Origin: an uncultured Bacteroidales bacterium
Lineage (GTDB): Bacteria; Bacteroidota; Bacteroidia; Bacteroidales; UBA932
DNA: 64,000 nt
Direction: 5' to 3'
Assembly: GCA_947168065.1 (NCBI GenBank)
Contig: CAMVKH010000002.1
Coordinates: 1-64,000, forward strand
In this document: piece after piece, positions 1 to 64,000 of the stretch
How the letters are laid out: every line of letters starts with the position of its first letter
How positions within the stretch are numbered: the first letter of the stretch is position 1
Program-made: the position numbers and the translations under genes
The notes under the pieces: model-generated
Told to the model about the DNA's origin: nothing
The model's input: only the letters and a program-made list of their open reading frames with translations
Database searches by the model: none

Positions 1-138
1 GCTTCCGTCCACGTTTTGGGCCGTTTTTGTGGACGGCAGTCATTATTGCCTGCTTCCGTCCACGTTTGGGCCTCATTTCGTGGACGGCAGTCATTATTGC
101 CTGCTTCCGTCCACGTTTGGGCCTCATTTCGTGGACGG
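1..138. repeat. Tandem 51-bp repeats, each holding a palindrome
   Basis: Units begin near positions 1, 52 and 103, giving two full copies and one partial copy with an exact 51-base period; the array may continue beyond the window edge. Each unit has a perfect or near-perfect inverted repeat (CCGTCCACG ... CGTGGACGG) separated by about 14 bases, followed by a 19-base linker. The first copy differs in the loop and in one arm base. The reverse complement of the unit matches the repeat at 45532-45630, so this is a dispersed family and not a local accident. No open reading frame in it looks real. Confidence 0.9.
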
Positions 139-207
139 TTTTATCATCTGCGAGAAGAATCACAAATTAGAGCCTATACCTGCAAGCATGACGATTCGTA
201 GTTCATA

Positions 208-2973
208 TTAAAACAACGTAGGTTCAGCGGGATTGGACCAGTCCGTCAGGCTGCCGTCCGACGCGTCCGGCGCATCTGTCGTATCCGGTGAATCCGGCGC
301 ATCCGCTTCGATGACATCCCCGGCGTCTTCCTCCTCCGCTTCAGCGTCCGCCACCACCGGCTTCTCCTTGACCAGCGGCTCGGCAAACGCCACACTCTTC
401 ACGTCGAGCCACGACACCTTCTTGCCTTTCGCCCGGAACCCCTTCTTCCCGATGTACTGCTCCACGTCGATGAGCTCCGGCTCCTTGCCCGCGTTCTTGC
501 CGCCGAAGACCACCCGCAGCTGCGGATATTCGTCCTCGTTGATCTCCACCAGCTTGGAGCCCTTCCCCTCCGCAATGAAACTCACCGCGATGCCGTTGTT
601 GGGCTCAAAACTGAAACGCTTGATATAGTAGGCCTTGGCCGGACCGTCGTAGTACAGTACCGAGAAAGTCCGTTCCGGATCGAATTTCTCGACCCGCATC
701 AACTCGCCCTGGAAATGGGTGCTCAGGTCGAAGGAAGTGGTGTAGTAGCTGCCGTCCTTGCAGATCACCAGGATCAGGTCGCCGTCGGAGAACTCGCCCA
801 GGTAGCGGCCGCGGCCCGCATCGTTGAGGCGGACGATGTCCTCGTCGAGCCAGATCTGCTTCCCGGCCAGCGTGGAGACACCCTTCGACTTGAGCGTGAT
901 GCGCTGGATGATGTTCTTGCCGGTGACCACGTTGCCGCGCGTGGCGCGGCCCTTGATGGCCAGGTCGGCGAAGTTGTATTCGTCCACCAGTTTCTTGAGC
1001 TTGGGACGGGGACGGTACTGGATGCGGAGCACTTCGGCTTCACCGTTGCTGTTGGCGGTGAACCAGAGTACCGTGGAACCCGGCTTGCCCTGCGTGAGGT
1101 CGTATTCCTTGTCGCGCGTGATGCCCGTGATGGCGAAGCGCTTGGCGTAATACACGCCGCCGACTTTGCCGTCGCGGTAGACCACGTTGTAGACCGTGCG
1201 CTCGTCGCGGCGGTTGAAGACGGCGACATGGATGATGTCCTTGCCGATGAAGGCCTTGTCCTTCACGCGGGTCACCATGTACTTGCCGTTTTTCATGAAG
1301 ACCACGATCTCGGCGATGTCGGAGCAGTCGCAGATGTACTCTCCGCCGTCGATCTTCTTGAGGTCGGTACCCACGAAGCCGTCGGCCTTGTTGGCGTAGA
1401 GCTTGGCGTTGAGCGTGATCACCTTCTCGGCTTCGATGTTCTCGAAGGTCGTAATCTCGGTCTTGCGCGGGAATCGCGCGCCGTACTTGCGCTTGAGCTG
1501 CTGGAAGTAGCGGATGGTGTATTCCGTGAGGTGGTCGAGGTTGTTGCGCACTTCGTCGATGTCGGCTTCGATGCCGCGGATGCGCTCCTCGGCGGCCTTG
1601 ATGTCGAAGCGCGAGATCTTGCGCACCGGCTTCTCCACCAGCTTGTTGATGTCTTCCGGCACGATGGGGCGCTTGAGCAGGTGCTGGTATTTGTCCATCT
1701 CCCGCTGCACATCCTGCAACTGCTCTTCCCAGGAAGCGGCGTCGTTTTCCAGGATGCGGTAGACTTTCTGTTCGAAGAAGATCTTTTCGAGGCTCGACCA
1801 GTGCCAGTCTCCCTCCAGCTCGTCGAGGAGGATCTTGAGTTCCTGCTCGAAGAGGTCCCTGGTGTGGAAGGCGTTGTAGCGCAGGATCTCGTCCACGCCC
1901 ATGAAATGGGGCTTGCGGTCCATGATCACGCAGGCGTTGGGGGAGAGGGCCACTTCGCAGTTGGTGAAGGCGTAGAGCGCGTCGATGGTTTTGTCGGGCG
2001 ACACGTCGTTCTGGAGCGTGATGTTGATCTCCACGCCGTCACTCGACATGTCGTCGGCCTTCTTGATCTTGATCTTGCCCTTGTCGTTGGCCTTGATGAT
2101 GGAATCGATCAGGCTTTCGGTGGTCTGCCCGTAGGGGATTTCGGTGATGGTCAGCGTGCGCTTGTCGGTCTTGACGATGCGGGCGCGGATCTTGATTTTA
2201 CCGCCGCGCTGGCCGTTGTTGTAGCGCGAGCAGTCGATCAGGCCGCCGGTAGGAAAGTCGGGATAGAGTTCGAAAGGCTTTCCCTTGAGCGCGTCGATCG
2301 ATGCGTCGAGCAGTTCGTTGAAGTTGTGCGGGAGGATCTTGACCGACAGGCCCACGGCAATGCCTTCCGTGCCCTGCGCGAGCAGCAGCGGGAACTTCAT
2401 CGGCAGCACCACGGGCTCCTGGTTCGTGCCGTCGTAGGAGGGCACCCACTCCGTAATCTTCTTGTTGAAAGCCACTTCCAGGGCGAATTTGCTGAGCCGG
2501 GCTTCGATGTAGCGCGACGCGGCGGCGGCATCGCCCGTGAAGATGTTGCCCCAGTTGCCCTGGGTGTCAATCAGGTATTCTTTCTGGCCCAGGCCCACGA
2601 GGGCGTCCTTGATGGACGCGTCGCCGTGGGGGTGGTATTTCATGGTGTCGCCCACGATGCCGGCCACCTTGTGGTAGTGGCCGTCCTCCACTTTCTGCAT
2701 CGCATGCAGGATGCGGCGCTGCACGGGCTTCAGACCGTCTTCGATGTGGGGCACGGCACGGTCGAGGATCACGTAGGAGGCGTAGTCGAGGAACCACTCG
2801 CGGTACATGCCCGAGAGTTTGTATTTGTTCTCGCCTTCGGCCACCAGCCGGTCGAATTTGCCTTGTGCCGGATCGTCGGCGTCTTCGTCGACAATCTCAT
2901 CCACCTCCTCCTCTTCTTCGGGGAGTTCTTCGCTTCTTTCGTCCAATTCGTCCAATTCGTCCTCTTCTTTCAT
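208..2973 (-). CDS. parC: DNA topoisomerase IV subunit A (ParC/GyrA family)
   Basis: This is the DNA breakage-reunion subunit of the type IIA topoisomerase that decatenates and relaxes chromosomes with ParE. It has 921 residues. An acidic tail (about 1-35) precedes the winged-helix and tower region. The motif HPHGD lies at 114-118 in the position of the quinolone-resistance region, and the catalytic tyrosine is Y155 in SRYIEARL. A long coiled-coil segment lies around 400-520 and a beta-pinwheel-like C-terminal domain follows. The last 60 residues are rich in Asp, Glu and Ala. It is the third gene of rluB-era-parC, starting 12 bases after era. GyrA is the alternative, but the acidic N-terminus and divergent pinwheel fit Bacteroidota ParC better. 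Confidence 0.93.
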   Translation of the reverse strand: MKEEDELDELDERSEELPEEEEEVDEIVDEDADDPAQGKFDRLVAEGENKYKLSGMYREWFLDYASYVILDRAVPHIEDGLKPVQRRILHAMQKVEDGHYHKVAGIVGDTMKYHPHGDASIKDALVGLGQKEYLIDTQGNWGNIFTGDAAAASRYIEARLSKFALEVAFNKKITEWVPSYDGTNQEPVVLPMKFPLLLAQGTEGIAVGLSVKILPHNFNELLDASIDALKGKPFELYPDFPTGGLIDCSRYNNGQRGGKIKIRARIVKTDKRTLTITEIPYGQTTESLIDSIIKANDKGKIKIKKADDMSSDGVEINITLQNDVSPDKTIDALYAFTNCEVALSPNACVIMDRKPHFMGVDEILRYNAFHTRDLFEQELKILLDELEGDWHWSSLEKIFFEQKVYRILENDAASWEEQLQDVQREMDKYQHLLKRPIVPEDINKLVEKPVRKISRFDIKAAEERIRGIEADIDEVRNNLDHLTEYTIRYFQQLKRKYGARFPRKTEITTFENIEAEKVITLNAKLYANKADGFVGTDLKKIDGGEYICDCSDIAEIVVFMKNGKYMVTRVKDKAFIGKDIIHVAVFNRRDERTVYNVVYRDGKVGGVYYAKRFAITGITRDKEYDLTQGKPGSTVLWFTANSNGEAEVLRIQYRPRPKLKKLVDEYNFADLAIKGRATRGNVVTGKNIIQRITLKSKGVSTLAGKQIWLDEDIVRLNDAGRGRYLGEFSDGDLILVICKDGSYYTTSFDLSTHFQGELMRVEKFDPERTFSVLYYDGPAKAYYIKRFSFEPNNGIAVSFIAEGKGSKLVEINEDEYPQLRVVFGGKNAGKEPELIDVEQYIGKKGFRAKGKKVSWLDVKSVAFAEPLVKEKPVVADAEAEEEDAGDVIEADAPDSPDTTDAPDASDGSLTDWSNPAEPTLF

Positions 2974-2985
2974 GATGGTTTGCCT

Positions 2986-3891
2986 TTAGTCCTGAATATA
3001 TCCGAATTTCTTGAGCATTTTCTTGTCTTCCCGCCAGTTGGGCTCCACTTTCACGAAGACCTGCAGGAATACTTTCTTCTGGAAGAAGTCTTCCATTTCC
3101 AGCCGGGCGGCGGTGGCGACGCGCTTGAGGGCGCTGCCGCCCTTGCCGATGATGATGCCTTTCTGGGAGTCGCGCATCACATTGATCACGGCCCCGATGT
3201 CGTAACGTTCCTCTCCTTCCTTGAAGCGTTCGATGACCACTTCGGTGCAGTAGGGGATCTCCTTGTCGTAGTTTTCGAGAATCTTTTCCCGGATGATCTC
3301 CGAGGCGAAGAAGCGCATGCTCTTGTCCGTGAACTGTTCCTTGTCGTACCAGGGCGGGCTCACCGGGAGTTTGGCGATGATACTGTCGAGGATGCCTTCC
3401 AGGTTGAATTTCTCCTTGGCGGAGACGGGAAAGATTTCGGCCTGCGGAACAAGGGCCTGCCACTCTTCGATGAGCTTGAGCACAGTGGACTGGTCGCTCA
3501 GGTCGATCTTGTTGAGTACGATGAGCACGGGGCAGTTGAGCTGTGCAAGCTTCTCTACGTATTCGGCGTTCTTGTCTTTTTTCTCCACCACGTCCGTCAC
3601 GTAGAGGATGACGTCGGCGTCGCCGATGGCCACGTCCACGAAGTTGAGCATGCTCTCCTGCAACGCGTAGCTGGGCTTGAGGATGCCCGGGGTGTCGGAG
3701 AAAACGATCTGCCAGTCCTCGCCGTTGACGATGCCCATGATGCGGTGGCGCGTGGTCTGGGCCTTGGCGGTGACGATGGAGAGATTTTCACCCACCAGGG
3801 CGTTCATCAGGGTTGATTTGCCGACGTTCGGGTTGCCGATGATGTTGACGAACCCGGCCCTGTGTTGATGTTGGGGCTGCTTGCTGTCCAT
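2986..3891 (-). CDS. era: GTPase Era, ribosome assembly factor
   Basis: Era binds the 3' end of 16S rRNA and helps mature the 30S subunit. The 301 residues carry a Ras-like G domain: G1 GNPNVGKS at 19-26, G3 DTPG at 66-69 and an NKID G4 motif near residue 128. A C-terminal KH domain has the GKGG loop near residue 251. Length is normal for the family. The start codon overlaps the stop of the upstream pseudouridine synthase gene by one base, so the two are translationally coupled. parC follows 12 bases downstream. Confidence 0.97.
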   Translation of the reverse strand: MDSKQPQHQHRAGFVNIIGNPNVGKSTLMNALVGENLSIVTAKAQTTRHRIMGIVNGEDWQIVFSDTPGILKPSYALQESMLNFVDVAIGDADVILYVTDVVEKKDKNAEYVEKLAQLNCPVLIVLNKIDLSDQSTVLKLIEEWQALVPQAEIFPVSAKEKFNLEGILDSIIAKLPVSPPWYDKEQFTDKSMRFFASEIIREKILENYDKEIPYCTEVVIERFKEGEERYDIGAVINVMRDSQKGIIIGKGGSALKRVATAARLEMEDFFQKKVFLQVFVKVEPNWREDKKMLKKFGYIQD

Positions 3892-4826
3892 TATTCGAAG
3901 GCCCCCATTTTCAGCAGTCCGACTTCTTTGTCATCGAGGAAGCGCCAGGCGCCGCGGCGCAAGTTCTTCTTGGTCAGGCCGGCGAAATAGACGCGGTCCA
4001 GTTTCTTGACCTTGTAGCCCAGGTGCTCGAAGATGCGGCGCACGATGCGGTTGCGGCCGGAGTGGATCTCGAGGCCCACCTGGGTCTTGTCGCCTTCCAC
4101 GTAGGAAAGCGCGTCGGCGGCGATGGGGCCGTCTTCCAGCTCGATGCCGTCGAGGATCTTGTCGAAATCTTCTTTCCGGAGGGCCTTGTCGAGGGTCGCA
4201 TGGTAGATCTTGCGCACCTGGTGCTTGGGGTGGGTGAGCTGGTCGGCCAGGTCGCCGTCGTTCGTGAAGAGCAGCACGCCGGTCGTGGCCTTGTCGAGCC
4301 GTCCCACCGGGTACACGCGCTCCGGGCAGAGGCCCTTGTTGATGAGGTCCATCACGGTGCGGTCGGCGTGCGGGTCGGAGAGGGTGGTGACGAAATCCTT
4401 GGGCTTGTTCATCACCAGGTAGACTTTCTTCTCGCCCTTGATGCGTGATCCGTTGAAACGGATGTCGTCCTTGGCCGGATCGACCTTGGTGCCGAGTTCG
4501 GTGACGCGGACGCCGTTGACGCTCACCAGGCCGTTCTCAATATACGTGTCTGCTTCCCTGCGGGAGCAGATGCCGGAATTGGCGATGAATTTGTTGAGCC
4601 GGACGAGGCCGTCGTCTTTGACGGGCCCGGCCTGTTTTTTCGGTTTGGCCGAATAGGGTTTTGGCTTTGCTGCGTAGGGCTTAGCCTGGTCTGTAAATGT
4701 TTTTCTGACAGGACGCATCTCTCGTTCGTCCTTGTCGTAGGAGCGGCGCGGTCTGGCGCCGCGGGTCGGCGACGTCTGTCGATTCTCATCGGTTTTGCGA
4801 CGGCCGTATGATCGCTTGTTTTCCAT
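3891..4826 (-). CDS. rluB: 23S rRNA pseudouridine synthase, RsuA/RluB family
   Basis: This enzyme isomerises a uridine in rRNA to pseudouridine. The 311 residues start with a basic, low-complexity tail of about 70 residues, common in Bacteroidota members. An S4 RNA-binding domain follows (about 73-120, VRLNKFIANSGICSRREAD), then the catalytic domain with GRLDKATTG at 175-183, where D178 is the predicted catalytic aspartate. RluB is the nearest assignment, but RluE/RluF specificity cannot be separated by eye. First gene of a three-gene operon; a TAATTTTG box on the minus strand lies at 4856-4863. Confidence 0.88.
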   Translation of the reverse strand: MENKRSYGRRKTDENRQTSPTRGARPRRSYDKDEREMRPVRKTFTDQAKPYAAKPKPYSAKPKKQAGPVKDDGLVRLNKFIANSGICSRREADTYIENGLVSVNGVRVTELGTKVDPAKDDIRFNGSRIKGEKKVYLVMNKPKDFVTTLSDPHADRTVMDLINKGLCPERVYPVGRLDKATTGVLLFTNDGDLADQLTHPKHQVRKIYHATLDKALRKEDFDKILDGIELEDGPIAADALSYVEGDKTQVGLEIHSGRNRIVRRIFEHLGYKVKKLDRVYFAGLTKKNLRRGAWRFLDDKEVGLLKMGAFE

Positions 4827-4855
4827 GGGAGTATAAAATACGCATTTTAATCATG

Positions 4856-4863
4856 CAAAATTA
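4856..4863 (-). promoter_or_regulatory. -7 box TAATTTTG for rluB-era-parC
   Basis: The plus strand reads CAAAATTA, which is TAATTTTG on the minus strand and fits the Bacteroidota consensus TAnnTTTG. It lies 30 bases upstream of the rluB start. No convincing -33 TTTG is seen at the usual spacing. Confidence 0.5.
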
Positions 4864-4884
4864 GTTAAAACCAAAGGATTTTCC

Positions 4885-4892
4885 TATATTTG
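4885..4892 (+). promoter_or_regulatory. -7 box TATATTTG for the permease gene
   Basis: Exact match to TAnnTTTG, 27 bases upstream of the chosen start at 4920. It is divergent from the rluB promoter 22 bases away, so the two may share regulation. Confidence 0.5.
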
Positions 4893-4919
4893 AAAGTTAA
4901 TTCTTCTGGAGGATCTGTG

Positions 4920-6086
4920 ATGAGAGATGTTTTCCGTTCCGCCCTGGATGCTTTTGCTTCGAACCGCCGCCGCTTCCTGCTGACGGTGGCCATGCTGGCT
5001 GTCGGTGTCGCCGCGCTGGTGGGCATCGAAACGGCCGTTGACGTGCTCTCGCGCGAGGTCGTCGGCAGCTTCGACAAACTGGGTGCCGCTACGCTCCTGC
5101 TGCGACCGAAAGCTGACGCTCCGCCCATTAACGCCAGGCAGGCAAAAGAGTTCTGTATGGCCGCAGAAGCGCAGCGAAGCGAAGCTTCTGCGTGGACGAC
5201 GTTACAAAGCGCAGCCGTGGTGCGGGGTGGGGGAAAGACTACCGATCCGGTGGTGCAGCTGCTGGCCGTCGATGCTGGCTATCTGGTCGTGGAAGGCTTG
5301 AAACTGGCCGCCGGCCGCAACTTCTCGGTGCAGGAAACCGGCTCGTCGGCCACCGTGGCCCTGTTGGGCGATAACGTCCGGCGGCGCCTGTTCGGCGAAG
5401 GCGAGGGTATAGGGGAGATGGTCTCGGTCGACGGCCTGCGCTTACAGGTTGTCGGGGCGCTGGAACGCCAGGGCGCGGTTTTCGGCACGGGTATCGACGA
5501 CGCCCTGCTCATCCCGCTGAACGCCGGGATGGGCGACTGCCGGATCACGCTGCGAGCTGCACCGGGGCAGGCACGACAGGCGATGCTGGCGGCAGGGCGC
5601 CTGCTGGCGTCCATCCGCCGGCTTTCGCCGGGAGTGGAGCCCGATTTCGAGATCGTCGAAGCCGACGGCGCGGCAGCCACGCTGGCCTCGCTCCGCTCGA
5701 AGCTGTCGCTGGTGGCGCTCGTCATCGGCCTGGTGACGATGCTGGGCGCGGCGGTCGGTCTGATGAACAGTTTGCTGGTGTCGGTGAAAGAGCGGACGCG
5801 CGAGATCGGGACGCGGCGGGCGCTGGGCGCCCGTGCGCGCGACATCGCGCGTCAGTTCCTGGCGGAGGCGTTGGGAATCGGCGTGGTCGGCAGTGTCGCC
5901 GGCATCGTGCTGGGCTTGCTGCTGGGCAACCTCGTGGCGCTGTCACTCGACGGGCGTTTCAGCGTTCCGTGGGGATGGATGGCGGCCGGGACACTGCTCG
6001 CGGCGGCCGTCAGCCTTGCCTCCGGCCTTCTGCCCGCCCGTCGCGCCGCCACCCTCGACCCCATCGAAGCTCTTCGCAGCCTGTAA
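4920..6086 (+). CDS. ABC transporter permease, FtsX/MacB family
   Basis: Membrane subunit of a MacB/LolCE-type ABC system that moves a substrate or lipoprotein across or out of the inner membrane. The start at 4920 is preferred over an upstream in-frame start at 4890 because a GGAGGA ribosome-binding site lies just before it, giving 388 residues. One membrane helix lies near 18-40, followed by a periplasmic MacB-like domain (about 45-260). Three C-terminal helices form the FtsX domain, with the typical sequence KERTREIGTRRALGA. No ATPase gene is adjacent, so the partner must be elsewhere. It sits alone between divergent rluB and the nitroreductase. Confidence 0.85.
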   Translation: MRDVFRSALDAFASNRRRFLLTVAMLAVGVAALVGIETAVDVLSREVVGSFDKLGAATLLLRPKADAPPINARQAKEFCMAAEAQRSEASAWTTLQSAAVVRGGGKTTDPVVQLLAVDAGYLVVEGLKLAAGRNFSVQETGSSATVALLGDNVRRRLFGEGEGIGEMVSVDGLRLQVVGALERQGAVFGTGIDDALLIPLNAGMGDCRITLRAAPGQARQAMLAAGRLLASIRRLSPGVEPDFEIVEADGAAATLASLRSKLSLVALVIGLVTMLGAAVGLMNSLLVSVKERTREIGTRRALGARARDIARQFLAEALGIGVVGSVAGIVLGLLLGNLVALSLDGRFSVPWGWMAAGTLLAAAVSLASGLLPARRAATLDPIEALRSL

Positions 6087-6126
6087 TAAGCCGGAGCTTC
6101 TTGTTGTCGGAGTTTGTGATTTTGTT

Positions 6127-6134
6127 TATATTTG
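6127..6134 (+). promoter_or_regulatory. -7 box TATATTTG for the nitroreductase gene
   Basis: Exact TAnnTTTG match 21 bases before the ATG at 6156, in the short gap after the permease gene. Confidence 0.5.
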
Positions 6135-6155
6135 TTGCAAATAAATGGTAATCCT

Positions 6156-6800
6156 ATGAAAAAGAACTTAATACTGAGCACGGTGCTGGTGTCCGTGCTG
6201 ATGGTGTCCTCCTGCGGAAGCAAAGAAGAGACGAAGTGTGCAGGCGTGGACAATGAGACCATCCAAACGATCATGCAGCGCAAGAGCGTACGCGCATTTA
6301 CGGATCAGGCTATTCCTGCGGAGTATATGGAGGCGATGCTGAAGGCAGCGATGGCGGCGCCGACCGGGTCGAACATCCAGCCGTGGCATTTTGTCGTGCT
6401 GACCGACAAATCGCAGTATGAGCGCGTCTTCGAGAACAATTTCAATATGCGCATCTTCAATTCGGCTGCTGCTGTAGTCGTTTTCTGCGCCGATACGACG
6501 GTCACCCGCCCGCCCCGCAACAACCCGGACGGTGCGCCGGTCACTCGCCCCAACGGTACTTGGCGGGATGATATGGGCGCCTGTACCGAGAACTTCCTGC
6601 TCGCCGCTGAATCACTCGGCCTGGGCGCTGTTTGGACAGCTGCTTATCCGTATAGCGAGCGCTATGCGTCGATGAAGCGAGAACTGGACATGCCCGATTC
6701 CGTCCTTCCGTATTGTGCCGTCGCCGTCGGCTATCCGGCCAACGACGAGCAGCCCAAAGACAAATGGAAACCCGAGCGCATCCACTTCGATCAGTGGTAG
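6156..6800 (+). CDS. Nitroreductase-family lipoprotein
   Basis: FMN-dependent nitroreductase fold, unusual in being a predicted lipoprotein. The start at 6156 gives a signal peptide with a lipobox ending VSSC (Cys20), so the protein should be anchored outside the cytoplasm. The nitroreductase domain begins at RKSVRAFTD and contains APTGSNIQPWHF, the usual FMN-contact segment. About 214 residues. Physiological substrate unknown. A start eight codons upstream (6132) is possible but would put extra residues before the signal peptide. Confidence 0.85.
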   Translation: MKKNLILSTVLVSVLMVSSCGSKEETKCAGVDNETIQTIMQRKSVRAFTDQAIPAEYMEAMLKAAMAAPTGSNIQPWHFVVLTDKSQYERVFENNFNMRIFNSAAAVVVFCADTTVTRPPRNNPDGAPVTRPNGTWRDDMGACTENFLLAAESLGLGAVWTAAYPYSERYASMKRELDMPDSVLPYCAVAVGYPANDEQPKDKWKPERIHFDQW

Positions 6801-7019
6801 AGATGCCGGATCAAGTCCGGCATGACGGACACTCGGATGTGTGTTGGCCTGGCGGAGCGTTGAACGTTCCGCGATTCAAATCGAAGATGACTCATAAGTC
6901 GCCATCAGGCGACCGCCGGAGGCCGGTACTTTGCTAAATCAAACTGAAGAATGCTCTGGCCCTCGCATTAGCAAAGTACTAAGGCCGGGAGGCGCGGGGC
7001 TTGGGGCAGCGCCCCAGTA
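6801..7019. repeat. Intergenic cluster of hairpins
   Basis: The convergent gap holds four separate inverted repeats: ATGCCGGA/TCCGGCAT at 6803-6823, an imperfect GCGGAGCGTT palindrome at 6851-6871, GTCGCC/GGCGAC at 6898-6913, and the 12-base perfect pair GTACTTTGCTAA (6926-6937) with TTAGCAAAGTAC (6968-6979). A fifth, GGGGC...GCCCC, lies near 6998-7016. No coding potential is seen. It may serve as a bidirectional terminator region or hold repeat-element remnants. Confidence 0.6.
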
Positions 7020-9665
7020 TTAAATAACTTCGAAGGTTGACGTCGGGGCCCAGCCTTGGCGGCCGTCGGCGATTTCAACCTTGGCGAAGTCGCCCACATT
7101 GTCGAGGATGCGGACTTTCGTGCCTTCGTGGAGGACGAAGACCGTCTTGCCGCCCTCGGCCGGGGAACTCTTGACCGAGCAGACAGGTGTCGTGACGATG
7201 GCGCTGTCCTGCCGTGTGATGGCATGCTTCTGCTGCAGGGAGAACACGAAGGTGAAGACCGTCAGTACCGCGAAGACGCAGCCCGCGATGAAAGAGACCG
7301 TCCGCAGGGCGGTGGAACCTCCCAGGCGGAAAAGCAGGAACAGCAAGCCGACGAGGGCTGCCAGTGCCAGCGTGATCCAGGCCCAGGCGTCGGCTGACAG
7401 GCCCTGCCGCAGATGGCGGAACCACGAGACGAGGATGAAGTCGGGCACGACGTCGATCTTGTCAAGCGTCATCTGCCGGACGATCTCCAGGTTGTGGGCC
7501 GCGTCCGCGTGGGCGGGATCGAGCTTGAGCGCCCGTTCGTAGTAGAGGATGGCGTGCGCGATGTCATCGAGCTTGAAACAGGTGTTGCCGAGGTTGTAGT
7601 ACAGGTCGGCGCTCTCCAGGTTCTCGCCTTCGATCATCTGATAGTAGTTCAGGGCGTTCTGCCACTGGCCGGCGGCAAACGCTTCTCCGGCTCTGTTCCA
7701 GAGCGAATCGACATTGTTCTGGGCCTGTGCGGCGGGTGCCGCCAGCAGCAGCAAGGCGACCATGACGGCGCCTGCCGCCTTCTTGCCCGCAGACTTGGGA
7801 TTCTTCAGCTGGCCTTCGATGGCCGAGATGGCCTGCACGGCATCGTTGTATTCATTTTCCATTTGGGCTTGACCACTTTCGGGTGCGTAACGCGCAAATT
7901 CGCATTTGTCAATCAGATCGGTCAGGGCGGTCACGCTCTCGTCGCGGACACCCCGCTCCAGCAATTTCTCCCGGATGGTGTCCTTCGACAGGTCGGCCGC
8001 CGGGATCATCAGCTTGTCGGACACGTAGCCCAGCAGGGCCTTGTGCAACTCTTCATAGTAGGCGCTGCTCAGCCCCTGCTTCAAATAGGCTTCCGCGCTC
8101 TTGAGGCGGGCGCGTGCCATCTTGTTGGCACGGCGGTTCTTCGAACCCGCCACGTCGGCGCGCCGGGCCTGCGAGAAGCTGAAGAGGCGGCTGACGAGGA
8201 AGAAGATGAGCGCCAGGGCGAGCAGGAGCGCGTAGAACAGGATTGAACCCGCGAAGAACGCGCCTTTCTTCTTGAGATGGCCGTCGCCCAGTGCAATGTA
8301 ACGGATATCCTCGGCCAGGCTGCGGACATTCTGCCGGTTGGTGCCGGCCATGGCTACGCCGCTGCCCGCGATCTCCTCGCCCTTTTCGATCGTGACGGGA
8401 ATGTCACCGGTGGAGGTGGTGACGTATTTTCCGTGGGCCATGTCGTAATAGCTGTATGCGATGGACGGGATGACGAACTCTCCGTGGCTGCGCGGAATGA
8501 AGGGATATTCGAAGGTCTTCGAGCCGCTGGTGCCGCTGGCCGAAGTCTTGTCGGTGGTTTTCAGGTCATAGACTTCGAAGTCCGGCGGGAAGTCGACCTT
8601 CGGCGCCTGGAGCATCGAGAGGTTGCCGTTGCCCGAGATGGTGACGATGAGCGAAGCCGCTTCGTTCGACTTGATGCCGCTCTTGCTCAGTTTCGCACTG
8701 ATCTTGAAATCGCCCACGCCGCCGCCGAACGAGGCCGGCGCACCGGCCGGCAGCTCCTTCACCTTCACGCTGAGAGTGGGGGTGCTGATGCGTTTGCGGA
8801 TGGTCTGGTACTGGTCGAAGAAGTCGTCGAAGATGGAGAGCGGACTGCCGCCGGACGTGCGGACGCGCAGCTGGCAGACCATCTCGGCCGGGTCGATGGA
8901 CAGCGTGCCGGTCTGCTGCGGGATGAGCACCCACTGCCGGACGAGCGCACTGTTGTAAATGGTCCCGTTGACGTTCTCCCGGTTGAATTCCAGGTTGTTG
9001 ACCGTGACGGTCTCCTTGCTCCAGAAACCGTTGAACGTAGGGAACTTGATGTCTTCAAAGCCCACGATGTCGGCGCGGGTGTAGAGCTTGAGGGTGGCGG
9101 TGACGGGTTCGCCCTTGACCACATGGCTCTTGTTGAGCGTCAGTTTCAGGAAGATGTCCTGGCTGGAGACGGTGCCCGTGACGGCCGGATCGTCCTGCCG
9201 GGGCTGGCTGGGCTGGGCCGGCTGGCTGTTTTGCTGCTTGCCCTGCTGGCTGTTCTGGGAAGCGTTGCCGGAGGGCTGCTGGGCCTGCTGCTGGCTGGCC
9301 ACGACTTCAATCTGCAGCGTGCCCGAAGAGACCTCCTGCTTGTCGACTTTGGCCGAGGCCGCAGCAATGGTGAAGGTGCCGGTACGGCGGGGCTGCAGCA
9401 GATAGGTGACGGTCTCCTGACGCGTGGAAGTGCGTTTGCCGTTGATGATGTTGATGCTCGACATGGAGCCTTTCTGCGGCCCCCATACCACGTCGAAGTC
9501 ATCGGTGCCGGGCCAGTTGAAATCGCTCATCCGCGCGTCGGCGGTAAAAACGATGCGGAAGGTCTCGTCGGCGGAAACCACTCGCGGGCCTTCCAGTTTC
9601 AGCGTCTGGGCTGCACCCGACAGGGCGCTGAACAACAACAGCAATGTAAGCAAACGTTTCGTCAT
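7020..9665 (-). CDS. batD: BatD-BatE fusion protein (aerotolerance)
   Basis: Last gene of the Bat operon, whose proteins are linked to oxidative-stress tolerance and envelope integrity in Bacteroides. The 881 residues join two usually separate proteins. The first part is BatD: signal peptide 1-19, beta-rich periplasmic domains, a Gln/Asn/Pro-rich linker near 130-160, and a membrane helix around 470-490. A second hydrophobic stretch near residue 635 ends in AAQAQ like a signal-peptidase site, and from there the protein is BatE: TPR repeats, two membrane helices and a C-terminal SH3-like domain. The reading frame is open throughout. Four bases separate it from batC. Confidence 0.88.
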   Translation of the reverse strand: MTKRLLTLLLLFSALSGAAQTLKLEGPRVVSADETFRIVFTADARMSDFNWPGTDDFDVVWGPQKGSMSSINIINGKRTSTRQETVTYLLQPRRTGTFTIAAASAKVDKQEVSSGTLQIEVVASQQQAQQPSGNASQNSQQGKQQNSQPAQPSQPRQDDPAVTGTVSSQDIFLKLTLNKSHVVKGEPVTATLKLYTRADIVGFEDIKFPTFNGFWSKETVTVNNLEFNRENVNGTIYNSALVRQWVLIPQQTGTLSIDPAEMVCQLRVRTSGGSPLSIFDDFFDQYQTIRKRISTPTLSVKVKELPAGAPASFGGGVGDFKISAKLSKSGIKSNEAASLIVTISGNGNLSMLQAPKVDFPPDFEVYDLKTTDKTSASGTSGSKTFEYPFIPRSHGEFVIPSIAYSYYDMAHGKYVTTSTGDIPVTIEKGEEIAGSGVAMAGTNRQNVRSLAEDIRYIALGDGHLKKKGAFFAGSILFYALLLALALIFFLVSRLFSFSQARRADVAGSKNRRANKMARARLKSAEAYLKQGLSSAYYEELHKALLGYVSDKLMIPAADLSKDTIREKLLERGVRDESVTALTDLIDKCEFARYAPESGQAQMENEYNDAVQAISAIEGQLKNPKSAGKKAAGAVMVALLLLAAPAAQAQNNVDSLWNRAGEAFAAGQWQNALNYYQMIEGENLESADLYYNLGNTCFKLDDIAHAILYYERALKLDPAHADAAHNLEIVRQMTLDKIDVVPDFILVSWFRHLRQGLSADAWAWITLALAALVGLLFLLFRLGGSTALRTVSFIAGCVFAVLTVFTFVFSLQQKHAITRQDSAIVTTPVCSVKSSPAEGGKTVFVLHEGTKVRILDNVGDFAKVEIADGRQGWAPTSTFEVI

Positions 9666-9669
9666 GGCA

Positions 9670-10434
9670 CTACCAATTTTTCTCTTTCTGTTTTGATTTG
9701 AGCTTCGCGGCTTTTTCTTTCTTGACCTTGTCCTGGGTCTTGTCTTCCTGGGCCTGGATGGCCTGCAGCATCTGCTGGGCGGCTTGCGGCGTTATATTGG
9801 GCTGCTGTCCCTGCTGTTGCTGCTGATCCTTGTTCTGATCGTTCTGATCGTTGTTCTGGTTCTGCTGATCTTGATCGTTTTTCTGGTCCTGGTTCTGATC
9901 CTGGTTCTGGTTTTGGTCCTGATTCTGATCTTGATTCTGATCTTGATTCTGATTCTGGTCCTGGTTCTGGTCGTTGTTTCCGCCGCCGCCACCGTTCTGC
10001 TGCTCGTTTTCCAGCATCTTCTGGGCGTAGGCCAGATTGGCCTTGGTCTCCTGGTCGTCGGGCTTGCGCCGCAAGGCGTTCTTGTAGGCTTCGATGGCGC
10101 CCTGCCAGTTCCGCTGCTTCAGCAGCGAGTTGCCCATGTTGTGGAAAGCGTCGGCTCCGTGCGCGCCCTTGGCCAGCGAATCGATGCACGCCTTGTAATA
10201 GCGGTCCGCCTCGCTGTAATTCTCCATGCGGTAGTAATTGTTCCCGAGGTTGTAGTCGGCCGCCACGGACGTGGAATCGGCCACCAGTGCCTTCTTGTAG
10301 TCGATCTCGGCCCCGGCATACTGCTCTTTCTTGAACTGGCGGTTGCCGCGGCGCACGCTCTTGCGCTCACTCTGGGCGAAGCAGATGCCGCAGCCGAGCA
10401 CAAGGCAGAGGATGACCAGCAAATATCGTTTCAT
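9670..10434 (-). CDS. batC: BatC, TPR protein with Asp/Gln/Asn tail
   Basis: TPR protein of the aerotolerance operon, probably periplasmic. Signal peptide about 1-20, then three TPR-like repeats (about 28-130, for example AADYNLGNNYYRMENYSEAD and ADAFHNMGNSLLKQ). A low-complexity stretch built almost only from D, Q and N follows (about 150-205), and then a basic tail rich in Lys. The DNA behind the DQN stretch is itself repetitive. 254 residues. It lies 3 bases after batB and 4 bases before batD. Confidence 0.9.
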   Translation of the reverse strand: MKRYLLVILCLVLGCGICFAQSERKSVRRGNRQFKKEQYAGAEIDYKKALVADSTSVAADYNLGNNYYRMENYSEADRYYKACIDSLAKGAHGADAFHNMGNSLLKQRNWQGAIEAYKNALRRKPDDQETKANLAYAQKMLENEQQNGGGGGNNDQNQDQNQNQDQNQDQNQDQNQNQDQNQDQKNDQDQQNQNNDQNDQNKDQQQQQGQQPNITPQAAQQMLQAIQAQEDKTQDKVKKEKAAKLKSKQKEKNW

Positions 10435-10437
10435 GAC

Positions 10438-11442
10438 TCAATGCTTGAAAAGTTTCCGCCGCGCCTTCGTTTCCGGAACCAGGAACTCGAGGATCAGGAA
10501 AAAGAGGGCGATGGCGAAGAAATACATGTATTGTTCGTCGAAGTCTTCGAAGACCACGGAGTTGAACTGCTCCTTGTCGATGGTCCGGATGTCGTCGATG
10601 ATGGGGTTCAGGCCGAATTCGCTGTTTCCGGCGCGGACATACTTGCCGCCGCCGATGCCGGCGATTTCCTGGAGGATGCTTTCGTCGAGGCGGGTGACCA
10701 CGATCTCGCCCTTGGCGTCTTTCATCAGGCTGCCGTTCTTGGGGATGGGCTTGCCCTGGGGGGAACCTACGCCGATGCAGTAGATGCGGATGCCTTGTTC
10801 GGCAATGGTCCTGGCGGCTTCCAGCGCTTCGCCTTCATGGTCTTCACCGTCGGTGATCAGGATGATGGCGCGCGAACGTTCGCTCTGGGTGCTGAAGCTG
10901 CGGGCCGAAGCCATCAGCGCGGAGGCGAGGTCGGTGCCCTGGATCGGCACGCTCTCCGTGTTGATGCTCTTCAGGAAGAGCTTGGCCGAGACATAGTCGG
11001 CGGTGATGGGCAGCTGGACGAACGATTCGCCGGCGAACAGCACGAGGCCGATGCGGTCGCCCTGCAGGCGGTCCACCAGGCGGGAGATGGCCAGTTTCGA
11101 GCGCTCCAGGCGGTTCGGCGAGTAATCTTCGGCCAGCATGGAGTTGGAGACGTCGAGGGCGATCATCACTTCCACCCCCTGGGTTTCATGCTCCCGGAGC
11201 CGGGCGCCCAGCTGCGGGCGGGCCAGGCCGATCACGAAGAAAAACCAGGCGAGGGAAAACAGGCTCAGCTTGAGCCAGCCTTTGCCCGTGGAGGCAGTCG
11301 GCATCAGCTGCTTCACTAGTTCGGGATTGCCGAGCCTGGCGATGCGCCGGCGGCGGATGCGCAGCTGCAGGGCGTAGGCCACGAACAGCAGCGGAATCAG
11401 CAGCAGGAGCAGCAGGTATTGCGTTTGTACCAGATAGACCAT
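10438..11442 (-). CDS. batB: BatB, von Willebrand factor A membrane protein
   Basis: 334-residue inner-membrane protein with a large vWA domain. Helices at about 5-27 and 55-75 precede the vWA domain, whose MIDAS motif D97-x-S99-x-S101 lies in IALDVSNSM. A last helix lies near 305-325. BatA and BatB are thought to interact through their metal-binding vWA domains, with MoxR acting as chaperone. The start overlaps the batA stop by one base. Confidence 0.93.
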   Translation of the reverse strand: MVYLVQTQYLLLLLLIPLLFVAYALQLRIRRRRIARLGNPELVKQLMPTASTGKGWLKLSLFSLAWFFFVIGLARPQLGARLREHETQGVEVMIALDVSNSMLAEDYSPNRLERSKLAISRLVDRLQGDRIGLVLFAGESFVQLPITADYVSAKLFLKSINTESVPIQGTDLASALMASARSFSTQSERSRAIILITDGEDHEGEALEAARTIAEQGIRIYCIGVGSPQGKPIPKNGSLMKDAKGEIVVTRLDESILQEIAGIGGGKYVRAGNSEFGLNPIIDDIRTIDKEQFNSVVFEDFDEQYMYFFAIALFFLILEFLVPETKARRKLFKH

Positions 11443-12428
11443 TACGGAATCCTCCTCAGAATGACAAAACGGAACAGGATCTCAGCCAGCAGGCAGCACA
11501 GTGCGATCAGCGCGTAGCGCATGAACAACTCGGAATAGACCGGGAAGCTGTCGATCGTGGTGCGGGTCTTCTCCATCTGGTTGATCTCGCTGTAGATCTC
11601 CATCAGTTTGGTGTTGTTGGTGGCGCGGAAGTACTTGCCGCCCGTCTCTTCGGCGATCTGCCTGAGCAGGTCTTCATCAATCTCCACCTTCACGTTCTGC
11701 ACCTGGACACCCCAGGGCGTCATGAACGGATAGGGCGCTTCGCCCATCGCGCCCACACCGATGGTATAGACGCGGACGTCGTAGGTCTTGGCGATCTCGG
11801 CGGCCATGAGCGGGGCGATCTCGCCGCTGTTGTTCATACCGTCGGTCAGCAGGATCACGACCTTGCTCTTCGCGTCGGAATCCTTCAGGCGCGCCACGGC
11901 GGTGGCCAGGCCGTTGCCGATGGCGGTGCCGTCGTCGATCAGGCCGGTCTCCACTTCCTTCATGAGGTTGATCAGGGTGGCGCGGTCGGTGGTCAGGGGC
12001 GCCTGCGTGTAGCTCTCCCCGGCAAAGACCACGATGCCCATGCGGTCGGCAGGGCGGCTGGCGATGAACTCGATGGCGATGTCCTTGGCGGCGCCGATGC
12101 GGTCGGGCTTGAAGTCGCGGGCCAGCATCGAAGTGGAAACGTCCATGGTCAGCACGATGTCGATGCCTTCGGTGTCCACCTTCTCGAAGTTCTCCGACGA
12201 GCGGGGACGGGCGATGGCCACGATGATGGCGGCGAGGGCCACCATGCGCAGGACGAAGGGAATATGCCGGGCCCAGGTGGCGGCCTTGCCGCTGCCGCTG
12301 TCCCACTGGCCGGCATTGGAAACCGTCAGGAAGGGCTCCTTGCCCCGCAGGGTGCGCCACAGGTAAAGGGCGGCGAGCGGTATCAGCAGGAGCTCCAGCC
12401 AGAGCAGGTTCGGGTATTCAAAAAACAT
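11442..12428 (-). CDS. batA: BatA, von Willebrand factor A membrane protein
   Basis: 328 residues with the same plan as BatB: two N-terminal helices, a vWA domain with MIDAS D96-x-S98-x-S100 (TMDVSTSM), the TDG loop of the vWA fold (LLTDGMNNSG), and a C-terminal helix. Located between the 314-residue periplasmic protein and batB, in the order seen in Bacteroides aerotolerance operons. Confidence 0.93.
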   Translation of the reverse strand: MFFEYPNLLWLELLLIPLAALYLWRTLRGKEPFLTVSNAGQWDSGSGKAATWARHIPFVLRMVALAAIIVAIARPRSSENFEKVDTEGIDIVLTMDVSTSMLARDFKPDRIGAAKDIAIEFIASRPADRMGIVVFAGESYTQAPLTTDRATLINLMKEVETGLIDDGTAIGNGLATAVARLKDSDAKSKVVILLTDGMNNSGEIAPLMAAEIAKTYDVRVYTIGVGAMGEAPYPFMTPWGVQVQNVKVEIDEDLLRQIAEETGGKYFRATNNTKLMEIYSEINQMEKTRTTIDSFPVYSELFMRYALIALCCLLAEILFRFVILRRIP

Positions 12429-12431
12429 GCG

Positions 12432-13376
12432 TTATTCCTCCTCCTCGTTTTCAATCTGGGACATATAGGTTTCGTTGATGAAACGGATGGCGGTCGGGAT
12501 GGCGTTCTCGTTCTCCTGGTCGGTGGCCGCATGCTTGGCGAACTTCACGAAGTCGGCCGTCGTGAACAGCTCTTTCAGCTGGTCGTACAGGGCGGGCGTG
12601 ATGTCCTGGCCCGAGAGCTCGTGCAGCATCTCGGCGGAGGTCTGCTCGAGGGCGGAGATGCCGTAGCGTTCGGCGATGTACTGGCGCAGCGCGTCGGTCA
12701 CCTGCGTATAGAACTGCTTCTGCTTGCCGGCCTGCCAGAGCTTCTGGGAACGGGTCTTCTCGAGGCTGCGGAGCGCCACGATGTGCGGCGGATCCTGCAC
12801 CACGGGCTTGCCGAATAAATTGCGGTTTTCGCGCCGCATCTTGATCCAGCGCACCAGCAGCCAGACCAGGGCCGCGAGCAGCAGTGCCAGGCCGATCCAG
12901 GGAAGAATCTCCTTGAAGGTCAGCGGATAGCGTATCTGTCCCTTGATGTCGTAGGGCTGGAAGGTAGCGGTATCGATGGGAATGGTGGTCACTTCGAGGT
13001 GCGGTCCGTGGTAGGCGAGCGTGTCGACGCTGCCGTCCGTGCGCCCCAGCAGCACAAAGAGCTGGGGCAGGTCGTAGCTGCCACTGTCGAAGCTCGTCAG
13101 GGTGACGTGGCCGCGGAGCTGCAGGATGCCGTCTTTCCTGGACAGGGTGTCGAGTGCGAGTTCGCTCAGGGCTTCGACGCCGGGAACCGGCGTTTCGCCC
13201 GGCTTGCTGATGCGGACCTCCTCGCCCGGGGCGAGGCTGAAGTCGAGGCTCCATTCGATCTGATCGCCAATCAGGATGGAATCGCGGCTGATACGGCTAT
13301 GCAGCGTGTCCCCGCCTTGTGCGCGGCACAGCAGCGGGAAGATCGTCAGCAGGATCAGCAGGGAAATCTTCTTCAT
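12432..13376 (-). CDS. Bat-operon exported membrane protein, function unknown
   Basis: 314 residues. Signal peptide 1-19 (ending CRAQG), an extracytoplasmic beta-rich domain to about 165, one strong membrane helix (WIGLALLLAALVWLLVRW), then a charged cytoplasmic tail with a helical segment rich in Lys and Glu. It occupies the slot between DUF58 and batA filled in many Bacteroidota by a BatD-like or DUF4381-like protein. The first domain resembles the N-terminal part of BatD in being a secreted beta domain beside a membrane anchor. I infer a role in the same membrane complex; no catalytic motif is visible. Confidence 0.75.
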   Translation of the reverse strand: MKKISLLILLTIFPLLCRAQGGDTLHSRISRDSILIGDQIEWSLDFSLAPGEEVRISKPGETPVPGVEALSELALDTLSRKDGILQLRGHVTLTSFDSGSYDLPQLFVLLGRTDGSVDTLAYHGPHLEVTTIPIDTATFQPYDIKGQIRYPLTFKEILPWIGLALLLAALVWLLVRWIKMRRENRNLFGKPVVQDPPHIVALRSLEKTRSQKLWQAGKQKQFYTQVTDALRQYIAERYGISALEQTSAEMLHELSGQDITPALYDQLKELFTTADFVKFAKHAATDQENENAIPTAIRFINETYMSQIENEEEE

Positions 13377-13377
13377 G

Positions 13378-14259
13378 TCAGGCTCTGTTTTTGAAGAATG
13401 AGATGAGACCTTTCACATAATCGTCGCCGGTGGCGATGCTCACCGTGTCGATGCGGTAGCGGCGGAGGGTCGAGAGGGCGTTCTCCGCGGCTTCGCGGCT
13501 CCAGTCCGCATAGTTGCGACGGACGGCGGCCGAGGCGGTGTTGACCCAGCTGCTGCGGCCGGTCTCGGCGTCGCGCACATGCACCAGGCCCACGTTGGGC
13601 AGGGTGCGTTCCCGCGGGTCGTAGATGTTGATCACGGAGATGTCGTGGCGGTTGGCTGCAATCTTGAGGGCCTCCTCGTAGCGCGGCTTGCGTTCGCCGT
13701 CCACGTCGATCAGGTCGGACAGCAGGAACGCGGTGCAGCGCTTCTTCAGCGCGTTGGTGAGGAACTGCAGGGCGGCGCCGATGTCGGTTCCTTTTTCTTC
13801 CGGCTCGAATTCCACCAGTTCGCGGATGATGCGGAGCAGGTGGCTGCGGCCCTTCTTCGGCGGAATGAACTTTTCGACCTTGCTGCTGAAGAAGAGGGCG
13901 CCGACCTTGTCGTTGTTGATCGAGGCGGAGAAGGAAAGGACCGCGGCGATCTCGGTGAGGAGGTCTTTCTTGGTCTGGGTGGTGGTGCCGAAGAGCCGCG
14001 AGCCGCTGACGTCGACCAGCAGCATCACGGTCAGCTCGCGTTCTTCCTCGAAGATCTTGACGTAGGGGGCACGGAGGCGGGCGGTGACGTTCCAGTCCAT
14101 GTTGCGGACGTCGTCGCCGTACTGGTACTCGCGGACTTCGCTGAAGGCCATGCCGCGTCCCTTGAACGCGGAATGGTATTCCCCGGCGAAGACCTGGTGC
14201 GACAGTGCCTTCGTCCTGATCTCAATCTTCCGGACCTTCTTTAACAAATCATTTTCCAT
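13378..14259 (-). CDS. DUF58 domain protein of the Bat operon
   Basis: 293 residues. The DUF58 signature GRGMAFSEVREYQYGDDVRN and WNVTAR lies in the first 65 residues, followed by a vWA-like region with LLVDVSGS. DUF58 proteins are nearly always encoded next to a MoxR ATPase and are thought to be part of the client complex. The stop is one base from the next gene and the start overlaps the moxR stop by one base. Confidence 0.92.
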   Translation of the reverse strand: MENDLLKKVRKIEIRTKALSHQVFAGEYHSAFKGRGMAFSEVREYQYGDDVRNMDWNVTARLRAPYVKIFEEERELTVMLLVDVSGSRLFGTTTQTKKDLLTEIAAVLSFSASINNDKVGALFFSSKVEKFIPPKKGRSHLLRIIRELVEFEPEEKGTDIGAALQFLTNALKKRCTAFLLSDLIDVDGERKPRYEEALKIAANRHDISVINIYDPRERTLPNVGLVHVRDAETGRSSWVNTASAAVRRNYADWSREAAENALSTLRRYRIDTVSIATGDDYVKGLISFFKNRA

Positions 14260-15251
14260 TAAGGAACTTCTACTGCGTTGAGGACTTCGGTGATGATTTC
14301 TTCGGTGGTGATGTTCTCGGCTTCGGCTTCATAGGTCAGTCCGATGCGGTGACGGAGCACGTCGTAGCTGACGGCGCGCACATCTTCGGGAATCACGTAG
14401 CCGCGGCGCTTGATGAAGGCGTACGCCTTGGCCGCCATGGCCAGCGAGATGCTCGCACGCGGAGAGCCGCCGAAGGAGATCATGTCCTTCAGTTTGGCCA
14501 GGCCGTATTCTTCGGGCTGACGGGTGGCGAAGACGATGTCCACGATGTAGCGCTCGATCTTCTCGTCCATGTAGACGTCGCGCACCACTTCGCGGGCCCG
14601 CACGATGTCCTCGGGCTTGAGCTGGGCGCTGGGCTTCGGGAAAGTTCCCTGGTTGTTCATGCGGATGATGAGCTTCTCTTCTTCCTTCTTGGGATAGGTG
14701 ACCTTGACCTTCAGCATGAAACGGTCGACCTGCGCCTCGGGCAGGGGATAGGTGCCTTCCTGCTCGATCGGGTTCTGGGTAGCCATCACCAGGAAAGGTT
14801 CCGGCAGCTTGAAGGTGGTCTCGCCGATGGTCACCTGGCGCTCCTGCATGGCCTCCAACAGGGCCGACTGCACTTTCGCCGGGCTGCGGTTGATCTCGTC
14901 GGCCAGCACGAAGTTGGCGAAGACGGGGCCTTTCTTGATCTGGAACTGTTCGCTCTTCTGGCTGTAGATCATCGTGCCGATCAGGTCGGCCGGCAGCAGG
15001 TCCGGCGTGAACTGGATGCGGTTGAAGCGGGCGTCCACGATCTGTGCGAGCGTGTTGATGGCCAGGGTCTTGGCAAGGCCCGGCATGCCTTCGAGCAGAA
15101 TGTGGCCGTTGGCCAGCAGGCCGATCAGGAGGTTGTCTACCAGCTGTTTCTGCCCGACAATGACCTTGCCCATCTCCATCTGGATGATGTCGACGAAGGC
15201 GCTTTCCCGTTCGATGCGTTCGTTGAGTTCTTTAATGTTTACGCTATCCAT
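14259..15251 (-). CDS. MoxR family AAA+ ATPase
   Basis: First gene of the aerotolerance operon. MoxR ATPases act as chaperones for vWA-domain proteins such as BatA and BatB. The start at 15251 (MDSVNIKEL) gives 330 residues and a normal N-terminus; a longer frame reaching 15371 would run into truA. Walker A GMPGLAKT lies at 55-62 and Walker B in FVLADEINRSP near 120. Sensor and arginine-finger regions are intact. Divergent from truA. Confidence 0.95.
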   Translation of the reverse strand: MDSVNIKELNERIERESAFVDIIQMEMGKVIVGQKQLVDNLLIGLLANGHILLEGMPGLAKTLAINTLAQIVDARFNRIQFTPDLLPADLIGTMIYSQKSEQFQIKKGPVFANFVLADEINRSPAKVQSALLEAMQERQVTIGETTFKLPEPFLVMATQNPIEQEGTYPLPEAQVDRFMLKVKVTYPKKEEEKLIIRMNNQGTFPKPSAQLKPEDIVRAREVVRDVYMDEKIERYIVDIVFATRQPEEYGLAKLKDMISFGGSPRASISLAMAAKAYAFIKRRGYVIPEDVRAVSYDVLRHRIGLTYEAEAENITTEEIITEVLNAVEVP

Positions 15252-15271
15252 GACAAGTATGATATTTTTTG

Positions 15272-15279
15272 TATTTTTG
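15272..15279 (+). promoter_or_regulatory. -7 box TATTTTTG for truA
   Basis: TAnnTTTG match 34 bases upstream of the truA start in the divergent moxR/truA gap. Confidence 0.4.
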
Positions 15280-15297
15280 TTGTCTGTAACAATCTTG

Positions 15298-15305
15298 CAA
15301 AAATA
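15298..15305 (-). promoter_or_regulatory. -7 box TATTTTTG for the moxR-bat operon
   Basis: The plus strand reads CAAAAATA, a minus-strand TAnnTTTG match 46 bases upstream of the moxR start. The gap is AT-rich, so a chance match is possible. Confidence 0.4.
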
Positions 15306-15313
15306 ATAAAAAT

Positions 15314-16066
15314 ATGCGGCTCTTCGTCCAGCTTTCCTACGATGGAAGTCCTTTCTGCGGATGGCAGTCACAGCCCAATGTTCCCTCCGTCCAGGATGAG
15401 ATGGAGCGGGCGCTATCCATAGCGCTGGGAGAGTCTGTCACCGTGGTCGGAGCGGGGCGGACGGATACCGGGGTGAACGCGCGGCATTTCATCGCGCATT
15501 TCGACGTGTCCGCCTGGCCGCAGGAAGAGACCGCCCGACTCTTACGCAAAATAAATGCCATTCTGCCGCCCGCCATTGTGACAGAAGCTTTCTACCGTGT
15601 CGCCGACAACGCGCATGCGCGTTTCGACGCCGTGAGCCGCACGTACCGCTACTACATCCACCTGGCCAAGGATCCCTTCGCGCACCACTCCTGCCGCTGC
15701 TGGTACGACCTGGACGTGGAGGCTATGAACCGGGCGGCCGCCCCGCTGCTGGGCCGGCACGATTTCTCGAGCTTCGAGAAGACGGGCGGAGCTAACAAGA
15801 CGGATATCTGCACTGTGACCGAGGCGTCCTGGCGGGCCCTCGATCCCACGCACCTGGTGTTTACCATCACGGCCGACCGTTTCCTCCGCAACATGGTCCG
15901 CGCCACGGTCGGCACGCTTTTGGAAGTGGGAAGGGGTCGTCGCGCGCCGGAGTGGGTGGCCGAAGTGCTGGAAGCGCGCAACCGCAGCGAGGCGGGGCAG
16001 TCCGTCATCGGGGAAGCGCTCTTCCTGGAAGACATCCGTTACCCGTATCCTTTGGAAACAATTTAA
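15314..16066 (+). CDS. truA: tRNA pseudouridine(38-40) synthase
   Basis: Converts uridines 38-40 of tRNA anticodon arms to pseudouridine. 250 residues, with the TruA signature GAGRTDTGVNA at 46-56; D51 is the catalytic aspartate. The C-terminal FLRNMVRATVGTLLEVGRG segment is also typical. First gene of a plus-strand run that continues with exbB 14 bases later. Confidence 0.96.
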   Translation: MRLFVQLSYDGSPFCGWQSQPNVPSVQDEMERALSIALGESVTVVGAGRTDTGVNARHFIAHFDVSAWPQEETARLLRKINAILPPAIVTEAFYRVADNAHARFDAVSRTYRYYIHLAKDPFAHHSCRCWYDLDVEAMNRAAAPLLGRHDFSSFEKTGGANKTDICTVTEASWRALDPTHLVFTITADRFLRNMVRATVGTLLEVGRGRRAPEWVAEVLEARNRSEAGQSVIGEALFLEDIRYPYPLETI

Positions 16067-16080
16067 AATTATAGAATCGT

Positions 16081-16782
16081 ATGCTTTCTACATTTCTCCA
16101 GACCACCGCAGACGTTGTCGAAGCGGTTCCCGTGCAGGAAGAACTCTCTTTCTCCCTTATCAGCATGGCTGCCAAAGGCGGCTGGCTGATGTTGGTGCTG
16201 CTGGCGCTCTCCATCGTCGCCATCTACATTTTCGGCAAGAAATGGTGGGCCATCCGCCAGGCCGGCAAGATCGACAAGAACTTCATCAAGGATGTGGACA
16301 ATTACCTGATGGAAGGGAAGGTCCGTTCGGCCCGCGCGCTGTGCAAGCGCAGCGACACGCCGGTCGCCCGCATGATTGAAAAAGGTGTCGAGCGCATCGA
16401 CAAGCCGCTCTCCGACATCCGTATCGCGGTCGAGAATGTGGCCAACGTGGAAGTCGCCAAGCTCGAAAAGGGGCTTCCCGCCCTGGCGACCATCGCCGGC
16501 GGCGCGCCGATGATCGGTTTCCTCGGCACGGTGATGGGCATGGTGCAGGCCTTCTTCAACATGGCGCAGGCCGGCAACAACATCGACATCACGCTGCTCT
16601 CGGGCGGTATCTACACGGCCATGATCACCACGGTCGGTGGTCTGATCGTCGGTATCCTGGCTTATTTCGGCTACAACTTCCTGACCTCCCAGGTCACGAG
16701 CCTGGTCTCGAAGATGGAAGCGGCCTCCATTGAATTCCTCGATGCGGCGCAGGCCCGCAAGGACAACAAAACCCAGGAATAG
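16081..16782 (+). CDS. exbB: ExbB/TolQ/MotA-type proton channel
   Basis: Inner-membrane channel that uses proton motive force to energise TonB. 233 residues with three membrane helices: one at about 36-56 and two in the second half (GAPMIGFLGTVMGMVQAF and GIYTAMITTVGGLIVGILAYF). The glycine-rich helix with the TVMGM motif is typical of ExbB. exbD follows after 2 bases and a TonB-like gene after that. Confidence 0.93.
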   Translation: MLSTFLQTTADVVEAVPVQEELSFSLISMAAKGGWLMLVLLALSIVAIYIFGKKWWAIRQAGKIDKNFIKDVDNYLMEGKVRSARALCKRSDTPVARMIEKGVERIDKPLSDIRIAVENVANVEVAKLEKGLPALATIAGGAPMIGFLGTVMGMVQAFFNMAQAGNNIDITLLSGGIYTAMITTVGGLIVGILAYFGYNFLTSQVTSLVSKMEAASIEFLDAAQARKDNKTQE

Positions 16783-16784
16783 CC

Positions 16785-17198
16785 ATGGCGATCAAACGGA
16801 GCACGAAAGTTGACCCGTCTTTCTCGATGTCGTCGATGACCGACATCGTGTTCCTGCTGCTGATCTTTTTCCTCGTGACCTCGACGCTGGTCAATCCCAA
16901 CGCTTTGAAGCTCCTGCTTCCCAAGAGCACGGGCCAGGTGGCGGCCAAGGCCACGGTGAGCGTCTCGATCAAGCATTATCCGCAGGAAAACCGGGTAACC
17001 TACCATATCAACGGCAACCAGAAACCGGTGGCTTTTTCCGACATCGAGCCGGCCGTCCGTGAGCTGCTGCAGTTTGAAGACGATCCGACCTTCTCGATCT
17101 ATGCCGACGAGACGGTGCCGGTCAAGGAGGTGGTGGCGCTGATGAACATCGCCAAGCGCAACCACTACAAAGTTATTATGGCGACTTCACCGGAATAA
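16785..17198 (+). CDS. exbD: ExbD/TolR biopolymer transport protein
   Basis: 137 residues. A short cytoplasmic N-terminus is followed by one membrane helix carrying the conserved proton-binding aspartate D20 (MTDIVFLLLIFFL), then a periplasmic domain. Encoded 2 bases after exbB. It works with ExbB and the following TonB protein to energise outer-membrane receptors. Confidence 0.95.
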   Translation: MAIKRSTKVDPSFSMSSMTDIVFLLLIFFLVTSTLVNPNALKLLLPKSTGQVAAKATVSVSIKHYPQENRVTYHINGNQKPVAFSDIEPAVRELLQFEDDPTFSIYADETVPVKEVVALMNIAKRNHYKVIMATSPE

Positions 17199-17219
17199 AC
17201 TCATTTTCAAGTCGTTTCC

Positions 17220-17954
17220 ATGAATCGGTCCAACTGGGTAGGTCTGGGTATGACGGTGCTGTTCCACGCACTGCTGCTCGTCCTGTGCTTCAACGGCGGA
17301 CTGAAATACATCTACCCGCCGCCGCAGGAGCAGGCGGTGCTCATGGAATTTCCCGAGGACCTCATCCCCGAGGAGGTGACGGTGGGCAACGAACCGCGGG
17401 CGGAAGTGCCCGACCCGGACAACGAGGTCGAGCTGGTCAAGCGTTCCGAGGCCCCGGTGCAGGGCACGAAGGCCAACGAGGCGGAGGAAGCGACGGTCGG
17501 AGACGACGGTGACGTCGAAGTCCCCGAGCCGGTACGGCAGATCGACAAGCGGGCGCTTTTCCCCGCAGCTGCCAACAACCGGAAAGACACGCTGGCCACG
17601 CAGACCGCCGCCCTGCCGACACCGCGCTTCGACGAGGGCCACGCCAGCGGCAACACGATGGCGGGTTCTTCCGACGGAGAGCCCTCGGCCCGCCTGGCCG
17701 GTCGCAACGTCGTGGGCTCGCTGCCGTTGCCGGACTACGGCGTCCAGAAATCGGGGCGCGTCGTGGTCCGCATCCTGGTCGACCGCGAAGGCAACGTGAC
17801 CGACGCCATCCCCGGCATCGAAGGTACCTCCGTAACGGACCGCTCCCTCTGGGCGGCCGCGAGGAAGTCGGCCCTCCAGGCCAAGTTCACGGCCAACGAA
17901 AAGGCCCCCATCTCCCAGGAAGGCACCATTACCTATATCTTCAGATTGCAATAG
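17220..17954 (+). CDS. tonB: TonB-like energy transducer
   Basis: 244 residues. One N-terminal membrane helix (about 7-26), a periplasmic linker rich in Glu, Pro and Val, and a C-terminal TonB domain (about 165-244, with SGRVVVRILVDREGNVTD and WAAARKSALQAKF). It carries motion from ExbBD to outer-membrane receptors. TolA-like function is an alternative, since no receptor gene is adjacent. Confidence 0.88.
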   Translation: MNRSNWVGLGMTVLFHALLLVLCFNGGLKYIYPPPQEQAVLMEFPEDLIPEEVTVGNEPRAEVPDPDNEVELVKRSEAPVQGTKANEAEEATVGDDGDVEVPEPVRQIDKRALFPAAANNRKDTLATQTAALPTPRFDEGHASGNTMAGSSDGEPSARLAGRNVVGSLPLPDYGVQKSGRVVVRILVDREGNVTDAIPGIEGTSVTDRSLWAAARKSALQAKFTANEKAPISQEGTITYIFRLQ

Positions 17955-17966
17955 TGTGAGCGCCCT

Positions 17967-18641
17967 ATGAAAGAAGTGATCCGCTTCCTTGATGACTTGT
18001 CTGAGAACAACGAGAAACCCTGGTTCGAGGCCAACAAGGGAAGGTATCTGGCAGCCAAGGCGAAAGTCGATCAGCTGGCGGTCGATCTGATCGACGCCAT
18101 CCGTTCGTTTGACGATTCGATCGGCCTCCTGACGCCCAGGGACTGCACCTGGCGGATCTATCGCGACACGCGCTTTTCGAAAGACAAGCGGCCCTACAAG
18201 ACGCAGATGGGTGTCTATGTGGCCCGCGGCGGCAAGAAATCCGGTTTCAGCGGCTATTATTTCCAGATCGGCTCCCGGGAGTCCGGACATATGCTCGCTG
18301 CCGGCAACTATTACTGCCTGCCGCCTGTCCTGAAGGTGCTGAGGGAGGACATCCTGTATGGGAACGGCGATTTCCGCCATATCCTGTCGCAGGCCGATTC
18401 CCGGATGAAACTGGATCTGTCCGAATCCCTCAAGCGTAGTCCCGCCGGTTTTCCGGCCGACGGTCCCGACGCCGACTTTTTCAAGCTGAAGAACTTCTGC
18501 CTGCTCTGGGCTCCCGACGACAAGTTCGTCACGGGCAAAGGCCTGGTGAAACGCGTGGCCTCGATTTTCAAAACCACCAGACCTTTCCTGGACTACACCA
18601 ACCGCGCCATCGATTTCTGCCGCGAAGAATCATCCTTATAA
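17967..18641 (+). CDS. DUF2461 domain protein
   Basis: 224 residues of the DUF2461/TIGR02453 family, recognised by the N-terminal FLDDLSENNEKPWFEANK, then RDCTWRIYRDTRFSKDKRPYK and the YYFQIG segment. The family is widespread in Bacteroidota and has no established function. It follows tonB by 12 bases and precedes an SDR gene by 4, so it is probably cotranscribed. Confidence 0.85.
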   Translation: MKEVIRFLDDLSENNEKPWFEANKGRYLAAKAKVDQLAVDLIDAIRSFDDSIGLLTPRDCTWRIYRDTRFSKDKRPYKTQMGVYVARGGKKSGFSGYYFQIGSRESGHMLAAGNYYCLPPVLKVLREDILYGNGDFRHILSQADSRMKLDLSESLKRSPAGFPADGPDADFFKLKNFCLLWAPDDKFVTGKGLVKRVASIFKTTRPFLDYTNRAIDFCREESSL

Positions 18642-18645
18642 CAAT

Positions 18646-19398
18646 ATGAAAAAAGCCATCATCATTGGAGCCACTTCCGGTATCGGCCGGGAAGCAGCCG
18701 CCCGCCTGGTCAAAGAAGGCTGGCAAGTCGGTATTACCGGAAGAAGAAAGGAAGCCCTGGCCTCGTTCAAGGAAGAATATGGCTCCGCGGTGCATACCGC
18801 TACGATGGATGTCACCCAGGCCGAGGCGACGGAAGCCCTGGACCGCTTGATCGAAGAAATGGGGGCGCCCGATCTTTTCTTTTACGTTTCCGGTGTCGGC
18901 TATCAGAACCGCGAGCTGGATCTGGACCGGGAGATCCGCACCGTCAAGACCAACAGCGAAGGAATGGTGCGCATGGTTGACCACTTTATCAACTATGTCC
19001 GTGCGCATCAGGAGATTTACAACCAGGCACACAAGGCGCACGTCGCCGTCATCAGTTCCATCGCCGGTACGGCCGGGATGGGCACGGCACCCGCTTATTC
19101 CGCAACCAAAAGGATGGTACAGACCTATCTGTCGGCCCTTGTGCAACTCTGCCGTATGGAAAAATACCCTGTGCAGTTCACCGACATCCGCCCGGGATTC
19201 GTGGCAACGGACCTGCTCAATCCGCAGAAACACTATCCGATGCTGATCAGCAGGGAGAAGGCGGGCGATGAAGTGATGAAGGCGATTCGCAAGAAGAAGC
19301 GTATCCACACCTTCGACTGGCGCTTCCGCCTGATGGTTTTCGGTTGGAAATGCATCCCGCGCTGGCTGTGGGAGCGCTTTACCTGGGTGAAGAACTGA
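18646..19398 (+). CDS. Short-chain dehydrogenase/reductase
   Basis: NAD(P)-dependent oxidoreductase of the classical SDR fold, 250 residues. The nucleotide-binding motif GATSGIG is at 8-14, the catalytic serine is around 137-138, and YSATK gives Y151 and K155. The basic residues after strand 2 (GRRKEA) suggest NADP(H). The C-terminus ends with an aromatic, Trp-rich segment (WKCIPRWLWERF) that could contact membrane. Substrate unknown. Confidence 0.88.
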   Translation: MKKAIIIGATSGIGREAAARLVKEGWQVGITGRRKEALASFKEEYGSAVHTATMDVTQAEATEALDRLIEEMGAPDLFFYVSGVGYQNRELDLDREIRTVKTNSEGMVRMVDHFINYVRAHQEIYNQAHKAHVAVISSIAGTAGMGTAPAYSATKRMVQTYLSALVQLCRMEKYPVQFTDIRPGFVATDLLNPQKHYPMLISREKAGDEVMKAIRKKKRIHTFDWRFRLMVFGWKCIPRWLWERFTWVKN

Positions 19399-19494
19399 AT
19401 CAGGGCAAGTTGTCGAAGACGGTTTGTTTGCGTTTTTTGACGCAGACGGACTATTTGTTGACGGAAATGGGACAAGCATTGCCGGGGAATATGT

Positions 19495-19502
19495 TACTTT
19501 TG
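19495..19502 (+). promoter_or_regulatory. -7 box TACTTTTG before the micropeptide gene
   Basis: TAnnTTTG match 17 bases before the ATG at 19520. The preceding 95 bases hold no gene and only a weak hairpin (TGCGT/ACGCA, 19429-19444). Confidence 0.45.
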
Positions 19503-19519
19503 TGACGTAAACCCTGATT

Positions 19520-19642
19520 ATGAAAACGACCAAGTTATCTTACGCGTCTCCGAAAATCGAGGTCATCGCAGTTTCATTCGAAGGAATCGTCTGCCAGTCG
19601 GTCGAGGACTACGGCGATCTTTTCATCATCCCCAATCCCTAA
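19520..19642 (+). CDS. Micropeptide, TTxKLxYxxPxIE type
   Basis: 40-residue open frame starting MKTTKLSYASPKIEVIA and containing EGIVCQS at 21-27. It has no signal peptide. The first 27 residues align with the 59-residue product at 63560-63739 (shared TT-KL-Y--P-IE, EG--C-S), and both lie directly upstream of surface-protein genes. It begins 17 bases after a -7 box and ends 12 bases before the secreted-protein gene, so it is probably the first cistron. Function unknown; conservation between two loci is the argument for a real gene. Confidence 0.7.
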   Translation: MKTTKLSYASPKIEVIAVSFEGIVCQSVEDYGDLFIIPNP

Positions 19643-19654
19643 TCTGCCACGCTG

Positions 19655-21727
19655 ATGAAAACGATCACAAGCAAATCCATCCTTTCCGCGTTGCTGACGC
19701 TGGCAGCGATGCTCCCGGGACAGAAGGCCGCAGCCGACAGCGGCATCTCCCACGACGGAAAGAACTACACCCTCTTCGACAGCGAGGGCTACTACACCGC
19801 CACAGCCGGCAGCGCGACCCCGTCTACCTACACTTACGAATACCTCGTGGACAACGTCATTGTTCCCCAATGGGCTCAACAGCCTTTCCTCTACACCTAC
19901 TGGATGACGGACGATGATTACGGCTTCACCACGAAGTTCGTCGAGTTCCATTCCGCCGAGCCTATCGTTTTCAAGGGCTACCGCCTGCGCACCGGCTGCA
20001 ATACGAGAGACCATCCGAACCGCCGCCCGAAATCGTGGACGCTGATGGGCAAGAAGCATGCGGACGACGCCGATTGGACCATCCTCGCCACTGAGACCAA
20101 CGCGCAACTGCCCACTGATAAAGAGAAGGAGGCTGACTACTGGCTCACCGACAACACAAAACCCTACCAATATTTCCGCTTCGAGGTGACCGCCATCCAG
20201 GGGTCTGAAGAGATACGGATCTCGCAGAACATCAGCTACAACCGCTGGCGGATGGAGCTGTCCGAGCTGCAGCTGATCGGCAACAGCTACAGCGCCGATC
20301 ATGACCTGGACTACGCCACCATTGAAGGCTTGCAACATTACTATCCTCACACCGGCAGCGTCATTACGCCCGCCTTCACCGTGAAGGATATGAGTGGGAA
20401 CACGCTGACAAAGGACACCCACTACTCCGTCAGCTATTCGCCCGCCACACCCAACGCCACCGGCAACTACACGATGACTGTCACAGGCAAATCCCCTTAT
20501 TCCGGCCGGAAAACCGCCAGCTTCAAGGTGGTTAACACCCTTGCGGGCAAAGGCACGAAGACGGAACCCTATATCATCGCCGATGCCAACGACTGGTATG
20601 TCTTCGGCAAATACATCCGTGAAAACGTGGACCATATGGCTGACAAGTATTACAAGCTTGCTGATACCTTCGACAACAGCAACGAACCGATCACCGAGAT
20701 GATTGCCACAACGAAGGAGGATCCCAATGATGGCAATCCGATCCGGACTCCCTTCTACGGCACGCTCGACGGCAACGGCCGAACGCTTCACATCGACCTC
20801 AAAGCCGATAGTGAAGACGGCTGTGCGCCCTTCCGCTACCTCGAGGGTGCCACCATCAAGAACCTGACCGTTGCCGGCAGCGTTACCACCTCGTCGAAAT
20901 TCGGTGCCAGCATCGCCGTTAACAATCTGAATCACGTAGGTTATACCAACGGCACTGAAATCATCGACTGCTGCAGCCGCGTCACCATCACCAGCAGCAT
21001 CAATGGCGACGGCACCAACGGCGGTTTCGTAGCCGTAAACCAAACCGGCGGCAAGCTTGCCTTTACCCGCTGCGCTTTCCTCGGCAGGATGCTCGGCAGT
21101 ACAGCCGACAGCAACGGCGGCTTTGTGGGCTGGGGCGAGTCCGACGGCATCATCATCTTCAGCCAATGTCTCTTTGATCCCATTCGGATTACGATGAGCC
21201 CAGATAACAGCAAAACGTTCAATCGTGGCAAAGCCCCCAACTTTCAAGCCCCGGCGTCCTACTATACCTATTCCGGATGGGGTACTGACCAAGGCTCTCC
21301 GGTCGTTCAGCTCACAGCCCGGGCAGCCAGCGTTTCGGGTGAAAACAAGTTTGTCACCACCTTCTTCAACGGCTCGCAGGATTTCCGGCTCCCCGCGGGG
21401 GCGCTGGCCTACACGGTGAAGAATAACGGCGGCAGCCTGGCATTCTACCGCATCGGCCCGGAGAGCAACGTGATCCCGAAGGGGACGGCGGTCGTCATCA
21501 TTGCCGACAAGACGTCCGATGAGGCCCTATCGCTGATTCGCCTGTATCCCACGACCACAAGCGTAAAGGTAGAAGCCGGACAGAACGACCTGCAAGGGTC
21601 GGATACGGATGTGGGCAACACAGCCGGTGACAAATATGTGCTGGGTATCAGCGGGGGTACACTGGGATTCTACAAGTACTCCGGCAACAGTATTCCGGCC
21701 GGGAAGGCGTATATGACGAACCAATAA
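19655..21727 (+). CDS. Secreted multidomain surface protein
   Basis: 690 residues. Signal peptide about 1-27 (ending KAAADS). Residues about 40-215 look like a discoidin (F5/8 type C)-type beta-sandwich, with a region ending in RWRMELSELQLIG. An Ig-like segment follows to about 295. Residues about 300-520 contain Gly- and Asn-rich repeats resembling GLUG-type beta-helix units (FYGTLDGNGRTLHIDL, GATIKNLTVAGSV). A final beta domain ends in SIPAGKAYMTNQ. No catalytic site is evident. It is followed 11 bases later by a fimbrillin-like lipoprotein. Likely surface adhesin or binding protein; domain names are judged by eye. Confidence 0.7.
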   Translation: MKTITSKSILSALLTLAAMLPGQKAAADSGISHDGKNYTLFDSEGYYTATAGSATPSTYTYEYLVDNVIVPQWAQQPFLYTYWMTDDDYGFTTKFVEFHSAEPIVFKGYRLRTGCNTRDHPNRRPKSWTLMGKKHADDADWTILATETNAQLPTDKEKEADYWLTDNTKPYQYFRFEVTAIQGSEEIRISQNISYNRWRMELSELQLIGNSYSADHDLDYATIEGLQHYYPHTGSVITPAFTVKDMSGNTLTKDTHYSVSYSPATPNATGNYTMTVTGKSPYSGRKTASFKVVNTLAGKGTKTEPYIIADANDWYVFGKYIRENVDHMADKYYKLADTFDNSNEPITEMIATTKEDPNDGNPIRTPFYGTLDGNGRTLHIDLKADSEDGCAPFRYLEGATIKNLTVAGSVTTSSKFGASIAVNNLNHVGYTNGTEIIDCCSRVTITSSINGDGTNGGFVAVNQTGGKLAFTRCAFLGRMLGSTADSNGGFVGWGESDGIIIFSQCLFDPIRITMSPDNSKTFNRGKAPNFQAPASYYTYSGWGTDQGSPVVQLTARAASVSGENKFVTTFFNGSQDFRLPAGALAYTVKNNGGSLAFYRIGPESNVIPKGTAVVIIADKTSDEALSLIRLYPTTTSVKVEAGQNDLQGSDTDVGNTAGDKYVLGISGGTLGFYKYSGNSIPAGKAYMTNQ

Positions 21728-21738
21728 CGGGAAAAGCA

Positions 21739-22638
21739 ATGAGAATGATCAATAGATGGATGAGTGTCCTGGCGCTTGCACTGCTGGGAACCGCCTGCAT
21801 CGAGCAGGAAATGATGCTGGAGGAAAAACCCCGGACGCAGGCCTGGAACCTGACTGTCCGTGCCGAAAAAGAACCTGACACCAAGGGCCTGGACCTGGTC
21901 GGCAACCGCCTGAATACCCTTTGGAGAAGCAGTGAAACGGTCTGCGTCCTGGCCAAGGGAAGCTATCTGGCGGAGACGCTGGCCGTGACGCCCGATGCAC
22001 AGAATGCGAAGCTGGCCACCCTTTCCGGCTCGGTGAATGTTTCCGAAGTGAATGTGGATGACGTGCTCACGTTGCAGATTCCCCGTCAGAACTGGGACTA
22101 CACCGGGCAGAAAGGCGTCCTGCTGGGGCCCGACGAGGCCGGCTCCATCGAAAAGGACTATGCCTATGCCCTGGCAGAAGTAACGGTGACGGGCGTTACG
22201 CCTGGCTCTGAAATGATGGGCACCCTGACTACCACCAACGCTCATTTCGTGAACCAGCAGGCCATCTACCGCCTCAATTTCAAGAATGGCGACGCGTCGC
22301 TGGCCGTCAAGGACGTGACGCTTTCCTCCAGCAAGGGAAAGATTGTGCTGGGCCGCGACCTGGCTGCGGGCACCACCACCTATGGAAGCCTGACGATCAA
22401 TATGGCCACCAGTTCCGCCGACCTCCCGGACGGGATGATTTACGTGGCGCTCCGCAACGACGACACGACGGCGCAGGATTACTTCTTTTCCGTCACGGGC
22501 GCCGACGGCCTGGCCTATACGGGTAGCAAGGCCATCCCCGCCGAAGCCTTCAGCTACGGCTTCCTGGGTATCCAGGACCTGGCCCTCACGAAGCTCCAGC
22601 TGCCGAAGAGCGACACGCCGGTGGCCGAGGCGCTGTAA
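21739..22638 (+). CDS. Fimbrillin-like lipoprotein
   Basis: 299 residues. Lipoprotein signal ending LGTAC (Cys20), or two residues shorter if translation begins at the second Met. The segment after the signal (TKGLDLVGNRLNTLW and later ETVCVLAKG) matches the start of the BspA-like protein at 60545-63547 (TKGLALSGDGKSILATW, DKVYVYN), and both resemble the N-terminal fold of FimA/Mfa-type fimbrillins. Likely a surface structural or adhesin subunit made with the preceding secreted protein. No accessory or tip gene follows. Confidence 0.7.
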   Translation: MRMINRWMSVLALALLGTACIEQEMMLEEKPRTQAWNLTVRAEKEPDTKGLDLVGNRLNTLWRSSETVCVLAKGSYLAETLAVTPDAQNAKLATLSGSVNVSEVNVDDVLTLQIPRQNWDYTGQKGVLLGPDEAGSIEKDYAYALAEVTVTGVTPGSEMMGTLTTTNAHFVNQQAIYRLNFKNGDASLAVKDVTLSSSKGKIVLGRDLAAGTTTYGSLTINMATSSADLPDGMIYVALRNDDTTAQDYFFSVTGADGLAYTGSKAIPAEAFSYGFLGIQDLALTKLQLPKSDTPVAEAL

Positions 22639-22652
22639 TCCCTTTGCCTGAA

Positions 22653-24548
22653 TCAGTACTGCAACCGCGTGACGACGCCGTCCATCGTGGCGACCAGAAG
22701 CTGGTCGCCGGGGAGGGGGACGATGCTGTTGATCAGGGCCACGGAGATCTTGTGCTTCCACACCACGGAACCGTCTTCGGCATTGAGGCAGAAGAGGTTG
22801 CCCTTGTCGGTGGGGACGAAGACCAGGCGGCCGTCGGCGCTGCAGGCGCAGGGTGTCGGGGCAATCTCGTAGCCGAAGCCCGGCTGGCTTTCCCAGCGCA
22901 GGACGGCCGTGTCGGCGGTCGCATCGTAAGCCTGGACACTGTTGAACATCGTTTTCACATAGACCGTTCTGCCGTCGGGGGAGAGGGCGATGGACTCGCG
23001 GCCGCCGGGGTGCATCCACCGCTGCTCACCCGTGCGGGTGTCCAGCGCATAGGTCTTGCGCTCCGGTGTGACGACGAAGATCTTGCCCTGGGATTTCACC
23101 GGGTAGACAGCCGCGGGCGAGAGCATCCGCGAGCCTTTGGTCTTCCAGGTCCATTGTAACGCGCCCGTCTTCGGGTCCAGCGAATAGAGCGTGTTGGCCC
23201 AGTCGCCGAACACCAGTTGCCCGGCATCCAGATAAGGCCTGCATTCCACGAAGCCGGCGATGCCTTCGCGGGCCCAGACCAGCTTGCCGCTGCGCAGCTT
23301 CAGCGCCCGGAACACATGGTCCGAAGAACCCACATAGACAATGCCCTTCCGGATGACCGGCGAGGCGAGTACGGATTTTTCGCAGCGGTGCCGCCAGCGG
23401 AGCTTGCCATTTTTCAGCGACAGGCAATAGATGGAACCGTCGGTCGATCCGATGACGACGCGTTTCTTCGCGACGGCCGGCGTCGAAAAGACCTTGCCTT
23501 CCGTGGCGAAACGCCAGATCTCGCGGCCGGTCTTCGCATCGAGCGCCTTGACGACGCCCGCCTCGTTGGCATAGAGCACGTAGTTCCCCGCCGGGACGGC
23601 AGCACAGCCGATGTCGCCCTCGTCCTGGCTGCGCCAGACCTCCTGTACTTGCGGGAATTCACGGTTTACATCGAATTTCAGGAAGGGATAGTCGAGGGGC
23701 AGGCCATAGGCATTGTCGCGCCCCGCGGCCTTGTCGGGTTCGTATTGTGGGGTGTCGGTGAAGCGCTGGGTATACCACGGTTCTCCTTCCCGGGGCGTGA
23801 CGACCCGGCCTTCCTTGTCGACCAGGATGCGTTCGCGCACGGAGAAGACGCCGTCGTCAATCTCCATGATGTTGTAGCCCACTTCCTGGCCCCGGTCCGG
23901 CGAACGGCCCAGGATGCCCGGCACGCCTTCATAGTCGAGGACCTTGTTCATGTGCCAGTGGCCGCCGATCAGCAGCTGGATGTTGCCCTTCTTCAGGGTG
24001 TTCATCACTTGGAAATAGTTGAGGATGGAGGTATCCTGCGGGTAGTGGTTGACGAAAATGACGGGCTGGCTTTTCGGCGTGACGGACATGATGGAATCGA
24101 GCCAGACCAGGCTCTCGTGCGGGAGCAGGGCCGGCGCCATGCGCATGTTGGGACCGCTGTTGCAGCCCAGGAACTTCACGCCGCCCGCCTCGAACTCGAA
24201 CTGTTCGTAGCCGAAAACCCGGGCGAAGGTGTTGCAGCCGCTCTCCGACCATTTGGCGTCGTGGTTGCCCGCCACGATCCAGTACGGGTGCGCGAGCGAG
24301 TCGAGCATGGCCTTGGTCATCACGATCTCGTGGTCGGCGCCGAATTCGGTGATGTCGCCGCCGAAGACCGTGAACTGGATGTCGGGCTGGCTGTTGATGT
24401 CGGCGATGCAGCGCCGCAGGTTCTCGATGCGGGGATTGCCTTCGCAGATATGGATATCGGAGAGATAGGCGAACTTGACGGGCTGCGACGGCCGGGCTGC
24501 TGTGCAGACAGCCGCCAGCAGCGAAAAGGTTAGAAAAAGACGTTTCAT
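22653..24548 (-). CDS. Secreted metallophosphoesterase with PQQ-like beta-propeller
   Basis: 631 residues, signal peptide about 1-18. The N-terminal half is a calcineurin-like phosphoesterase with its metal ligands visible: D31 and H33 (SDIH), D65 (GGD), N95-H96-D97 (GNHD), and later VNHYP and GGHWH. From about 310 the protein becomes a PQQ-type beta-propeller with repeated Ala-Leu-Asp-x-x-Thr-Gly blades ([43 protein letters not shown]). The pair suggests an exported enzyme with a binding scaffold; substrate unknown. It overlaps the end of rmlA by 4 bases. Confidence 0.88.
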
Positions 24549-25417
24549 CGGATCAGCGACAAAAGGTACTGGCCGTACTGGTTCTTGCTCATCGGGGTGG
24601 CGACTTCGCGGAGCCGTTCAGCCGAAATCCAGCCGTTGTTGAAGGCGATCTCCTCAAGGCAGGCCACCTTGAGACCCTGGCGCTTCTCAATCACCTCCAC
24701 GAAGGTCGAGGCTTCCGCCAGCGATTCGTGCGTGCCCGTATCGAGCCAGGCGAAGCCGCGGCCGAAAGTCAGCACGTTCAGCTCCTTGTCTTCGAGGAAG
24801 GTTTTGTTGACCGACGTGATCTCCAGCTCACCGCGGGCGGACGGTTTCACGCTCTTGGCCACGCGCACCACCTTGTTCGGATAGAAATAGAGCCCCACCA
24901 CGGCATAGTTGCTCTTCGGACGGGCCGGTTTCTCCTCGATGCAGTCGGGATGGCCGTCGGCGTCGAACGACACCACGCCGTAGCGCTGCGGGTCGTTGAC
25001 CCAGCAGCCGAACACCGTGGCCCTGGCGTGCTTCTCGGCATTTTCCACCGCCTGTTGCAGCAGCGCCGAGAAGCCGGATCCGTGGAAGATGTTGTCGCCC
25101 AGGACCAGGCAGACGCTGTCGTCGCCGATGAATTCTTCGCCGATGAGGAAGGCCTGTGCCAGGCCGTCGGGCGAGGGCTGCTCCGCATACGAGAAGCGGA
25201 CCCCGTAGTCGGAGCCGTCGCCCAGCAGCCGCCGGAAGCCCGGCAGGTCGTAGGGCGTGGAGATGATGAGGATGTCGCGGATGCCCGCCATCATCAGCAC
25301 CGAGACCGGATAGTAGACCATCGGCTTGTCGTAGATGGGAATCAGTTGCTTGGAGATGCCTTTGGTAATGGGGTAGAGCCGGGTGCCGCTGCCGCCGGCC
25401 AGAACGATGCCTTTCAT
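24545..25417 (-). CDS. rmlA: Glucose-1-phosphate thymidylyltransferase
   Basis: Makes dTDP-glucose, the first step towards dTDP-rhamnose and related sugars for surface polysaccharides. The start at 25417 ([14 protein letters not shown]) gives 290 residues, the usual RmlA length; the frame is open 45 bases further upstream but that is not needed. The nucleotide-binding motif LAGGSGTRL is at 6-14, and [13 protein letters not shown] and [13 protein letters not shown] are also typical. rmlB, rmlC and rmlD are not nearby. One base separates it from ubiX. Confidence 0.95.
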
Positions 25418-25418
25418 A

Positions 25419-25967
25419 TTATGACCATTTGTATTGTTCGTCGAGGGCCTGCAAGCCGGCAAGCTGGAAGAGGCGGGCGACGAAGGCGTCGACCAGCGCG
25501 TCCAGGCTGTCGGGGCGGGCGTAGAAGGCCGGAGCGGCCGGAGCGATGATGGCGCCGGCTTCGCAGAGGCTTGTCATGTTGCGCAGTTGCAGGAGGTGGA
25601 GGGGCGTTTCGCGCGGAACCAGGATAAGCGGACGGCGCTCCTTGAGTTGCACGTCGGCCATGCGGGCAATCGCGTCGTCGGCCGTGCCGGCGGCCAGGCG
25701 CCCGAGCGTGCCCATGGAGCAGGGGAGGACCACCATCACGTCGGCGGCTGCGCTGCCCGAGCAGAAGGGCGCGTCGAAACGGTGGTTGTCAAGACCCTGC
25801 GGGGCTTCGCAGCCGAGTTCGTGCCGCCAGACTTCCCGTGCCGTATCGGTCAGGAACAGATGCACCGACACGTCCGGCAGGGCGGCGGCCCGCTCCAGGA
25901 AGCGGCGGGCGTAACAGGCGCCGCTGGCGCCGGTGACGGCCAGCACGACATGTTTACAGGTATTCAT
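25419..25967 (-). CDS. ubiX: Flavin prenyltransferase
   Basis: Attaches a dimethylallyl group to FMN, making the prenylated cofactor used by UbiD-type decarboxylases. 182 residues with the N-terminal [10 protein letters not shown] motif, LPCSMGTLG in the middle, and [15 protein letters not shown], all typical of UbiX/Pad1. In an organism with the futalosine menaquinone route (mqnC is at 44395-45513), a UbiD-like decarboxylase could be the client; that is inference. Its start overlaps the sirtuin gene by 14 bases. Confidence 0.94.
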
Positions 25968-26661
25968 CGAGCAGGATCTGCTTGAGTTTCTCCATGCCCA
26001 CGGTCGCGGGCTCCTGAATCTGGGTGAACTGGTTGTAGTCGAGCCGGATCGGCTTCGGGTCGATGAGGAAGATGGGCGTACCCGGCTGGACGTAGCGGAA
26101 GAGCCCGGCGGCCGGATAGACGTTGAGCGAGGTGCCGATGATCAGCAGGATGTCGGCTTCCGAGACTTCGCGGGCGGCCGGCGTCATCATGGGAACGGCT
26201 TCGCCGAACCAGACGATGTGGGGCCGGAGCTGTACGCCGCGGCTGTCGGTGTCGCCCAGGTTGATGTCGCGGTAGCCGATGTCCTTCACGCCGCGGGTTC
26301 CTTCACCGATGTCCTCCCGGTCTTCCGGACGGACCTTGGTCAGTTCGCCGTGCAGGTGGATGATCTTCGTGGAGCCGGCCCGCTCGTGGAGGTTGTCCAC
26401 GTTCTGCGTGACCACGGTCACCTCGAAGTAGCGTTCAAGTTCCGCGATGAGCTGGTGCGCCTTGTTGGGCTGTGCTTTCTCCAGCTGGCGGCGGCGCTCG
26501 TTATAGAATTTGAGCACGAGGCCCTTGTTGCGGTACCATCCTTCGATGTCCGCCACGTCGGCCACGTTGTAGTTTTCCCACAGGCCGTCGCTGTCACGGA
26601 AGGTCTTGATTCCGCTCTCTGCGCTGACGCCTGCGCCCGAAAGTACGACAAGTTTTTTCAT
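25954..26661 (-). CDS. cobB: Sir2-type NAD-dependent protein deacylase
   Basis: 235 residues. The NAD site GAGVSAESGIKTFR is at 9-22, TQNVDNLHERAG follows, and the catalytic His lies in HLHGEL. FYNERRR contains the Tyr-x-x-Arg pair that class III sirtuins use for succinyl and malonyl groups. The segment that normally holds four zinc-binding cysteines (after HLHGEL up to HIVWFGE) has no cysteine at all, so this is a zinc-less variant or has another structural solution. It removes acyl groups from lysines using NAD. Confidence 0.9.
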   Translation of the reverse strand: MKKLVVLSGAGVSAESGIKTFRDSDGLWENYNVADVADIEGWYRNKGLVLKFYNERRRQLEKAQPNKAHQLIAELERYFEVTVVTQNVDNLHERAGSTKIIHLHGELTKVRPEDREDIGEGTRGVKDIGYRDINLGDTDSRGVQLRPHIVWFGEAVPMMTPAAREVSEADILLIIGTSLNVYPAAGLFRYVQPGTPIFLIDPKPIRLDYNQFTQIQEPATVGMEKLKQILLDEYL

Positions 26662-26696
26662 GTGTATTGTATTCTAGACCAGGCTAGAAATGGATA

Positions 26697-27755
26697 TTAT
26701 ATAAAGTAATAGTTTCGAAGCCAGTACTCAAACAGGGGATCGGTCAGCCGGGCGTTGTCTTCTTCGTCGAAGACCACCAGCTCCCGTTTGGCCAGGGCTT
26801 CCCGGCTGCGGGCCACGCCGGCCGAGGAGTTGAGCCGGTAGCGCTCCAGGGTTTCCGCGCTGCTGAAGCGGCGGATGCCGTCGACGATGGCATGGAGCAG
26901 GTTGATCTGGTTGCCCGTCAGGTCGAAGAGCCAGTGCTTGAAGTGCGGGATGTGGATGGACAGCAGCATGTCGCGCGCCTGGTTGACCGTCACCCGGCTC
27001 ACGTAGCCGGCGGGCATGCTGTAGCACAGGGAGCAAAGCTGCTTTACGTACCACATGTTGCCTCCGGTCATCTCGTAGACGGCCAGGACTTCTTCCGCTT
27101 CGATGACGCGGCCCAGGTTGAGGAAGGCCGAGCGGATGTATTCGCATACGAGCTTCTTATCGAGCGGCTGCAGCTGCTGGGTCCTGCACATGCCGTAGAA
27201 GCATTTCCGCTCTTCGAAAATGCTTTTCATCGCATTGACGAACGAGCCGGTGAAGAGGTAGCGGATGTGCTTGTGGCGACTCCAGGTCCGGTCGAGGGCC
27301 TCCAGGCGGAAGTTCTCGTCTTCGATCCGGAGCAGGTTTTGGAATTCCTTGAAATAGAGGATGATCTGTTTGCCGGATTCCTCCGCGATGACGTTGGGCA
27401 GGTCGAAAATCTTCTTGTCGGGCACGTCGTCGAGTGAAACCTCGAAAGGCAGGATCGCCCCGCGGTTCAGTTCGCTGGCGCAGGCTTTCATCTTGCGCCG
27501 CCATAGCGCGATGAACTGCTCGGCGGACTGGAGTCCGGCCAGGTCGATCTCGCAGACGATGACCGGGTTCCCCGCTTTCTGGTAACGGTCGAGGGCTTCC
27601 CGCACGATCGTCTCCTTGCCGCTTCGCGCCTCGCCGTAGAAGGCGAGGTTCGTCCCCTTCGGACCCAGCGCAGACAAGACGGCTGCAATCTCGGCACTGC
27701 GGCCTACGATGCTGCCGCCGGCAGGGATCTTGTCGAAGGAGAACGGGCGTTCCAT
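26697..27755 (-). CDS. AAA-type ATPase-like protein with altered Walker motifs
   Basis: 352 residues resembling the ATPase_2 (archaeal-type) P-loop family: P-loop domain, helical lid, and a C-terminal winged-helix region (RLTDPLFEYWLRNYYFI). The P-loop reads GEARSGKE at 41-48, with Glu in place of Thr/Ser. The Walker B position reads IILYFKEFQ (131-139), with Lys where Asp is normal. Nucleotide hydrolysis is therefore doubtful. It stands alone, separated from the PUR-alpha gene by a terminator. Function unknown. Confidence 0.75.
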   Translation of the reverse strand: MERPFSFDKIPAGGSIVGRSAEIAAVLSALGPKGTNLAFYGEARSGKETIVREALDRYQKAGNPVIVCEIDLAGLQSAEQFIALWRRKMKACASELNRGAILPFEVSLDDVPDKKIFDLPNVIAEESGKQIILYFKEFQNLLRIEDENFRLEALDRTWSRHKHIRYLFTGSFVNAMKSIFEERKCFYGMCRTQQLQPLDKKLVCEYIRSAFLNLGRVIEAEEVLAVYEMTGGNMWYVKQLCSLCYSMPAGYVSRVTVNQARDMLLSIHIPHFKHWLFDLTGNQINLLHAIVDGIRRFSSAETLERYRLNSSAGVARSREALAKRELVVFDEEDNARLTDPLFEYWLRNYYFI

Positions 27756-27767
27756 GTACGTAATACG

Positions 27768-27797
27768 AAAAAATCCGGCTGAAAGGCCGGGTTTTTT
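27768..27797 (-). terminator. Intrinsic terminator after the PUR-alpha gene
   Basis: Hairpin CCGGC (27775-27779) with GCCGG (27786-27790). It is flanked by T-runs in both directions, so it could stop transcription on either strand. On the minus strand it separates the PUR-alpha gene from the ATPase gene. Confidence 0.75.
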
Positions 27798-27798
27798 A

Positions 27799-28167
27799 TT
27801 ATAATTCCTCGAAATTCACATCCGAGAAGGCTCCCGGTGCCTGGTCCGAAGATTCGGATGGTTCGGCCGGGGCGGTGTTTTCTTCGGCTGGCAGCCGCTC
27901 GCGGATATAGTTCACAACTTCCTGGAGTCCGTCGGCAAACTTGTCGAAATCTTCCTTGTAAAGGAATATCTTGTGTTTGTCGTACACATAGCGGCCATCC
28001 CGCTCGACGCGGCGCTTGCTCTCGGTGATGGTCAGGTAGTAATCGTTTCCTTTTGTGGCTTTTACATCGAAAAAGTAGGTTCTCTTTCCTGCTCTTACAG
28101 GCTTCGAATAGACGTCGTCTCCATTTCTTTCCTGATAGCCTGCATTGTCATAATCCTCGAAGTACAT
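27799..28167 (-). CDS. PUR-alpha-like protein (DUF3276)
   Basis: 122 residues. The core (about 15-95) matches the Bacteroidota/spirochaete PUR-alpha family, with GKRTYFFDVKATKGNDYYLTITESKRR and KHKIFLYKEDFDKF. Such proteins bind single-stranded nucleic acid as dimers; their bacterial role is not well known. The C-terminal 30 residues are acidic and disordered. Its promoter (-7 box at 28205-28212) is divergent from nusB and it ends in its own terminator, so it is monocistronic. Confidence 0.9.
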   Translation of the reverse strand: MYFEDYDNAGYQERNGDDVYSKPVRAGKRTYFFDVKATKGNDYYLTITESKRRVERDGRYVYDKHKIFLYKEDFDKFADGLQEVVNYIRERLPAEENTAPAEPSESSDQAPGAFSDVNFEEL

Positions 28168-28204
28168 GTCTAGGTGTTTTTAAACGTTTTTCGATAAACT
28201 CCTA

Positions 28205-28212
28205 CAAAGATA
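28205..28212 (-). promoter_or_regulatory. -7 box TATCTTTG for the PUR-alpha gene
   Basis: The plus strand reads CAAAGATA. It lies 38 bases upstream of the start at 28167 and back-to-back with the nusB promoter. Confidence 0.6.
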
Positions 28213-28237
28213 GATTTTTTTTTTGAACGAAACCACG

Positions 28238-28245
28238 TATCTTTG
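28238..28245 (+). promoter_or_regulatory. -7 box TATCTTTG for the nusB operon
   Basis: Exact consensus match, 25 bases upstream of the nusB ATG. The upstream T-tract ends in TTTG but at only 12 bases, short of the usual -33 spacing. Confidence 0.6.
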
Positions 28246-28269
28246 TAAAATAATTCAGAAAACTTTGAA

Positions 28270-29211
28270 ATGCTTTCCCGCAGATTGATCCGCATCAAGG
28301 CCTTCAAGACGCTCTTTGCCTACGAAGGGTCGCATGCCGACAACGCGCTCGTCGCCCAGAAGACCCTGGTGGAGTCCTGTGACAAGGTCAAGGATCTATA
28401 TTATTTCATGCTCAACATTTCTTCCTCGCTCATCCGGGTGGCTGAAGACAAGATTGCCGCCGGCATGCAGAAGTTCCGGCCCACCGAGGAAGAAGCGCAC
28501 CCCAATCTCAAATTCGTGCACAACCGCTTCGCGGCCCTGCTGTCGGACGATCCGGAATTCGGCCGTTACTGCATGCGCCGCGGCTTGCAGTGGGGAGAAT
28601 ACGAGCCTTTCGTCAGGCATGTGTACAATTCGCTGATTACGAAGGAATATTACCAGAACTACATGAAGTCCGGCGAAGATTCCTTCGAAGAAGACTGCCG
28701 GCTGTTCTCCTGCATTTTCCAGGACGAATTTGAAGACAACGAAGAACTGGCCTCCATCCTCGAAGACATGTCGGTGCTTTGGGTCGACGACCTGGCCTTT
28801 GCACTGAACGCCATCATTGCCGGCATCGACGAGACGGCCCGCAAGCACCTCATCTTCCATCCGAACACCTTCCTCAAGGAAGATGACAAGGACTTCGCCC
28901 TGCGGCTGCTCGCCGAGTCCATCGCCCGCTATGACGAATACTTCGAACTGCTTTCGCAGCACCTCGACAACTGGAAATCCGACCGCCTGGTGCTGACCGA
29001 CGCCGCCCTGATCGTGATGGGCATCACCGAAGCGGTGGTCTTCCCGACCATCCCGGTCAAGGTGACCATCAACGAGTATGTGGAGATTTCGAAATACTAC
29101 AGCACGCCCAACAGCCGTATCTTTGTCAACGGCATCCTCGACCGCATCATCCAGGAAAAGATCGCCAGCGGCGAGGTGGTCAAGCAGGGACGGGGCTTAT
29201 ACGAACAATAA
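28270..29211 (+). CDS. nusB: Transcription antitermination factor NusB, long form
   Basis: 313 residues, about twice the length of E. coli NusB. Bacteroidota members have a long N-terminal extension before the NusB helical domain. The N-terminus MLSRRLIRIKAFKTLFAYE and C-terminal VTINEYVEISKYYSTPNSRIFVNGILDRI are characteristic. It takes part in rRNA antitermination with NusE/S10. It leads a run with yajC, ybbR, coaE, DUF5606 and rimO. Confidence 0.93.
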   Translation: MLSRRLIRIKAFKTLFAYEGSHADNALVAQKTLVESCDKVKDLYYFMLNISSSLIRVAEDKIAAGMQKFRPTEEEAHPNLKFVHNRFAALLSDDPEFGRYCMRRGLQWGEYEPFVRHVYNSLITKEYYQNYMKSGEDSFEEDCRLFSCIFQDEFEDNEELASILEDMSVLWVDDLAFALNAIIAGIDETARKHLIFHPNTFLKEDDKDFALRLLAESIARYDEYFELLSQHLDNWKSDRLVLTDAALIVMGITEAVVFPTIPVKVTINEYVEISKYYSTPNSRIFVNGILDRIIQEKIASGEVVKQGRGLYEQ

Positions 29212-29229
29212 TCTCAAAACCATAAGACA

Positions 29230-29550
29230 ATGAATTTCTACGCTTTGACCCTTCTTCAGGCGCAAGGTTCCGCCAGCGGCGGCGGCCTGACCATGTTGCT
29301 GATGCTCGCCCTCATCTTCGTGGTGATGTGGCTCTTCATGATCCGCCCCCAGCAGAAACGCCAGAAAGAACTCAACAACTTCCGCAACAGCCTCTCCAAA
29401 GGTGACAAGGTGGTCACCGTCGGCGGCATCTACGGCACTGTCATCGAGGTCAACGACAACAAAGTGATGCTCGAGATCGACAAGGATGTCCGGATCAAGG
29501 TGGACAAGGCTTCCCTCGTGAAGGACTTCAGCGACGCCCAGCAGTCGTAA
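29230..29550 (+). CDS. yajC: Preprotein translocase subunit YajC
   Basis: 106 residues. A Gly/Ser-rich N-terminus is followed by one membrane helix (about 22-42) ending in MIRPQQKRQKE, the YajC signature, then GDKVVTVGGIYGTV. It associates with SecDF and YidC in the inner membrane. Lies 18 bases after nusB and 6 bases before the ybbR-like gene. Confidence 0.96.
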   Translation: MNFYALTLLQAQGSASGGGLTMLLMLALIFVVMWLFMIRPQQKRQKELNNFRNSLSKGDKVVTVGGIYGTVIEVNDNKVMLEIDKDVRIKVDKASLVKDFSDAQQS

Positions 29551-29556
29551 AACCCG

Positions 29557-30501
29557 ATGCGGGAACTGCGTCTGTTTCTGGTTTCCCTGCTCATCGCCTG
29601 CCTCGTGTGGGCGATGCACACCTTTACGCTGACCTATTCCGCTACGATGCCCTGCACGGTGCAGGTGACGACCAGCCTGCCGGGCTATGCGCCGGTAGCG
29701 ACGGCGCGGGAGTCCGTGCTGCTCCGCGGCAAGGCATCGGGTTTCTACCTGCTGCGGATGCGGGGGACGGGACGCAAGCCCGTGCTGTTCTCCGTTGAAG
29801 AGGAGCCCCGGCATTTCAAGCCGGTGGAGGGCAGCCCGGACGTATTCTCCCTTCCGGTGTCGGAACTGCGCGACCGGCTGTCCGAGCAGATGGGCGACCG
29901 GTTTGAAATCGACTTCATCGATGCCGATCAGCTGACCTTCTACTTCACGCGGCAGTCGTATGTACGGGTGCCTGTGGTGGCTTCGCTCGAGATGGACTAC
30001 CGTCCGCAGTACATGCCGGTGGGCGAGGTGATCCTGACGCCCGATTCGGTGCTGGTCTATGGCGCGGTGAAGGAGCTGCAGCGGATCTCGCAGGTCCGTA
30101 CGCGCCCCATCTCCTATTCGAAGGTCGACAAGTCCATCCAGGGCTTCGTGGGCCTGGAACCCATTCCCGGCCTGCGTCTGGAAACCGACCGGGTGAGTTA
30201 CGCCATGGAGGTGGACCGCTACGTAGAGTCGACGATGACCCTGCCCGTGACGGTCCGGGGAGCACCTGCGGGACGGACGCTGATTGTCCTGCCTTCGCAG
30301 GTGGAACTGACCTTCCGGGCGCCGTTCCGCCCCAAAGGCGGCCGCATCGTGGCCGAAGACCTGGCACTGGTCGTGGACTATGCCGATTTCACGGGGGCGG
30401 AAAGCACGAAGGTGATTCCGAAGCTGGTTACCAGCCGGGATATCTATACCTGGCGGATCAAGCCGGAACTGGTGGAGTGTATCCAGATGGGGAGACGATG
30501 A
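29557..30501 (+). CDS. YbbR-like domain membrane protein
   Basis: 314 residues. An N-terminal signal-anchor helix (about 5-22) is followed by repeated YbbR-type beta domains outside the membrane (for example YMPVGEVILTPDSVLVYGAV). In Firmicutes such proteins regulate the diadenylate cyclase CdaA, but in Bacteroidota they lie between yajC and coaE as here, with no known partner. The stop overlaps the coaE start (ATGA). Confidence 0.8.
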   Translation: MRELRLFLVSLLIACLVWAMHTFTLTYSATMPCTVQVTTSLPGYAPVATARESVLLRGKASGFYLLRMRGTGRKPVLFSVEEEPRHFKPVEGSPDVFSLPVSELRDRLSEQMGDRFEIDFIDADQLTFYFTRQSYVRVPVVASLEMDYRPQYMPVGEVILTPDSVLVYGAVKELQRISQVRTRPISYSKVDKSIQGFVGLEPIPGLRLETDRVSYAMEVDRYVESTMTLPVTVRGAPAGRTLIVLPSQVELTFRAPFRPKGGRIVAEDLALVVDYADFTGAESTKVIPKLVTSRDIYTWRIKPELVECIQMGRR

Positions 30502-31109
30502 AGCAGTCCTGTGTCTTGCTGTGCACCGGCGGTATCGGCAGCGGAAAGTCTGTGGTCGTGCGCCTCTTCCAGGCGCTGGACATCCCTTCCTACGATTGTG
30601 ACCGCGCCGCCAAGGAACTGTACGACCGCGATCCGCAGTTGCTGGCCGAAGTGGCGGCGCTCTGCGGGGAAGAAGTGCTGGATGCGGAGGGCCGGATCGA
30701 CCGGGCCGCCCTGGCACGGAAGATTTTCGGCGATGCCGCGCTGCTCGCCGCCCTGGAGGACCGGGTGCACCCGGCTGTCATCCGGGATTTTGAAAAGTGG
30801 AAAGAGGAGCAGGAGAGCGCCCTGGTGGTTATTGAATCCGCCATCCTGCTCGAAAAGCCGCGCTTTGCGGGGCTCATGGATTACACCGTGGTGGTGACGG
30901 CGCCCGAGGCGGTCCGCATCGCCCGCGTGATGCAGCGGGACGGGCTTTCAGAAGCCCAGGTGCGCCAGCGGATGGCTGCGCAATGGAGCGATGAAGCGCG
31001 CCTTGCCCGGGCCGATTTTGTTTTGGAAAACGACAACCGCCAGGCCCTGTTGCCGGCGGTCCTTGAAATAATTGATAAGATCAAAAGAAGATGGAAAAGA
31101 CAGATTTGA
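30498..31109 (+). CDS. coaE: Dephospho-CoA kinase
   Basis: Last step of coenzyme A synthesis: phosphorylates the ribose 3'-OH of dephospho-CoA. The start at 30498 (MKQSCVLLCTGGIGSGKS) overlaps the preceding stop as ATGA and gives 203 residues; an in-frame TTG-type start 21 bases upstream is unlikely. P-loop GGIGSGKS near 11-18, then YDCDRAAKEL, VVIESAILLE and the TAPEAVRIARVMQRDGLS lid. It overlaps the next gene by 19 bases. Confidence 0.94.
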   Translation: MKQSCVLLCTGGIGSGKSVVVRLFQALDIPSYDCDRAAKELYDRDPQLLAEVAALCGEEVLDAEGRIDRAALARKIFGDAALLAALEDRVHPAVIRDFEKWKEEQESALVVIESAILLEKPRFAGLMDYTVVVTAPEAVRIARVMQRDGLSEAQVRQRMAAQWSDEARLARADFVLENDNRQALLPAVLEIIDKIKRRWKRQI

Positions 31110-31531
31110 AAAAGATTCTCTCCGTTTCGGGTGAACACGGATTGTTTGAATATGTGGCCCAGGGTCGCGGCGGTATCATCGCCCAGTCGCTGGCTACGAA
31201 ACAGCGGCAGCTGCTCGGCGCCAGCGCCAAGGTTAGTTCGCTGGCCGACATCTCGATCTATACCGACGAGACCGACGTGCCGCTCCGCGACGTGCTGACG
31301 TCCATGGCGGCGAAGCTCTCTCAGGGCCAGGCTCCGGATCCCAAGGGCGATCCCAAGGCCATCAAGGCTTTCTTCTCGGAAGTGCTCCCGAACTACGATG
31401 AGAACCGCTTCTACGTGTCGCACATGAAGAAGGTCCTTGCCTGGTACGAGGAACTCCGCAACTTTGCCTCGCTCGAATTCGTCGCAGACGAAGAGGAAGA
31501 AGCGCCGGCAGCAGAGGAGAAGAAAGCGTGA
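31091..31531 (+). CDS. DUF5606 domain protein
   Basis: 146 residues. The first 60 residues (LKKILSVSGEHGLFEYVAQ, ADISIYTDETDVPL) define DUF5606, a Bacteroidota family of unknown function almost always beside coaE or other housekeeping genes. The tail is acidic and Ala-rich. Its start lies inside coaE and its stop overlaps the rimO start, so translation of the three is probably coupled. Confidence 0.9.
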   Translation: MEKTDLKKILSVSGEHGLFEYVAQGRGGIIAQSLATKQRQLLGASAKVSSLADISIYTDETDVPLRDVLTSMAAKLSQGQAPDPKGDPKAIKAFFSEVLPNYDENRFYVSHMKKVLAWYEELRNFASLEFVADEEEEAPAAEEKKA

Positions 31532-32886
31532 AGCGGATCCAGGTCGTGACGATGGGATGCTCCAAGAATCGCGTCGATTCGGAGCATCTGATGCATATCC
31601 TGCAGCAACGGGGCTATGAACTGGTTCCGGAAGGGGCGGATCTCGCCACGGCGCATGTCGACGAGGTGGTGATCAATACCTGCGGCTTCATCCAGGACGC
31701 GAAAGAAGAGTCGATCGCGGCCATCCTGGAGGCCGCCCAGGCCCGGCAGGAAGGGCTCATCAGCAAGCTTTCCGTGTTCGGCTGCCTGTCGCAGCGCTAC
31801 CGGAAGGAGCTCCCGGCGGAGATTCCGGAGGTGGACGAGTGGAACGGGGTGTTGACCTTCGACACGCTGGGCCGTGTCCTGACCACGCCGAAGCACTATG
31901 CCTACTTGAAGATCGCGGAGGGCTGTGACCGCTCGTGCTCCTACTGTGCCATCCCGATGATCCGCGGTCCGCACCACAGTGTGCCCATGGAGCAGCTGGT
32001 GGCGGAAGCGACACGGCTGGCGGGGCAGGGGGTCAAGGAGTTGATCGTCATCGCCCAGGACACGACGTATTACGGGCTCGACCTCTACGGCAAGCGGCGG
32101 CTGGGCGACCTGCTCACGCAGCTGGCCGCGATCGACGGCATCGAATGGATCCGGCTGCACTACAGCTATCCGGCGGGTTTCCCGGAGGATGTGCTCCGCG
32201 TGATGGCGGACAATCCGAAGATCTGCCCCTACATCGACATTCCGCTGCAACACAGCGCCGACAAGGTGCTGGGTATGATGCGGCGTGGCGTCGACGGGCG
32301 GCAGACGCGCGAGCTGGTGGCGCGCATGCGCCAGCTGGTGCCGGGTGTCGTCCTTCGCACGACCTTGATCGTGGGGCATCCGGGCGAAGGGGAGGCGGAG
32401 TTCGACGATCTGCTCGACTTCGTCCGGTCGTGCCGTTTCGAGCGTCTGGGGGCGTTCACTTACTCGGAAGAGGAGGGGACGTACGGGGCGTTGCATTACA
32501 AGGATGCTATTCCGCAGGAGGTGAAGCAGGCGCGTTACGATCGTCTGATGGAAGTCCAGAGCGGGATATCGCTGGCTTTCAATCAGTCGCGGGTCGGCCG
32601 TCGGGAGCGTGTCCTTGTCGACAGTTTCTCTGACGCGGTTCTGGTCTGTCGTTCGCAGACGGAGTCTCCGGAAGTGGACGGCGAGATCCTTGTAGATCCA
32701 GATGGCGGACGGGCTATGCCGGCTTCTCCGGCTTCACCGCTCCGGGATAAGGCCTCGCTCGCAGAAAAATGCTCGCTCGACCTTATCCCGTCCGCTGTTT
32801 CGCCGGAGGCGCTCATCGGACAGTTCATCGATGTGGACATCGTCGGTGCAAATGAATATGATCTTATAGCGGATATACACGAATGA
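31528..32886 (+). CDS. rimO: Ribosomal protein S12 methylthiotransferase RimO
   Basis: Radical-SAM enzyme that adds a methylthio group to an aspartate of ribosomal protein S12. The start is GTG at 31528, overlapping the DUF5606 stop. In 452 residues, C11, C52 and C86 lie in the MTTase domain and C133, C137 and C140 (CDRSCSYC) bind the radical-SAM cluster. The C-terminal TRAM domain is interrupted: between VDGEILVDP and GQFIDVDIV lies an extra segment of about 35 residues, part of it (about 406-421) encoded by a palindromic DNA element. The frame stays open, so the enzyme is probably functional. Confidence 0.95.
   Translation: MKRIQVVTMGCSKNRVDSEHLMHILQQRGYELVPEGADLATAHVDEVVINTCGFIQDAKEESIAAILEAAQARQEGLISKLSVFGCLSQRYRKELPAEIPEVDEWNGVLTFDTLGRVLTTPKHYAYLKIAEGCDRSCSYCAIPMIRGPHHSVPMEQLVAEATRLAGQGVKELIVIAQDTTYYGLDLYGKRRLGDLLTQLAAIDGIEWIRLHYSYPAGFPEDVLRVMADNPKICPYIDIPLQHSADKVLGMMRRGVDGRQTRELVARMRQLVPGVVLRTTLIVGHPGEGEAEFDDLLDFVRSCRFERLGAFTYSEEEGTYGALHYKDAIPQEVKQARYDRLMEVQSGISLAFNQSRVGRRERVLVDSFSDAVLVCRSQTESPEVDGEILVDPDGGRAMPASPASPLRDKASLAEKCSLDLIPSAVSPEALIGQFIDVDIVGANEYDLIADIHE
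32743..32790. repeat. Palindromic element inside rimO
   Basis: Perfect 10-base arms CGGGATAAGG (32743-32752) and CCTTATCCCG (32781-32790) enclose a 28-base centre. The inverted element encodes extra residues in the TRAM domain without breaking the frame. Its reverse complement shares TCGA, a T-rich loop, GCGAG and a GAGCG right flank with the repeats at 32901-32961 and 56797-56859. Confidence 0.75.
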
Positions 32887-32900
32887 ATTAGAGGGCGTAG

Positions 32901-32961
32901 CGGCGCGGGTGGTATTGGGTGAAGCGACCTTTTTTCGGGAGCTGGACCAATACCAGAGCGC
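32901..32961. repeat. 62-bp palindromic element, copy 1 (rimO-fabG gap)
   Basis: Stem GGTATTGG (32911-32918) with CCAATACC (32947-32954) around a loop containing TTTTTTCGGGAG. The 17-base left flank CGGCGCGGGTGGTATTG and the 14-base right flank CAATACCAGAGCGC are identical in the reverse complement of 56797-56859. It fills most of the gap between rimO and fabG. Confidence 0.85.
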
Positions 32962-32987
32962 AGCGGAGCCCGACAAGACGAAACGAT

Positions 32988-33734
32988 ATGGAACTTTTGA
33001 AAGGAAAAGTCGCACTCGTGACGGGTGCGGCGAGGGGCATCGGCAAACAGATCGCCCTGAAATTTGCGGAAGAAGGCGCCGATATCGCCTTTACCGACCT
33101 GGTCATTGACGAACTGGGCGAACAGACAAAGAAAGAACTCGAGGAAAAAGGCGCCCGCGTGCTGGCCATCGCCTCCAACGCCGCCGACTTCCAGCAGGCC
33201 CACGACGCCGTACAGCAGGTTGTCGATACCTTCGGACACCTGGATATCCTGGTCAATAACGCCGGCATTACCAAAGACGGCCTCATGCTCCGCATGAACG
33301 AAGCCCAGTGGGATGCCGTGCTGACCGTCAATCTCAAGAGCGCGTTCAACTTCATCCACGCCGTGTCGCCTGTCATGCTGCGGCAGCGCGGGGGATCGAT
33401 CATCAACATCAGCTCCATCGTGGGCGTCCACGGCAATGCCGGCCAGTGCAACTACTCGGCTTCCAAAGCCGGCATGATCGGGCTGGCCAAGTCCATCGCC
33501 GCCGAACTCGGCCCGAAGGGCGTGCGCGCCAATGTGGTGGCACCGGGCTTCATCCTGACCGACATGACCGAGAAACTCGGCCCCGAGGTGATCAAGCAGT
33601 GGGAAGCCAAGATCCCGATGCGCCGCGGCGGCTCGCCTGCCGAAGTAGCGAAAGTGTGCACCTTCCTGGCCTCCGACCTGGCATCGTATGTTTCCGGACA
33701 GGTCATTCTGGTGGACGGCGGCATGGGCATGTAA
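32988..33734 (+). CDS. fabG: 3-oxoacyl-[acyl-carrier-protein] reductase
   Basis: NADPH-dependent reductase of the fatty-acid elongation cycle. The start at 32988 (MELLKGKVALVTGAARGIGKQ) gives 248 residues, the family norm; the frame upstream is open only because it crosses the repeat element. TGAARGIG binds NADP, NNAGITKDGLMLRM is typical of FabG, and the catalytic S-Y-K set lies in ISSIVG and NYSASKAG. Other fatty-acid genes are not in the window. Confidence 0.94.
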   Translation: MELLKGKVALVTGAARGIGKQIALKFAEEGADIAFTDLVIDELGEQTKKELEEKGARVLAIASNAADFQQAHDAVQQVVDTFGHLDILVNNAGITKDGLMLRMNEAQWDAVLTVNLKSAFNFIHAVSPVMLRQRGGSIINISSIVGVHGNAGQCNYSASKAGMIGLAKSIAAELGPKGVRANVVAPGFILTDMTEKLGPEVIKQWEAKIPMRRGGSPAEVAKVCTFLASDLASYVSGQVILVDGGMGM

Positions 33735-33820
33735 GCCGAAAGCGGTAACAACGGAAGCGATTTATTCGTAACTTTAGGGAAAATATCCTGAATTCCTATT
33801 ATTCCTAACAATAAATGCCT

Positions 33821-34495
33821 ATGAAAAAGTATGTAGCAGAATGTATCGGAACGTTCGTCCTGACGTTCCTGGGATGTGGAACAGCCATGTTCCTCGGTTG
33901 CGGTGACACCGCCGGCGTCGTGGGTACCGCCATCGCCTTCGGCCTCTCCGTGGTGGCCATGGCCTATACCATCGGCGGCATCTCCGGTTGCCACATCAAT
34001 CCGGCCATCACCTTCGGCGTGGCTCTTTCCGGCCGTATGAGTTGGAAAGAAGCTGTCGGCTACTGGGTGGGCCAGATCATCGGCGCCATCATCGCCGGTG
34101 CCGTGCTGACCCTCATCGTCAATGTGACCGGCGCACCGGGCGCCATGGGTAACCCGGCCGGCCTCGGTACCAACGGCGTGGCCAATGCCGGCGGCGTGGG
34201 CGGCGCCCTGCTCGTCGAGTGCATCGCCACCTTCCTCTTCGTCTTCGTGGTTCTCGGAACGACCGACGAGAAGAAGGGTGCGGGCAACCTGGCCGGCCTG
34301 GCCATCGGCTTGACGCTGATCCTCATCCATCTGGTGTGCATCAACCTGACCGGCACTTCCGTCAACCCGGCCCGCTCCATCGGTCCGGCCCTCTTTGCAG
34401 GCGGCGAAGCCCTTTCCAATGTCTGGGTCTTCATCCTGGCCCCGATGGTGGGCGGCGCCCTGGCGGCAGGCTGCTGGAAGGCCATCGCCAAGTAA
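33821..34495 (+). CDS. aqpZ: Aquaporin Z-type water channel
   Basis: Integral membrane channel of the MIP family. The start at 33821 (MKKYVAECIGTFVLTFLGCG) gives 224 residues; a Met two codons earlier is an alternative. Six helices and the two half-helix NPA motifs are present: HINPAITFGVAL and SVNPARSIGPAL. The selectivity-filter context (HxNPAxT) fits AqpZ better than GlpF. It has its own terminator at 34520-34551. Confidence 0.94.
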   Translation: MKKYVAECIGTFVLTFLGCGTAMFLGCGDTAGVVGTAIAFGLSVVAMAYTIGGISGCHINPAITFGVALSGRMSWKEAVGYWVGQIIGAIIAGAVLTLIVNVTGAPGAMGNPAGLGTNGVANAGGVGGALLVECIATFLFVFVVLGTTDEKKGAGNLAGLAIGLTLILIHLVCINLTGTSVNPARSIGPALFAGGEALSNVWVFILAPMVGGALAAGCWKAIAK

Positions 34496-34519
34496 AGACT
34501 GTAACACAGGCTTTTCGAC

Positions 34520-34551
34520 CCGCGGGAGAAATATGCTCCCGCGGTTTTTTT
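34520..34551 (+). terminator. Intrinsic terminator after aqpZ
   Basis: Nine-base stem CCGCGGGAG (34520-34528) and CTCCCGCGG (34536-34544), followed by seven T. Confidence 0.9.
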
Positions 34552-34562
34552 ATGCCGAAAAA

Positions 34563-34587
34563 AGTATTAATTTTGCGAGTTAATACT
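34563..34587 (+). promoter_or_regulatory. Promoter with overlapping dyad operator, export operon
   Basis: A perfect 8-base inverted repeat, AGTATTAA (34563-34570) and TTAATACT (34580-34587), overlaps the -7 box TAATTTTG (34568-34575) of the polysaccharide export operon. A dyad placed on the -7 box is a likely repressor-binding site. The ATG is at 34610. Confidence 0.6.
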
Positions 34588-34609
34588 TACTATGTGTAAC
34601 TATACGCTT

Positions 34610-37015
34610 ATGCTGAAAAAGATATTCTTACTGATGGCCGTCCTCTGCACCGCCGTGGTGGCCATCGCCCAGAGCACGATGACCGACATCCAGGTGCTGG
34701 AATACGTGAAAGCGGGTATTGAACAGGGCAAACCCCAGAACCAGATGCTGCGGGAACTGGCTGCCCGCGGCGTGGACCGGGCACAGGCCGAACGGGTCAA
34801 GGCGCTGTACGAGCGCCAGCGGACCAGCACGGCGCAGGCCGCTTCGACAACGGCTGAAACCCGCAGCCACACCGTGGCTGGCGAAGTGGACATCAATCCC
34901 GCCGATTTCGAGGAAGACACGACGCTGACGGCCAACATCAAGGTCTTCGGCCGTGATGTGTTCCGCAACAAGTCGCTCAATTTCGCGCCCAGCGAGAACC
35001 TGGCCACCCCGAAGAACTACCGGCTCGGCCCGGGCGACGAGGTGATCATCGACATCTTCGGCGCCAACCAGACGACCCTGCGCAGTGTCATCTCGCCGGA
35101 AGGCAGCATCAACGTCGACGTGCTCGGTCCCCTCTACCTGAGCGGCATGACCATCGACGAAGCGAACAAATACCTCAAGCGCAAGCTCGCCGGCATCTAC
35201 GGCGGCCTGAACCGCAGTTCGGCCGGCACCGACATCCGCTTGAGCCTCGGCCAGATCCGTTCCATCCAGGTGAACGTGCTGGGCGACGTGAACCATGCCG
35301 GCACCTATGTGGTGTCCGCGTTCTCCACCGTGTTCCATGTCCTGTATCTGGCCGGCGGTGTCGTGGAGCCGGGTTCCCTGCGCAACATCGCCGTGACCCG
35401 CGCCGGCAAGGTGGTCGGCACGGTGGACGTGTATGATTTCCTGATGAACGGCTCGCGCGAAAGTGACATCCGGCTGGAAGAAGGCGACGTGGTCATGGTC
35501 AAGCCCTACAGCTGCATGGTGAAGATCGGCGGCGAGGTGAAGCGTCCGATGAACTTTGAAATGAAGGACGGCGAGACCCTGAAAGACCTGATCGAATATG
35601 CCGGCGGCTTTACCAGCGGCGCCTTTACCGACAACGTGACCGTGGTGCGCCAGAACGGCCGCAACTACGAAGTCCGCACCGTATCGGCGGCAGGCTTCCC
35701 GCATTTTGCGATGCAGGATGGCGACGAGGTGACGGTGTCCAAGTTGAATTCCTTCTATGAGAACCGCATTGCCATCAGCGGCGCCGTGTATCAGCCCGGC
35801 ACCTATGAACTGGGCGGTGACGTGAAGACGGTGCGACAGCTGGTCGCCAAGGCCGGCGGCCTGCTGCCCGACGCGTTCCTGAACCGTGCCGTGCTGCACC
35901 GCGAGCATGAAGACAAGAGCCTGGAGGTGATCTCGATCAACTTGGGCCGCGTGATGCGGGGCGAGGATGCCGACGTGGTGCTCCAGAAAAGCGACGAACT
36001 CTATGTGACCAGCGAGGCGGACCTGCGGGAGCGGGGCGACATGACGATTTACGGCATGGTGGCCAACCCCGGCACCTTCCCCTTCGCGAAGAATACGACG
36101 GTAGAAGACCTGATTATCATGGCCGGCGGCCTGCGTGAAGGCGCTTCGCTGGCCCGTGTGGACGTGGCCCGCCGCAAGCGCGACGCCAACGGCCTGGTCC
36201 AGTCCGACGAGGTGGGTGAGATCTTCACTCTCAGCCTGAAAGACGGCTTCATCGACGACGGCGGCACGCGTTTCTACCTGCAGCCCTTCGACGAAGTGAC
36301 GGTCCACCAGAGCCCTTCGTACAATGCGCAGACGCACGTGACCCTGACCGGCGAGGCCAACTTCCCGGGCTCCTTTACCATGACCCGCCGCAACGAGCGT
36401 CTGAGCGACCTCGTGAAGAAGGCGGGCGGCATCACCAACTACGCCTACCTCGAGGGCGCACGCCTGTTCCGCAACATGTCGGACGACGAGCGCCGGCAGA
36501 TCGTCGACATCCTGAGTTACCATGTCGGCGGAAACACGGCGGTCGATACGGTGAACGTCTATCAGATGATGGAAGACTATCAGGTGGGCATCAACCTCGA
36601 CAAGGCCCTGTCGAATCCCGGTTCCGATTATGACATCGTCCTGATGGAGGGCGACGTGCTCGACATCCCGGTCATCCGCGGAACCGTCCGGGTGATGGGT
36701 GCCGTGATGATGCCTTCCGTGGTCTCGTACAACGGCCGCATGAACGGCAAGGACTACATCAAGGCGGCCGGCGGCTATGCTTCCGACGCCCGCAAGAGCA
36801 AAGCCTACGTGGTGCACATGAATGGTAATTCAGAACCCCTCAAAAACAGTACACGCATCTTTGCGGGCGACGATATCGTTGTTCCGGAGAAGCGCGTCAA
36901 GGAAGGAACGACAGACCGTACCTTCCAGTATGTGGCTACTTCGGTTACAGCCATCACGGGTATGACTTCCGCTGTCGCATACATCTATCTGATGATCCAA
37001 AACAGCAAAAAATAG
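34610..37015 (+). CDS. Outer-membrane polysaccharide export protein (Wza-like, SLBB)
   Basis: Predicted outer-membrane export channel for a surface polysaccharide. The start at 34610 gives 801 residues with a signal peptide (about 1-20, ending AIAQS). The poly-export domain begins near 130 (YRLGPGDEVIIDIFG), and is followed by several SLBB-type units (for example VLGDVNHAGTYVVSAFSTVFHVLYLAGGV split across 220-250, IGGEVKRPMNFEMKDG, ISGAVYQPGTYELGG, IYGMVANPGTFPFAKN, LTGEANFPGSFTM). One C-terminal membrane segment is present. The length and repeat number are those of large Bacteroidota versions. A Wzz-like gene follows 6 bases later. Confidence 0.88.
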   Translation: MLKKIFLLMAVLCTAVVAIAQSTMTDIQVLEYVKAGIEQGKPQNQMLRELAARGVDRAQAERVKALYERQRTSTAQAASTTAETRSHTVAGEVDINPADFEEDTTLTANIKVFGRDVFRNKSLNFAPSENLATPKNYRLGPGDEVIIDIFGANQTTLRSVISPEGSINVDVLGPLYLSGMTIDEANKYLKRKLAGIYGGLNRSSAGTDIRLSLGQIRSIQVNVLGDVNHAGTYVVSAFSTVFHVLYLAGGVVEPGSLRNIAVTRAGKVVGTVDVYDFLMNGSRESDIRLEEGDVVMVKPYSCMVKIGGEVKRPMNFEMKDGETLKDLIEYAGGFTSGAFTDNVTVVRQNGRNYEVRTVSAAGFPHFAMQDGDEVTVSKLNSFYENRIAISGAVYQPGTYELGGDVKTVRQLVAKAGGLLPDAFLNRAVLHREHEDKSLEVISINLGRVMRGEDADVVLQKSDELYVTSEADLRERGDMTIYGMVANPGTFPFAKNTTVEDLIIMAGGLREGASLARVDVARRKRDANGLVQSDEVGEIFTLSLKDGFIDDGGTRFYLQPFDEVTVHQSPSYNAQTHVTLTGEANFPGSFTMTRRNERLSDLVKKAGGITNYAYLEGARLFRNMSDDERRQIVDILSYHVGGNTAVDTVNVYQMMEDYQVGINLDKALSNPGSDYDIVLMEGDVLDIPVIRGTVRVMGAVMMPSVVSYNGRMNGKDYIKAAGGYASDARKSKAYVVHMNGNSEPLKNSTRIFAGDDIVVPEKRVKEGTTDRTFQYVATSVTAITGMTSAVAYIYLMIQNSKK

Positions 37016-37021
37016 CCGGAT

Positions 37022-38149
37022 ATGGAAGAGAACTATCGAGAAGTGTATCCCGAAGACGAGGGCATGAACATCGACTGGATGGCCATCCTGCGCAATTTGT
37101 TGCGCCGGTGGAAATTCATCGTGCTGGTGACCTTCCTCTTCTCGGTCCTGGGTGTCGTGGCGGCCCTGACCGCCCATCGCAAATACCAGGTGACCGTGAC
37201 GCTGGCCCCGGAGATGCAGAACCGGGCGAGCGGCACCATGTCGGCACTGGCCAGCATGCTGGGCGGCGGCGCGACCCTCAATTCCTCCCCCGATGCCTTG
37301 AATATCACCCTGTTCCCCCAGATCAGCTCCAGCACGCCTTTCCTTTGCTCGCTGCTCGAAGTCCCGGTGACGCCCTATGTGCCGCAGCAGCAGCTGGTGG
37401 AGGGTGCGGTTCCTGAGACGACGACCGTGTTCGCCCATGTGCTGGGCCGTGACCGCGTCCTGAGCGAGAAAAAAGCCCGCAAGCGGGCGGAGGCCGATGC
37501 CAAGTATCTGTTCGATGACAGCGTCATCAATCCGGAGCAGCTGACGCCGCGCCAGGGCAGGGCCGTGGAGATCCTGCGTGCCTCCATCAACACCAGCGTC
37601 GACAACAAGACCGGCGTGACCACCATCGTGGTGACGAGTGACGACCGGATGATTGCCAAACAGCTGGCCGATACCGTGACGCAGCGCCTGCAGGACTTCG
37701 TGATCGACTACCGCACCAAGAAGGCGACGGCCGACTACAATTATTATGTCGAACTGGCCGACGAGGCCCATGCGAAACTGGTCAAGGCGCAGGCCGCCTA
37801 TGCCGCGCGCGTGGACTACGACCGCAGCGTGATTCTCCAGTCGGTCAACAGCGAGCGCCAGCGCCTGGAAGACGAAGCCAACCTGGCGAACCAGATCTAC
37901 AGCCAGATGGCTCAGCAGCGCGAACTGGCAAAGGGCAAGATCCAGGAGATGAAACCTGTCTACGCCGTGGTGCAGCCCGCGACCGTCCCCATCCGTTCGG
38001 TTACGAGCCGCGCCAAGATCTGCATCATCTGGTTCTTCGTCGGATTCCTGCTTTCCTGCGCCTGGGTGGCCTTCGGCGACATCGTCATCCAATTCTTCAA
38101 AGACTTGTTCAAAAGCGAAGACACTGGAACGCAGCAAGTAAAAGCCTAA
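37022..38149 (+). CDS. Chain-length determinant/Wzz-like inner-membrane protein
   Basis: 375 residues of the polysaccharide co-polymerase type: an N-terminal membrane helix (about 35-55), a large periplasmic part with coiled coil (about 200-310), and a second helix near 335-355. MDWMAILRNLLRRWK-like sequence before helix 1 is typical of Wzz. No kinase domain is attached. It probably works with the Wza-like protein encoded just before it; glycosyltransferase genes are not in the window. Confidence 0.85.
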   Translation: MEENYREVYPEDEGMNIDWMAILRNLLRRWKFIVLVTFLFSVLGVVAALTAHRKYQVTVTLAPEMQNRASGTMSALASMLGGGATLNSSPDALNITLFPQISSSTPFLCSLLEVPVTPYVPQQQLVEGAVPETTTVFAHVLGRDRVLSEKKARKRAEADAKYLFDDSVINPEQLTPRQGRAVEILRASINTSVDNKTGVTTIVVTSDDRMIAKQLADTVTQRLQDFVIDYRTKKATADYNYYVELADEAHAKLVKAQAAYAARVDYDRSVILQSVNSERQRLEDEANLANQIYSQMAQQRELAKGKIQEMKPVYAVVQPATVPIRSVTSRAKICIIWFFVGFLLSCAWVAFGDIVIQFFKDLFKSEDTGTQQVKA

Positions 38150-38154
38150 AAAAA

Positions 38155-38183
38155 ACCTCGGTCCGATGACCGAGGTTCTTTTT
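38155..38183. terminator. Bidirectional terminator between wzz-like and tricorn genes
   Basis: Eight-base stem ACCTCGGT (38155-38162) and ACCGAGGT (38169-38176), with an A-run before and a T-run after, so it serves both converging genes. Confidence 0.9.
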
Positions 38184-41100
38184 TTAGTGGAGTCCGATGT
38201 GGCTCTTGTCCGGAGCCGGCGGGGTAGGCGGCAGCGGCTTCCAGTTCTTCATCTCTTCCTTCAGCACTTCGATGGCCTTGTCGAGCTGGGCGTCCTTGCC
38301 CTTGTAATCCTCGAACGGGTTGATGTCGACCTCGATGTCGGGATCCACACCGTGGCCTTCGATGATCCAGTCGCCTTCCAGCGAGTAGGATGTGAAGAAC
38401 GGGGTGCGCATGTCCTGTCCGTCAAGATACGGCCGCGAGCCGGAGATGCCCACGATGCCGCCCCAGGAGCGCTTGCCGATGAGCTTGCCCAGGCCGAGCC
38501 GGCGGAAGCCGTACGGGAAGAGGTCGCCGTCGGACGAGGAATACTTGTCGATGAGGCAGACCTTCGGGCCGTAGAACGACTGGTTCGGAACCGGTTCGTT
38601 CTGACCGCCCCAGCGCGACATGCTCATCCGGTAGACTTCGCGCTGCAGGCGCTCCAGGATCATCGGGGAAACGTTTCCGCCGCCGTTCATGCGGTCGTCG
38701 ATGATCAGGGCCTTCTTGTCGAGCTGCGTGTAGAAGAGCTTGGTGAACATGTCGAGGCCTTCCGTGCTCATGTCGGGGATGTGGATGTAACCGATCTCGC
38801 CGTTCGAAGCCTTGCTGACCTTCTCGATGTTGCGCTGGACCCATTCGTAGTAGGCCAGGTTCGATTCGTCTTCCACGGGCTTCACATAGACCGTGCGTGC
38901 GTTCTTGCCGGCGGCATTGTCGGCAATCTCCAGCGCGACAGTCTTGCCCACCTTGCCCACGAGGGCCTGATAGATGTCCACGAGTTCGGAAGCCGGGGTG
39001 CCGTTCACCTTCGTGATGTACTGGCCGGCCTTGGCTTCGACGCCCGGTCCATCCAACGGGGAGATGAGCGTCTTGTCCCAGGATGCGCCCTTGAAGACGT
39101 GTTCGATGCGGAAGGCGCCGGTCTTGGCGTCCTTGCTGAACTTGCCGCCCAGCAGGCCGGTCTTCACGCGCGGGATCTCAGGCACTTCGCCCGAGGTGAT
39201 GTAGGCGTGGCCCACGGTCAGTTCGCCGATCATCTCGCCGATGAGGTAGGTCAGGTCGTGGCGGTGCTTCACATACGGCAGCATCACGGCGTATTTGTCG
39301 TGGATGGCGTTCCAGTCAATGCCGTGCATGTTCGCCACGTAGAAGTTGTCGCGGGTCACACGCCAGCTTTCGTCGTAGATCTGGCGCCATTCGGCCTCGT
39401 GGTCGATGACCATGTCCATCTCCTGGGTCGGAACGGGCGTGTCGAGCTTGGCGGGGCCGCCGAAGCCCGTGACGTACAGTTTGCCGCCTTCGCGGACGAG
39501 GCATTTCTTGTGGTCAGGCGTGAGGGCGACGGGCATGTTCTTCGGGCCGTCGGAGGTCTTCAGGGTCTTGAGGTCGAGCACCTTGACGGCTGCAGCGGAA
39601 GCGCCGCGCTGGCCGCCCATGCCGGGCATGCCGCCGCCGAAGCTGCTGTAGTAGAGTTTGCCGTTCTCGGCCAGGAGGAGGCGGTAGCGGCCGGCCGGCA
39701 GCGGCAGGACGCTGGCGCGCTGGCCGATGCCGTCGATATCGACCTTCATCTTCTCGGGCGTCTTGGCTTTATCAGGCGCCTTGGCTTTTTCGGGAGCCGG
39801 CTTGGTGCCGTATTCATTCGAGACGATGGTCGTCGGATCGGACGTTTCTTTGGCCAGCGGAAGGACGAACACGTAGTCGCTCACGCTGTAGGATGCGTTC
39901 CATTCCACCTGGGAATACTGGGAGCGCAGGCTGCGCGAGGATGTGAAGAACAGGTATTTGCCGTCTTCCGAGAAGAGCGGGCCGGAAGAAGGATACCAGC
40001 GGTCGGTCACCTGGTAGGATTTGCCGGTCGCCACCTCATAGAGGAACACGGCGCTCACGTCGCTGCCGATCTCCATGGAATAAGCGCCCCAGCTGCCGTC
40101 GGCTGAAAGGGTGAAGCCGCGCGGACCGCTGATCTCACCCACGATGATGCGTTTGAGGGCACCCGAAGCGATGTCCAGGCAGTAGAGATCGCGCTTGAGC
40201 GTGGAGAAGAAGAGCGTCTTGCCGTCGGGGCTCCATTTCAGGCCGCTGGGATAGCCGTCCGTGAACTGCGTCATGGCCTTGGCGGCCTTCATGTCGCCGG
40301 AGGGGGCCACATACACCTGGTACTCGCCGCTCTTGTCGGAGAAGTAGGCAATGTGCTTGCCGTCGGGCGACCAGGTCACGTCGCGGTCGTGCGCATCCGG
40401 GCTCTCGGTCACGTTGTAGACGGGGCCGCTCTGGGCGGGGAGGGAGAAGATGTCGCCACGGGCTGCCACGAGCACGCGCTCGCCGTCGGGCGAGAGGCTG
40501 AACGAGTTCATCCGGCCGGATACGTTCCTGAATTCAGGCCGGCTGTAGATGTTGTCGCTGTCGAGGTAGATGGTCACCTTCTCGCAGCTGCCTTTCTTCA
40601 CGTCGTATTTGTAGATATAGCCGCCGTTCTCGAAGACCACGTACTGCTGGGAGTAGGAGGGGAACTTGCAGTCATACTCCTGGAAGTCCGTGACTTTGCG
40701 GGTTTTCCTGGTCTTGGTGTCGTAGACGAAGAGGTTCATGAAGCGGTCGCGGTCGGAGAGGTAGTAGATCTCGTTGCCGATCCACATCGGGAAGATGTCC
40801 TGGGCGTCGTTGTCGCTGATCTTCTCGAGTTTGGTGGTGCCGACCTGGTTGATCCAGATGTCGTCAGCCTGGCCGCCGCGGTAGTATTTCCAGGTGCGGA
40901 ACTCACGGAACATGCGGTTCATGGCCAATTGCCTGCCGTCGGGCGAATAGCTGCAGAAGCCGCCTTCGGTGGTCGGGATCTCCTCGGCGGGACCGCCGTT
41001 CGCGTTGACCTTGCAGAGCTGGCCGCGCAGGCCGCTGAAGCACCACTGCTTGCTGCGGTAGACGATCTGCTTGCCGTCGGGGGTCCAGCACATGACGATG

Positions 41101-41462
41101 TTGTTGGGGCCCATGCGTTCGCCCACCATGTCGCGGCTCACGAGGGCCGACCAGGTGACGCGTTTGGGCTCGCCGCCCATGACGGGGATGGTGTAGACTT
41201 CGGTGTTGCCGTCGTACTGGCCGGTGAAGGCCACGGTCTTGCCGTCGGGAGAGATGCGCGGGAACACTTCATAACCCACGTGCGAGGTGAGTTTCACAGC
41301 CGTACCGCCGTCGATGCCGACGCGGTAGAGGTCGCCGGCGTAGCTGAACACGATGTTGTCGCCGCCGACGGCAGGGAATCGGAGCAGGCGCGCCTCCTGG
41401 CGGTCTGCGGCAAAGGCCAGCAGCGGAAGCAATGCTGCCAGCACGGTGAGGATTCTCTTCAT
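38184..41462 (-). CDS. Tricorn-like S41 protease with beta-propellers and PDZ
   Basis: 1092 residues with a signal peptide (about 1-19), so it acts in the periplasm. Two beta-propeller regions with WD/TolB-type blades fill residues 25-620 (RISPDGKTVAFTGQYDG, WTPDGKQIVYRSK, WSPDGKHIAYFSD). A Lys/Pro-rich linker near 560 is followed by a helical region, a PDZ domain (about 760-860) and the C-terminal S41 core. IDKYSSSDGDLFPYGF, near residue 970, probably holds the nucleophilic Ser. It degrades peptides; length and order fit the bacterial tricorn family. Encoded alone, convergent with the export operon. Confidence 0.92.
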   Translation of the reverse strand: MKRILTVLAALLPLLAFAADRQEARLLRFPAVGGDNIVFSYAGDLYRVGIDGGTAVKLTSHVGYEVFPRISPDGKTVAFTGQYDGNTEVYTIPVMGGEPKRVTWSALVSRDMVGERMGPNNIVMCWTPDGKQIVYRSKQWCFSGLRGQLCKVNANGGPAEEIPTTEGGFCSYSPDGRQLAMNRMFREFRTWKYYRGGQADDIWINQVGTTKLEKISDNDAQDIFPMWIGNEIYYLSDRDRFMNLFVYDTKTRKTRKVTDFQEYDCKFPSYSQQYVVFENGGYIYKYDVKKGSCEKVTIYLDSDNIYSRPEFRNVSGRMNSFSLSPDGERVLVAARGDIFSLPAQSGPVYNVTESPDAHDRDVTWSPDGKHIAYFSDKSGEYQVYVAPSGDMKAAKAMTQFTDGYPSGLKWSPDGKTLFFSTLKRDLYCLDIASGALKRIIVGEISGPRGFTLSADGSWGAYSMEIGSDVSAVFLYEVATGKSYQVTDRWYPSSGPLFSEDGKYLFFTSSRSLRSQYSQVEWNASYSVSDYVFVLPLAKETSDPTTIVSNEYGTKPAPEKAKAPDKAKTPEKMKVDIDGIGQRASVLPLPAGRYRLLLAENGKLYYSSFGGGMPGMGGQRGASAAAVKVLDLKTLKTSDGPKNMPVALTPDHKKCLVREGGKLYVTGFGGPAKLDTPVPTQEMDMVIDHEAEWRQIYDESWRVTRDNFYVANMHGIDWNAIHDKYAVMLPYVKHRHDLTYLIGEMIGELTVGHAYITSGEVPEIPRVKTGLLGGKFSKDAKTGAFRIEHVFKGASWDKTLISPLDGPGVEAKAGQYITKVNGTPASELVDIYQALVGKVGKTVALEIADNAAGKNARTVYVKPVEDESNLAYYEWVQRNIEKVSKASNGEIGYIHIPDMSTEGLDMFTKLFYTQLDKKALIIDDRMNGGGNVSPMILERLQREVYRMSMSRWGGQNEPVPNQSFYGPKVCLIDKYSSSDGDLFPYGFRRLGLGKLIGKRSWGGIVGISGSRPYLDGQDMRTPFFTSYSLEGDWIIEGHGVDPDIEVDINPFEDYKGKDAQLDKAIEVLKEEMKNWKPLPPTPPAPDKSHIGLH

Positions 41463-41470
41463 GTTTTAGT

Positions 41471-42346
41471 CTATAGGATATTGAGTGTTTGTTCCTTGAT
41501 TTTTTCCAGCTCGTCTTTCATTTTCACCACGATTTGCTGGATCTGGGCGTGGTTGGCCTTGGAACCGAGCGTGTTGATCTCCCGGCCCATTTCCTGGGCG
41601 ATGAAGCCGAGCTTGCGGCCGGGCATGGGCTCGGTCTCCACGGTTTCGCGGAAGTAGCGGCAGTGCTGGCGCAGGCGCACTTTCTCTTCATTGATGTCGA
41701 GCTTCTCGAGCCAGAAGATCATCTCCTGCTCGAGGCGGTTTGCGTCGGGCTGCAGCGCGAGTTCCTTCATGCGGGCTTCCATGCGTTCGCGGATGGCGGG
41801 CACGCGTTCACGCTCGTAGCGCTCCACTTCGGGCAGGTAATTTTCAATCTTGTCCACCTGGGCGATCACGTCGTTCCGGAGACTGACGCCTTCCTTGCAC
41901 CGGAAGGCGTCGAGGGCGTCCACGGCCTGGCGGATCGCGGCGTACAGGGTTGTCCAGTCTTCTTCCGAAATCTCGGTGCTGCGGGTCTCCAGTACGTCGG
42001 GCAGCCGGAGAATGGCGGGGAGGAGGGTGTCGGGCTCGCAGAAATCGAGCACGGTGCCTTCGACGGCCTGTTGGAGCTGCTCGTAGTAGGAGAGCAGGAT
42101 CGCTCCGTTGATCTGCTTGGCGCCGGCGCCTTCGGCGTGCTCCACGGTGACGAAGAGGTCGATGCTGCCGCGGCCGAGCTGCTCGGCGATGTATTTGCGG
42201 ACTTCGATTTCCTTGTCGCGGGGAATCAGGGGACTTTTGAGGTTGATGTCGGCATTCTTGCCGTTGACCGATCGGATTTCGACGAGGTATTTGTCTTGGC
42301 CCAGCAGGCATTCCGCCTTGCCGTAGCCCGTCATGGATTTCAGCAT
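41471..42346 (-). CDS. YicC/YloC family endoribonuclease
   Basis: 291 residues. N-terminal MLKSMTGYGKAE and EIRSVNGKNADINLKSP, and C-terminal GRKLGFIAQEMGREINTLGSKAN, are the family signatures. YicC-type proteins cleave RNA; in E. coli this affects small RNA stability. It precedes the tricorn-like gene by 8 bases on the same strand and is divergent from glnS. A near-consensus TATCTTTA lies on the minus strand in the gap. Confidence 0.92.
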   Translation of the reverse strand: MLKSMTGYGKAECLLGQDKYLVEIRSVNGKNADINLKSPLIPRDKEIEVRKYIAEQLGRGSIDLFVTVEHAEGAGAKQINGAILLSYYEQLQQAVEGTVLDFCEPDTLLPAILRLPDVLETRSTEISEEDWTTLYAAIRQAVDALDAFRCKEGVSLRNDVIAQVDKIENYLPEVERYERERVPAIRERMEARMKELALQPDANRLEQEMIFWLEKLDINEEKVRLRQHCRYFRETVETEPMPGRKLGFIAQEMGREINTLGSKANHAQIQQIVVKMKDELEKIKEQTLNIL

Positions 42347-42389
42347 GCTTTGTATCGGTTTTAACGGGTTAAAGATAGTGATTTTTTCC

Positions 42390-42397
42390 TATATTTG
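42390..42397 (+). promoter_or_regulatory. -7 box TATATTTG for glnS
   Basis: Exact consensus match, 22 bases before the glnS ATG at 42419. Confidence 0.6.
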
Positions 42398-42418
42398 CAG
42401 GTCAAAGCGCTTGCAAAC

Positions 42419-44071
42419 ATGGAAGAAGAGAAGAAAAACAATTTCCTCGAAGAGATCATTGAAGCCGACCTTGCGGCCGGCAAGTTCGACAGCATCATCA
42501 CCCGTTTCCCCCCGGAGCCGAACGGCTACCTCCACCTGGGCCACGCGAAGAGCCTGTGCATCAATTTCGGCCTGGCCATCAAGTATGGCGGCAGGACGAA
42601 CCTCCGCTACGACGACACGAACCCCACGAAGGAGGATGTCGAGTATGTGGACGCCATCAAGGAGGACATCCGCTGGCTGGGTTTCCAGTGGGCTGAGGAG
42701 CGCTACGCGTCGGACTATTTCGACCAGCTCTATGCCTGGGCCGAACAGCTCATCGAACGCGGCCTGGCCTATGTGGACGACCAGACCCTCGAGGAAATCC
42801 GCGTCAACCGCGGCACCGTCGAGACGCCGGGCACCGACTCGCCCTGGCGCAACCGCAGCGTCGAGGAGAACCTGAAGATCTTCCGTGAGATGAAGGCGGG
42901 CAAATATCCCGACGGGTCGAAAGTGCTCCGCGCGAAGATCGACATGGCGCATCCCAACATGATGTTCCGCGACCCGATCCTCTATCGCATCAAGCATGCG
43001 CACCATCACCGCACCGGCGACAAGTGGTGCATCTATCCGATGTACGACTACACCCACGGCCAGTGCGACTCCATCGAACACATCACCCACAGCATCTGCA
43101 CGCTGGAATTCGATATCCACCGCCCGCTCTACGACTGGTTCATCGAAACCCTGGGCATCTATCCCTCGCACCAGTACGAGTTTGCGCGCCTGAACCTGAC
43201 CTACACGCTCATGAGCAAGCGCAAGCTGCTCGAGCTGGTGGAGAAGGGCATCGTCGCGGGCTGGGACGATCCGCGCATGCCGACGCTCTGCGGTGTCCGC
43301 CGCCGCGGCTACACGCCCGAGGCGCTGAAGATGTTCTGCGAGAAGATCGGTGTCAGCAAGCGCGACCAGCTCATGGACATCGGCCTGTTGGAATACTGCG
43401 TGCGCCAGGACCTGAACGAGCGCAGCAACCGCTACATGGTGGTCTCGGACGACCCGATCAAGGTGACGCTCACCAACTGGGAGCCGGGCAAGGTCGAATG
43501 GTTCGACGCGCCGCTAAATCCGGCCGATCCGGACGGCCCCAAGCGCAAGGTGCCGTTTACGGGCGAGCTGCTGATCGACCGCGCCGACTTCATGGAAGAT
43601 GCGCCGAAGAAATATTTCCGCCTGCGGCCGGGTGGGGAAGTGCGCCTCAAGTATACCTACATCATTTGTTGCAATGAAGTGATTAAAGATGCTGGGGGAA
43701 AGGTAGTTGAGCTTAAGTGCACATACGACCCGATGACGCATCCGCAGTCCGGTCAGTGGCGCTCGGTGAAGGGCACGATCCACTGGGTGAGCACGGCTTT
43801 CGCGAAGGAAATCGAGTGCCGCATCTACGACCGGCTTTTCACGCTGGAGGATATGTCACAGGTGCCGGAAGACAAGGACTACAAGGATTTTCTCAATCCG
43901 GAGAGCCTGGTGGTCCGAAAGGGTTGGGCCGAGCCCGCTCTCCTCGACGATGCCGGCGACCTGGCCGTCCAGTTCGAGCGTGTCGGTTACTTCAAGAAGG
44001 ATCCCGACTCGACGCCCGGCCACCTCATCTTGAACAAGACGACGAGTCTGAAAGATTCCTTCAAGCTGTAG
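42419..44071 (+). CDS. glnS: Glutaminyl-tRNA synthetase
   Basis: Charges tRNA-Gln with glutamine. The start at 42419 (MEEEKKNNFLEEI) gives 550 residues. The class I HIGH motif appears as HLGH at 39-42 and KMSKS as LMSKR at 264-268. The GlnRS-specific PPEPNGYLH and NLRYDDTNP are present, as is the C-terminal beta-barrel anticodon-binding region. This means direct charging of Gln is available, so a GatCAB route is not needed for it. A palindrome-rich gap follows. Confidence 0.96.
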   Translation: MEEEKKNNFLEEIIEADLAAGKFDSIITRFPPEPNGYLHLGHAKSLCINFGLAIKYGGRTNLRYDDTNPTKEDVEYVDAIKEDIRWLGFQWAEERYASDYFDQLYAWAEQLIERGLAYVDDQTLEEIRVNRGTVETPGTDSPWRNRSVEENLKIFREMKAGKYPDGSKVLRAKIDMAHPNMMFRDPILYRIKHAHHHRTGDKWCIYPMYDYTHGQCDSIEHITHSICTLEFDIHRPLYDWFIETLGIYPSHQYEFARLNLTYTLMSKRKLLELVEKGIVAGWDDPRMPTLCGVRRRGYTPEALKMFCEKIGVSKRDQLMDIGLLEYCVRQDLNERSNRYMVVSDDPIKVTLTNWEPGKVEWFDAPLNPADPDGPKRKVPFTGELLIDRADFMEDAPKKYFRLRPGGEVRLKYTYIICCNEVIKDAGGKVVELKCTYDPMTHPQSGQWRSVKGTIHWVSTAFAKEIECRIYDRLFTLEDMSQVPEDKDYKDFLNPESLVVRKGWAEPALLDDAGDLAVQFERVGYFKKDPDSTPGHLILNKTTSLKDSFKL

Positions 44072-44394
44072 CTCGTGTGCGGGTTCGCAGGGTATGCCTC
44101 GCTCAACCACCCTCCCACTACGTGGGCCCCTCCCACTGGGGCGTGGGCGCCATGTTTCGCAAGTCATACCCTGTCTCACTGACCGCACACTTCGCTTTTG
44201 CTTACGCCATGCGCGGGTGGGTGTTTGCTCCAGAACCCATGCCACCCTCGGCACTGTAAGAGGGAGGGGCCCATGCGCAGCATGGGAGGGGTCGAGCGAA
44301 GCGAGACGGTTCTGGAGCAACACCCAGAGCGCACCAGCAAGCAAACTGAAAATGTAAGCAATGTCCAGTGCGATAAGCGCAAGAGAAGATAAAA
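44072..44394. repeat. 323-bp gap made of nested palindromes
   Basis: No gene. Two large inverted repeats fill it. The first pairs GTGTGCGG (44075-44082) plus CAGGGTATG (44088-44096) with CATACCCTG (44165-44173) plus CCGCACAC (44183-44190). The second pairs a 20-base arm at 44218-44237 with a 19-base arm at 44308-44326, one base shorter, around an inner hairpin CCATGC/GCATGG (44271-44285). Short GTGGG/CCCAC palindromes lie in the first loop. It resembles non-autonomous repeat elements, but no target duplication could be identified. Confidence 0.75.
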
Positions 44395-45513
44395 ATGAAT
44401 AGATTGTCACCAGAAGAGGCAATGCGGCTGTATCGGGAGGTGCCGTTGGAGGAGCTCTCCGGAATGGCCGATGCCGAACGCTTCCGGCATGTGCCGGAGC
44501 GGCGGGTGAGCTATCAGATCGACCGCAACGTCAACTATACGAACGTCTGTCTTTCGGGGTGTAAATTCTGTAACTTCCATTGCCGGCCCGATCAGCCGGA
44601 GAAGGCATATACCCTTGATTTTGAAGACTATCTGCCGAAGATTGCCGAAATGAAGGCGCTCGGTGGCGACCAGTTGCTGCTGCAGGGCGGCCTCCATCCG
44701 AAGTATGGCATCGACTGGTACGAGACCCTGTTCCGGCGGCTGAAAGAGGCCGAGCCTTCTTTGAAACTCAATGCCCTCGGCCCGCCGGAGATCGCCCACA
44801 TTGCCCGCGTCAGCAAACTGTCGTATCACGACGTACTCGTTCGTTTACGCGCGGCCGGACTCGACACGCTGCCGGGAGCGGGCGCCGAGATTCTTGTCGA
44901 CCGCGTGCGGAAGTTCCTCTCGCCGGCCAAACCGACGGCACAGCAGTGGCTCGACGTGATGGGGGAGGCCCATCGCCTCGGCATGAGCACGACGGCGACG
45001 ATGGTCTACGGCCATATCGAGACCCTGGAAGAACGCATCGATCATCTCCTGGCCCTGCGCGCCCTGCAGGACCGCCGCCCTGCCGGCACGCCCGGCTTCC
45101 GCGCCTTCATCTGCTGGCCGATGCAGCTCACGGGCACCGAACTCCTGCGCCTGGCCGACGCCGGCCGCCTGCCCGCCGGCATCACCCTGCCGGGCGAGCC
45201 CGCCTGGCAGGCTGACCCGTCCTGCCGTTGGCGCCCCGACGAAGAATTCCTCCGCACGGTGGCTATCGCCCGTCTGGTGCTCGACAATGTCGACCATATC
45301 CAGGCGTCCTGGCTCACCGTCGGCCTCGACACCGGCGCCCGCGCACTCCACGCCGGCGCCGACGACATGGGTTCCATCATGATCGAAGAGAACGTTGTCT
45401 CCGCAGCAGGCGCCCGCCATCTTCTCCAGGAAGGCGAGCACACCCTCCGCACCGCCATCGAAGCCGCCGGCTTCACCCCCTGGCTCAGAGACCAGTGCTA
45501 TCAGCCGCGCTAA
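44395..45513 (+). CDS. mqnC: Cyclic dehypoxanthinyl futalosine synthase
   Basis: Radical-SAM enzyme of the futalosine route to menaquinone; it cyclises dehypoxanthine futalosine. 372 residues. The cluster-binding motif is C52-x3-C56-x2-C59 (CLSGCKFC), followed by FHCRPDQPEKAYTLD and LLLQGGLHPKYGIDWY, typical of MqnC and distinct from MqnE. C-terminal ENVVSAAGA is also conserved. No other mqn gene is adjacent. Confidence 0.95.
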   Translation: MNRLSPEEAMRLYREVPLEELSGMADAERFRHVPERRVSYQIDRNVNYTNVCLSGCKFCNFHCRPDQPEKAYTLDFEDYLPKIAEMKALGGDQLLLQGGLHPKYGIDWYETLFRRLKEAEPSLKLNALGPPEIAHIARVSKLSYHDVLVRLRAAGLDTLPGAGAEILVDRVRKFLSPAKPTAQQWLDVMGEAHRLGMSTTATMVYGHIETLEERIDHLLALRALQDRRPAGTPGFRAFICWPMQLTGTELLRLADAGRLPAGITLPGEPAWQADPSCRWRPDEEFLRTVAIARLVLDNVDHIQASWLTVGLDTGARALHAGADDMGSIMIEENVVSAAGARHLLQEGEHTLRTAIEAAGFTPWLRDQCYQPR

Positions 45514-45531
45514 TACGCTCCTCGCTTGTCT

Positions 45532-45630
45532 GCCGGCCACAAAATCCGGCCAAAACGTGCCCGGAGGGCGTCGCAAGCAGCTGCCGGCCACAAAACGGCC
45601 GCAAAACGTGGCCGTCCAGCGAATCGCAGC
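45532..45630. repeat. 51-bp palindromic repeats, second locus
   Basis: Two units, at 45532-45582 and from 45583, with a period of 51 bases. The first begins CCGGCCACAAAATCCGGCC and continues AAAACGTGCCCGG. Aligned to the reverse complement of the 1-138 repeat, 25 of 32 core bases agree, and both have a 19-base linker. It lies between mqnC and the promoter of the VOC gene. Confidence 0.85.
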
Positions 45631-45641
45631 GCAAAAAACAC

Positions 45642-45649
45642 TATCTTTG
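45642..45649 (+). promoter_or_regulatory. -7 box TATCTTTG for the VOC gene
   Basis: Exact consensus match 19 bases before the ATG at 45669, just after the 51-bp repeats. Confidence 0.6.
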
Positions 45650-45668
45650 TAAAATAAAGCTTGAATAA

Positions 45669-46733
45669 ATGAAAGAAAAAGTCATATGCGGCCTGCAGCA
45701 GGTGGGCGTCGGCGTGAAGGACGCCAAAACGTCGTGGAAATGGTATCGGAAGTACTTCGGCATCGACATTCCCGTGGTCGACGCCGTCGGCGTGGCCGAA
45801 CGCATGCTGCCCTATACCGGCGGCAAGCCCCAGCCCCGCTACGCCATCCTCGCCGTCAACCTGCAGGGCGGCGGCGGCCTTGAAATCTGGGAACCCCGCG
45901 GCCGTGAACTCAATTATCCCCCGCAGCAGCCCCGGCTGGGCGATCTGGGCATCTTCATCGCCAAGATCAAAAGCCGCGACGTGCAGGCAACCTATGAATT
46001 CTTCGAGCGAGAAGGCCTCCGCTTGCTGACAAAGCCGTGCGCTTCCTTCGCCGGCCTGCAGCACTTCTACCTCTTCGATCCCTGGGACAATATCTACGAG
46101 ATCGAGGAAGACCCCTTCGTCTTCGCCCGCTCCAGGACCGTCACCACCGGCGGTACGGGCGGCGCCGTCCTGGGTGTCAGCGACATGGACCGCTCCATCG
46201 CCTTCTACGGCCAGGTGCTGGGATTCGATGTCGTCCGCGCCGACAAGACCGGCGTGTTCGAAGACCTGAAGGGCATCCCGGGCGGTGAACGAAAGGTCCG
46301 CCGCGTGCTGCTCGAACGCAGCAAGGACTTCGAAGGCCCGCTTTCCCCGCTGATGGGCCCCGCCCACCTGGAGCTGGTCCAGGCCCTGGACGCGCCCGTC
46401 GTCAAGATCTATGAAAACCGTTACTGGGGCGACCCGGGCTACATCCAGATCTGCTTTGACGTGCGCAACATGGAAGCCGTGGAACGCGACTGCCGGGCAG
46501 CCGGCCATCCCTTCGTCTGCGACAGCGGCGTCGACTTCGCCATGGGCGATGCCGACGGCCACTTCACCTATATCGAAGATCCCGACGGAACCCTCATCGA
46601 GTTTGTCGAGACCTTCCGGATTCCGGTCATGAAAAAATGGGGCATCTACCTGGATTTCCGCAAGCGCGACGACCGCAAGCCCCTGCCTGCCTGGATGTTG
46701 AAAGCCTTACGCTTCCTTCGCGCCAACGACTGA
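45669..46733 (+). CDS. Two-domain VOC superfamily protein
   Basis: 354 residues formed by two vicinal-oxygen-chelate (glyoxalase/dioxygenase) modules, about 5-135 and 155-320, each with the beta-alpha-beta-beta-beta pattern (VGVGVKDAKTSWKWYRKYFG; VLGVSDMDRSIAFYGQVLGFDV). The His usually found on the first strand of such enzymes is absent from both modules, while late Glu residues (YEIEED, LIEFVE) remain. Enzyme type cannot be named. The 3' end overlaps convergent rnhA by 27 bases. Confidence 0.8.
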   Translation: MKEKVICGLQQVGVGVKDAKTSWKWYRKYFGIDIPVVDAVGVAERMLPYTGGKPQPRYAILAVNLQGGGGLEIWEPRGRELNYPPQQPRLGDLGIFIAKIKSRDVQATYEFFEREGLRLLTKPCASFAGLQHFYLFDPWDNIYEIEEDPFVFARSRTVTTGGTGGAVLGVSDMDRSIAFYGQVLGFDVVRADKTGVFEDLKGIPGGERKVRRVLLERSKDFEGPLSPLMGPAHLELVQALDAPVVKIYENRYWGDPGYIQICFDVRNMEAVERDCRAAGHPFVCDSGVDFAMGDADGHFTYIEDPDGTLIEFVETFRIPVMKKWGIYLDFRKRDDRKPLPAWMLKALRFLRAND

Positions 46734-47186
46734 CGCATAGCCCTCGTCGACCCGGAGATTCTTTTCCTGCGATGCTGCGACCGCCAGACGGTCGCAGCGT
46801 TCGTTTTCGGGGTGGCCGTTGTGGCCCCGCACCCAAACGAAACGGACCTGGTGCCGCCGGTATACGGCAAGAAAGCGCTGCCACAGGTCCGCATTGGCCT
46901 TCTTGGCAAAGCCTTTCTGCTCCCAGCTGAACACCCAGCCCTTCTCGACCGCGTCCACCACGTAGGACGAATCGCTCCAGACCGTCACGTCGGCCTGTGT
47001 CCAGCGAATGGCCTCCAGACCCGTGATCACGGCCATAAGTTCCATGCGGTTGTTGGTCGTGGTGGCATAACCCGCCGAGAACACTTTCTCATAACTGCCG
47101 CAGCGCAGGATGGCCGCATAGCCGCCCGGACCGGGGTTGCCGCTGCAAGCCCCGTCGGTGTAGAGCTGAATAGGTGCGCGATCCAC
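46707..47186 (-). CDS. rnhA: Ribonuclease HI
   Basis: Degrades RNA in RNA-DNA hybrids. 159 residues, started by GTG at 47186, which overlaps the pdxA stop by one base. The metal-binding carboxylates lie in YTDGACSGNPGPGG (Asp), NRMELMAVITGLEAI (Glu), VWSDSSYVV (Asp) and ENERCDRLA (Asp), with the His loop RGHNGHPEN. Length and motifs are standard. Confidence 0.96.
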   Translation of the reverse strand: MDRAPIQLYTDGACSGNPGPGGYAAILRCGSYEKVFSAGYATTTNNRMELMAVITGLEAIRWTQADVTVWSDSSYVVDAVEKGWVFSWEQKGFAKKANADLWQRFLAVYRRHQVRFVWVRGHNGHPENERCDRLAVAASQEKNLRVDEGYASVVGAKEA

Positions 47187-48265
47187 TATTCCGGAAGGAT
47201 GGTCTTTTCGTGTTTAGGTCCCTCGAAATGCTTGGTTTCGAGCGGATTGGCATACATCTGGTCGTAACGGCGACGGTTGTTGCTCAGGTCGATGGCGGCG
47301 AAGATGGCGCGCTGCATCGGATCGGAGAGCGCCTTGTTCTTGCCGGCGATGTCGTAGCCCGTGCCGTGGTCGGGCGAGGTACGCACGATCGGCAGGCCGG
47401 CGGTGAAGTTCACGCCGCTGTCGAAGGCAAGGGCCTTGAAGGGGATGAGTCCCTGGTCGTGGTACATGGCCAGCACCGCGTCGAAATTGCCCTGCTGGTG
47501 GATGCTGAAGAAGCCGTCGGGGGAATAGGGGCCGAAGGCCAGGATGCCTTCCTTGTTGGCGGCGTCGATGGCCGGGGTGATGGTCTCGATCTCCTCGCTG
47601 CCGAGCGAGCCGCCGTCGCCGGCGTGCGGGTTGAGACCCATGACGGCAATCTTGGGTTTGATGATGCCGAAGTCGCGTTTGAGCGAGGCGTTCATCAGCC
47701 GCAGCTTGCTGAGGATGATGTCGACGTTGAGGGCGCCGCTGACTTTCGAGAGCGGAAGGTGGTTGGTGACTACGCCGACGCGGAGGTTCTCGGAGCAGAG
47801 GAACATCAGGCCGTCTTCGCAGCCGAACTCGTGGATGAGGTATTCGGTGTGGCCAGGGAAGCCGAAGCCCATCTGGGCGACGGTATGCTTGTTGAAAGGA
47901 GCGGTGACAATGGCGTCGATGGCACCGCGCTTGGCGTCGGCCACGGCGGCCTGCAGCGCGATGATGGCGGCCTTGGCGCCGTCGGGCGTGGGCTGCCCGA
48001 TTTCCATGGCCATGCTCTCCGGCACGGCGTTGATGATGTTGATGCGCTTGGAACGGGCGTCTTCGGCGGCATTGATCACGTTGGTCGCCACCTGCTCGAC
48101 TTCGGGCAGGAACTTCCGGTAGATGCCGAAGAAGCGGGAAGAACCGTAGAGGATGATGACACAGTTCTCGAGGATGCGGGCATCGGACAATGCCTTGATA
48201 ATCACTTCGTATCCTATACCATTGGTGTCGCCTTGCGAAATGCCGACTACTATCTTGTCTTTCAT
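47186..48265 (-). CDS. pdxA: 4-hydroxythreonine-4-phosphate dehydrogenase
   Basis: Pyridoxal 5'-phosphate synthesis (DXP-dependent route): oxidises 4-phosphohydroxy-threonine. 359 residues. GISQGDTNGIGYEVIIKAL opens the protein; the FNKHTVAQMGFGFPGHTEYL segment carries metal-binding His, and MYHDQGLIPFKAL and GLPIVRTSPDHGTGYDIAGK are typical of PdxA. rnhA follows with a one-base overlap. Confidence 0.95.
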   Translation of the reverse strand: MKDKIVVGISQGDTNGIGYEVIIKALSDARILENCVIILYGSSRFFGIYRKFLPEVEQVATNVINAAEDARSKRINIINAVPESMAMEIGQPTPDGAKAAIIALQAAVADAKRGAIDAIVTAPFNKHTVAQMGFGFPGHTEYLIHEFGCEDGLMFLCSENLRVGVVTNHLPLSKVSGALNVDIILSKLRLMNASLKRDFGIIKPKIAVMGLNPHAGDGGSLGSEEIETITPAIDAANKEGILAFGPYSPDGFFSIHQQGNFDAVLAMYHDQGLIPFKALAFDSGVNFTAGLPIVRTSPDHGTGYDIAGKNKALSDPMQRAIFAAIDLSNNRRRYDQMYANPLETKHFEGPKHEKTILPE

Positions 48266-48340
48266 TACTATTGCTAAATTATATGTATTCGACTTTGGGT
48301 GCGTGAGGCCCGCGCACTTTTTTCTTTTTCACCCCCTTCG

Positions 48341-48385
48341 CCCCCTCAAGGGGGATATGGCCCTCCGGGCCGGGCACTACGTGCC
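48341..48385. repeat. Three adjacent short hairpins in the pdxA-recG gap
   Basis: CCCCCT-CA-AGGGGG (48341-48354), GGCCC-TCC-GGGCC (48359-48371) and GGCAC-TAC-GTGCC (48373-48385) follow one another almost without spacing in the divergent gap. No gene is seen here. Confidence 0.7.
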
Positions 48386-48457
48386 TGTTATTCATTCAAT
48401 CATCTCAACAGGACGAAAAGTACATCCGTTTAGACCGTGCAATTTACAAAAAATTTC

Positions 48458-48465
48458 TATATTTG
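48458..48465 (+). promoter_or_regulatory. -7 box TATATTTG for recG
   Basis: Exact consensus match ending only 3 bases before the ATG at 48469, which would make the transcript leaderless or nearly so. Confidence 0.45.
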
Positions 48466-48468
48466 TGT

Positions 48469-50577
48469 ATGCCTCAGATTTTGGACAGCGATATAAAGTA
48501 TTTGCCGGGGGTGGGGCCGAAGCGCGCCGAACTCCTGAACAAGGAACTGGGTATCAGTACGTTCCGGGATCTGCTGTATTATTTCCCCTTCCGCTATGTC
48601 GACCGTTCGCGCTTCTACAGCGTGCGCGAGATCGATTCGTCGTCGGCCTACATCCAGCTTCGCGGACGCATCACCCGCATCGAGAAAGTGGGCCAGGCCC
48701 GCGCGCAGCGCCTGGTCGCCCGCTTCAGCGACGCGACGGGCTCCATCGACCTGGTCTTTTTCAAAGGCCTCAAATGGATGGAGGAAAAGCTGCAGGTGGG
48801 TCCGGAATACGTGGTATTCGGCAAACCCTCCGTCTTCGGACAAAGCTGGAACCTGGTCCATCCCGAGGTTGACCTGGCCACGGAGGAGCGCCTTTCGCAG
48901 CTGGGCGTGATGATGGGCGTGTATTCCAGCACCGAAAAGCTGCACGCCGCCGGCATCACCAACAAGTTCTTCGAGAAGATCATCAGCACGCTGCTCGACA
49001 AGGTGCTGGGCACGCTCGAAGATACCCTGCCAGGCTGGATCCGGGAGCAGAAACACCTGGCTCCGCTCAGTTTCTCCCTGCAGAACATCCATTTCCCGGC
49101 ATCGGTGCAGGATCTGGCCCGGGCCCAGCGCCGCCTGAAATTCGAGGAGCTCTTCTACCTGCAGCTCTCCCTGCTGCGGCAGAAGAGCATCCGCATGCGT
49201 GCGGACAGCGGGGTGGTGTTCCGCCGCATCGGCGACTATTTCAACAAGACGTACGAGAGCCTCCCGTTCCCGCTCACCGGAGCCCAGAAGCGCGTGCTGA
49301 AGGAGATCCGGGCCGATGTGGCCAGCGGCAAGCAGATGAACCGGCTGCTGCAGGGCGACGTGGGCAGCGGCAAGACCCTGGTGGCGGTGCTCGCCGCCAT
49401 GATGGCCCTCGACAATGGCTACCAGGCCTGCGTGATGGCTCCCACCGAAGTACTGGCCAACCAGCACTACCACAGCATGCAGAAGTTCCTGGCCCCTTCC
49501 GGCGCGCAGGTCGCGCTGCTGACCGGCAACACGAAGGCAAAGGAGCGCGAGGCCATCCACAGCGGGCTGCGCGACGGCTCGGTGCAGATCCTCGTGGGCA
49601 CGCACGCCCTGATCGAAGACACCGTGCAGTTCCGCAACCTGGCCCTGGCCGTCATTGACGAGCAGCATCGCTTCGGCGTGGAGCAGCGCTCGCGACTCTG
49701 GTCGAAATCGGCCGTGGCGCCGCACGTGCTGGTGATGACGGCCACGCCCATTCCGCGTACACTGGCCATGACGCTCTACGGCGACCTCGACGTGTCGGTG
49801 CTCGACGAACTGCCGCCCGGCCGCAAGCCCGTGGAGACCGTGCATTGGACCGAGAACCGCCGCGGCGACCTCTACAACTTCATGCGGCAGCAGATCGCCT
49901 GGGGCCGGCAGGTATTCGTGGTGTATCCGCTCATCAAGGAGTCGGAAAAAATGGACTACAAGAACCTGGAAGAAGGTTATCTGCATATCACCGAGGCCTT
50001 CCCGGCACCGCAGTATGTGACGGCGGTGGTCCACGGGAAGCAGAAGGCCGAGAACAAGGCCTACGACATGGATCTGTTCGCCCGGGGCCGTGCGAACATC
50101 CTGGTGGCCACGTCGGTCATCGAGGTGGGCGTCGACGTGCCGAACGCGTCGGTCATGGTCATCGAGAGCGCCGAGCGTTTCGGCCTTTCGCAGTTGCACC
50201 AGCTCCGTGGACGCGTGGGCCGCGGTGCCGAAAAGTCCTACTGCATCCTGATGACGGGCTACAAGCTGAGCGCCGAATCGCGGCAGCGCATCGAGCTGAT
50301 GTGTGCCACGAGCGACGGTTTCGAGCTGGCCGAGGCCGACCTCAAGATGCGCGGGCCCGGCGACTTCGAAGGCACCCGCCAGAGCGGCCTGGCCTTTGAC
50401 CTGCACATCGCCGACCTGGCGAAAGACTCGCCGGCACTGGTCGAGGCGCGCGAACTGGGAGAACAGATCCTGGCCGCCGACCCGCTCCTGGAACACATCG
50501 AAAACCGCATCCTCGCCGAGCAGCTCCGCGCCCTCCGCCTCGACAATACCTGTATCGATTATTCTAAAATTTCCTGA
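48469..50577 (+). CDS. recG: ATP-dependent DNA helicase RecG
   Basis: Branch-migrating helicase that rescues stalled forks. The start at 48469 (MPQILDSDIKYLPGVGPKR) gives 702 residues. The N-terminal wedge domain binds branched DNA. Walker A GDVGSGKT is at 296-303 and the DEQH box at 397-400; later motifs include MTATPIPRTLAMT, VATSVIEVGVDVPNA and QLRGRVGRG. All motifs are intact. Confidence 0.96.
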   Translation: MPQILDSDIKYLPGVGPKRAELLNKELGISTFRDLLYYFPFRYVDRSRFYSVREIDSSSAYIQLRGRITRIEKVGQARAQRLVARFSDATGSIDLVFFKGLKWMEEKLQVGPEYVVFGKPSVFGQSWNLVHPEVDLATEERLSQLGVMMGVYSSTEKLHAAGITNKFFEKIISTLLDKVLGTLEDTLPGWIREQKHLAPLSFSLQNIHFPASVQDLARAQRRLKFEELFYLQLSLLRQKSIRMRADSGVVFRRIGDYFNKTYESLPFPLTGAQKRVLKEIRADVASGKQMNRLLQGDVGSGKTLVAVLAAMMALDNGYQACVMAPTEVLANQHYHSMQKFLAPSGAQVALLTGNTKAKEREAIHSGLRDGSVQILVGTHALIEDTVQFRNLALAVIDEQHRFGVEQRSRLWSKSAVAPHVLVMTATPIPRTLAMTLYGDLDVSVLDELPPGRKPVETVHWTENRRGDLYNFMRQQIAWGRQVFVVYPLIKESEKMDYKNLEEGYLHITEAFPAPQYVTAVVHGKQKAENKAYDMDLFARGRANILVATSVIEVGVDVPNASVMVIESAERFGLSQLHQLRGRVGRGAEKSYCILMTGYKLSAESRQRIELMCATSDGFELAEADLKMRGPGDFEGTRQSGLAFDLHIADLAKDSPALVEARELGEQILAADPLLEHIENRILAEQLRALRLDNTCIDYSKIS

Positions 50578-50581
50578 TAGC

Positions 50582-51067
50582 ATGAAACGTTTCCTTTCCC
50601 TCCTTTTGCTGACCGTCCTGTCCTGCACCGTGCTGGATTCCTGCGAGCACATGTCGGGGCCTTCCTATCTCGGGGAATATGCCGGCGAGATCCGGACAAC
50701 CATTGCTGACGATCCCATGGCGCCGGCCGGATTCTATGTCGACCTGACCCTTTTCGATGACAACACCTGCGTGCTGATGACCGCCGTCATCCTGGAAGAC
50801 AACTATACCCTGGATGCCGCCCGCTACCAGAACTTCAAGTACGGAAATGTCTCCGAAACAGGTTTCGACGTGATCGACGGCGCCGGCCTCCTGGTCGCGA
50901 CGGCCCGCTTCTGCGGCCCGTTCAATTTCCCCGAAGGGGAGATCGACTTGGTCTGGGATGGCCAGATCTGTCCCGAGTGGGTCAGTTATGCCGAACAATA
51001 CGGCTGGAACCCGCCTTGCCACATGACCTACTACGGCCAGAACGGCAGCGACATCAAAGGCTGGTAA
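50582..51067 (+). CDS. Small lipoprotein, function unknown
   Basis: 161 residues. Lipoprotein signal peptide ending in LDSC (Cys21), then a beta-rich domain with GEYAGEIRT and alternating strands (FYVDLTLFDDNTCVLMT). It is too short for an enzyme with visible catalytic residues and resembles Bacteroidota lipoproteins of the lipocalin-like or DUF type. It starts 4 bases after recG and may be cotranscribed with it. Confidence 0.75.
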   Translation: MKRFLSLLLLTVLSCTVLDSCEHMSGPSYLGEYAGEIRTTIADDPMAPAGFYVDLTLFDDNTCVLMTAVILEDNYTLDAARYQNFKYGNVSETGFDVIDGAGLLVATARFCGPFNFPEGEIDLVWDGQICPEWVSYAEQYGWNPPCHMTYYGQNGSDIKGW

Positions 51068-51081
51068 CAACAAATACGCAA

Positions 51082-53973
51082 TTATACCTTGACGAATTCT
51101 TCGTTGGTAACGTACCAGAGCCAGCCTTCGACGGAAGGGTAGCCCATCTGGCGGAGCAGGTCCATGTAGTTGCGGACCTGGCGGCGGTGGCTGGGGCGGG
51201 GTTGCCCGAATTTGTAGTCGATGACGATGACGCGGCTGCCGTCGGGCGCGATGAGCACGCGGTCGGGGCGGTAGGTGTCACCTTCGCCCGTTACGATCGA
51301 GGCCTCGTTGAAGACACGGTAGCTGCCGTCAAACCAGTGGCGGTTTCCGCTCTGCTGCTCCAACGCTGCATCGACCTCCACGGAAGCCATGCCGCGGTGC
51401 TGCTCGATACCCAGCAGGCGGTGCGAAGGATCGGCATCGAAATAATCGCCGGCGCGCAGCGCGAGTTTGAGCCGCTCGTCGCCCAGCCGGACTGTTTCGA
51501 AGGACCGCTGCGGATCGTCGCTGACGGCGGACGCCTCCACTTTCTGCCGGAAAGGCTCCAGCGAGCCGGAGATCCGGCAGCCCGCTTCATCCAGTTCCTC
51601 GGAGAAGAGCCGGTAGAGCAGCGCAGCAACGGTTTTGACCGGGTATTTGTCCCGGTCGAGGGGCCTCGGCGCATAGAGGATGAGCTGGGACTTGGCGCGG
51701 GTAAAGGCGACGTAGCTCATGTTGATCACATCGACATACTGGTTGATGCGTTCGCGGTCGAGCTCGGGCTGGAAGACGGTATTCTCCATCCTGGCCGTTG
51801 CCTTGACCGGCACGAGTCCGATGGGAGCCAGTGTGCCCGTTGTCTGGCACCAGAGCGTCGGAATCTGCCAGAAAGATGTCTTCAGGAACGCTTCGTCGAC
51901 GAAGGGGATGATGACCGCTTCGATGCTGAGTCCCTTCGATTTATGGATGGTCATCACGCGCACGGCATCCTGTCCGTCCGGGGCGCAGATGCTCTTCTTG
52001 CAGCCCGCGTCGTCCCACCATTTGACGAAGCCGCGCAGGGACGAGCCGTACTTCTCCTGATAGGCGAGCACCTGGTCGAGGAAAGCGTGGATGAAGGGGA
52101 CATCGGAGGCCGAAAGACCGGTACGGCTGGCGAGCAGGCCCTCGCAGGTCTCGTAGAGCGAGCCGTGCAAGGCCTCGCTGTCGGGCAGTTCCAGTCCTTC
52201 GACCAGCAGCCGGTTGACCGGATCTTCCGGATCGACCAGCGCATGGAGGAGCGAGACCACTTCGCCGATGCAGGGAGCGGCGCCAATCAGCAGCGAATCT
52301 TCCGTCACCACGCCGATGTTCGCTGCAATGAGGCAGTTGGCCACGGTGGCGCCATCGTTGTTGGTCCGGACCAGGATGGTGATGTCGCGGTAGTGATAGC
52401 CCGCATCGCACAGCTCACGGATATCGGCCAGCATGCGCGAAAGGGCTTCCTCCCGCCAGCCCTCCGGCTCCAGGAAACTCAGTTTTACGCGTCCGGCCGG
52501 TGCCGAAGCGCGCTTTGACGGCACTTCCTGTACGCAGTCCGCGTAGAGCGTCTGGATCTGCTCCGCCACGCCGGCCGGTGCATCCGCCGCAATCGTCTCC
52601 GCCGCGTGTGAGAAGAGATGGTTGTTGAATGCGATGATTTCCCGGCCGCTGCGCCAGTTTTCCCCGAGATTCGTCTCCTCGATGTTGTCCCGGCCGAGAT
52701 CCCGGGCAATCTGCTCGCCCAGCAGATGCCAGTCGGAGCCGCGCCAGCGGTAGATGGACTGCTTGACGTCGCCCACGATCAGGTTGGCCTGTCCCTGGGC
52801 GATGCTGTTGGTGAAGAGCGGCTTGAAGTTGCTCCACTGCAGCAGGCTCGTGTCCTGTGACTCGTCAAGCATCAGGTGGTCGTAGCGGTTGCCGATCTTC
52901 TCGTAGACGAAGGGTGTGTCCTCGTCGTTGATGATGCGGCTCAACAGGTCGGACGACTGGCTGAGCAGCACCACGTTGTTTTCCTGCAGGTATGCGGAGA
53001 GGAAGCGGAAGATGTCGGCGTAGACGCCCAGCAGCGAAAGGTTTTCCTGTACCAGACAGACGCTGCGGTATTCTGCCAGCGGCCGGCCCGACAGGGCAAA
53101 GGCTTCTGCCACGCAGGCCTCGAGTTCCGGGCTCTGGAAGCCGTTGTAACTCTCGTTCAGGCTCTCCTTGGGCTCGGGGAGCGCGTCTCCGCGTTGCCAG
53201 GAAGCCCATTTCTTGAAAACCATGAAAGGGCTGCGGCTCTTTCCTTTGAAGTCTTCCGGCGCGCGTCCGCCCGCTTCCATGGCCGCCAGCGCGCGGCGTC
53301 CCAGCTCCGTCACCCTGGCCTCGAAATCACTGCGCATGGTCTCCAGTACGGTGCCGAAGCCTTTGATGGCATCTTTGTCGCCCAGGATGTGTCCCGGCAT
53401 GGACCGGAGCTTCATCCGGAAATCTTCCTTGAAGAAGAGTTCGGCCATGGCTTTGAGCGGCTCCCGCACATTCCAGCTGCGGCCGGCCTCGATCAGTTCG
53501 AACGCATAGTCCTGCAGCCAGGCCAGCAGCGCGGCGTTGGCCGGGTCGTCCAGGCCGTCGATGAGCAGGTCGATCACCTGCTCCAGCACGGCCCCCGTAT
53601 CGAGTTCCACCCGGTAAGAGGCATACTGCCCGATTTCCCGCGCGAAGGCGCGCATCACGCCCTGGAAGAAGCGGTCGATGGTGCTGATGGAGAAGCAGGA
53701 GTAGTCGTGGAGGATGAGACTCAGGCGTTTGCCGGCCTCTTCCGCCCGCGGATCGCTGCTGTGCGACAGTTCGTAGAGGGCTTCGATCACCCGCTGTTTC
53801 ATCTCGTCGGTCGCCTTGTTGGTGAAGGTGACGGCGAGGATATGTTTGTAGCGCTGCTCGTCGCCTGCGAGCAGCAGGTCGATGTATTCCTGCGTCAGCC
53901 GGTAGGTCTTGCCGCTGCCGGCCGAGGCTTTTACCACCTTCACGGCTTTAGTCGGATGATCTATCGCTTGCAT
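51082..53973 (-). CDS. addA: AddA-like UvrD/Rep helicase-nuclease
   Basis: Predicted helicase-nuclease subunit for double-strand break processing. The start at 53973 (MQAIDHPTKAVKVVKASAGSGKT) gives 963 residues and overlaps the upstream gene by 13 bases. Walker A is ASAGSGKT at 16-23, motif Ia FTNKATDEMKQR follows, and Walker B lies in LMLDESQDTS, then GDVKQSIYRWRGSD. VMTIHKSKGLSIEAVI is motif V/VI. The C-terminus holds a RecB-type nuclease motif (RPDRVLIAPDGSRVIVIDYKFG). It pairs with the AddB-like gene. Confidence 0.92.
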   Translation of the reverse strand: MQAIDHPTKAVKVVKASAGSGKTYRLTQEYIDLLLAGDEQRYKHILAVTFTNKATDEMKQRVIEALYELSHSSDPRAEEAGKRLSLILHDYSCFSISTIDRFFQGVMRAFAREIGQYASYRVELDTGAVLEQVIDLLIDGLDDPANAALLAWLQDYAFELIEAGRSWNVREPLKAMAELFFKEDFRMKLRSMPGHILGDKDAIKGFGTVLETMRSDFEARVTELGRRALAAMEAGGRAPEDFKGKSRSPFMVFKKWASWQRGDALPEPKESLNESYNGFQSPELEACVAEAFALSGRPLAEYRSVCLVQENLSLLGVYADIFRFLSAYLQENNVVLLSQSSDLLSRIINDEDTPFVYEKIGNRYDHLMLDESQDTSLLQWSNFKPLFTNSIAQGQANLIVGDVKQSIYRWRGSDWHLLGEQIARDLGRDNIEETNLGENWRSGREIIAFNNHLFSHAAETIAADAPAGVAEQIQTLYADCVQEVPSKRASAPAGRVKLSFLEPEGWREEALSRMLADIRELCDAGYHYRDITILVRTNNDGATVANCLIAANIGVVTEDSLLIGAAPCIGEVVSLLHALVDPEDPVNRLLVEGLELPDSEALHGSLYETCEGLLASRTGLSASDVPFIHAFLDQVLAYQEKYGSSLRGFVKWWDDAGCKKSICAPDGQDAVRVMTIHKSKGLSIEAVIIPFVDEAFLKTSFWQIPTLWCQTTGTLAPIGLVPVKATARMENTVFQPELDRERINQYVDVINMSYVAFTRAKSQLILYAPRPLDRDKYPVKTVAALLYRLFSEELDEAGCRISGSLEPFRQKVEASAVSDDPQRSFETVRLGDERLKLALRAGDYFDADPSHRLLGIEQHRGMASVEVDAALEQQSGNRHWFDGSYRVFNEASIVTGEGDTYRPDRVLIAPDGSRVIVIDYKFGQPRPSHRRQVRNYMDLLRQMGYPSVEGWLWYVTNEEFVKV

Positions 53974-56774
53974 AGGCGTTTGAAAGGGCAATAGCCGCAG
54001 ATTTTCTCGTCGGCGCAATCGCCGGCGAAGGGTGTTTCAGGATCGAAGATTTCTTCAACGAGGGCCTGGACGCGTTCCGCGAAGTGTGCGAGCTTTTCCG
54101 GCTCGATGGCGTGGGCTTCCGGTGCGCTCTGGAAGATATCGCGAAGGGCGTAGACGCAGGGATAAAATTGTGCAGTTCCGGCATCGGACTGCCGGGACAT
54201 CAGCAGCGCATAGAAATAGAGTTGGAAAGCGATGTACGGGCGCGGGGAGAGGCTCCGGTCGAAGATCCGGTCGACGTCGCGGCAGTCATCCTTCCGCGCT
54301 ACGCTGCCCGTCTTGTAATCCACCACCCGGATGCTGTCGGCGCGGGTGGCATCGAGGCGGTCGATATAGCCGAACAGGTGCACGGGGCGGCCGTCGGGCA
54401 GGGTCACGCGGCCATCGCGTTTCTCTTCAGCGCCGAGGAAGGTGAAAGGAGCCAGTTCTCCGTCGACTTCGAGGGTCCGGTCGACAAAACGCAGCACCAG
54501 GTTTTTCAGGATCGCGTTCTCGCCTTCGATTTCCTCGATGCCTTTCTCCTGGAAAGCGGCTACGGTCAGCTGCTCCAGAAGGCGCTTGTCCCGCCGCAGC
54601 TGCGCAAGGGTCTCGCAGGTGACCAACTGCTGCTTGAAGGGTGTGTAGAGCCGGTTCATCACCAGGTGGAAGATGTCGCCGAAGATGTTGGCATCCACTT
54701 CTTCCGTCACTTCATCCTGCTCCTTGATTTTGCGGACATGTTTATAGTAGAACTGCAGCGGGCAGTCGATGTAGCTGTTGAGCGAGGAGGCGGAGAAGGT
54801 CCCCTTGCCCGTGATGAAGCGGTCGTGCAGCTCCTGCAGCACGGCCGGGCTCTTCTCGACCGTCAGGATGGTTCGCTCCACGGATTTGGCTTCGAGCTCG
54901 TAGGTGGCCACTTTTTCCTTGACGGGCAGGCCGTAGTGGTATTTCAGCTGCTTGATGTAGCGGCTTTCTTCACCGCTCTGCAAGCCTTCGGTGCGGGAAT
55001 CGTAGAGCAGCCAGACGTGTTCCGCGCGGCAGATGCTCCGGTAGAAATAGTACGACCAGATGGCATCCTGCAGTTCATAGGTGGGCAGGCCGAAGCCCAC
55101 GCGCAGGTTGTAGGGGATGAAGGAGTTGCTGACGGTGCGGGAAGGGAAGATGCCTTCGCCCACCGAAAGCATGATGACGTTGCGGAAGTCGAGCGCGCGG
55201 GTCTCGAGCGGTCCCATCATCTGCAGGCCGCTGAGGGGCTCTCCCTCGAAGGGGACGGATTCCAGCGCCGCCAGCCGCGCCAGCAGGCGGAACCAGGTGC
55301 GCTGCTCGAGTGTCTCGTAGTCGAGCTGTACGCTGGCGAGCGAGGCGATGGTCGCGCTGTAGCGGTAGAGGAACTCGCGCTCGAGCGCCGGCTGGAAGGC
55401 CTGCAGTGCCTGGATGAGCGCCTGCAGCCACCCGGCCAGATCAGCGGTCCGTTCCACTGGTGTGAAGAGGGTGGCGAAGACGCCGCCGAAAGAGGCGAGC
55501 CACGTCGTATCCACGAAGATACGGTTCTGCTCACGGATGGTCTTGCGGATAGCCGGCACCACGCCTTCCGTGTCGGCGGCCGTGAGGTAGGGGTGTTCCA
55601 GCAGGTCCATCACGTCGCGATGGTAGAAGCGTTCCGCACCGCCCTTGGTGCGGCGGTTGGCCTGCAGCCGTTCCGCGAAGGCGAAGAGGGTCTCGACCTG
55701 TCCGGCGGAAAGCGGGTACCCCATCGTGATGTTGACTTTCTCGACGGAGGCGGGGATGGCGCCCAGCATGGGGAAGAGGAGGCTCTCGTCGGGCAGCACC
55801 ACGGCGGTCTCCTCCGGCGTCTCCATCTTTCCTGTGGCGTGGAGTTCCTCGATGATTTGCATGGCCTTGCGGGTCTGCCCCACGGCGGAAGGGACCCGGA
55901 TCACTTCGATGGCGGGCAGGCCTTCCGGTGCAATGTCATTCAGCGGTTCGCGGGAAGGAAAACGTGCGATGTTCTCGCGGATGAAGCGGCCCGCCTTGTT
56001 GGCCTTATCCTGCAGCAGGGGTCCTTCGAAGTCCCAGTAGAAGTCGGCTTTGCCTTCTTTCTGCAGTTCGGTCAGCAGTGCTGTTTCGCAGTTGTTCAGG
56101 GCGTTGAGTCCGATGAATACCACTTCGTCGAAGGCCGGCAGCAGTTGGCTGTCAGGCCGGATGGCATCGGCGACGCTGCGGTAGATCATACCGGGATAGC
56201 CCAGTCCTTCTGTCTGGAGCGCGTCGCGGAAGCGGGTATAGAGGGGATGGAGGATGTTCCAGAGCTCGGCGAATTGCTGCCGCGGCCCGTCAGTCCGGGC
56301 TTGCCCCGGAATATCAAAGTAGCTGCCGCAGAACTCGGCGATCGCCGCCCGCTGGGTATCTGAGAGGAAATTGTAGTCGCTGGTGAGTTCCTTGAGTTCA
56401 CGCAGATTGACGAGCATCTTGTCGGCTTCGACGCGGTATTTGTCGATGTCGTCGAAGTCGCCGAGCAGGATGTCACCCCAGTAGATGAAATCGTCGAAGG
56501 GTTCGGCGGTACGGCCGTTTTCTTGCAGAAGCGCGCGATAGATGCGGTAGAGGCGGTCGAGGGCGGGGACTTTGTCGATGGGCTTGAGGCCGGAGATGCG
56601 CTGGAAGAGTTCGTCGATGGTGCACATCGATGGCACGAACAGCGGTTTTCCCGCGGCAATGCCCAGGTATCGCTTGAAAAACGTACCCGACCGCCTGTTC
56701 GGAAACACGAAGCAGGTACGCTCCAGCGACTCGCGCCGGGCGTACCTGCTTGCTACGGCTTCCAGAAACTTCAT
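53961..56774 (-). CDS. addB: AddB-like PD-(D/E)XK nuclease subunit
   Basis: 937 residues from the start at 56774 (MKFLEAVASRYARR); a longer open frame to 57125 overlaps pgi and is not coding. The N-terminal part is an inactivated helicase core without a normal Walker A. The C-terminal nuclease domain has VRVVDYKTGS. Cysteines in YIDCPLQFYY and in the end segment CADEKICGYCPFKRLC (C-x2-C-x5-C) match the iron-sulfur staple of AddB. It is cotranscribed with addA. Confidence 0.88.
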   Translation of the reverse strand: MKFLEAVASRYARRESLERTCFVFPNRRSGTFFKRYLGIAAGKPLFVPSMCTIDELFQRISGLKPIDKVPALDRLYRIYRALLQENGRTAEPFDDFIYWGDILLGDFDDIDKYRVEADKMLVNLRELKELTSDYNFLSDTQRAAIAEFCGSYFDIPGQARTDGPRQQFAELWNILHPLYTRFRDALQTEGLGYPGMIYRSVADAIRPDSQLLPAFDEVVFIGLNALNNCETALLTELQKEGKADFYWDFEGPLLQDKANKAGRFIRENIARFPSREPLNDIAPEGLPAIEVIRVPSAVGQTRKAMQIIEELHATGKMETPEETAVVLPDESLLFPMLGAIPASVEKVNITMGYPLSAGQVETLFAFAERLQANRRTKGGAERFYHRDVMDLLEHPYLTAADTEGVVPAIRKTIREQNRIFVDTTWLASFGGVFATLFTPVERTADLAGWLQALIQALQAFQPALEREFLYRYSATIASLASVQLDYETLEQRTWFRLLARLAALESVPFEGEPLSGLQMMGPLETRALDFRNVIMLSVGEGIFPSRTVSNSFIPYNLRVGFGLPTYELQDAIWSYYFYRSICRAEHVWLLYDSRTEGLQSGEESRYIKQLKYHYGLPVKEKVATYELEAKSVERTILTVEKSPAVLQELHDRFITGKGTFSASSLNSYIDCPLQFYYKHVRKIKEQDEVTEEVDANIFGDIFHLVMNRLYTPFKQQLVTCETLAQLRRDKRLLEQLTVAAFQEKGIEEIEGENAILKNLVLRFVDRTLEVDGELAPFTFLGAEEKRDGRVTLPDGRPVHLFGYIDRLDATRADSIRVVDYKTGSVARKDDCRDVDRIFDRSLSPRPYIAFQLYFYALLMSRQSDAGTAQFYPCVYALRDIFQSAPEAHAIEPEKLAHFAERVQALVEEIFDPETPFAGDCADEKICGYCPFKRLCKR

Positions 56775-56796
56775 GCGATGATGGACGGCTTGCTTG

Positions 56797-56859
56797 GCGC
56801 TCTGGTATTGCGTTCTCCTCGCGAAAAAAGCTGCGTCGAACGCAATACCACCCGCGCCG
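56797..56859. repeat. 62-bp palindromic element, copy 2 (pgi-addB gap)
   Basis: Stem GGTATTGCGTT (56804-56814) with AACGCAATACC (56839-56849), an 11-base perfect pair. In reverse complement it has the same 17-base left and 14-base right flanks as the copy at 32901-32961, a similar T6 loop followed by CGnGAG, and different but still paired stem bases. It lies upstream of the addB start. Confidence 0.85.
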
Positions 56860-56880
56860 GCGCAAGCCTTTTCAGTTGAA

Positions 56881-58179
56881 TCAATAACCCGGTTTTTCGA
56901 GTAATTTGAACATATTCTTCTTATAGGCCTCGACACCGGGCTGGTTGAACGGGTTGACGCCCAGCTGGTAGGCGCTGATGCCGCAGACTTTCTCGAAGAA
57001 GTAGAAGAGCTGGCCGAGGTTGTACTCGTCCAGTTTTTCGATATGGATGTCGATATTCGGCACACCGCCGTCGATGTGGGCCATCCTAGTGCCGAGCTGG
57101 GCCATGCGGTTGCAGTGCTCCACATGTTTGCCGGCGAGGTAGTTCAGTCCGTCGAGGTTCTGTTCGTCGCTGGGGATGGTCACGTCGCGCTGGGCTTTGT
57201 CGACCGTGACGACGGTCTCGAAGAGCATGCGCTCGCCTTCCTGGATATACTGTCCCATGGAGTGCAGGTCCGTCGTAAAGATGACGGAAGCGGGGAAGAT
57301 GCCTTTGCCGTCTTTGCCTTCGCTTTCGCCGAAGAGTTGTTTCAGCCACTCGCCGAGGTACTGGAGTTTCGGATTGAAGCTGGCGAAAAGTTCGACTTTC
57401 TTGCCGCTGTCGTACAGGAGGTTGCGCATGGCGGCGTAGCGGACGGCCGGGTTCTCGGCGCCGGTTTCCGCCAGGGCTTTTTCGGCGTCCTGGGCGCCGC
57501 GGACCATGGCTTCAATGTCGAAGCCGGCCAGGGCGATGGGGACGAGACCCACCGGCGTCAGCACGGAGAAGCGGCCGCCGATGTTGTCTTCGATGACGAA
57601 GGTCTTGTAGCCTTCCTGGTTCGAGAGGCTCTTGAGGGCGCCGCGGGCCTTGTCGGTGATGGCCACGATGCGTTCGCGGGCTTCGTTCTTGCCGTAGGTG
57701 TGCTCCAGGTAGTCCTTGACCAGGCGGAAGGCCACGGCGGGCTCGGTGGTGGTGCCGCTCTTGGAAATCACCACGCAGGCGGGATTGCGGAGTTTGATCA
57801 GGTCGAGGAGTTCGGCCGTATAGTCTTCCGAGAGGTTTTCGCCCGCGAAGACCACTTTGAGGCCGTGGCTGCCCAGGTGGCAGGCAAAGCTGTGGCTCAG
57901 TGCTTCGATGGCGGCCTTGGCGCCGAGGTAAGAGCCGCCGATGCCGATCACGACCACGAGGTCGATCTCGCGCTCGAGCCAGCGGTCCACGACGCTCAGG
58001 CAGTCGTCCAGTTCGGCCTTGCCGGTCGCCTTCGGCAGATGCTGCCAGCCCAGGAAATCATTGCCGGCTCCGCTCTCTTCCTGCAGGACCTTCTGGGCGG
58101 CCAGTGCCCCCTTCAGATATTCGTTGTATTGTTCCTTCGCGACAAATGAATCGCAACCGGTGAGATCTATTTTAACCAT
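56881..58179 (-). CDS. pgi: Glucose-6-phosphate isomerase
   Basis: Interconverts glucose 6-phosphate and fructose 6-phosphate. The start at 58179 (MVKIDLTGCDSFV) gives 432 residues. SIS-fold signatures VVIGIGGSYLGAKAAIEAL and VVISKSGTTTEPAVAFR bind the phosphate; GGRFSVLTPVGLVPIALAG and the C-terminal QPGVEAYKKNMFKLL complete the active site. Length is normal for the short bacterial type. It has its own promoter (58208-58215). Confidence 0.95.
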   Translation of the reverse strand: MVKIDLTGCDSFVAKEQYNEYLKGALAAQKVLQEESGAGNDFLGWQHLPKATGKAELDDCLSVVDRWLEREIDLVVVIGIGGSYLGAKAAIEALSHSFACHLGSHGLKVVFAGENLSEDYTAELLDLIKLRNPACVVISKSGTTTEPAVAFRLVKDYLEHTYGKNEARERIVAITDKARGALKSLSNQEGYKTFVIEDNIGGRFSVLTPVGLVPIALAGFDIEAMVRGAQDAEKALAETGAENPAVRYAAMRNLLYDSGKKVELFASFNPKLQYLGEWLKQLFGESEGKDGKGIFPASVIFTTDLHSMGQYIQEGERMLFETVVTVDKAQRDVTIPSDEQNLDGLNYLAGKHVEHCNRMAQLGTRMAHIDGGVPNIDIHIEKLDEYNLGQLFYFFEKVCGISAYQLGVNPFNQPGVEAYKKNMFKLLEKPGY

Positions 58180-58207
58180 AGTGTTTTGTGTTTGTTTTCT
58201 AAGTCTA

Positions 58208-58215
58208 CAAATATA
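58208..58215 (-). promoter_or_regulatory. -7 box TATATTTG for pgi
   Basis: The plus strand reads CAAATATA, 29 bases upstream of the pgi start and just beyond the terminator of the next minus-strand gene. Confidence 0.6.
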
Positions 58216-58229
58216 CAAAAAAACTGATA

Positions 58230-58267
58230 TAATAAAAGAAAAAGGAGCCGTTCGAAAAAACGGCTCC
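58230..58267 (-). terminator. Intrinsic terminator of the 44-residue peptide gene
   Basis: Nine-base stem GGAGCCGTT (58244-58252) and AACGGCTCC (58259-58267). On the minus strand it is followed by a T-rich run. It lies 42 bases after the stop of the small gene at 58309. Confidence 0.85.
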
Positions 58268-58308
58268 CAGCCGGGCTTCGTGCAGCATATTACATCAGCC
58301 GTTCAGGA

Positions 58309-58443
58309 TCATCGGCGGTGTCGCCAATATGCCTGAACGAACTCCTTACGGCCGTTTCGCCTGCGCCAGTAGGCGTGGACGAAAACGGGGTTACCATACG
58401 TACACAGTTGTACGTAGAAGCAGATCGTTATCTTAACGTTCAT
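58309..58443 (-). CDS. Basic 44-residue micropeptide with a structured leader
   Basis: The ATG at 58443 opens a 44-residue frame beginning MNVKITICFYVQLCTYGNP. It contains an internal repeat, VFVHAYWRRR (20-29) and EFVQAYWRHRR (34-44), so aromatic and Arg residues dominate and the peptide is strongly basic. The unit is complete: a -7 box at 58598-58605, a leader of about 150 bases with nested inverted repeats, the frame, and a terminator. I recognise no family with certainty. It could bind nucleic acid or membranes. The ordered signals around it support a real gene despite the small size. Confidence 0.7.
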   Translation of the reverse strand: MNVKITICFYVQLCTYGNPVFVHAYWRRRNGRKEFVQAYWRHRR

Positions 58444-58593
58444 AAGTAAAAGCAATAAATGGTAAACGAGAACGACAGAAAGGATCCCCCTCAGTACCAG
58501 CCCGACTAAAACATAATAAGAGCACCTTCACCCACCGGATCCGGTGCTCTTTTGTTTACCATTTTGATCAGGTATTGCCCGATCTGCTTTTAC
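58444..58593 (-). promoter_or_regulatory. Structured 5' leader of the 44-residue peptide gene
   Basis: On the minus strand the predicted transcript begins with GTAAAAGCA (58593-58585) and ends with TGCTTTTAC (58454-58446) two bases before the ATG; these are perfect complements. Inside are AAATGGTAAAC (58564-58554) with GTTTACCATTT (58467-58457), and inside those AGAGCACC (58550-58543) with GGTGCTCT (58526-58519). The three nested pairs make one long structure that would cover the start region. No known riboswitch family is recognised. Confidence 0.7.
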
Positions 58594-58597
58594 GCAA

Positions 58598-58605
58598 CAA
58601 AGATA
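58598..58605 (-). promoter_or_regulatory. -7 box TATCTTTG for the leader and micropeptide
   Basis: The plus strand reads CAAAGATA. With the usual spacing, transcription would start at about 58591-58594, which is where the leader's terminal stem begins. Confidence 0.6.
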
Positions 58606-58972
58606 AACACATTTTCCAAAAACGCAACCGCAAAAAAGCAATTTGTTTCGTTTCGCCAGAGCACCTCCGGACCGTCATAATCGATTTAATCCCACATCCC
58701 GGCGCTCTTGCGCAGGGGCTGAAAGCGTTTCTCCTCAAGGTTCGCGGCAGGCGCAGCCTGCGCGTCCGTCCCTTGACGGCGAACTTCTCCCTTTTAGCTG
58801 TCGCTACGCTCCGCTAACGGTCGAAGAACCTGCGCCGTCACGAGACGGAACTCCCGCTTGGCCGCGTATTCCCTGCCGCTCACAAATCGTCGCCCCGCTG
58901 TCAGCCCCTGCTGCTGTTCGCTCCTGCTTGGCGGCGGGGTTTTCCTCGGCCGGAAACGGAGGGGAGTGAAAG
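58606..58972. other. Intergenic stretch of about 370 bp, no supported gene
   Basis: GC-rich sequence between the micropeptide promoter and the ParD promoter. Small open frames exist on both strands but have no recognisable domain, promoter or terminator. Visible structure includes GCGCAGCCTGCGC near 58752-58764 inside an imperfect pairing of GGTTCGC (about 58739) with GCGAACTT (about 58779). It may hold a decayed element. Confidence 0.5.
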
Positions 58973-58978
58973 TTTGCA

Positions 58979-59003
58979 AAATATAAGAATAGTTCTTATA
59001 TTT
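58979..59003 (+). promoter_or_regulatory. Toxin-antitoxin operator over the parDE promoter
   Basis: An 11-base perfect inverted repeat AAATATAAGAA (58979-58989) and TTCTTATATTT (58993-59003) with spacer TAG. It overlaps the -7 box TATATTTG (58997-59004), and a -33 TTTG lies at 58973-58976 with 20 bases between the boxes. Its position suits autorepression by the antitoxin. Confidence 0.75.
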
Positions 59004-59009
59004 GCCATT

Positions 59010-59258
59010 ATGAAGACAACAACCATAGCACTTGGATCGCATCTGGAGGCCTTTGTGCAGGAGTCTGTCACTTCCGGGCGATACAACAATGTCAGCGAAG
59101 TAATCAGAGCCGGAGTCAGACTGCTGGAAGAAAAGGAGAAGGCGCTGATGCAGCTCGATGCAGCTCTTCTGGAAGGAGAGATGAGTGGATATACTGTGAT
59201 GACGAAAGAAGAACTGATCAAAGAGTTCGAAGATGAAGCAAATACTATTCTCCGGTAA
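59010..59258 (+). CDS. parD: ParD-type antitoxin
   Basis: 82 residues from the ATG at 59010 (MKTTTIALGSHLEAFV); a longer frame from 58974 would overlap the promoter. The first 45 residues form a ribbon-helix-helix DNA-binding domain with SGRYNNVSEVIRAGVRLLEE, the ParD signature. The C-terminal half should wrap the toxin. The -7 box ends 5 bases before the ATG. It overlaps the toxin gene by 26 bases. Confidence 0.9.
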   Translation: MKTTTIALGSHLEAFVQESVTSGRYNNVSEVIRAGVRLLEEKEKALMQLDAALLEGEMSGYTVMTKEELIKEFEDEANTILR

Positions 59259-59517
59259 GGCCCGGCAAGATTTACTGGCGATCAAGACCTATACGGAATC
59301 TCTCTGGTCAGCGCAGCAGTCCATTTATTATCGCGACCTGTTGCTGGATGAAGGCTTCTCCATTCCTGAAAGAGAAGATATCATCTCATATCCGATATAC
59401 AAAGCGTATTCGTATACGCATTGCGGACATCACTTTATCTTCTTTCAATCGACAGGGAGCGAAATACGAATAGTTCGTATTCTTCACGAGAAAATGAGCT
59501 TTGCGAATCATCTTTAA
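59233..59517 (+). CDS. parE: RelE/ParE-type toxin
   Basis: 94 residues of the RelE/ParE fold: FSGKARQDLLAIKTYTESLW at the N-terminus, a Tyr-rich middle (YPIYKAYSYTHCGHHFIFF), and a C-terminal strand EIRIVRILHEKM that carries the conserved Arg and His of ParE-type toxins. Pairing with a ParD antitoxin favours a gyrase-poison type over an mRNA-cutting type, but this cannot be decided by eye. Confidence 0.88.
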   Translation: MKQILFSGKARQDLLAIKTYTESLWSAQQSIYYRDLLLDEGFSIPEREDIISYPIYKAYSYTHCGHHFIFFQSTGSEIRIVRILHEKMSFANHL

Positions 59518-59529
59518 AGAGACGGAAAA

Positions 59530-59597
59530 CTGACGCTCAAGCCCAATGGCCACAGAATGGCTCTCCGCTCCGCCGCGGCCATTCTGTGGCCGAGTCT
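59530..59597. repeat. TA-associated palindrome, copy 1
   Basis: Begins 12 bases after the toxin stop. Arms GGCCACAGAATGGC and GCCATTCTGTGGCC flank a 15-base GC-rich loop. About 68 bases align with 60365-60432, which lies just after the second toxin-antitoxin module. Confidence 0.85.
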
Positions 59598-59743
59598 TTT
59601 CACATTTACAATTTTTAATATCCGTTTAAAAACGTTTATAAACGGGTATACTCGTTTTGCCTATGGATAAACTAGGGCATAAGGAATACCTTGCACCGTG
59701 AAAAGAAATTCCAATTGTTTGAGTTTATATCGCAAAAATGTGC
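59598..59743. other. AT-rich gap between the two toxin-antitoxin modules
   Basis: No gene. One hairpin, CCGTTTA (59622-59628) with TAAACGG (59639-59645), is visible about 100 bases upstream of the hicA promoter, followed by AT-rich sequence. Confidence 0.5.
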
Positions 59744-59751
59744 TATATTTG
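59718..59751 (+). promoter_or_regulatory. hicAB promoter
   Basis: TTTG (59718-59721) and TATATTTG (59744-59751), with 22 bases between the boxes and the hicA ATG 15 bases further on. Confidence 0.65.
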
Positions 59752-59765
59752 TAATCGAATCGAAG

Positions 59766-59957
59766 ATGACGTGGAATGAGTTCAGGAAGATGATTCTCCG
59801 CAAGGGTTGGAAATTGGAGCGGCATGGTGGGAAACACGATATCTATCGTAAAACTGGACGTGCTGATCCGTTACTGGTAGAAAGGCATTGGAACGAAGAA
59901 ATCAAACCGAACTTGCAGAAGAGACTTTTCAAACAAGTCGATGGTGACGAAAAGTAG
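59766..59957 (+). CDS. hicA: HicA family mRNA interferase toxin
   Basis: 63 residues from the ATG at 59766 (MTWNEFRKMILRKGWKLER). It is a dsRNA-binding-like HicA fold with catalytic His24 in GGKHDIYRK. A longer frame from 59691 starts upstream of the promoter and is discarded. Six bases separate it from hicB. HicA toxins cut mRNA and are held inactive by HicB. Confidence 0.92.
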   Translation: MTWNEFRKMILRKGWKLERHGGKHDIYRKTGRADPLLVERHWNEEIKPNLQKRLFKQVDGDEK

Positions 59958-59963
59958 AAAGAA

Positions 59964-60362
59964 ATGAAAACGCTAGTAATTATAGAAAAAGACCAGACGG
60001 GCTATGCCGCCTACACAGACAATTTGACCACTGTCCTTCATGGAAGCGGGACTACTGTCCGGAATGCCAAAGAAGAACTGATGGCGGGTTATCATGAATT
60101 GCTTGATTATTACGCTGCCAGTGGTGAAACCCTTCCGGAGGAACTCAAAGATTTGACCTTTGAGTACAAGTACGATATTTCCGCGATGTTCAATGTGTTC
60201 GATTTCCTGAATGCATCCAAGTTTGCCGAATGGGTTGGCATTTCTCCCAGCTTGATGCGTCATTACAAGAGTGGGAATACCTATATTTCTCAAAAACAGG
60301 CAAAGAAAATCGAATCTGGCCTGCACAGGATTGGCCAGGAATTCATCTCTTTCACTTTGTAA
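59964..60362 (+). CDS. hicB: HicB family antitoxin
   Basis: 132 residues. The N-terminal degenerate RNase H-like HicB domain (about 1-70; GYAAYTDNLTTVLHGSGTT, and EELMAGYHELLDYYAASGETLP) binds the toxin. The C-terminal part (FAEWVGISPSLMRHYKSGNTYIS) is a helix-turn-helix that probably represses the operon. The second copy of the TA-associated palindrome follows 2 bases after the stop. Confidence 0.92.
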   Translation: MKTLVIIEKDQTGYAAYTDNLTTVLHGSGTTVRNAKEELMAGYHELLDYYAASGETLPEELKDLTFEYKYDISAMFNVFDFLNASKFAEWVGISPSLMRHYKSGNTYISQKQAKKIESGLHRIGQEFISFTL

Positions 60363-60364
60363 AA

Positions 60365-60432
60365 CTGATGGCCAAGCCCAATGGCCACAAAATGGCGCTG
60401 CGCCTCGCCACGGTCATTCTGTGGCCGACCTC
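60365..60432. repeat. TA-associated palindrome, copy 2
   Basis: Close match over about 68 bases to 59530-59597, beginning 2 bases after the hicB stop. Arms GGCCACAAAATGGC and GTCATTCTGTGGCC are imperfect here, while the flank AAGCCCAAT is identical in both copies. Confidence 0.85.
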
Positions 60433-60463
60433 CGAGACAGGCGCGGGGAGGGGATACAACAAA

Positions 60464-60484
60464 GCCGCCCCGGTGTGGGGCGGC
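60464..60484 (-). terminator. Hairpin after the BspA-like gene, possible terminator
   Basis: Eight-base stem GCCGCCCC (60464-60471) and GGGGCGGC (60477-60484). On the minus strand it is followed by only a weak T-tract (TTTGTTGT). It lies 60 bases beyond the stop of the LRR gene. Confidence 0.55.
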
Positions 60485-60544
60485 TAAGAAGGACGAATTG
60501 ATTACAGGGGACTTCCCCAAAAATCGTAGGGGGCCAATGCTCTT

Positions 60545-63500
60545 TTAGGAGCCTGGATTATAGTCGACGCGCGTCCAGCCGGTCGGAATGCCATTATTAC
60601 TATCTACTGTCCAGTTGGTTCCGGAAGGTGTGGTAAATGTTCCGCTTGACTTCACATTATTCAGCCAGCAGTAGGTATAGTCAGTAACCGGGCTAGGGAT
60701 ACTGCTTGCAAGGCAAGTGATGGATTCGAATTTCGTACAATCATAAAACATCATCTTGTAGCAGTATTTTGCAAGCGTAGACGCTTTCAACACCGGACCC
60801 GCCGTCAAACTGGTGCAAGCTTCGAACATACTCTCGCAGCAACTCTCTGCCAGGGTCGTTGCGTCAATGGCCTGCACTGTCGTCAAGTTTTTGCAGCCCT
60901 TGAACATATTATGGTAGCAAGATTTCTTCAAGGTCGTTGCCTGGAGGGCCGGTGTCGTACCCAGATAGGTACAGCCAGAGAACATTCCCTCGTAGCAATA
61001 ATCCGCCAAGTTCGTTGAGGGGAGGGCTGGCGCTGTTGTCAGGCTGGTGCAGCCGGAGAACATAGACCTATAACAAGCTTGTTTCAGTTCCGTTACCTTG
61101 AGTAAGTCAGCAGGGATTGTTGTCAGGCTGGTGCAGCCATAGAACATCGCATCGTAGCAATAATTTGACAAGGTTGTTGCCGGAAGCTCCGGTACTGTAG
61201 CCAAGGCTTTGCAGCCATAGAACATATGTCCATAGCAAGAGGTCCAACTTTGTTGTAGATTGGTCGTAGGAAGTTCCGGTGCTTTTGTCAAATTTTCGCA
61301 GTCTTTAAACATTTTATAATAGCAACTTCCTGCCAGTGTCGTTGCCGGAAGATAGTTGGTGGGGACCGTCGTCAGGCTGGTGCAGCCTTCGAACATAGAA
61401 AAGTAGCATTCGTATTTTAATTCCGTAGCATCCAGTTTAGGCAGGCTCGTCGTGGCGGTGCTGCCTTTCAGGCTTGTGCAGCCTTTGAACATATTTTCAT
61501 AGCAATGTTCTGCCAGTGTCGTTGCGGGAAGGAAAGTAGCGGGAATCGTTTCCAAGGATGTGCAGCCATCGAACATATTTAGATAACAATTACTTGCCAG
61601 TTCTGTCGCTGGAAGTGATGAAGGAAGAGTCTTCAAGTTGGTGCAGCCGCTAAACATTCCCCTGCAGCAATCATGTGCTAAGGTCGTAGCCGAAAAGTTC
61701 GACACCGTTGTTAATTGTTTGCAATTATTAAACATCCCCCGACAACTCTCAACACCCATCGTAGTCGCAGAGATGGTCGGGGTCGTGGTCAAGTTGCCAT
61801 AGCAGTTATTGAACATATACGCATAGGCAGAATCGGGTACTGCTGTTGCCGGAAGATTGGGCGCCGTCGTCAATGTAATGCAATACTGAAACATATATTC
61901 ATAGCAGTGCTTGGCAAGCGTTGTTGCCGGAAGGAATCCGGAAGGAACCGTGGTCAAGTTTTTGCATTCTTCGAACATATAGTAATAGCAACTATCGGCC
62001 ATTGCCATTGCCGGTAAACTTTCGGGCAGGGTAGTCAGGTTTTTGCATTCTTTGAACATGTTGGCATAGCACTGTTCGGCCAGCGTCGTAGCCGGAAGCG
62101 CCGGCATCTTGGTCAAAGCTTCGCATTTATAGAACATGTTAGCATAGCACGCTCTCTTCATTTCCATCGCCGGAAGCGCTGGCGCTGCTGCAAGTTTAAG
62201 ACAATTACTGAACATAGCACGGTAACAACCCTCCGTCAGCGTCGTCGCCGGGAGCGCTGGCGCTGCTACAAGATTCTTACAACCACTGAACATGGCTTGG
62301 TAGCAACCTTCCGTCAGCGTCGTTGCCGGGAGCAAAATGGCCTTGGAATCGTGGCTGTATAATTGTAAACCGTTGTCATAGAACAAAGCCCTGAAAGTAT
62401 AGGGCTGCGTCAATTCGGTAAGCTCGTCATAATCCGTCTTACGCAAGAGGCTCATCACATTGCCATAAACATAACAAGAGCTACTAACACTAAACTTGCT
62501 TCCATCTGAGGATGTTCCATAATGGTCCAGACTGCCTCTGAACATGACTTTATCACCAGCGTTGGGAAGCGAAACCGAAGTCCCGGAAGTATAGGCTTCC
62601 CAATTCGAAATTATGCCTGATTTTTCGGTACGAAATTCAACATCATCTTCACCGAACGAAATACCCGCGCAAGCTGTAAAAGTTATGTTTACATTGTTCG
62701 CTTTCGCCTCGAAAGTAAGCGGGGTAGCTTCGTCGTTGCGCGCCATTTGCACGGTAATGTGGCTGTAAGTACCTTGGTTAAAACCAGCCTTGTCTTTCGT
62801 GAAAGTATATACCTGTCCGTTGACCGTTGCAGTCAGGGAAATGCCTCTTTCTGAATTATTAAAAGTGGGGGGTAGTGCGACAAACACCACGCCGTTACCG
62901 TTGGTGGTGTAGGTGGAGGCGGGGATTCTCACAATCGCTGTGTCGGGCCCGAAAAGACCGCTTGAGCTTGCGAGATGTATGATGACGAGTTCTTCGGCAT
63001 TGAGGTAAGATTCTCCGTTCTTCATCGTGAACCGCACGATGGATTGCTTGCTAGGCAAATTTGCGGAGCCCGATATTGAAACATTATTGGAGGCATCGAT
63101 AGCATTGATAATAACGTCTCCCTGGGCGAGATCGCAATGATCAGCAATGTATTCCAGGGTACCGTCCTGTGCATCATATGCATCAGAATTCAAGGTCAAG
63201 CGCAGCCTATCGTTTATTTCAATCACACCGGTCACGGTTCCCTGAAGAATGGTATGTGTTACGTCTGCACCCCAACTAGCCGGCTGTAGGTATCCAGTCA
63301 AGTTCTGGTTTTTCGTAACGTTGTAAACATACACCTTATCGTCTTCGTCCCAGGTTGCAAGGATGGACTTCCCATCCCCCGAGAGGGCGAGTCCCTTGGT
63401 GGATGCAGATTTCGTTACCTCCACAGAGATCGTGTAGGTATTGTCTTGGTCGGGAGCAGTTTCGGGCTGCAGGTTGTCCGTACAGGACGTTAAAGCGAGC

Positions 63501-63547
63501 AGCGTGGCGACAGCTGCGAGCATAGAAGAGTATAAGATTTTTTTCAT
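60545..63547 (-). CDS. BspA-like leucine-rich-repeat lipoprotein
   Basis: 1000 residues. Lipoprotein signal ending LTSC (Cys22). Residues about 35-270 form a fimbrillin-like domain (TKGLALSGDGKSILATW, DKVYVYN), followed by a short beta domain to about 400. From about 406 to 950 there are 20 imperfect repeats of about 26 residues on the plan LPATTLAxxCYxxMFxGCTSLTTxP, the BspA-type LRR common in Bacteroidota surface proteins. A Trp-containing closing segment follows. Likely exposed on the cell surface and involved in binding. GC content is lower than in most neighbours. Two micro-genes lie just upstream. Confidence 0.88.
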   Translation of the reverse strand: MKKILYSSMLAAVATLLALTSCTDNLQPETAPDQDNTYTISVEVTKSASTKGLALSGDGKSILATWDEDDKVYVYNVTKNQNLTGYLQPASWGADVTHTILQGTVTGVIEINDRLRLTLNSDAYDAQDGTLEYIADHCDLAQGDVIINAIDASNNVSISGSANLPSKQSIVRFTMKNGESYLNAEELVIIHLASSSGLFGPDTAIVRIPASTYTTNGNGVVFVALPPTFNNSERGISLTATVNGQVYTFTKDKAGFNQGTYSHITVQMARNDEATPLTFEAKANNVNITFTACAGISFGEDDVEFRTEKSGIISNWEAYTSGTSVSLPNAGDKVMFRGSLDHYGTSSDGSKFSVSSSCYVYGNVMSLLRKTDYDELTELTQPYTFRALFYDNGLQLYSHDSKAILLPATTLTEGCYQAMFSGCKNLVAAPALPATTLTEGCYRAMFSNCLKLAAAPALPAMEMKRACYANMFYKCEALTKMPALPATTLAEQCYANMFKECKNLTTLPESLPAMAMADSCYYYMFEECKNLTTVPSGFLPATTLAKHCYEYMFQYCITLTTAPNLPATAVPDSAYAYMFNNCYGNLTTTPTISATTMGVESCRGMFNNCKQLTTVSNFSATTLAHDCCRGMFSGCTNLKTLPSSLPATELASNCYLNMFDGCTSLETIPATFLPATTLAEHCYENMFKGCTSLKGSTATTSLPKLDATELKYECYFSMFEGCTSLTTVPTNYLPATTLAGSCYYKMFKDCENLTKAPELPTTNLQQSWTSCYGHMFYGCKALATVPELPATTLSNYCYDAMFYGCTSLTTIPADLLKVTELKQACYRSMFSGCTSLTTAPALPSTNLADYCYEGMFSGCTYLGTTPALQATTLKKSCYHNMFKGCKNLTTVQAIDATTLAESCCESMFEACTSLTAGPVLKASTLAKYCYKMMFYDCTKFESITCLASSIPSPVTDYTYCWLNNVKSSGTFTTPSGTNWTVDSNNGIPTGWTRVDYNPGS

Positions 63548-63559
63548 CGTGCTATCCTC

Positions 63560-63739
63560 CTACTGCCAGAGTTCATCATCAGCAGAGTTGCTATTGTATG
63601 GGGAGCGTATGCCCTCCAGGTTGCCCGAATTCAAAAAGTTGAAATTCGCGTTTGGAATACTATTGCAGAGTACTCCTTCCGGCTTCAGTTCCACCGTCTC
63701 AATGTGGGGTGTTACGTAGTGTAGTTTGTGTGTTGTCAT
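63560..63739 (-). CDS. Micropeptide, TTxKLxYxxPxIE type
   Basis: 59 residues from the ATG at 63739 (MTTHKLHYVTPHIETVEL). EGVLCNS lies at 21-27. The N-terminal 27 residues align with the product at 19520-19642, while the C-terminal part (NFNFLNSGNLEG and a Ser/Asn-rich end) is longer and different. No signal peptide. It ends 12 bases before the LRR lipoprotein gene. A longer frame from 63820 overlaps the next small gene and is not needed. Confidence 0.7.
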   Translation of the reverse strand: MTTHKLHYVTPHIETVELKPEGVLCNSIPNANFNFLNSGNLEGIRSPYNSNSADDELWQ

Positions 63740-63749
63740 AAGAACAACT

Positions 63750-63887
63750 TTATTTGATTTGATTTTTATTTTGACGTGTTTCTTTTTCTTTTCGCAAAGC
63801 CCTGAAGACAGACAGCACAATCGCAGGGACCCACACGAAAAGCGTGAGCCCTGCGATGATGAGGATGGTCAGTGTGTCTTTGTCCAT
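63750..63887 (-). CDS. Single-helix membrane microprotein
   Basis: 45 residues from the ATG at 63887: MDKDTLTILIIAGLT, one hydrophobic helix (about 6-28), then a strongly basic tail (RALRKEKETRQNKNQIK). It lies 10 bases upstream of the micropeptide gene, forming a run of two micro-genes and the LRR gene. The composition suggests an inner-membrane microprotein with its basic end in the cytoplasm. Function unknown; it could also be a chance frame, but the helix-plus-basic pattern and spacing are persuasive. Confidence 0.6.
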   Translation of the reverse strand: MDKDTLTILIIAGLTLFVWVPAIVLSVFRALRKEKETRQNKNQIK

Positions 63888-64000
63888 GGTGCGAGAACAG
63901 GGGATAGAGGCTGTTTACAGGATGTTGATCAATCGTACGTAGTACGCACCCCCGCTGTGTTTTACGATTTGAATAAAATGCCAAATATCTTGTCCGGAAC
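63888..64000. other. Window end, upstream of the micro-gene run
   Basis: 113 bases without a recognised gene. A CGTAC/GTACG dyad lies near 63932-63944. No exact TAnnTTTG box was found on the minus strand. Confidence 0.4.

Follow-up and report, generated by a model that had tools for sequence, protein, structure and literature searches.

Within the 64,000-nucleotide stretch of an uncultured Bacteroidales bacterium analysed here (contig CAMVKH010000002.1, positions 1 to 64,000; hereafter the window), the minus strand carries a unit of about 350 nt that probably belongs to a family of genes for small peptides with mRNAs translationally locked from birth. The evidence is comparative. Relatives of the unit appear to conserve its fold while rewriting nearly all of its sequence, and the pairing across 49 units is strong comparative evidence for an mRNA family that keeps fold over sequence and whose fold even fixes N-terminal codons. 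The original prediction, a structured leader ahead of a micropeptide with possible cis-regulatory function, is partly supported when taken as a whole.

Layout of the unit

All the parts named in the original prediction were confirmed in the window sequence on the minus strand. They are given below in the direction of transcription, with the analyses that identify them in brackets (A8 is an alignment of 13 distinct leaders); hairpin P2 (58584-58566) and the leader/3'UTR pairing were absent from that prediction.

58628-58644, minus strand: upstream promoter element AAATTGCTTTTTTGCGG, common to the units of this genus and to some other promoters
58627-58625, minus strand: TTG of the -33 region, 19 bases ahead of TATCTTTG
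58598-58605, minus strand: -7 box TATCTTTG of a Bacteroidetes primary-sigma promoter (consensus TAnnTTTG)
58585-58593, minus strand: strand a, GTAAAAGCA, inferred 5' end of the transcript (pairing test, A8)
58566-58584, minus strand: small hairpin P2 (GATCGGG...CCTGATC), between strands a and b (leader fold, A8 helix 2)
58554-58564, minus strand: strand b, AAATGGTAAAC, 11 bases (pairing test, A8 helix 3)
58518-58551, minus strand: hairpin P4, AAGAGCACC...GGTGCTCTT, with arms at 58551-58543 and 58526-58518 (fold, A8 helices 4 and 5)
58499-58507, minus strand: leader strand AGTCGGGCT, pairing with the 3'UTR, followed by GGTACT, with conserved UAC/UAG (pairing test)
58457-58467, minus strand: strand b', GTTTACCATTT, here nested within a/a' (pairing test, A8)
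58446-58454, minus strand: strand a', TGCTTTTAC, exact complement of GTAAAAGCA, ending two bases 5' of the ATG
58309-58443, minus strand: ORF of 44 aa, MNVKITICFYVQLCTYGNPVFVHAYWRRRNGRKEFVQAYWRHRR, with its ATG at 58443 (ORF translation, pN/pS)
58269-58277, minus strand: 3'UTR strand AGCCCGGCT, partner of 58499-58507, directly before the terminator (pairing test)
58243-58268, minus strand: intrinsic terminator stem-loop, followed by TTTTTC

The consensus of Bacteroidetes promoters is given in the available text of PMC7366714 as TAnnTTTG together with TTTG at -33, and from the position of the promoter the transcript would start at strand a. As had been predicted, the 5'-end sequence GTAAAAGCA has an exact complement, at 58454-58446, two bases before the ATG of the 44-residue peptide, and a terminator closes the unit at 58268-58243. 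Two further nested pairs had been proposed, of 11 and 8 bases; the 11-base pair stood, and the hairpin pair was corrected to 9 bases. The AGTCGGGCT/AGCCCGGCT helix consists of 9 pairs, one of them G-U. A reading of the unit on the opposite strand was ruled out, as the minus strand is the one that agrees with promoter, ORF and terminator alike.

The leader folds with -61.7 kcal/mol (z -4.8), none of 200 dinucleotide shuffles being as good, and the whole unit with -145.9 kcal/mol (z -6.8; 0 of 100 shuffles as good). These shuffle z-scores indicate that the fold is more than chance, and relatives show the same pairing in other letters. Only two combinations of TAnnTTTG, an ATG at this spacing and an ORF of 35-70 aa occur within the window, with two-helix scores of 46.8 for the unit and 33.2 for the other.

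Relatives and the curated set

Within the genus, 9 of 40 genomes contain the peptide at E <= 0.01, and a covariance model built from 13 leaders (R1) detected 20 leaders, spread over 11 of the 40. With stricter filters at the level of the family, R1 found leaders in 10 of 249 genomes, all of the same genus. At E <= 0.001 a peptide profile (A6) had matches, many of them weak, in 37 of 398 family genomes belonging to 6 of its 25 genera. The window's own genome (G000) holds at least five units. Named MAGs with loci came from rumen, omasum and deer samples, and 13 of the 14 loci belonged to uncultured Bacteroidales or Bacteroidia, the remaining one to Novosphingobium. Profile searches across the order (393 genomes) and the phylum (395 genomes) gave no convincing member outside the family except L128, searches based on the peptide being blind to units that carry unrelated peptides. 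L128 is a class-level relative from another family; its leader is short, and the hairpin and the 3'UTR parts are missing. Judged by eye, the 5' end of this leader appears to pair with the first codons or near the start codon. Among viral contigs the leader DNA pattern had no match, and the peptide profile had a single one, in a Novosphingobium-like phage, without a leader fold (by eye) and without an R1 match. A tblastn search of phage records with one relative returned none.

For the tests described below we curated a set of 49 units. The window's genus contributed 19 of them and the family's other genera 28, and the last 2 (L069, L070) come from named Bacteroidales MAGs. Units were left out for an early frameshift (L012), an unclear start (L089), a non-ATG start (L094, L116), decay or rearrangement (L095, L111), truncation (L030/L057, L038, L042), weak or partial matches (L005, L019-L022), a position outside the family (L071, L072, L123, L124, L128), or as near copies of kept units (L109, L110, L119, L127 and the first unit of L031/L043). 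Three were kept unaltered: L015 (frameshifted), L014 (early stop) and L013 (CTG start). A TAnnTT[TC]G box lies 148-185 nt 5' of the start codon in each of the 49 units, reading TAnnTTTG in 47 and TAnnTTCG in 2 (where a unit had two boxes, the one nearest 162 nt was taken), and 38 units have a TTG 17-23 bases ahead of the box.

A further unit outside the 49, at L050:3286-3765, was met through the promoter motif. It has an 11-base leader/3'UTR pair, AAAGCCGAAGG/CCTTCGGCTTT, followed by GTACT, and carries the familiar peptide ending; it was one of two promoter candidates examined, and the other had neither a leader/3'UTR pair nor the peptide ending.

Pairing between cognate segments

In an alignment-free test with 5,000 permutations, the 5' segment of each unit was scored against its own 3' segment and against those of all other units. 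Cognate segments exceeded non-cognate ones across the 49 units with z values of 17.8 for helix a, 17.9 for helix b and 6.4 for the leader-3'UTR pair, the control segment pairs giving -1.6, -1.4 and -0.0. Narrower segments gave z 8.4 for the leader-3'UTR pair (controls 1.2, -0.9 and -1.1), and RNAduplex energies agreed (z -18.8 for a, -10.1 for b and -4.7 for the leader-3'UTR pair; controls 0.3 and 1.1). Taken unit by unit, the cognate partner beat 95% of the non-cognates in 30 of 49 units for a, 37 for b and 9 for the 3'UTR pair. The 3'UTR strand fits other units as well, since it is often CCATCCG-like, a sequence partly common to units. No convincing a or b helix was found in L126.

In A8, standard pairs make up 96.3% of 402 cells, compared with 74.1 +- 1.3% when the 3' letters were redealt and 30-46% when the structure was slid, and double changes occur in 24 of 32 pairs (10 of 10 in helix b); as A8 was fitted to the structure of the model, these figures lean toward that structure. 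Covariation of the stems upstream of homologous peptides, proposed earlier as a check, was borne out by cognate helices that, as a group, far exceed non-cognate ones and by these double changes. The expectation that homologous peptides come with a paired leader held in so far as all 49 units have the box and pair as a group; L128, with its short leader, departs from it.

Oppositions of G-U and of A-C number 10 v 14 in helix a and 26 v 32 in helix b, that is, there is no G-U excess, and 27 v 11 in the leader-3'UTR pair. The lack of an excess in helices a and b is odd under a purely RNA-level constraint, and the outcome of a G-C/A-T strand-symmetry test speaks against explaining these two helices simply at the RNA level. 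Where perfect Watson-Crick arms change in concert, the cause may be very strong selection, a constraint on both strands, or copying from arm to arm.

Topology around the start codon

In the window's type, the commonest in its genus, b' lies upstream of a' and is nested, an arrangement that rests on A8. A strict classification of the 49 units gave 19 crossed, 1 nested and 29 unclassed, the last with weak scores or touching helices. In the 19 crossed units b' is found past a', its first base falling anywhere from 3 bases before to 27 bases after the first base of the start codon, so that a/b/a'/b' would form an H-type pseudoknot that contains or adjoins the ATG. The close relatives L075 and L100 differ in codons 2-4, where TCTAATACT is replaced by TCCATAACA (with an Asn-to-Ile substitution), and strand b has changed to match, which shows how the fold would drive the N-terminal protein sequence. 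For the second unit of L002 the pairing scan gave a longer b' match inside the ORF than upstream of the ATG.

The encoded peptide

Over 11 units (55 pairs) pN/pS was 0.36, with pS 0.47 and pN 0.17. The C-terminal part had pS 0.55 and pN 0.12 (ratio 0.22) and the N-terminal part pS 0.37 and pN 0.25, all values being uncorrected. Purifying selection on the encoded basic peptide is apparent from these counts. Together with the pairing tests, they uphold the prediction that a genuine small peptide has its start region hidden by a structured leader, for which Rfam gives no match.

The isoelectric point is above 9.5 in 45 of the 49 peptides, and a 12-residue N-terminal stretch above 1.6 on the Kyte-Doolittle scale occurs in 18 of 49, a hydropathy that looks unlike that of typical membrane toxins. 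The peptide motif is V-x-V-R-x-Y-x-R-x-x-N-G-x-x-x-x-V-R-x-H-x-R, and the peptide repeats a V-x-V-R-x-Y-x-R pattern. The predicted fold has three strands and a C-terminal hairpin, at modest confidence (pLDDT 70.1, pTM 0.33). The peptide of the unit (P0001) had no match in Pfam or NCBIfam at E <= 10, and in PHROGs it matched PHROG 21154 at E 0.033. Relatives reach this same PHROG, whose function is unassigned, at 1.7e-5 and 4e-4, and one relative scored 17.0 bits to WXXGXW (PF12779), below the cut-off of 18. A second type, P0002 (MKTVTIKL...), has the same leader plan and is not matched by the family profile in the same genome; it is present in 3 of 398 family genomes, all of this genus.

Genomic setting, mobility and decay

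The unit is flanked by a phosphoglucose isomerase gene (Pfam PGI) and by ParD/ParE and HicA genes. These toxin-antitoxin genes lie directly upstream of the unit, at 58974-59514 and 59691-59954 of the window (Pfam). An attenuator of pgi, the gene downstream, was ruled out: the terminator separates the two, pgi comes with a TATATTTG box of its own, and relatives stand beside other genes.

Homology between the window and several relatives extends from about 58256 to 58644, and since these limits are the terminator and the upstream promoter element, the unit behaves as a discrete cassette. In three species (L108, L109 and L110) about 515 alignment columns containing one unit are nearly identical and both flanks are unrelated; this unit seems to move as a cassette. 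At apparently the same site in two species, a type A unit is followed by a type B unit in L002/L044 (the window's genome), and two type B units are found in L031/L043. The promoters and ORF ends of the type B units of L043 are nearly identical, and their leader helices differ throughout. An intergenic dispersed repeat at 58731-58893 is 92-98% identical to stretches beside two other units of the same genome (L126, L127) and 90% identical to one in another species (L006). Decayed copies (L012, L014, L015, L038, L042 and L057) show frameshifts, an early stop, truncations or deletions, some of them with an intact leader.

Proposed mechanism and alternatives

In the model that we favor, strand a, made first, would pair with a' just before the ATG emerges, and as a/a' would close once a' has been transcribed, no ribosome could start on the nascent RNA. 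Strand b and the 3'UTR strand would then complete the lock. With a third leader strand paired to the 3'UTR directly ahead of the terminator, the ORF would be enclosed in a closed RNA, and this long-range pair would stabilise the finished molecule. Translation would need a later event: a nuclease could trim the 5' or the 3' strand, an RNA or protein could act in trans, or the molecule could refold. On the best reading this new family would work like the type I toxin messages hok, AapA and TimP, and by analogy with these the peptide probably does harm, or acts potently, when produced at an unsuitable moment, the least certain step of the model.

A more far-reaching version, which we regard as possible though doubtful, is that the family represents a novel class of RNA-encased genes with three leader strands, a start codon locked by a pseudoknot and a 5' leader tied to the 3'UTR, in which helices are rewritten freely, almost always from Watson-Crick to Watson-Crick, so that neighbouring copies become mutually orthogonal. 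If this were true, every copy would be a locked message with its own address, moving horizontally and opened only by its cognate factor, and the RNA fold would dictate the start of the protein.

The locking model was weighed against several other readings. A true type I toxin-antitoxin system, with the peptide as toxin and with an antisense RNA, encoded on the opposite strand or elsewhere, that targets the opened mRNA, strikes us as rather unlikely. A small-peptide mRNA whose start region is predicted to be sequestered by intramolecular structure, locked with 5'-3' pairing as in AapA and hok, would be at home in such a system, as would several and tandem copies per genome (at least five units in G000), the decayed ORFs of L012, L015 and L014, and the adjoining ParD/ParE and HicA genes. 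On the other hand, most of the peptides have no clear membrane segment, and the transcribed regions of the 49 units contain 6 antisense TAnnTTTG boxes compared with 5.7 +- 2.4 in shuffles. With antisense -7 boxes at shuffle level there, a type I antitoxin is not indicated, and since the transcribed region has no antisense promoter excess and toxicity is putative, we do not file the family under type I toxin-antitoxin systems. Autoregulation, in which an Arg/aromatic-rich peptide would bind its own leader core and keep the leader shut, has a lower likelihood still. The peptides are very basic and bear a motif, with a beta-hairpin predicted at modest confidence (pLDDT 70), and the conserved RNA core near the 3'UTR-pairing strand is a putative binding site, but in L002 and its relatives L043 and L098 the RNA plan goes with a peptide missed by the family profile in the same genome.

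The long structured leader that hides the start region would also suit a ligand-sensing riboswitch or an RNA thermometer controlling the peptide, which we consider highly improbable given that stem sequences are freely replaced, that Rfam has no match, and that conserved unpaired residues are few (TA[CG] at ATG-70..-30 occurs in 45 of 49 leaders, uncorrected for chance). Control by a ligand, as first proposed, thus draws little from these data, the conserved leader core being small and consisting of the 3'UTR-pairing strand followed by UAC/UAG; control by temperature, proposed alongside it, is unlikely for a leader of -62 kcal/mol with very stable helices. We give an equally low chance to pairing that serves the DNA, the inverted repeats of a mobile cassette acting as recombination or replication structures. 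Such a role would fit helices a and b without a G-U excess, the near-identical block of about 515 columns in L108, L109 and L110 with its differing flanks, and the different unit arrays at one site in L031/L043 and L002/L044. It does not fit strand a right after the promoter, a' at the start codon and a third strand just before the terminator, nor a 3'UTR pair that favors G-U over A-C (27 v 11), as expected of RNA. Finally, a functional non-coding RNA with an incidental ORF is the reading to which we assign next to no probability. The fold is strong enough for it, but the 6S-like RNA with a secondary peptide that had been suggested fails on the lack of an Rfam match and on a peptide under purifying selection, pN/pS being 0.36 overall and 0.22 in the C-terminal part.

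Significance and comparison with known systems

Rfam 15 had no match in the window at gathering score, and a search of 58230-58660 at E <= 10 gave four sub-threshold matches, the best with E 0.87 and none near gathering score. A survey of structured RNAs in the human microbiome that includes Bacteroidetes lists 99 candidates possibly overlapping small genes (PMC8040213); its available text, tables apart, does not describe this plan, and an uncharacterised entry there may coincide with it. Putative type I systems have been described in B. thetaiotaomicron (available text of PMC7366714). Among the results listed by full-text literature searches, none described the family.

If the locking model is right, silent small-peptide genes would be widespread in an uncultured gut lineage of Bacteroidales, such genes having been missed so far owing to a short ORF and an RNA nearly without conserved sequence. 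The family would also be an extreme case of compensatory evolution, and a clean system in which co-transcriptional folding prevents premature translation in Bacteroidetes. These bacteria rely little on Shine-Dalgarno pairing.

In hok/Sok, long-range 5'-3' pairing silences the full-length mRNA, covariation is conserved among copies, and chromosomal copies are often decayed. The window family resembles it in its 5'-3' pairing, covariation and decayed copies, and differs in that no mok-like overlapping frame was identified, no Sok-like antisense promoter was found in the transcribed region, and its peptide is unrelated to that of hok/Sok by any search made. In AapA/IsoA of Helicobacter pylori, as in the window family, there is intramolecular pairing, including a long-distance 5'-3' interaction, that reaches the first codons, and the full-length AapA3 RNA is inert through its 5'-3' interaction and is opened by 3' trimming (available text of PMC6733600). 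AapA/IsoA belongs to a different phylum and encodes a different peptide, whereas the window family has a and b on separate segments of the leader, which can form a pseudoknot around the start codon, and no antisense RNA was found. The timP message forms mutually exclusive folds, one with a pseudoknot, and its toxin is an inner-membrane protein (PMC11228461, in part). The timP pseudoknot marks the translationally active form, whereas that of the window family would enclose the start codon; the window family also has a long-range 3'UTR pair, and none is described for timP in the available portion of PMC11228461. As in the window family, the leader of TimP/TimR (timPR) of enterobacteria sequesters the ribosome site, and a pseudoknot in that leader matters for its control (PMC11228461, in part).
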